This document shows, piece after piece, positions 1 to 21,180 of a stretch of 21,180 bases of DNA. The position numbers and the translations under genes are program-made. Source of the DNA: a virus; IMG/VR virus record IMGVR_UViG_3300037549_000028, positions 1 to 21,180 of that record. The stretch is one strand, 5' to 3'. The notes beneath the pieces were generated by a model. It was not told the origin of the DNA. It made no database searches and saw nothing but the letters and a program-made list of their open reading frames with translations. Position 1 is the stretch's first letter; each line of letters opens with the position of its first letter.

Positions 1-2
1 AC

Positions 3-137
3 GCAGCTTTGGAGCAGCCAGTGTACCGAAGGCCGGAACCGGAGATTGATTCCGAGTTGGCAAGAATCCTGTTGAGCAGGAACAATCAGTCCCGTGAGGA
101 AAATTCGTTGTATTATGGTTTGACAGTCAAGACGTGA
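3..137 (+). CDS. Probable terminase large subunit, C-terminal end (5' partial)
   Basis: This is the only + strand frame that stays open from the window edge to the start of the next gene. It gives 44 codons ending in ...SLYYGLTVKT and a TGA at 135-137. The tail is charged and low in hydrophobic residues, as in a disordered C-terminus. No catalytic motif falls inside the window, so the product is inferred from position: in podoviruses of this type the gene just before the small protein and portal is usually the terminase ATPase/nuclease that packages DNA into the prohead. It could be another packaging or head gene. It is truncated by the window edge, so its start and length are unknown. Confidence 0.45.
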   Translation, partial: AALEQPVYRRPEPEIDSELARILLSRNNQSREENSLYYGLTVKT

Positions 138-168
138 TTAGTGATAGACTTGCGCTGAAAGGCTCATC

Positions 169-411
169 ATGGCCGCAGCAATTATTCCGTTGATCATGGG
201 CATCACCGCCGCCACTGCGATTGGGACTACCGCCTACGAAATGGAGAACCAACCTTCCGCTCCATCCCCAACCAACGCAGCGCAGTCCGAAGCAGCCGCA
301 GCGCAGGCACAGGCCGAGGCTTTGCAGAAGCGTCGGGGAATGGCAGCGACTACGCTGACAAGTCCGATGGGAGCAAGCGGAGCACAGACGCAGAAATCGA
401 CTCTGGGATAA
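169..411 (+). CDS. Small hydrophobic/Ala-rich phage protein upstream of portal
   Basis: An 80-aa protein with a hydrophobic N-terminal segment (about residues 2-22, AAAIIPLIMGITAATAIGTT), an Ala/Gln-rich probable helix (residues 38-54) and a basic RRG followed by a T-L-T-S-P-x-G element ending in STLG. Small proteins with an 'RRG...LTSPLG...TLG' tail are common next to the portal gene of podoviruses; their role is not established. The start is supported by GAAAGG at 157-162, six bases before the ATG. The portal gene begins five bases after its stop. A membrane-inserted or virion-associated minor protein is the likeliest reading, but I assign no function. An overlapping antisense frame of about the same length is judged a shadow. 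Confidence 0.75.
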   Translation: MAAAIIPLIMGITAATAIGTTAYEMENQPSAPSPTNAAQSEAAAAQAQAEALQKRRGMAATTLTSPMGASGAQTQKSTLG

Positions 412-415
412 CCAA

Positions 416-2287
416 ATGTCCTTTCCTTTCTCATCCTCGTCGCATCAATACGCCGGATCAAGAGGAGAAGACCCAACAAAACTTGGTGAACGAGATGACG
501 ACCAGAAGGCTAAGGACTGCCTGAAATATCTTCTCGTGCTGGCAGAGCAACGTCTTCCTTGGGAACCCGCAATCGATAATATCATCGCGTATGTGAACCA
601 TGGACGAAGGTTCATCTCCGACCGGGACTTTTGGGACGGTCAGCAGACAGGTCAGTTCGTGTACGATGACACCGCGATGCTGGCTCGAAACAGGCTTGTA
701 GATGGCATGGTCGGGTATCTGTGCTCGCGGAATCAGCCTTGGTTCTCGCTGGGGATACCGGGCAAATTCAACTTCCCTCGAGAGTCGGGGATGCGCTCAT
801 GGATCGGGCAGCGCGTCGATTCCTATCCTCAAGTTCAAAAGTGGTTGCAGGATTCTCAGGACGTGATGTACTCGGCGTTCAACCGATCCAACTTCTACGA
901 TGTGGTGACGGAGTTTATCAGCGATGGATCCACTTGCGGGACGGCACATCTTCTAATCGAAGAGGACATCAAGAATTCCAGCATCGTCTTTTCCGTGCCC
1001 CACTTCCGCGAGTGCTTCATTGCCGAAAGCCAGTTCAAGAAGGTGGACACGAATTACCGGGTGTCTAAGGTTACTCTTCGGCAACTTGCACAGAAGTTCG
1101 GCTGGGAAGAAATGTGCAAAGTCGAGCCAAATTTCAAAAACGATTACGAATCAAACATGCACTCGGAGCGCGACATCTTGCACGCGATCTATCCCCGTGA
1201 GGACTATACTCCGGGAAGAATCGACGCGAAGAGCAAGCCATGGGCATCGGAATGGGTCTATTGCCGAGGCGGTAAAATCCTCGTTCCGGGACGAACCGAC
1301 ACTGCTTTGGGGGACGTTAAAAACACTCTCGTCAAAGAGGGCGGATACGACTCCATGCCCATGATTACATGGCGCTGGCGCAGGAACGATGATGAGGTTT
1401 ATGGAAGAGGTCCAGCGCATGATGCCTTTGTTTCCATCATGTTATCGAATCAGATGGGGAAAACGAATCTGATCACGGCGCAGCGGTCTGCCGAGCCTCC
1501 TCTAGTGGCGTACTCGGACATGCGCGGAGCCATCCAGCGCGGCCCAAACGGTGTTACCTACATAGAGTCTAACCGGGGTGACATGCGTACCCGGATGCCA
1601 CAGCCGCTACATACTGGCGTGCAAAGCCTTCCCTTCAACGTCGAGTTTCAGGACCGGGTTCGGCAGGTCATCAACGAGCATTTCCACACCGACGTATTTA
1701 TGATGATGAGCCAGCTTGCCAGCGCCGGACAGTCGGAGCGCATGGTTGTCGAGCAGGTTCAGGAGTTGCAGGGAGAAAAGGCGGCAATCCTCGGAACCAG
1801 AGTCGGAAACCTTCAATCTGAGGCGTTCGATCCAATTATCAGCCGCGTCTATGCGATTGAGTCGGAAGCAGGAAGAATCCCCACCGCGCCGGATATTCTG
1901 CTTGAATCGATTCATGGTCCCGTTGAAATTCAGTATCTCGGACCCTTGGCGCAAGCGCAAACGCGCCTGACGACGATGAGGTCGATGCAGTCATTCCTGC
2001 AGGTGGTAGGGCAGCTTGCTCAGGTCGATCCGAGCGTCATTCACGCGATCAACGGTCCAGAGTTCCTTCGGATTGCAAGGGACGCGCTCAACGCTCCAGT
2101 CGATATCGTGTACGACAAGAAGACGTTTGACGGAATCTTGCAGCATCTTCAACAGATGGCACAGCAGCAACAGACTGCCGAAGTGGTACCGAAGCTGGCC
2201 GGTGCTGCGGCCAAGCTGGCAAAGGCCCCAGAGTCAGGAAGCATTTTGAAGCAGTTGATGGGTGGCGAAGGAGAGCAAGGTGGTTGA
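416..2287 (+). CDS. Portal protein (podovirus head-to-tail connector)
   Basis: At 623 aa this is within the usual range for podovirus portals. The protein would form the dodecameric ring at one capsid vertex through which DNA enters and leaves and to which the tail adaptor binds. Recognisable features are an N-terminal charged region; a W-rich core (residues about 50-130) that includes FWDGQQTGQFVYDDTA; the central segment with YGRGPAHDAFVSIMLSNQM; and the strongly conserved helix near residues 440-475 (SERMVVEQVQELQGEK followed by LQSEAFDPIISRVY). These match the 'bacteriophage head to tail connecting protein' family seen in T7-like and BPP-1-like phages. The C-terminal end is Gln/Ala/Lys-rich and probably flexible. 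The ribosome binding site is weak (GGGA about 7 nt upstream). Its 3' end overlaps the next gene by 8 nt. Confidence 0.93.
   Translation: MSFPFSSSSHQYAGSRGEDPTKLGERDDDQKAKDCLKYLLVLAEQRLPWEPAIDNIIAYVNHGRRFISDRDFWDGQQTGQFVYDDTAMLARNRLVDGMVGYLCSRNQPWFSLGIPGKFNFPRESGMRSWIGQRVDSYPQVQKWLQDSQDVMYSAFNRSNFYDVVTEFISDGSTCGTAHLLIEEDIKNSSIVFSVPHFRECFIAESQFKKVDTNYRVSKVTLRQLAQKFGWEEMCKVEPNFKNDYESNMHSERDILHAIYPREDYTPGRIDAKSKPWASEWVYCRGGKILVPGRTDTALGDVKNTLVKEGGYDSMPMITWRWRRNDDEVYGRGPAHDAFVSIMLSNQMGKTNLITAQRSAEPPLVAYSDMRGAIQRGPNGVTYIESNRGDMRTRMPQPLHTGVQSLPFNVEFQDRVRQVINEHFHTDVFMMMSQLASAGQSERMVVEQVQELQGEKAAILGTRVGNLQSEAFDPIISRVYAIESEAGRIPTAPDILLESIHGPVEIQYLGPLAQAQTRLTTMRSMQSFLQVVGQLAQVDPSVIHAINGPEFLRIARDALNAPVDIVYDKKTFDGILQHLQQMAQQQQTAEVVPKLAGAAAKLAKAPESGSILKQLMGGEGEQGG
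2268..2273 (+). promoter_or_regulatory. Shine-Dalgarno site inside portal gene
   Basis: AAGGAG lies within the portal coding sequence, six bases before the GTG at 2280. It decides the start of the following small gene in favour of 2280 over the upstream in-frame GTG at 2262. Confidence 0.6.
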
Positions 2288-2516
2288 GCGCGACCCAGCT
2301 CGTGAGATGCAACAGCGGTATCGCAACGTCTTTGCCAGTCCTGAGGGAAGAATTGTTCTCGGTAACATATTGACTCTTGGACATTATGGTGTAACTTTAG
2401 ACTCAGAAAACAGGGATCAGGTGGCAGAGTATAATTTCGCTCTAGTCATCGCAACATTGGCCGGAGCGTTTGATTCGATCCATCAGCAACTCGGTATGAC
2501 CGAAAGAGGAGAATGA
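2280..2516 (+). CDS. Small head-cluster protein, unknown function
   Basis: A 78-aa soluble, mainly helical protein (RDPAREMQQRYRNVFAS ... GRIVLGNILTLGHYGV ... FALVIATLAGAFDSIHQQLG). I chose the GTG at 2280 because AAGGAG at 2268-2273 sits six bases ahead of it. An in-frame GTG at 2262 would add six residues but has no such site. The gene begins inside the last codons of the portal gene, so translation is probably coupled. The motif 'F.s.eGr.VL..il...g' occurs in small phage proteins encoded beside portals, whose function is not known. It contains no Cys and no membrane segment. It could be a minor head protein or an assembly factor; no firm assignment is possible. Confidence 0.8.
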   Translation: MVERDPAREMQQRYRNVFASPEGRIVLGNILTLGHYGVTLDSENRDQVAEYNFALVIATLAGAFDSIHQQLGMTERGE

Positions 2517-2517
2517 G

Positions 2518-2928
2518 ATGGCAGGTTCACCGCCGAATTACGATGATGTAATGATGCCGGGTGCTGGTGGTATTCGAGTCCCGACTGAGGTCTTTGGAAG
2601 CGGGGGCGCCGGAAACCCTGGCGGAACCTTCGCGCTCACCAAGCAAGTCACCATCGCCATGGGAGTTCTGGCGGCGGCGGCGACTGTGAATCTGAATCCG
2701 TCGCAGACGGCAGCTTCGGAAATCGTTGTGACCGGCAGCGGGGCCTACGCCACCACGCTTGTCCTTCCGGGAGCGTTCCCCGGTGCGGTGTTCGTTCTGT
2801 ACAACAACACGGCGAACAATGTTACGCTCAAAGTTACCGGACAGACAGGTGTTACGGTGGCGACCGGGAAACGTGCGGTGCTGGTCTGCGAAGCGACCGA
2901 CATTGCCCGTGTGACTGCCGACACGTAA
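2518..2928 (+). CDS. Small beta-rich virion protein, possible head fibre/decoration protein
   Basis: A 136-aa protein. Residues 1-40 are Gly/Pro-rich and probably unstructured (SPPNYDDVMMPGAGGIRV...GSGGAGNPGG). Residues about 45-136 are alternating hydrophobic/polar strands: LVLPGAFPGAVFVLYNNT, then VTLKVTGQTGVTVATGKRA, then VLVCEATDIARVTADT. The 'V.NNT...vtlk..g.tGv.v..GkrA.l..dgt...rvt.DT' pattern recurs as the C-terminal beta module of phage capsid fibres, tail appendages and other trimeric virion proteins. A GAGGAGAATGAG ribosome binding site directly precedes the ATG. Its place among head genes, before the scaffold, suggests a capsid-associated appendage. That role is inferred; the beta module is what can be seen. 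Confidence 0.75.
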   Translation: MAGSPPNYDDVMMPGAGGIRVPTEVFGSGGAGNPGGTFALTKQVTIAMGVLAAAATVNLNPSQTAASEIVVTGSGAYATTLVLPGAFPGAVFVLYNNTANNVTLKVTGQTGVTVATGKRAVLVCEATDIARVTADT

Positions 2929-2946
2929 ACTGGGAAAGGTAACCAA

Positions 2947-3624
2947 TTGGCAATAGAGACAGTACGGGTTCGAGTGGCGATGGCTCCAAGATCGCAGCCA
3001 TTCGACGAGTCTATGGATTCCCTGAATACTGCTATCCGAGTGGCGCAGATGGCGGGGTATCGGATTCTCTTCGAGAAGGTTAGGAGAGGATGCCCAGGAT
3101 TTCAGAACGCGGGACCGATCCTGGCGCACATGCTGAGAGATGATGACACGCATCTCTTCATCGCCGCCGATGACGTGATCTTTCCGCCTGACGTTATTGT
3201 CAGACTGGTCAACGATGACAAGGATGTGGTAGCTGGAATCTATCGGAAGAATGTTCCTCTCCGAATCGAGCCAGCCAACTGTACGGCGACTGGCGATGAG
3301 TTCGTGGAGAAGTTCAGGAAAGGTGGTCTGCACGAAACCGAATATGCAGCAGGGCACAGCATGACCATAAAGCGGGAGGTGATCGAAAAGATGATTGCCG
3401 ACTATCCCGAACTTGCCTACGAGGACTTTGGAACGAAGGAAATCCACTACGCTCTGTTCATGCCAATGATTGTTGACCGGAAGTGCTATCAGGACGATTG
3501 GTCATTCTCGATTCGGGCCAAGAAGAGCGGGTTCAAATTGTGGGATGATTACAGTTGCAGATTGAAGCATTACTGCTGTGAGTTCCTCGGATTCGAGGCA
3601 CTGGAGGCTGCCAATGGCGGGTAA
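2947..3624 (+). CDS. GT-A fold glycosyltransferase-like protein
   Basis: This 225-aa protein resembles family-2-like glycosyltransferases, which move a sugar from a nucleotide-sugar to an acceptor. The N-terminal Rossmann-like half has the conserved helix DSLNTAIRVAQMAGYRI and the segment HLFIAADDVIFPPD. Asp75-Asp76 there occupy the DxD-type metal/nucleotide site. 'VVAGIYRKN' (residues 95-102) follows as in phage family members. The C-terminal half has AAGHSMTIKREVIEKM (135-150), the acidic YQDDWSFSIRAKKSGFKLW motif (181-199) holding the likely catalytic Asp, and a late His208. The start is a UUG at 2947 preceded by AAAGGT; no better AUG exists. No membrane segment is seen, so it is probably cytosolic. 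Acceptor and sugar are unknown; virion protein, DNA base or host surface are all possible. Confidence 0.82.
   Translation: MAIETVRVRVAMAPRSQPFDESMDSLNTAIRVAQMAGYRILFEKVRRGCPGFQNAGPILAHMLRDDDTHLFIAADDVIFPPDVIVRLVNDDKDVVAGIYRKNVPLRIEPANCTATGDEFVEKFRKGGLHETEYAAGHSMTIKREVIEKMIADYPELAYEDFGTKEIHYALFMPMIVDRKCYQDDWSFSIRAKKSGFKLWDDYSCRLKHYCCEFLGFEALEAANGG
3603..3607 (+). promoter_or_regulatory. Shine-Dalgarno site inside glycosyltransferase gene
   Basis: GGAGG within the last codons of the glycosyltransferase gene, six bases before the ATG at 3614. It supports a short 64-aa product starting there rather than an upstream start at 3578. Confidence 0.55.
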
Positions 3625-3808
3625 CAGTCCCGGTAAGGGTGGAGCAAAGGGAAGTGCTCGCGGTGGCGGCAATGCCTCGAACGCAGCTCTACACGACGAC
3701 GAAGACAAGTTGTCTCGCCGCAAAGTTTTGTTCAGCAAGTGGAAGGCGAAGAAGAGGCCGAATCAGATGATCGACTACTCGAATTCGCCATCAGCAAAGA
3801 CGAAGTAA
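3614..3808 (+). CDS. Small basic, Gly-rich protein, unknown function
   Basis: A 64-aa protein starting MAGNSPGKGGAKGSARGGG and ending KAKKRPNQMIDYSNSPSAKTK. The first twenty residues are Gly/Ser/Lys-rich and probably disordered; the middle (LHDDEDKLSRRKVLFSKWKAKK) is likely one charged helix. The ATG at 3614 is preceded at six bases by GGAGG (3603-3607) and overlaps the glycosyltransferase gene by 11 nt. A longer in-frame reading from 3578 lacks this signal and lies wholly inside the upstream gene. It sits directly before the scaffold gene, so a head-assembly role is plausible. I do not recognise its family. Confidence 0.7.
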   Translation: MAGNSPGKGGAKGSARGGGNASNAALHDDEDKLSRRKVLFSKWKAKKRPNQMIDYSNSPSAKTK

Positions 3809-3820
3809 CGAAAGGACTCT

Positions 3821-4549
3821 ATGCCCGAAGTAGCAGAGCAGACTGCGACACCCCAGCCAGCACCGCCTGAATCTCTAGGATGGCGTGCGGGACTTCCCGA
3901 TACCCTCAAACAGAACGAAGCCTTTGTTCCGTACAAGACAGTGGGAGAATTTGCCCAAAGCCATCTCGAACTGTCCACGAAGGCCGCTGATCTGGAAAAG
4001 AGGTTGACGGACTCCGTACCCAAACTGCCGGATGACGCGACTGACGAGGACCGAAGTCTCTACTTTGATGCTTTGGGACGACCCAAAAACGCCAGTGAAT
4101 ACGAGTTTGATGGGGAAGACAAGAATGCTCCCGAGTGGACGAATAGCTGGAAGCAGGAGTTTCATTCTCTGGGACTGACCAAGGCCCAGGCCAAAGCCCT
4201 GAGCGGGAAGTGGAATGCTCAGATGCAGAAGATGGTGGACGCACACAATGCGTCTATCAAGAATGAGATGACCGCAGCGGAAAGCAAACTCAAAAGCGAG
4301 TGGGGCGACAAGTACGAACCCAACTTGGAATTGGCTAAGCGACTTTACCAGAAGCATCTCGGCAGCGAGTTTGATAAGGACTTTGATGCAGGGACGGGAA
4401 CAACCCGTTTCAGCACCATTCGGCTCCTTATGAAGGTTGCAGCCTTGACTGGCGAGGATCGTTCTCCGCAGGCGGGGATGAGTCAGACGGCGAAAGTGCC
4501 ATCCGGCATAATCAACTATGACAAGAGTCCTGCGCCTCCACGAAGGTAA
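3821..4549 (+). CDS. Capsid scaffolding protein
   Basis: A 242-aa hydrophilic protein immediately upstream of the major capsid gene, the standard place for a podovirus scaffold, which directs coat assembly and then leaves the prohead. The order of segments fits the family: a Pro/Gln-rich leader; WRAGLPDTLKQNEAFVPYKT; a helix with LELSTKAADLEKRL; PDDATDEDRSLYFDALGRPK followed by YEFDG; then a long helical part with WKQEFHSLGLTKAQAKAL (about 110-127) and MQKMVDAHNASIKNE (133-147). The motif 'LP.dat.eD...y...lGrP..a..Y.f' is typical of phage scaffold/capsid assembly proteins. The C-terminus is basic (SPAPPRR), as expected for coat binding. The ribosome binding site AAAGGA precedes the ATG. No protease domain is visible. 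Confidence 0.85.
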   Translation: MPEVAEQTATPQPAPPESLGWRAGLPDTLKQNEAFVPYKTVGEFAQSHLELSTKAADLEKRLTDSVPKLPDDATDEDRSLYFDALGRPKNASEYEFDGEDKNAPEWTNSWKQEFHSLGLTKAQAKALSGKWNAQMQKMVDAHNASIKNEMTAAESKLKSEWGDKYEPNLELAKRLYQKHLGSEFDKDFDAGTGTTRFSTIRLLMKVAALTGEDRSPQAGMSQTAKVPSGIINYDKSPAPPRR

Positions 4550-4561
4550 TGGAGAATCGCT

Positions 4562-5611
4562 ATGGCAGACGTATCACAGTTGGGGTATTCAACACTTATT
4601 GACATCGTGCAGAATTACTCTTCTGCCGATGCAGGGGCAAGATTCGTTTTGCCCAAGCGCGTTCTGGACCGCATGACACCGCTGATCCGAATTATTCCCA
4701 TGAAAGCCAGCAACAACATCCTTTCCAACATCGCAACCCGCACCAATTCGTTGCCGATTGCCAGCACTAGACGCTGGAATGAGGGCATCAAGGCAACAAA
4801 GTCAGTCAACGATCCGCTAAACGATCCCATCGCCCTGTTCGAGGACTACTCGGAAGTTGACCGGGACTTGTGGGAAATCCAGAACGATCCGAACGCATGG
4901 CGCTCCGATCAGGACATGAACCATGTCGAGGCTCTGTTTCAGTTGCTGGAATCCACGCTTTGGTACGGAAACTTGGCAAACAGTCCCGGCGCGTTCAACG
5001 GTTTGGCGACGAGGTTCAACAACCTCGAATCGTATCCCAACGGAGACTCCAGTTGGCAACCGAACGTCTGGAATGGCGGAGCTACTTCCGGAAACGTCAC
5101 AAGCGCGTGGATGATCGAGTTTGGCGACGACACGGTGTATGGGATTTATCCTCCCAACACGCCGGCGGGTTTGAACGTCCGTGACCTTGGCGAAATGACC
5201 AAGGAACTGCCAAGCGGAACGGGTTCGATGGGGTCCAGCTACATGTATCAGGTTCTCCGCACCATGCTCCGTTGGTACATGGGAATCCAGATTGCCGATG
5301 AGCGGTGCGTGCAGCGCATTTGCAACATCAACCCCACTATTCTGTCCACCGGGAACTTCGATGAGAACATCTTCATCGCCGCGAAGAATCAGTTGCCTCG
5401 CGCCGGAGAAGCCCCCGGAACGGTCATTCTGGTCAACCGCGCGTTGAAGACTCAAATCGACATTCGCGCAGTAAGCCAGAAGATCAACACGTACTTCACG
5501 CCGCCGAGTAACGGCACAATGGATGTGTTTGGGAAAGCAGTAACTCAGTTCCAAGGCATCCCCATCTACACGGCTGAAAAAATCCTCTCGACCGAAACGG
5601 TCCTAACCTAA
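4562..5611 (+). CDS. Major capsid protein
   Basis: A 349-aa protein expected to form the icosahedral shell (HK97-type fold by analogy with its family). Recognisable segments are YSTLIDIVQNYSSADAG at the N-terminus, IPMKASNNILSNIATR, and then the hallmark region LPIASTRRWNEGIKATKS plus LFEDYSEVDRDLWEIQND (residues about 60-110). Next come FQLLESTLWYGNLANSPGAF with GLATRF and, near the C-terminus, TQFQGIPIYTAEKIL. This order (SxVDxDL, then 'lfYGN....p..F.GLa.Ry', then 'f.GIPi...dkIL') is typical of BPP-1-like and related podovirus coat proteins. The ribosome binding site GGAGA lies nine bases upstream. The last codons overlap a small perfect hairpin at 5590-5602, preceded by a run of six A (see findings). 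Cement protein and scaffold genes flank it. Confidence 0.93.
   Translation: MADVSQLGYSTLIDIVQNYSSADAGARFVLPKRVLDRMTPLIRIIPMKASNNILSNIATRTNSLPIASTRRWNEGIKATKSVNDPLNDPIALFEDYSEVDRDLWEIQNDPNAWRSDQDMNHVEALFQLLESTLWYGNLANSPGAFNGLATRFNNLESYPNGDSSWQPNVWNGGATSGNVTSAWMIEFGDDTVYGIYPPNTPAGLNVRDLGEMTKELPSGTGSMGSSYMYQVLRTMLRWYMGIQIADERCVQRICNINPTILSTGNFDENIFIAAKNQLPRAGEAPGTVILVNRALKTQIDIRAVSQKINTYFTPPSNGTMDVFGKAVTQFQGIPIYTAEKILSTETVLT
5590..5602 (+). promoter_or_regulatory. Short perfect hairpin at the end of the capsid gene
   Basis: GACCG-AAA-CGGTC forms a 5-bp stem with a three-base loop, seven bases before the capsid stop codon and just ahead of the strong ribosome binding site of the next gene. No U-tract follows, so it is not an intrinsic terminator. 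It may mark an mRNA boundary or a ribosome pausing site, or be chance. Confidence 0.35.
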
Positions 5612-5616
5612 GGAGG
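5609..5616 (+). promoter_or_regulatory. Consensus Shine-Dalgarno for the cement gene
   Basis: TAAGGAGG overlaps the capsid stop codon and ends five bases before the ATG at 5622. It is the most complete anti-16S match noticed in the window, fitting the high copy number needed for a capsid-coating protein. Confidence 0.6.
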
Positions 5617-5621
5617 CAGAG

Positions 5622-6383
5622 ATGCCAGTCACAGACGCAGTAACTTACGTGCATGGCTCAGGAGCTTCCGCTTTCGGCCCTGTTACCAGCACCGCAACCA
5701 CGTTCACGGGATACATCTCCGGCACCACTCTGTACGTTGGAACTGGCGGGACGGGAGCACTCGTACCCGGAGCGGTTCTGTCGGCCACCAGCATTACCTC
5801 AAACACCGTTGTCACGGGAATCACCGCAGTCACCGCCGCTCTCGGTGTGGGAACCTACACCGTCAGCCAGTCTCAAACTCTCGGCTCCAGCGGCGCACAA
5901 GTGACAATCACCGCCAGCCCGAATCTGGTGGGTGACACCATTGTTGTAGGTGTGACCTCTCAGGAAAGCAACCTTGAACTGGACTTCGGCGCACCCAACT
6001 CGGGCGCGGCCTATCCGTGGATTCCTCAATTACCCTCTACCAACGAGAAGGGTTACACCTTCCCGCCCGAAGTTATGGGAGACGGCGGTGTGGAGTTGGG
6101 GTTGCACATCATCGTAACCGTTCCGATGTACGGGGCAGCTACTCTAGCAACCGTCAGGTTTGACGTTCAAACTGGCGCTTCCACCGGAGCGACAACCATC
6201 ATCGCCAGCAGGACTCTCACCATCGCTCAACTGCAAGTGGCCGGGGCGCACTACTTCATTCCCGTAAACTTCGCATCGGTGCTGGAGTTCCTTCGGTTCA
6301 ACATGACCAACAGCGCCGCCGTCAACGGATACGTTGGCAACATCGTTGCTTGGTTCGGCCCGAAGTGTGGCGGGGAACAATAG
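5622..6383 (+). CDS. Bbp16-type capsid cement/decoration protein with an inserted beta domain
   Basis: A 253-aa, Cys-poor, beta-rich protein encoded directly after the major capsid protein. The core matches the pattern of Bbp16-like cement proteins, which bind the outside of BPP-1-type capsids: ESNLELDFGAPNSG (115-128), then GGVELGLHIIVTVPMYGAATLATVRFDVQT in pieces, 'asrtl.iaql..g..yfiPv' (196-214) and FLRFNMTNSAAVNGYVGNIV (223-242). Residues about 26-97 (FTGYISGTTLYV ... GTYTVSQSQTLGSS) look like an extra module, because a version of the same motif set occurs in the tail nozzle gene at 7597. It has a perfect Shine-Dalgarno (TAAGGAGG). The cement call is by pattern and position; a plain head decoration protein is the alternative. 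Confidence 0.75.
   Translation: MPVTDAVTYVHGSGASAFGPVTSTATTFTGYISGTTLYVGTGGTGALVPGAVLSATSITSNTVVTGITAVTAALGVGTYTVSQSQTLGSSGAQVTITASPNLVGDTIVVGVTSQESNLELDFGAPNSGAAYPWIPQLPSTNEKGYTFPPEVMGDGGVELGLHIIVTVPMYGAATLATVRFDVQTGASTGATTIIASRTLTIAQLQVAGAHYFIPVNFASVLEFLRFNMTNSAAVNGYVGNIVAWFGPKCGGEQ
5697..5912 (+). repeat. Beta insert domain, copy 1 (in cement protein)
   Basis: Residues about 26-97 of the cement protein: 'FTGYISGTTLYV', 'G.LvpGavls', 'GvGTYTVSQSQTLGSS'. Motif order and spacing match the module at 7789-7998 in the nozzle gene, while the DNA has diverged. The boundaries are estimated by eye. Confidence 0.6.
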
Positions 6384-6395
6384 TAGGAGAGCAGC

Positions 6396-6887
6396 ATGCT
6401 TGTGCAAGCAAAGTGCAATACTCGCTCTTGGGATAGTATGTCGGCAACGATGTACTATCCCGGCGAGGTTTACGAAATCGACCGTGACTGCTCTCTCGCC
6501 AGCTTGAAGGTGGGAGCGCGGTACGTCTTTGAGTTTGACCGCAACGCTGGAAAAACAGATGCCGGGGAAACGGTCATCAGTGATTACACCTGCAAGAAGT
6601 GTGGAAATCCATTCAAGACTCTTGCCGAACTTGGACGGCACAGCAACTCCGATCACAAGAATGAGCCGGATGCTCTGCTTGCCGAACTGACAGACGGTGC
6701 TCCAGTGGATGCTCCCGTAGTGCTCGAACGGCGCGGATGCAAACCGGGCAGGACATTTACCTGCAAGGTTCCTGGATGTGGCAAGGTTATGGCGAACTTG
6801 TACGCCACGCGGATCCACAAAAAAGAGCACGAGAAAGCTCTCATCGCTGAGGCTGAGGCGGCACAAACTGAACCTGTTTCGGCATAA
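6396..6887 (+). CDS. Protein with two C2H2 zinc fingers, between head and tail genes
   Basis: A 163-aa protein. Residues 1-50 form a small domain (MLVQAKCNTRSWDSMSATMY then PGEVYEIDR) that resembles the short 'ligand..G..yevd' proteins often encoded after phage capsid genes. Finger 1 spans residues 64-87, with Cys66, Cys69, His82 and His87 (C-x2-C-x12-H-x4-H). Finger 2 spans residues 121-145, with Cys123, Cys128, His141 and His145 (C-x4-C-x12-H-x3-H). Both have the aromatic/hydrophobic residues expected of the classical finger. The C-terminus is Ala/Glu-rich. An AGGAGA ribosome binding site precedes the ATG. Finger spacing differs from the single-finger bacterial Ros/MucR type. It may bind DNA, RNA or a virion partner; no function is established. 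Confidence 0.8.
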   Translation: MLVQAKCNTRSWDSMSATMYYPGEVYEIDRDCSLASLKVGARYVFEFDRNAGKTDAGETVISDYTCKKCGNPFKTLAELGRHSNSDHKNEPDALLAELTDGAPVDAPVVLERRGCKPGRTFTCKVPGCGKVMANLYATRIHKKEHEKALIAEAEAAQTEPVSA

Positions 6888-6895
6888 GGGGAACG

Positions 6896-7597
6896 ATGAA
6901 TTACTCGCAGGTTTCGTTGACGAATCTCGCGTTGAACCGCATCGGAGCACGCGGCGCGATCACCAGCATCAACGATTCCAACCCCAATGCAGTCAAGGCT
7001 CTCATGTGCTGGGACGTTGTATTTCAAGAGGTATTGTCTGAGCGAGACTGGAAGTTTGCGAAGACACGCGCCGATCTTCAACTGAGCACTACCACTCCAC
7101 TGTACGCCTACCGCCACGCCTGGTCACTGCCCGCTGACTTTCTTCGATTCGTGCGCCCGCACAAACGGCCCCCAGATCGGAACTATGCTTGGTTCTGGGG
7201 GCCGGAGGGCTTCGGATTCTATCACCGTGAAGACCCTCCATTCTGGCCTCCCGGCCATGTCTATGTTGTCGAGACTCTGCCGACAGACGGCAACCGATAC
7301 GTGCTGACGAACTTCGGTGGATGCAATGGAACAGTCTCGGCAAAGATCAACTACATCCGCCTGATCACCGACTACACCCAACTCATGCCGGGGTTTGTGA
7401 ACTGCTTTGTGAACCGACTTGCAATGGAGTTGGCAATCGGAGTGACCGAGGACAAGCAGAAAAAAGATGACCTCCGAGCCGACTACAAAGACAGCCTCAA
7501 CTCGGCGGAGGCACAGAACGAATGTCTCGACTATGAGCAGGACGAAGCAGGTAGCACAAGTTGGCAGGATGCGGGCCGCTTCGTGAGGGGCTGGTAA
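6896..7597 (+). CDS. Tail tubular protein A / head-to-tail adaptor (T7 gp11-like)
   Basis: A 233-aa protein matching the podovirus adaptor that forms a ring under the portal and receives the tail nozzle. It opens with the family's typical helices: VSLTNLALNRIGARGAITSI, then CWDVVFQEVLSERDWKFAKT (about residues 43-62). These are followed by 'PLYAYRHAWSLPADFLRFVR' (75-95), INYIRLITDYTQLMPGFVN and the helix RLAMELAIGVTEDKQKKDDL near the C-terminus. The pattern 'lN.lG...i.si.d.....a..c...y......el..W.FA' and 'y.YayaLP.DclR' is diagnostic. The gene lies one reading-frame overlap (TAATG) before the nozzle gene. A strong 10-bp inverted repeat (7167-7203) lies inside the coding sequence. Confidence 0.88.
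   Translation: MNYSQVSLTNLALNRIGARGAITSINDSNPNAVKALMCWDVVFQEVLSERDWKFAKTRADLQLSTTTPLYAYRHAWSLPADFLRFVRPHKRPPDRNYAWFWGPEGFGFYHREDPPFWPPGHVYVVETLPTDGNRYVLTNFGGCNGTVSAKINYIRLITDYTQLMPGFVNCFVNRLAMELAIGVTEDKQKKDDLRADYKDSLNSAEAQNECLDYEQDEAGSTSWQDAGRFVRGW
7167..7203 (+). repeat. 10-bp perfect GC-rich inverted repeat inside the tail adaptor gene
   Basis: GGCCCCCAGA (7167-7176) and TCTGGGGGCC (7194-7203) are perfect complements separated by 17 bases. They would make a strong stem in the mRNA. No U-tract follows. It encodes ordinary residues (RPPD...FWGPEG), so it may be a coincidence of codon use, but it is the strongest hairpin I noticed in the window. Confidence 0.5.
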
Positions 7598-8547
7598 TGC
7601 CGAGAAAGAGTTACGTTACAAGAAACGCGCTGAATGCGGGAGAAATTTCGGAACTTGTCTCCTTCCGAGATGACGTGGACAAGTACAAGAGCGCGTGCAA
7701 AATTTTAGAAAATTCGATTCCTCTTGTCGAGGGTGGCGCGAAGAAAATGCCAGGGAGCTACTTCGCTGGCCCTACCGCGCTCGGCGGGGCGATGTTCACG
7801 GCCTCAATCGCAGGGACTGCCATGACCGTAACAGCCGTAAACTATGGCACGCTTCGGGTTGGGCAGACGGTCTATGGTGATGGCGTGACTGCCGGAACCA
7901 CCATCGCCACCATGGGCCTAGGAACGCAAGGCGGTGCTGGTCCGTACACGGTCAACAATTCACAGACGGTTCCGAGTGAACGAATGATGACGGCGGCAAG
8001 CGGGAAAAGCCGACTCGTACCGTTTCAGTTCTCGACAGCGCAGGGAGCTATTCTTGAGTTCTCCGCCGGGGTTGTGCGAGTGTGGCAAGCGGCAACTCAA
8101 GGATATTGGTTTCTTGGAATCACGACCGCCGCGCCGAATGAGCCGAACTATGATCCATCGCACCTTTATGCTGCCAACGACATTGCTCTGATCGGGCCGA
8201 CTTCGTTCATTTCTTCGTATGGAGGAACGCCTGCAGGTTCGCTCGCCATCTCGTTCCCCTATGGCGCAACTAATTCCAGTTCAGTGTGGGTCACGTTCTC
8301 TGTCAACACGTCCGATGTTCTCAGTGTCACCGCTACCGGGACAATCCCGTCTCAGGGAATCAACATCGCACTAGCGAACGCGACCCACGCCAACAATTCA
8401 GCCGCAAACATTCAGGCAGCCATTCGGGCCTTGGTTTCGCTGAACACTACACTGAGCAACTTCGTAGACTTGTCCGAGTGGACGGTGACACCAGACACCA
8501 CCTACTACGCTACGCCGTGGATCATCGCGCCTGTGAGTGAGCCATGA
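7597..8547 (+). CDS. Tail nozzle (gp12-like / tail tubular B) N-terminal part, separate gene
   Basis: A 316-aa product carrying the start of a podovirus nozzle protein: NALNAGEISELVSFRDDVDKYKSACKILENSIPLVEGGAKKMPGSYF in sequential pieces (residues 10-56), then KSRLVPFQFSTAQGAILEF (137-155). In the family these two blocks normally lie close together. Here about 70 residues (65-134) with FTASIAGTAMTVT...YTVNNSQTV are inserted between them. Residues 170-316 are beta-rich and end PWIIAPVSEP at a TGA. The ATG at 7597 overlaps the preceding TAA and has GAGGGG six bases upstream; an in-frame start at 7561 lies inside the adaptor gene and is less likely. The remainder of the nozzle protein follows as its own gene at 8544, overlapping by 4 nt (ATGA). 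The two products probably assemble together in the tail tube. Confidence 0.8.
   Translation: MPRKSYVTRNALNAGEISELVSFRDDVDKYKSACKILENSIPLVEGGAKKMPGSYFAGPTALGGAMFTASIAGTAMTVTAVNYGTLRVGQTVYGDGVTAGTTIATMGLGTQGGAGPYTVNNSQTVPSERMMTAASGKSRLVPFQFSTAQGAILEFSAGVVRVWQAATQGYWFLGITTAAPNEPNYDPSHLYAANDIALIGPTSFISSYGGTPAGSLAISFPYGATNSSSVWVTFSVNTSDVLSVTATGTIPSQGINIALANATHANNSAANIQAAIRALVSLNTTLSNFVDLSEWTVTPDTTYYATPWIIAPVSEP
7789..7998 (+). repeat. Beta insert domain, copy 2 (in nozzle N-part)
   Basis: Residues about 65-134 of the 316-aa product: 'FTASIAGTAMTVTAV', 'GTLRVGQTVYGDGV', 'GPYTVNNSQTVPS'. It shares the motif order 'FT..I.GT...V....G.L..G ... T...YTV..SQT..S' with 5697-5912. It interrupts two blocks that are close together in typical nozzle proteins. 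Confidence 0.6.
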
Positions 8548-10775
8548 GTATTTTTCAACCACCATATGCGCCGCCTCCTCCTCCACCCCAAAGAAATCCA
8601 CCGGGTGCGTTTTCCTTCGTGAATGCGAGTTGGATTGGGAAAGTGGTATTGGCGAACCAGAACGATCAGTTTCCTCTTACCATCGACTCGAAAGGCGTGG
8701 TGGGCTGGAACTCGACATATTGGGAGTTAACGACAAACTTCGTCGGATACCCGCTTGAGGTTGCGACTCCATACCTCGAATCCGATTTGTTCGACTTGGA
8801 TTGCAGCACGCAGAGTGCGGACATTCTCTGGATATTCCATCCCAATTACCCACCCGCTTGCATTGAGAGACAGAGCGCGAATAGTTGGGCCTACAGCCTA
8901 TCGCTGCCCAACCAGCAACCCGGAGAGCCGCCGTATCGTGGAACTCTGGACGTGGTGAAAACGGGATACTCGGCTCTAGGTCAGAGCATCACTGCAATCA
9001 CTCAGGCGAATCCGTGTAACGTCACAGTGAGCGCATCGACGAATGTTTTTGCGAATGGTGCCCGAGTTTACATCAACCTAGTCGCTGGAATGGTGGAGTT
9101 AAATCAAGGCGAGTTCCTCATCAACAATACTCACCTTGGAAGCGGAGTATTCTCCTTCGACCTCTATGATCCAGACACTAGTTCAGGTGTAGATTCAACA
9201 GGATACATCAAATACACTGGTGGCGGATTCGCTGTCGAAGTGGTTCCGATGTTTGCTGCTACGGGCGATTATCCGAAGTGCGGCACGCTATATCAGGAGC
9301 GTCTTTGTGTTGGCGGGGCTTACAACACTCCCGCACAGTTAAACGGCAGCACTCAGGATGACTACCCTGAGTTTATCTGCGACCCGAATGCTGACGATCA
9401 CGCAATTCAGTTCACCCTGGTATCGAACAAGCTAGACCAGATTCTCAACATGATCGGAACGCCAAACGCTCTCCTGATTGGAACCTCTGGGGGCGTATGG
9501 ATCATGGCGGGAACTAATGGAGGGTCGCTGACACAGACCAACGTGATTGCAGCCAAGCAAACTACCGTTGGCGTCGGATCGATGCAACCGCAGTTGGTCA
9601 ACGATTCAGCCATCTTCGTTTCCCGGTCGGCGAAGATTGTCATCTTCATGGTATTCAATTTCTCGACGAACCAGTGGGATAACTACGACCTCACCCGACT
9701 CAATCGCAGCATCACGCTAGGGCCGACGCTGGCACAGTCTGGCATTGTCCAGACTGGATTCCAAATCGATCCGTACCCGATATTCTGGGCTGTTCGGGCT
9801 GACGGGCAGGTGATCGGCTTGGTATTCAACAAGCAGGATCAGGTGTATGCATGGTTCCGGGTTAATATGCAGTTACAGGGAGGCAACATTGAGTCCCTCG
9901 CTGTGATCAGCGGAACGAATCAGGAAGATCAGGTTGCCATAGAGGTCAACCGGACGATCAATGGAGTAACTCAGCGGTACATAGAATACTTCATGCCGCA
10001 GGAGATGTATGGGCAGTTGTCGAACGCCTTCCTCGTGAACTGTGGGCAGCAGTTGAGCCTTCTGCCGGCCGTCGCTATCACGGGAATCTCACAGGCAAAT
10101 CCAGCCGTAGTCAACGCTCCGGCGCACGGGTTCTCGGATGGGATGACGGTGCAGATCGCAAACGTCCAAGGGATGACTGACATCAATCAGGACGCTACCG
10201 AGGCCTACACCATCGCGGGCGCGACGACTGACACCTTCCAGTTGGTCGGAATGGACACAACCACTTGGCCCGCCTATACGGGCGGCGGTACGGTTATGCA
10301 GGTGGCGAACCAAGTAACCGGACTGAGTTACCTTCTCGGACAGACCGTTGTCGCCGTAGGCGATGGCGCTTTAATACTTGAGCCGACCGTTGTCACATCC
10401 GATGAGATGACGTTTCCCTACTACTGCAACCTGATCACCATTGGACTCCCTTATCAGGTAACCATTCAACCGACGAATCCTGTACTGGCAACATCAAGCT
10501 CGACAACTCGCGGGATGAAGCAAAAGTTGGACAGGGTTACGCTATCTTTGTATCAGTCCATGGGAGGTCAGTACGGAACGAGCCTAAGTTCAATGTACGA
10601 CATAGTTTACGATCAGGGAACTATGGGACAACCGCCAGCGATGGCGACAGGAGAATATACCCGAGATTTGGATGCGGATTGGGATGACCGTTCGACCATC
10701 TACATCACGCAGAATGACCCGTTTCCGTTTACCTTGCGCGGCTTGATTATGAGACTCAGTTACAATCCTGATTAG
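8544..10775 (+). CDS. Tail nozzle (gp12-like / tail tubular B) main part
   Basis: A 743-aa product containing the rest of a podovirus nozzle. It begins with a proline run (P10-P15). LEVATPYLESDLFDLDCSTQ (71-90) and SADILWIFHPNYPPACIERQ (91-110) follow, then TLYQERLCVGGAYNTPAQL (248-266), IQFTLVSNKLDQILNM (288-303), LLIGTSGGVWIMAG (310-323), TQTNVIAAKQTTVGVGSMQPQ in pieces (330-350), IFWAVRADGQVIGLVFNKQD (413-432) and NRTINGVTQRYIEYFMPQ (469-486). These are the classic order of nozzle propeller motifs. Two FCCH-like modules (residues 147-228 and 509-586) are inserted. The ATG overlaps the TGA of the upstream gene, and a TGA also closes the upstream frame of this gene, so a simple readthrough or single-base frameshift at the junction cannot join them. 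Translation is probably coupled. Confidence 0.85.
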   Translation: MSIFQPPYAPPPPPPQRNPPGAFSFVNASWIGKVVLANQNDQFPLTIDSKGVVGWNSTYWELTTNFVGYPLEVATPYLESDLFDLDCSTQSADILWIFHPNYPPACIERQSANSWAYSLSLPNQQPGEPPYRGTLDVVKTGYSALGQSITAITQANPCNVTVSASTNVFANGARVYINLVAGMVELNQGEFLINNTHLGSGVFSFDLYDPDTSSGVDSTGYIKYTGGGFAVEVVPMFAATGDYPKCGTLYQERLCVGGAYNTPAQLNGSTQDDYPEFICDPNADDHAIQFTLVSNKLDQILNMIGTPNALLIGTSGGVWIMAGTNGGSLTQTNVIAAKQTTVGVGSMQPQLVNDSAIFVSRSAKIVIFMVFNFSTNQWDNYDLTRLNRSITLGPTLAQSGIVQTGFQIDPYPIFWAVRADGQVIGLVFNKQDQVYAWFRVNMQLQGGNIESLAVISGTNQEDQVAIEVNRTINGVTQRYIEYFMPQEMYGQLSNAFLVNCGQQLSLLPAVAITGISQANPAVVNAPAHGFSDGMTVQIANVQGMTDINQDATEAYTIAGATTDTFQLVGMDTTTWPAYTGGGTVMQVANQVTGLSYLLGQTVVAVGDGALILEPTVVTSDEMTFPYYCNLITIGLPYQVTIQPTNPVLATSSSTTRGMKQKLDRVTLSLYQSMGGQYGTSLSSMYDIVYDQGTMGQPPAMATGEYTRDLDADWDDRSTIYITQNDPFPFTLRGLIMRLSYNPD
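8982..9227 (+). other. FCCH-like beta module 1 within the nozzle gene
   Basis: Residues 147-228: SITAITQANPCNVTVSAS, then 'FaNGarVyI..v.GM.eLNqgeFlI', ending 'DsTGYikYTGGG'. This matches the FCCH-type module (named for ubiquitin-activating E1 enzymes) often inserted in phage structural proteins. Here it is a structural insert, not evidence of ubiquitin chemistry. Confidence 0.65.
10068..10301 (+). other. FCCH-like beta module 2 within the nozzle gene
   Basis: Residues 509-586: AVAITGISQANPAVVNAPAH, then GFSDGMTVQIANVQGMTDIN, 'aYTIaGaTtDTFqLvGmDtT', ending PAYTGGGTVM. It has the same order of motifs as module 1, and closer to the usual form ('apaHGfsdGd.V.i..v.GM..lN'). Confidence 0.7.
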
Positions 10776-10785
10776 CGGATTAAAT

Positions 10786-11232
10786 ATGAAATATGAAATC
10801 GTGGATTTAACGGAAGAGTACCTCGACAAGATGTTGGAGGACGCACCGAAGACAGTTCTGACTGAGCAGTTGAAGCGTGCCTACTTCTCTCTAGGCAGCG
10901 CGTCACGGTGTCTCTTGTCTGACGGTGTTCCCGTGTTCGCTGGAGGGATTGTGAACCTGCAATGGAATCGCGGGGAGGCGTGGATTCTTCCTACCAACTT
11001 CTTCCGCAAGCACGTTAAGGTCTGCATCCGAGGTCTTCGGTTCTACCTACCGTGTCTCGCCAGGACTCACCAATTTTCGCGCGTGCAGGCGACATGCGTC
11101 AAGGGTGTCCAAGCGTCCATTATCCAGCACATGGGATTCGACTACGAAGGGACTCTAAGGAAGTTCGGGCCGTCCGGCGAAACCTGCGATATGTACTCGC
11201 GTATTTTCGAGTTGAAAGAGGAGCGAACATGA
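10786..11232 (+). CDS. GNAT-fold internal virion protein (T7 gp13-like)
   Basis: A 148-aa protein with acetyltransferase-like layout. Residues 43-58 (LLSDGVPVFAGGIVNLQW) form the central strands, RGEAWILPTNFFRKHVKVCI (62-81) follows, and VQATCVKGVQASIIQHMGFDYEGTLRKFGPS spans about 100-130. Podovirus proteins of this pattern sit between the nozzle and core genes, as T7 gp13 does, and seem to have kept the fold without clear catalysis; a true acetyltransferase of the virion or host cannot be excluded. No good Shine-Dalgarno is seen. The ATG lies in an AT-rich tandem repeat (ATATGAA twice, 10784-10797) whose second ATG opens only a five-codon frame. Its TGA overlaps the next ATG (ATGA). Confidence 0.75.
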   Translation: MKYEIVDLTEEYLDKMLEDAPKTVLTEQLKRAYFSLGSASRCLLSDGVPVFAGGIVNLQWNRGEAWILPTNFFRKHVKVCIRGLRFYLPCLARTHQFSRVQATCVKGVQASIIQHMGFDYEGTLRKFGPSGETCDMYSRIFELKEERT

Positions 11233-11696
11233 CGCCTCAATCGTCCTCGGCGGGGCTGTTCGGAATCGGTATGGCGGGATCGGCGCTCACAGGGTACGGC
11301 CAGTACGAAGCTGGTCAGCAACAGCGCCAAGCCTACGACATGAACGCTGCGAACCAAGAAGAAGCTATCATCCAGAAGACAGCTTCGCGGGTTGGCGCAC
11401 AGGGAAGTGCCTATGCATCCTCTGGAGTGGATATTCAGTCTGGCTCGCCACTGCTTATCATGGCGGCAACGGCGGCACGAGGCGCTGGACAGGCTCGGCA
11501 AGAGGGCGACATGCTTCGCTACGAAGGGAACATGGCTGCATGGAGCGGAACCATGAGTGGCATCGGATCGTTTATGAGCGGGATGACAAAATCTCTGTCT
11601 GCTTACTACGGTGCTACGGCGAAGTCTCCGGCTCCGTCATTGTCTCCATCATCTTCTGACACAGGAAATATGGGTAGCTGGTCGGAGTTTGACTGA
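11229..11696 (+). CDS. Internal virion / ejection protein (T7 gp14-like)
   Basis: A 155-aa protein that in podoviruses travels in the capsid and is ejected into the host envelope ahead of the genome. It has a hydrophobic Gly/Ala-rich N-terminal helix (GLFGIGMAGSALTGYGQYEAG, residues 9-29), then a Gln/Ala-rich helix, then the family signature GAQGSAYASSGVDIQSGSPLLI in pieces (57-77), and AARGAGQARQEGDMLRYEGN (82-101). The Ser/Pro-rich tail is probably flexible. The start at 11229 is fixed by GAGGAG five bases upstream and by ATGA overlap with the GNAT-like gene; an open frame extending back to 11052 lies inside that gene and is discounted. Its TGA shares an A with the next ATG (TGATG). Confidence 0.8.
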   Translation: MTPQSSSAGLFGIGMAGSALTGYGQYEAGQQQRQAYDMNAANQEEAIIQKTASRVGAQGSAYASSGVDIQSGSPLLIMAATAARGAGQARQEGDMLRYEGNMAAWSGTMSGIGSFMSGMTKSLSAYYGATAKSPAPSLSPSSSDTGNMGSWSEFD

Positions 11697-13471
11697 TGGC
11701 ACAGATACCAGGTGTTCCCGATATCGAACCCGTACAGGCTAACCCAAGAGCGTTCTCGCGCGGCGGGGAAGCCATTGCTGGGATGGGCGAAGACATTCAA
11801 GGGATTGCTCTATCAGGACTCCAGATTGAGAATCACATCCGAGAGGCGAAGAAGCACGTCGATACCCTGACATTCAGCAATCAGGCGAACGCGATTGTCG
11901 AGCAGACTCGGATTGACCTCGAAAAGACGACTGATTCCAGTCAAGCGAAAACCGTTTCAGATCAGGGGATCAAAAACCTCAATGATCTTGTAACCCAGTG
12001 GACTAAGGCAGGATCGCCCGCCGCTCCGGAACTTGGTTTGTACGCGCAAAGCCTAACTCCATCGCTTAATTTTTCTGGTCAGCAGAGAGAGCTAAAGTTG
12101 ATGGCGGAGAAGTTACACGTTGAAACCGTTGACCAGCTAAAGACTCTTCTTCCGTTGGCCGTGACCGCTCACCGCAGTGGAGACAAATCGCAGGAGCAAG
12201 CGGTCTTTTCCCATGTGAGCGATATCTTTGATAACGGAATCCAGACTGGCCTGATTACTCCGTCCGGCAAGAAACACGCGATGGAAGAGTTCCAAGAGAA
12301 CTTTAGGAAGGAACTCAACGATGCTGCTATCAAGAGCGTGAATCCGGCAGAGCGAAAGCAGGCGATTGCCCAAGCGACCAAAGGCGGAAGCGGGCCACTC
12401 GACTTGACTGGAATGACCGAAGGCGAGAAGGACGCTCTTCGTATATCCGCGCAGGATTGGGACAAGAAGATTACTGACCAAGCCGAAGTTATGGACACCA
12501 ACGGGTCGCTCAATCATTTCTACGACATCATCAAATCCGACCCTGCGTTAAAGGATAATCCCGCTGGAGCCATGAAGGTCGTGACCGATGGAGACTGGCT
12601 GGTAAAGAACGGGTTTGTGGATGAGAACGGAAAACCGAATCGAGTTTTGGCCGATAAGGTTTTGATCCCTGAAATCAATCGCCAGTGGGCGCTCAAGGAA
12701 AAAGAGGAGTCCGATAAAGCCCAGAAACTTGAGGAACATTGGCTCCCGCTCGCCGAACAGGGAAAGGTATCTCGCGGTCAAGCTGGCTTGATTGCATCCG
12801 AATCTCCTAAAGCGAGTAGCGCAATTATGCACGCCGTGATCGAGAATGAGAGGTACAACAAACAGATTGCCGCGATAGGAAGGGCGGCGGCAACAGAAGA
12901 GAGAAAAACACGTAGCGCCGAAAGGTTGAACCAAATCTTCTTGGATTCAGATTCCGGAAAACCTCCATCGAAACGAGAGATTCTTGAGATGCCAGGTTTG
13001 ACCAAAGAAGATCAAGTACACGCGGTGGCGTATGTAAACTCCATTGATAAAGACCCAATCCTTACACCATTCTTGAAGCAAATTGATAAAGATGGAATGT
13101 TTCCTGATGACAGTGAGGGAGTAACCAAGAGAGTTGTCACTAAGAACGCAATGATTCAGTACCGTAATACGCATCCCAATGCATCATCGGTAGAACTAGG
13201 CGCACAGATGGAAGAACTCCTAAGTGATACCAATCAGGAAGCTATCGGAAAAGCATTGGATGAAGCCCACGCGAGGATGACGGGAACGCCAACAGAGAAG
13301 TCGGGATTCTGGTCACGATTCACGAGCGGTAACTCAACAGGTGGTGGGCTACCGGGATCCAAGGGATCATCCACTAAAGGCGGAACGATGTACGCCCGTG
13401 ATCCTCAAGGTAAGCTGCACAAGGCTCCTGCTGGAAGTCAGTTGCCCGAAGGCTGGACGGTGGAGAAATGA
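11696..13471 (+). CDS. Large helical internal core / ejection protein (T7 gp15-like)
   Basis: A 591-aa protein, highly charged and predicted by eye to be almost wholly helical, with Gln-, Lys- and Glu-rich segments. Segments such as IREAKKHVDTLTFSNQANAI (about residues 49-68) and the NRQWALKEKEESDKAQKLEE helix (about 329-348) suit a long rod-like core protein. It lies between the gp14-like and gp16-like genes, exactly as gp15 does in T7, and would line the DNA ejection conduit. No signal peptide, membrane segment or catalytic motif is evident. The C-terminus is Gly/Ser-rich, then MYARDPQGKLHKAPAGSQL and PEGWTVEK, a 'DP.Gk.h.aP.G..LP.GW' peptide seen at ends of phage virion proteins. It overlaps both neighbours (TGATG and ATGA). 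Confidence 0.75.
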   Translation: MAQIPGVPDIEPVQANPRAFSRGGEAIAGMGEDIQGIALSGLQIENHIREAKKHVDTLTFSNQANAIVEQTRIDLEKTTDSSQAKTVSDQGIKNLNDLVTQWTKAGSPAAPELGLYAQSLTPSLNFSGQQRELKLMAEKLHVETVDQLKTLLPLAVTAHRSGDKSQEQAVFSHVSDIFDNGIQTGLITPSGKKHAMEEFQENFRKELNDAAIKSVNPAERKQAIAQATKGGSGPLDLTGMTEGEKDALRISAQDWDKKITDQAEVMDTNGSLNHFYDIIKSDPALKDNPAGAMKVVTDGDWLVKNGFVDENGKPNRVLADKVLIPEINRQWALKEKEESDKAQKLEEHWLPLAEQGKVSRGQAGLIASESPKASSAIMHAVIENERYNKQIAAIGRAAATEERKTRSAERLNQIFLDSDSGKPPSKREILEMPGLTKEDQVHAVAYVNSIDKDPILTPFLKQIDKDGMFPDDSEGVTKRVVTKNAMIQYRNTHPNASSVELGAQMEELLSDTNQEAIGKALDEAHARMTGTPTEKSGFWSRFTSGNSTGGGLPGSKGSSTKGGTMYARDPQGKLHKAPAGSQLPEGWTVEK

Positions 13472-16400
13472 GCACCTCCGCATGGACTCCTGTATCCGAA
13501 GATGAAGCACCGAAGACAGCGGTAGGATCCGCGTGGACTCCCGTCGATGAGCCGAGCACTTCACAACCGGAGAAGCAGAAGCCGAACCCGCTTGCCTCAC
13601 TAGATGCGATGGGATTCAAGGATGCTACTACCGCCATTGTTCGCTCGGAGATGTTGAAGCAGCCGCCATCATGGGCCTACCAGCACCGCGAAGAGTTGGA
13701 CAAGTACACCGACGGGGCAGACCTCGCTACCGACATGAAAGTGGGAGCCAAGAACTCAATCTTCGGCATCGCGCACACGGGAAAGTTGCCGCCATCTCTG
13801 CAATCTCCTGACACGCTCGACAAGTTTGTGTCGGGCCTAACGACCATGGCTCTCGACCTTCCCTTTTACATCATGGGAGGCACGATGGGGGGAGCTGCTG
13901 GAGGCGCGGTCGGCACGGCTGTAGGTGGTCCGCTAGGGACAGCTCCGGGTGCGGCACTAGGCGGTTCGATGGGAGCTTTCGCGCTTCCTGACGCGATTCG
14001 GGAAGACTACATCCAGTCGATCAGGAAAGGCGAGATAACGAGCTTTAGCGACCTCATGGGGCGTGTGGCTGACGTTGGGTATGCTTCGCTCAAGGGAGCG
14101 ACCACAGGGGCCGCTGTAGAGGCGTCAGGGGGCACTCTACCGATTGTCGCCAAGAGCAAACTGCCCGCCGCTGCTATCTCCAAGATGCAGCAGATTGCCG
14201 CGATGACCATTCTCCCAAAGGCACTGGAGTCGGTGGACAATGGCAAGTTTATGCCTCCAAGTGCTGAGGACTTCGGTATAAACGCTGCCATGTTTGCCGC
14301 GATGCACTACACCATCGGATCATTTGGTAAGGCCGGGGAAGCCGCAGCGAAGGTCCATCAAGGCATGATGGACGGATACGCCAAGAGTGGCGTGGACATT
14401 AAAGAAGTCGTGGCCGAAGCCAGCAGGCGGGCACAGGCCGACCCAACCGAGGATGCCGTTGATCGGTTCCACGAGATTATTCACGAGATGGAACCGGAGA
14501 AGCCAGAAGAGGAATCGGCCAAGCCTACCAAACCCAAGCCGACAGAGAAGCCCGTTGTGCCCGAAACCCCACCGCCGAGTCTTCGGCCTGCTATTCGCAA
14601 TGGCGAGGAAGTTACCGTAGGAGAGGCAGGCGGGCGGCACGACGATATCGGAGCAGAAGAGGGACCGGACAGTGAGCGTGGTTTCGTTGGCCCTGACGAG
14701 AAATTCCGCACTCGTGATGAATCAAAGGCATGGTTGCGGCAGAATGAGCCGGAAACGCACAAGGAATGGGAAAAGGTAGCAGGTGATCCCGAAGCCGAAT
14801 TTCACTCCGAGGACTACAACGAAGCGCATAGGAACGCCACCACTGGCATCAAGAATGCTGCCGTGGATGTCCAGCGTGCAGAGCGTGGCTTACCGCCGCT
14901 GGAATCCCCTGATAGCGTGAGTCGAGAGTCTGTTTGGGCACAAGCCAAAGAGGATGTCGAGTCGGGAAAGATTGATCCGCAGAAGATAGCCGAGTCGGTA
15001 AACAGGAATCCTCGTGGACTGTCCGATGCGGAGACAGATGCCATGAATTACGAGAACGCGCGTCTGAGCAAAGATCATAAGTCCACGATGGATGCGATTG
15101 AGCAGGCGCGAGCTAACGATGACCCTGTAGCAGAGCAGACAGCGCGGGAACGACTGAAAGATATTGAGGACAAGCAGGACGCCGTAGAGCAAGCAGTGAG
15201 GAAGTCTGGAACGGAATGGGGACGGACTGGACGAGCTCGGCAGGACATGATCAGGGAGGATTATTCCCTGTCCAACATGCTGCAACGGGCAAGGGTTGCA
15301 AGTCCCACGGGTGAGGTATCCCCAGCTATCAGGGAGCGCCTTGAGACTCTTTCCGACCAACTGGAAGTAGCGAACAAGAAACTGGCTGAGTATCAGGAGA
15401 AGCAGGCCAACACCGAAGCTCAACTCACCGCCGACAAGATCAAGGAAGAGACAGAACGTATCTCGCGTAAAGGAGCACGAAAGCAGGCTCGCGTTGAGTT
15501 GAAGACCGAGTTCGACGGTCTGGTTAAGAACCTCGACAAGATATTGAGAGAGCGCGTATCGGCTAACCCGATGTTCGACCCGGAAGCGTTGGGAATCCTT
15601 GGGAAGATGGCGAGGAATCGAGTGGAGGCCGGACTCTCGCATATCGGGGATATCGTCGATGACATTCACGCGCAGCTTACCGCCATCGGCCATGAGGTAA
15701 CGAAGCGGGATATTCGAGACGCGATCAGCGGATACGGCAAGACCATAGAGATGAGCAAGGATGCCGTCGATGTAACCTTGCGGGAAGCCCGGCGGCAAGG
15801 CAAGCTCATCTCCTCGCTGGAAGATGCACGGGCGGCGCAAGTTCCCTTGCGAAGCGGATTGCAGAGGGATGCGGCAAGCGATAGGGTGCGTGAACTCGAA
15901 CGCCAGGTGAAACAGGCGATGCGAGAATCCGGCATTGACTCGAAATCCTCTATGTCTCCGGAGCGTCAGTGGAAGACCTCGCTTGAGGCGGTGAAGACTC
16001 GACTGCGGAATCAACTGTCCGACATGGCTCAGAGGTTGAAGACTGGCGAGAAGCCAGACCCGAAAAAGGGTATTGAGTACGACGAAGAGGCCAAACTTCT
16101 CAAGGAACATGCCGACAGCATGAGGAAACTGCTTCAAGATATCGAGGGGAAACCCAAGATGTCGCCTGAGCAGAAGATTAAGATGGCGATGGCTTCGACC
16201 GAGAAGTCTATCGAGGAATACGAACGCAGGATCAAGGAAAACGATCTCACCCCGGCGCAGAAACAGGCGGGAGCTCTGGAGACTCCAGAACTTAAAGCCT
16301 TGCGTGAGCGCCGCGATGCTCTCAAAGAAACCTTCCGTCTGATGAAGGAAGCATCGACACCAAAGAAGAGTCCAGAGGAGATTGCTCTCGCACGGTACAA

Positions 16401-17904
16401 AACTCTCATACAGAACCGCATAGCCGACATGGAGAAACGGATTGAGTCGGGAGACTTCACGAAGGAACCTCCGAAGCCGACCGCGCTTGACCCCGCCGCG
16501 CAGGAACTCAAGACCAAAGCTGCGAAGCTGCGAAACCAGATGAATCAAGAGATTATGAAACAGAAGCAGGAGGCTAATACTCCGATAGAAAAAGGAGTTA
16601 CCTTCCTGCAAAAGTGGCGGCGGGCAGGAATACTCTCCGGATGGCACACTCTCGGAAAGCTGACTAACGCCGCTATGCTTCGCATGGGGAGCACGTTTGT
16701 AGAAGAGGTACAGGGCGGTATTCTCTCTCACATGCCTTACGTGAAGGACATCTCCGACAGGGCTGCGTTCGAGGGTGGTGGGTTGAATCCTACCGCAGAA
16801 GTGGCGGCGATCTCGCAATTCTTCCAGAAGGCTACCGCTGAGGACATCTGGAGTGAGTTGAAAGAGGGACGCACATCACTCGACCAGCTTTATGATCCCA
16901 AGACTCACATGCCTCCGACGATGCTTGATTTCATCGGCCATCTCCACGGCGCTCTCAAGGTTTTGCCGGTTCGGGCTGAGTTTTTCAGGCGCTTTGAGAA
17001 GGGTATGGAGTTTGCCCGGAGGAACAATCTCGACATCAACGACCCGCGCGTACAGAGCGCAGTCGGCGCGCAGGCTTACGAGCATTCGCTTCGCGCCAAG
17101 CTGATGCAGGAGAATGTGGTCACGTCCGCTTATCAGGTGATGCTCTCCTATCTCCACAATCGAGGAGCAAGCGGTCAGGCGTTGGAGGCGGTGTCTCGGT
17201 TCGTGCTTCCGATTGTCAAAGTTCCAACGAATTTCGTAGCTGAAACCATGCAGTACACGCCCGCGAATCTGTTATGGCAAACATACCAGATATTCAAGAT
17301 TCTTGGCGACGAGAACAGGATGGGGAAGAGTGCATTCGACAACCTTTCCATGCACGATATGGATAACGTAATGCGCGGACTGAAAAAGGGTACGGTCGGG
17401 CTTGCACTTCTATCTCTAGGAGGAGCCTTCCGACACAACATTACCGGATACTCCATTGCGGAAAAGGATAAAAAGCATGGCGTAAAGGCTGGCACTATGA
17501 AGATTGGAGGAGTGGAGATTCCAACGTGGTTAAACGATGCGCCTCCTTTGATGGCTTTGCAGCTAGGCGCTACCGTGGGACATGTCTGGGATCATTACAG
17601 CATGAAAGGCATGTCGGGCGGGCTGGTCGCTGGCGCACTACAGAGTGGTGTGGAGATGGGAAAGAGAGTCCCGTTCCTTGAGACTCCGGCAAGAATTGCG
17701 GGAGAAACGAGGACTCCCGAACAGTCGATGGTTGGGGCAGGGGAACTTGCAGGGAGTATGGTTGTGCCTCTTCTGGTCAATCAAATCGCACAGGCGACCG
17801 ACCCGAAAAAGGGACGTAAGGCGAAGACGTTTACAGACGCAGTTAAGATGCAGATTCCGGGAGCACGGGAAACCGTAAGACACTTCTCCAAGGTACGGAG
17901 GTAG
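13468..17904 (+). CDS. Giant internal virion / DNA ejection protein (T7 gp16-like position)
   Basis: At 1478 aa this is the largest gene and close to the size of gp16-type proteins that cross the host inner membrane during DNA entry. In order: duplicated SAWTPV at residues 4-9 and 21-26; a hydrophobic Gly/Ala-rich tract (about 119-173) of glycine-zipper look, likely membrane-inserting, with further hydrophobic stretches to about 285; and a Pro/Lys/Glu linker (about 315-375). Next comes a long coiled-coil half (about 510-1040) that includes three 69-residue repeats starting SPE at 830, 899 and 968. The C-terminal helical domain includes WRRAGILSGWHTLGKLTN and the motif VLPIVKVPTNFVAETMQY near 1245-1262, typical of large phage ejection/polyvalent proteins. 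I see no lytic transglycosylase motif. The start overlaps the upstream stop (ATGA). Confidence 0.75.
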   Translation: MSTSAWTPVSEDEAPKTAVGSAWTPVDEPSTSQPEKQKPNPLASLDAMGFKDATTAIVRSEMLKQPPSWAYQHREELDKYTDGADLATDMKVGAKNSIFGIAHTGKLPPSLQSPDTLDKFVSGLTTMALDLPFYIMGGTMGGAAGGAVGTAVGGPLGTAPGAALGGSMGAFALPDAIREDYIQSIRKGEITSFSDLMGRVADVGYASLKGATTGAAVEASGGTLPIVAKSKLPAAAISKMQQIAAMTILPKALESVDNGKFMPPSAEDFGINAAMFAAMHYTIGSFGKAGEAAAKVHQGMMDGYAKSGVDIKEVVAEASRRAQADPTEDAVDRFHEIIHEMEPEKPEEESAKPTKPKPTEKPVVPETPPPSLRPAIRNGEEVTVGEAGGRHDDIGAEEGPDSERGFVGPDEKFRTRDESKAWLRQNEPETHKEWEKVAGDPEAEFHSEDYNEAHRNATTGIKNAAVDVQRAERGLPPLESPDSVSRESVWAQAKEDVESGKIDPQKIAESVNRNPRGLSDAETDAMNYENARLSKDHKSTMDAIEQARANDDPVAEQTARERLKDIEDKQDAVEQAVRKSGTEWGRTGRARQDMIREDYSLSNMLQRARVASPTGEVSPAIRERLETLSDQLEVANKKLAEYQEKQANTEAQLTADKIKEETERISRKGARKQARVELKTEFDGLVKNLDKILRERVSANPMFDPEALGILGKMARNRVEAGLSHIGDIVDDIHAQLTAIGHEVTKRDIRDAISGYGKTIEMSKDAVDVTLREARRQGKLISSLEDARAAQVPLRSGLQRDAASDRVRELERQVKQAMRESGIDSKSSMSPERQWKTSLEAVKTRLRNQLSDMAQRLKTGEKPDPKKGIEYDEEAKLLKEHADSMRKLLQDIEGKPKMSPEQKIKMAMASTEKSIEEYERRIKENDLTPAQKQAGALETPELKALRERRDALKETFRLMKEASTPKKSPEEIALARYKTLIQNRIADMEKRIESGDFTKEPPKPTALDPAAQELKTKAAKLRNQMNQEIMKQKQEANTPIEKGVTFLQKWRRAGILSGWHTLGKLTNAAMLRMGSTFVEEVQGGILSHMPYVKDISDRAAFEGGGLNPTAEVAAISQFFQKATAEDIWSELKEGRTSLDQLYDPKTHMPPTMLDFIGHLHGALKVLPVRAEFFRRFEKGMEFARRNNLDINDPRVQSAVGAQAYEHSLRAKLMQENVVTSAYQVMLSYLHNRGASGQALEAVSRFVLPIVKVPTNFVAETMQYTPANLLWQTYQIFKILGDENRMGKSAFDNLSMHDMDNVMRGLKKGTVGLALLSLGGAFRHNITGYSIAEKDKKHGVKAGTMKIGGVEIPTWLNDAPPLMALQLGATVGHVWDHYSMKGMSGGLVAGALQSGVEMGKRVPFLETPARIAGETRTPEQSMVGAGELAGSMVVPLLVNQIAQATDPKKGRKAKTFTDAVKMQIPGARETVRHFSKVRR
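13477..13544 (+). repeat. Imperfect 17-bp direct repeat encoding SAWTPV twice
   Basis: TCCGCATGGACTCCTGT (13477-13493) and TCCGCGTGGACTCCCGT (13528-13544) differ only at two third-codon positions and are 51 bp apart. They encode two SAWTPV motifs near the N-terminus of the giant ejection protein. Confidence 0.7.
15955..16575 (+). repeat. Three degenerate 207-bp (69-residue) tandem repeats in the giant ejection protein
   Basis: The units begin at residues 830 (SPERQWKT), 899 (SPEQKIKM) and 968 (SPEEIALA). Each has a first helix with 'R...L..M..RL/RI' followed by 'k.gd/k.nd', a Pro-rich turn, then a second helix with 'LK...d.LR..LQ/...k'. Spacing is exactly 69 residues each time, while the DNA identity is low. 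The pattern suggests stacked helical hairpins. Confidence 0.65.
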
Positions 17905-17905
17905 G

Positions 17906-18283
17906 ATGAAAATCGAGATCAAGACGATTCCGCACGAGGATCAGCATTATCCCACCGTAGGGGACTGGTATTGGGATGGCCTCGGAAACCTACAGATTCG
18001 TGTGTCCGACATGAAGGACTGGCGCTATGAGGCTCTGGTGGCGTTCCATGAGATGTTCGAGGCGCTGGCGTGCAAGCGTGCAGGCATCTCTGAGGAATCC
18101 GTTACAGCGTTCGATATTGAGTTTGAGAACGCACGCAAGCAAGGCAACGAAGATGAGCCGGGAGACTGCATCCGTGCTCCTTACTATCGGCAGCACCAGC
18201 TTGCGACCATCGTTGAGCGTCAACTCGCAATGGAACTCGGCGTTATTTGGGACGATTATTCCGCGAAGGTGATGAGTCTGTGA
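17906..18283 (+). CDS. Small conserved phage protein with HExxE motif, possible metal-binding
   Basis: A 125-aa protein: MKIEIKTIPHEDQHYPTVGD, then the strand segment NLQIRVSDMKDWRYEALVAF, then HEMFEALACKRAGISEE (48-64), and APYYRQHQLATIVERQLAME (91-110) followed by LGVIWDDY. His48-Glu49-x-x-Glu52 and the later His97 and Glu104 form a set of potential metal ligands resembling a reduced zinc-protease site. However, the second His of HExxH is absent, so catalysis is unproven. I recall similar 'H-E-x-x-E-A...C...GI' proteins in other phage genomes without known function. GGAGG at 17897-17901 is a clear ribosome binding site. It follows the ejection gene by one base and overlaps the ATP-grasp gene (TGTGA), suggesting the two act together. 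Confidence 0.72.
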   Translation: MKIEIKTIPHEDQHYPTVGDWYWDGLGNLQIRVSDMKDWRYEALVAFHEMFEALACKRAGISEESVTAFDIEFENARKQGNEDEPGDCIRAPYYRQHQLATIVERQLAMELGVIWDDYSAKVMSL

Positions 18284-19539
18284 GTGAAGACCTCAAGTCG
18301 AAGTCCGTCTGTGTGGTGGACAATGGGGTGTACACGTCCCTTGCTGAAAAAATGTCTGAATCCTTTGGAAAGGTGTTCTATACCTCGCCCTGGGTGGCTG
18401 ATTATCCTACTTCTGCCCACATCCAACTAGGTGAGGGATTCCCTGAGTTCGAGCGCGTGGATGACATCTGGGACATTGTTGACGACGTTGACCTCTTTGT
18501 GTTCCCTGAGTCGCATCAAGGTCCGTTGCAGGAGTATCTCGCGCGGATTGGGAAGCGAGTTTGGGGATCACGCAACGGCGACGAAATCGAACTCTACCGC
18601 GAGGAGTCCAAGGAGTTTATCGACTCGCTTGGCATCCTGCAACCTCCCTACGAAGTTGTGAAGGGAATGGCGGCGCTTCGGAAGTACATCAAGAGTCGAG
18701 ACAAGGAAAAGCTCTGGATCAAGATCAGCCGTACTCGCGGGGATACCGAAACCTTTTCCGTGGAAGGCTACGAGTTGAGCAAGAACCATCTCGACGAACT
18801 GGAGGCTGAGTTTGGGCCGATGGCTGAATACCGCACATTCGTTGTCGAAGAGAACCTGCCCGACACCTACGATCTGGCGATTGACACGTACTGCATTGAC
18901 GGGCAGTATCCCTCGAAGAGCATGTTGGGAAATGAGCAAAAGGATCAAGGCTATATCGGTGTTGTCAAGGACTGGAAAGAGTTTCCGAAGGCGATGCGGG
19001 AGAACTATGAGAAGCTGAGTCCCGCACTCAAGGAATACGGCTACCGCAACTTCTTCGCTATGGAGCATCGCACCGGAAAAGACAAGATGTATCTGTCCGA
19101 CCCTTGCATGAGAGTCGGATCACCCATCTTCGAGTTGGAATTGAACATGATCGCCAACCTGCCGGAGATTCTCTGGGAAGGGGCTGACGGAAAGCTAGTC
19201 GAGCCGGAGTACAAGGGGAAATACGGATATGAGATTCTGGTTCAAAGCTCCTGGGTTGACAAGCACCCTCTGTTGGTTGAGTTTCCTGAGAAGTATCGTG
19301 ACCAGATCAAGTTCCGGTACGCTGCTCAGTTCCCTGACGGACTGTGGATTTTGCCGCAACAGGCAGGGCCGATCTTCGGGGCCATCGTGTGCTACGGAAA
19401 CAGCATTGATGCTTGCGTGGCCGAGGCTGAGGAGATCAGTAGTAAAATAAAGGGCCAGAACGTCGAATCCTTTACCGGAAGCGCGGGAGACTTAAAAAAG
19501 AACTTGGAAGAGTTGGCATCATGGGGAATCACATTTTGA
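18280..19539 (+). CDS. ATP-grasp ligase-like protein (PurD/carboxylate-amine ligase type)
   Basis: A 419-aa soluble protein with ATP-grasp layout: a Rossmann-like N-terminal domain (VCVVDNGVYTSLAEKMSESF, then 'DLFVFPESHQGPLQEYL'); a linker GSRNGDEIELYREESKEFID (97-116); and an ATP-binding subdomain with LWIKISRTRGDTETF (145-159, Lys148 candidate). TFVVEENLPDTYDLAIDTYC (186-205, adenine/hinge Glu) follows, then FFAMEHR (258-264) and LSDPCMRVGSPIFELELNMI (272-291) with the likely metal-binding acidic residues. Such enzymes join a carboxylate to an amine via acyl phosphate. The substrate is unknown: host metabolite, peptide or virion protein. The GTG at 18280 is chosen because it overlaps the upstream stop and has GAAGG about 10 bases upstream. 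An in-frame ATG at 18247 lies inside the neighbour. Confidence 0.78.
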   Translation: MSEDLKSKSVCVVDNGVYTSLAEKMSESFGKVFYTSPWVADYPTSAHIQLGEGFPEFERVDDIWDIVDDVDLFVFPESHQGPLQEYLARIGKRVWGSRNGDEIELYREESKEFIDSLGILQPPYEVVKGMAALRKYIKSRDKEKLWIKISRTRGDTETFSVEGYELSKNHLDELEAEFGPMAEYRTFVVEENLPDTYDLAIDTYCIDGQYPSKSMLGNEQKDQGYIGVVKDWKEFPKAMRENYEKLSPALKEYGYRNFFAMEHRTGKDKMYLSDPCMRVGSPIFELELNMIANLPEILWEGADGKLVEPEYKGKYGYEILVQSSWVDKHPLLVEFPEKYRDQIKFRYAAQFPDGLWILPQQAGPIFGAIVCYGNSIDACVAEAEEISSKIKGQNVESFTGSAGDLKKNLEELASWGITF

Positions 19540-19550
19540 ACGGAGGAGCT

Positions 19551-20084
19551 ATGAAAAACCGGATACTATCACTTTTGATGATCGCGTTCATGGGACTCGG
19601 CTCGGCCTGGGCCGTTGGAACCTGTACCGTAAGCGATGTAACGACAACCCAGATAGCCTCCGAGTCAAACAGGATTCCAGATTCCGGAGCCGTCATCGTC
19701 ACGGTTAAATGTGTAGCTGATGCATCGGCGGGAACCTTCCCGGCTGTCAGTATTCCGGTTTCAGGGTTCTACCCATCGACAACGATGTTGAACAGCTACA
19801 ACCTTACTGGGATGATTTTGTATGAGGTTGGGAGAACTCCGGGTACTCCAAGCCCTACCGCCAATTACACGGCCACGATTACGGATACCAATGGGTTTGC
19901 TCTGGACTTGGCCTTGCTGACGGCCAACGGCAGCGCCGCCGCCGCGCAGTTGACCCCAATCGTGTTCACCACATCCTCAGTATCGTATCCGACAGTGCGA
20001 AGTGCATTGACGGTACAGATTAGCGCGAACTTGGTCAACAGCGCAGTGGTTACGCTAGACCTAATTTTCCGCGCGATAGTATAA
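19551..20084 (+). CDS. Exported beta-rich protein of unknown function, before tail fibre
   Basis: A 177-aa protein with a typical Sec signal peptide: MKNR, then the hydrophobic ILSLLMIAFMGLGSAWA and cleavage predicted after AWA (residue 21). The mature part is Ser/Thr/Val-rich, likely beta, and has exactly two cysteines (Cys25 and Cys54) that could pair in the periplasm. The C-terminal strands read YPTVRSALTVQISANLVNSA and VVTLDLIFRAIV. The ATG at 19551 is fixed by CGGAGGAGC just upstream and by the signal peptide; an in-frame ATG at 19521 would spoil it. It lies 11 bases after the ATP-grasp gene and 11 bases before the fibre gene, so it may be a fibre-associated or assembly protein. I do not recognise the family. 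Confidence 0.75.
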   Translation: MKNRILSLLMIAFMGLGSAWAVGTCTVSDVTTTQIASESNRIPDSGAVIVTVKCVADASAGTFPAVSIPVSGFYPSTTMLNSYNLTGMILYEVGRTPGTPSPTANYTATITDTNGFALDLALLTANGSAAAAQLTPIVFTTSSVSYPTVRSALTVQISANLVNSAVVTLDLIFRAIV

Positions 20085-20095
20085 GGGAGATAGCG

Positions 20096-21180
20096 ATGAA
20101 ACGGATTGTCCTCTTGTTCTTGGCGATGCTGCCGATTGCCGCTCACGCTACGGTTATTACGCAGAATCTAAACGTGGCATTTGTTTGCTCAGGGAGCACA
20201 GGGCCGTATCCGTTCACCTTCTCGATCTCCGACCCCACAGCGTTGACTGTGACGCAGAATGGGACTGTCCTTGCCTCCACTGACTACACGATGATAGCGG
20301 TCAACAACAACTACGAGAATGGAGGAAACGTCACTCTAAACAGCGCGTGTCCAGCGGCGCAGACCTTAGTGCTTACACGGTCAACTCCTCTCACGCAAGC
20401 GACGGTGTTCTCCGACAACATGCCTGTTCCGATGAAGAGCTTCGAGCGCGGCCTCGACAAACTGACAGAGATTGTGCAGGAGCAGGCAGGGGGCGGCGGC
20501 AGCGGTCTCCCGGCTGGCTGTACTTCATCGAGCACGGGAAACATCAGTTGCACAGGCACGGTGAACGCGACATCACTGACGGCGCAGAGCGTGAACGGTG
20601 CGATAAATCCCTTAACCTATGCGGGATCAGACATCGCGGCAAAAACTTCAAACGCTGTTTCCGCGCTCGGATGTAGCTCAACTTTTCCCTGTAATTTTGT
20701 GCTTCCGCCATCGCCGCAGATGTCGTTCTCTGGCACGCTGACTCTGACCGATTCAATGACGTTCTCTTGCACCCCGGCTGGCGAGTCTGCGCGGCAGTCG
20801 GCAGCACAGCCGCCTACTTTGAACTATACGGGCAGCGGAACAGCGGTCGTCATCAACGGCGCGAGGGCGCAGTTCAATGGCTGCGGGCTGGCTATGGGTA
20901 ACGCCACGACCGGCATCCTGATCGAGAATCAGAACGCGCAAATCAACAACGTCTATACCATAGGCGGGAATGTGGGATCGGTTCTGGTCGAACTCGGGGG
21001 GAGCGACAACGCGCAAATCAACCAGTTCACGGCTTTTGAGTTTCAGGGCGATGGAATCTGGAGTCACGACAATTACGACCCGACCATCACCAACTCCCTG
21101 ATGTACGGATATACCATCGGCGGCGCGAGTGGCGCGACAAATCACACCTCGCGCAGTCTGGTCATGGACTCTGGAACGGC
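20096..21180 (+). CDS. Tail fibre / tailspike protein, N-terminal part (3' partial)
   Basis: The frame is open for 361 codons to the window edge. Residues 1-18 form a Sec-type signal peptide (MKRIVLLFLAMLPIAAHA, cleavage predicted after AHA). Residues about 25-130 follow the pattern of the T7-fibre-like attachment domain: YPFTFSISDPTALTVTQNGT, 'lastDYTmi..nn..nGG.vtLn..cPa.qtLvLtR.TPltQ', then MKSFERGLDKLTEIVQEQ. A Gly-rich hinge (GGGGSG, 132-137) leads into beta repeats resembling a parallel beta-helix ('GILIENQNAQINNVYTIGG', 'VELGGSDNAQINQFTAFEFQ', 'SHDNYDPTITNSLMYGYTIGG'), a form common in depolymerising tailspikes. Cysteines appear in close pairs (31/85, 142/152). AGGGAG at 20084-20089 precedes the ATG. 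Receptor and enzymatic activity cannot be told because the gene is cut off. Confidence 0.8.
   Translation, partial: MKRIVLLFLAMLPIAAHATVITQNLNVAFVCSGSTGPYPFTFSISDPTALTVTQNGTVLASTDYTMIAVNNNYENGGNVTLNSACPAAQTLVLTRSTPLTQATVFSDNMPVPMKSFERGLDKLTEIVQEQAGGGGSGLPAGCTSSSTGNISCTGTVNATSLTAQSVNGAINPLTYAGSDIAAKTSNAVSALGCSSTFPCNFVLPPSPQMSFSGTLTLTDSMTFSCTPAGESARQSAAQPPTLNYTGSGTAVVINGARAQFNGCGLAMGNATTGILIENQNAQINNVYTIGGNVGSVLVELGGSDNAQINQFTAFEFQGDGIWSHDNYDPTITNSLMYGYTIGGASGATNHTSRSLVMDSGT

Follow-up and report, generated by a model that had tools for sequence, protein, structure and literature searches.

Predicted Sec signals on the tail fibres of uncultured epsilon15-like podoviruses suggest export of the receptor-binding module before assembly

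The tailspikes of epsilon15, BcepC6B and SPN1S and the Klebsiella tailspikes Dpo31/Dpo36 (PDB 28lx, 28mg, 8ck1) share an N-terminal docking domain that begins directly at the start of the protein, and tailed-phage virions are generally taken to be built in the cytoplasm. Export of phage products by the host is known from other settings. G3p of the filamentous phage M13 is a receptor-binding protein made with a signal sequence and exported by Sec (PMC8310372), although it carries a C-terminal membrane anchor and is assembled into an extruding particle, and the secretory endolysin of fOg44 is exported with a cleaved signal before lysis (PMC4640515) but is a lysis protein rather than a virion part. 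The tail of Agrobacterium phage Milano contains receptor-binding and tail proteins rich in disulfides (PMC10811340), with neither signal peptides nor the periplasm mentioned in the text examined. Here we report that a group of uncultured tailed bacterial viruses places predicted secretion signals on its host-binding tail proteins, so that these parts are probably folded and disulfide-bonded outside the inner membrane and joined to virus particles only when the cell bursts, a route for which we found no precedent in tailed viruses in the open-access literature searched.

The stretch of DNA analysed (the window) is a 21,180-base IMG/VR virus record, IMGVR_UViG_3300037549_000028, and is a fragment of an epsilon15-like podovirus, with an epsilon15-type major capsid protein (PF20911, GP7) and a PF12236 connector. 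The gene order is connector, major capsid protein GP7, tail tube, internal virion protein, large ORF and fibre, so the fibre follows the tail-tube and ejection genes of an epsilon15-like virion module. The tail tubular protein B homologue, one ORF of roughly 860-1240 aa in relatives, is two ORFs overlapping by ATGA in the window (7561-8547 and 8544-10775), either a frameshift or a real split; the second matches Pfam E1_FCCH (PF16190, E=1.4e-16), probably a misleading domain name for a repeat in phage tail proteins. A C2H2 zinc-finger protein (PF00096; 6396-6887) lies between capsid and tail genes and has homologues in several relatives, and a 225-aa ORF (2947-3624) that looks glycosyltransferase-like by eye, without a Pfam hit, is kept in two relatives at 66-70% identity.

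An earlier note on this sequence had drawn attention to two consecutive tail-side proteins with signal peptides and paired cysteines, and that observation is confirmed and proves much broader than first described. The 177-aa ORF (19551-20084, plus strand) is preceded by GGAGGAG just before its ATG and reads MKNRILSLLMIAFMGLGSAWA|VGTC, its predicted Sec signal peptide (19551-19613) having n, h and c regions and A-W-A at -3/-1. The mature protein has exactly two Cys, as the note stated, at precursor residues 25 (codon 19623-19625) and 54 (codon 19710-19712). The fibre ORF (20096-21180, plus strand) has GGGAG before its ATG and runs off the end of the window; it reads MKRIVLLFLAMLPIAAHA|TVITQ, with the predicted Sec signal peptide at 20096-20149. 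The visible part of the fibre has eight Cys, at 31, 85, 142, 152, 193, 199, 225 and 263, so that some but not all are closely spaced, whereas the note had described closely spaced pairs. Signal peptides were called throughout by a rule-based test and by inspection, for a basic n-region, a hydrophobic core and small residues at -3 and -1, and both proteins satisfy these criteria.

The leader of the fibre stands in front of a complete docking domain (20150-20485, mature residues 1-112). Residues 19-131 of the precursor match tail-fibre families starting at profile position 2 (phrog_1640, E=1.6e-17), and a profile of the family matches the solved Klebsiella tailspikes (28lx/8ck1) over their residues 2-119 (E=1.2e-19; positions 1-111 of the profile against 28lx). 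Homologues in cultured phages (BcepC6B, SPN1S, and Klebsiella, Vibrio, Pelagibacter and Alteromonas phages) start with Met or an alternative start directly before the residue that is first after the predicted cleavage here, and SP-less homologues begin M|TV or M|TI at that point. Cleavage at AHA|TV would therefore restore the normal mature N-terminus from behind an 18-residue leader that the homologues examined lack. This makes it very unlikely that the hydrophobic N-terminus is uncleaved and anchors the fibre to the tail, as the note had offered as one possibility, or to a membrane: although the cleavage is inferred from sequence alone, the cores are short, Ala or Gly stands at -1 exactly at the domain boundary, and SP-less homologues dock without it. 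Production of dual products from an internal start was also considered and rejected, as internal start codons inside the signal are not conserved and are absent in two relatives, L009 and L011 (L and G numbers denote our related loci and records). For the distal beta-helix of this type of tailspike, a Beta_helix match was found in relative L003, the window's own fibre gene being cut off by the contig end.

To ask how widespread these signals are, we read twelve related IMG/VR contigs whole. All but one have the signal on every docking-domain fibre, and each contig has one such domain (G010 has two, both with signals). Immediately upstream of the 177-aa gene in the window is an ATP-grasp-like gene (18247-19539, plus strand), without a Pfam hit and with a weak match to GAR synthetase (2yw2, E=0.012), which lies directly upstream of the signal-bearing module in all 12 relatives and was used as a neighbourhood marker. 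Across the 13 contigs (window plus 12), 37 of 57 genes downstream of this marker carry signals, against 6 of 274 elsewhere (Fisher p=3e-28, although genes of related phages are not independent). Resampling by the marker rather than by the fibre found further members, L099, L100/L101 and L102 with signals and L105 without. An artefact of wrong start codons or a chance hydrophobic leader, conceivable for metagenomic contigs whose start sites are predicted, is refuted by this survey, as the signals follow ribosome-binding sites and occur in about 20 distinct contigs. Two distant, AT-richer contigs with the same marker gene (L109, 13382-18169; L110, 16532-19182) also carry runs of signal-bearing genes, one matching tail-fibre PHROGs, with leaders ending AFGQ/AWSQ that look Bacteroidota-like. 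A search of genome contigs for the host returned a single spurious hit (L016), whose genome gave no profile match, and 14 control genomes gave nothing usable as a search centre. Among 19 homologous places in 18 of 399 Pseudomonadota genomes, none has a signal.

The 177-aa protein behaves in the same manner. Searches with the single sequence, and in the phage collection, found no close relatives, and homologues were recovered only through an alignment, in 7 related loci, all with signal peptides whose sequence varies while the pattern is kept. Cys25 and Cys54 are invariant in 8 aligned homologues, and two homologues have an insertion that brings a second local pair. Its AlphaFold model (a predicted beta-sandwich, pLDDT 62) gave no PDB match below E=1e-3 and otherwise only unnamed or uncharacterised viral proteins, and we refer to it simply as a putatively exported protein of the appendage module.

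Signal and cysteines go together in the fibres. Of 78 distinct homologous fibres scored in one survey, all 23 with a signal have mature Cys13 (Cys31 of the window's precursor, codon 20186-20188) and a partner at residue 67 (Cys85, codon 20348-20350, in the window), 69 or 75, depending on insertions and a local shift, while none of 55 SP-less fibres has this pair; 3 of the 55 have Cys13 with a Cys near the end of the domain at 113-115, a different arrangement. The partner lies at 75 in L113 and has moved from 67 to 69 in L131 and L145, as expected if a bond rather than a position is kept. Whole-fibre Cys density is 1.93 against 0.66 per 100 aa (p=1e-10), and Cys numbers in SP proteins are mostly even (28/35 against 94/178), a known bias of exported proteins (PMC7678975). 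A signal peptide with even, paired cysteines is the pattern of a DsbA-type disulfide substrate, although this is a bias and not proof of bonds, and SP-bearing fibres with odd counts exist (G002, G005, G011). On the domain tree the SP-less pair L014/L105 lies inside the SP clade, so signal and Cys pair were probably lost together, although the fork joining them to an SP-bearing relative has modest support; these two fibres have no Cys in about 357 aa. The association amounts to about one gain and one loss on the domain tree (two label changes), so the number of independent events is small. In both the L014 and L105 contigs the next gene is again SP-bearing, which fits a split design of cytoplasmic adaptor and exported distal part. 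The earlier note had named relatives starting downstream of the hydrophobic stretch as something that would refute its proposal: distant relatives do start there, but close relatives keep the signal, and the SP-less homologues lack the Cys13-Cys67/69/75 pair.

It remains possible, but unlikely, that the signals are weak or cryptic, the fibres folding in the cytoplasm and forming disulfides only after release, as in Milano phage (PMC10811340), which has many virion disulfides; trimeric fibres may fold fast. Post-lysis oxidation would explain disulfides but not signals: diverged signals keep charge, hydrophobic core and -3/-1 residues, which needs selection, retained leaders would sit on the docking face, and SP-less relatives lack the Cys pair.

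Based on these observations, we suggest that the genes encode Sec-exported parts of the receptor-binding apparatus. In this view, the signal peptide sends the fibre and its neighbours through SecYEG, signal peptidase I removes it, and the proteins fold in the periplasm and form disulfides there, including Cys13-Cys67 in the docking domain. Capsid, portal, tube and ejection proteins have no signals and would assemble in the cytoplasm, the two halves meeting when holin opens the inner membrane and the cell lyses, whereupon the docking domain, now with a normal tailspike N-terminus, would bind the tail. The highest 19-residue hydropathy in the last 80 aa of SP-module proteins is about 1.5 or less, so that they have no second membrane segment, in contrast to G3p, and would be soluble in the periplasm. 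A relative encodes a phage lysozyme (PF00959) without a signal just downstream, consistent with holin-dependent lysis. In other phages tailspikes can bind finished particles outside the cell, as in addition of the P22 tailspike in vitro, although docking after lysis has to compete with dilution. The sequences themselves establish the signals, the exact predicted cleavage point, the linkage of signal to Cys pair and the concentration of signals in the tail-appendage module, whereas actual export and cleavage, disulfide formation and attachment at or after lysis are inferred. We regard export and cleavage as highly probable, periplasmic disulfides as nearly so, and attachment to virions, like the explanation as a whole, as more likely than not.

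The three interpretations in the earlier note are thus partly supported: export before lysis with addition outside is the one favoured, while anchors and decoys are not. We consider it unlikely that the exported proteins never become part of virions and are instead secreted enzymes, receptor maskers, decoys or superinfection blockers derived from fibres, acting in the envelope or after release. Phages are known to export host-modifying proteins, SP-bearing unknown genes in Porphyromonas phages were read that way (PMC10367356), and one SP protein here has a weak GDSL-lipase match. However, this reading does not explain the strongly conserved virion-docking domain and its exact mature N-terminus; no other docking fibre was found in the contigs, the mature proteins have no second membrane anchor, and a soluble periplasmic trimer could not reach the cell surface unaided. 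No tyrosine integrase was found in the 13 records, and only G007 has a serine recombinase (PF00239; G007:C1:25294-25737), not found in the closely related record G008 and possibly a mobile insertion, so expression in lysogens has no support.

A more far-reaching possibility, which we hold to be somewhat more likely than not, is that a tailed phage lineage builds its virion in two compartments, with DNA-filled particles in the cytoplasm and a complete, disulfide-bonded receptor-binding module of several proteins in the periplasm, joined when the inner membrane fails; the runs of signal-bearing genes in L109 and L110 suggest that the strategy is not limited to this lineage. Export of the receptor-binding module would be a different assembly route from the cytoplasmic one and would explain the cysteine-rich tailspikes of this phage group. 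It would also change how signal peptides in phage genomes are read, as SP-bearing phage genes are usually taken as host-modifying or lysis genes, yet here they appear to be virion parts.
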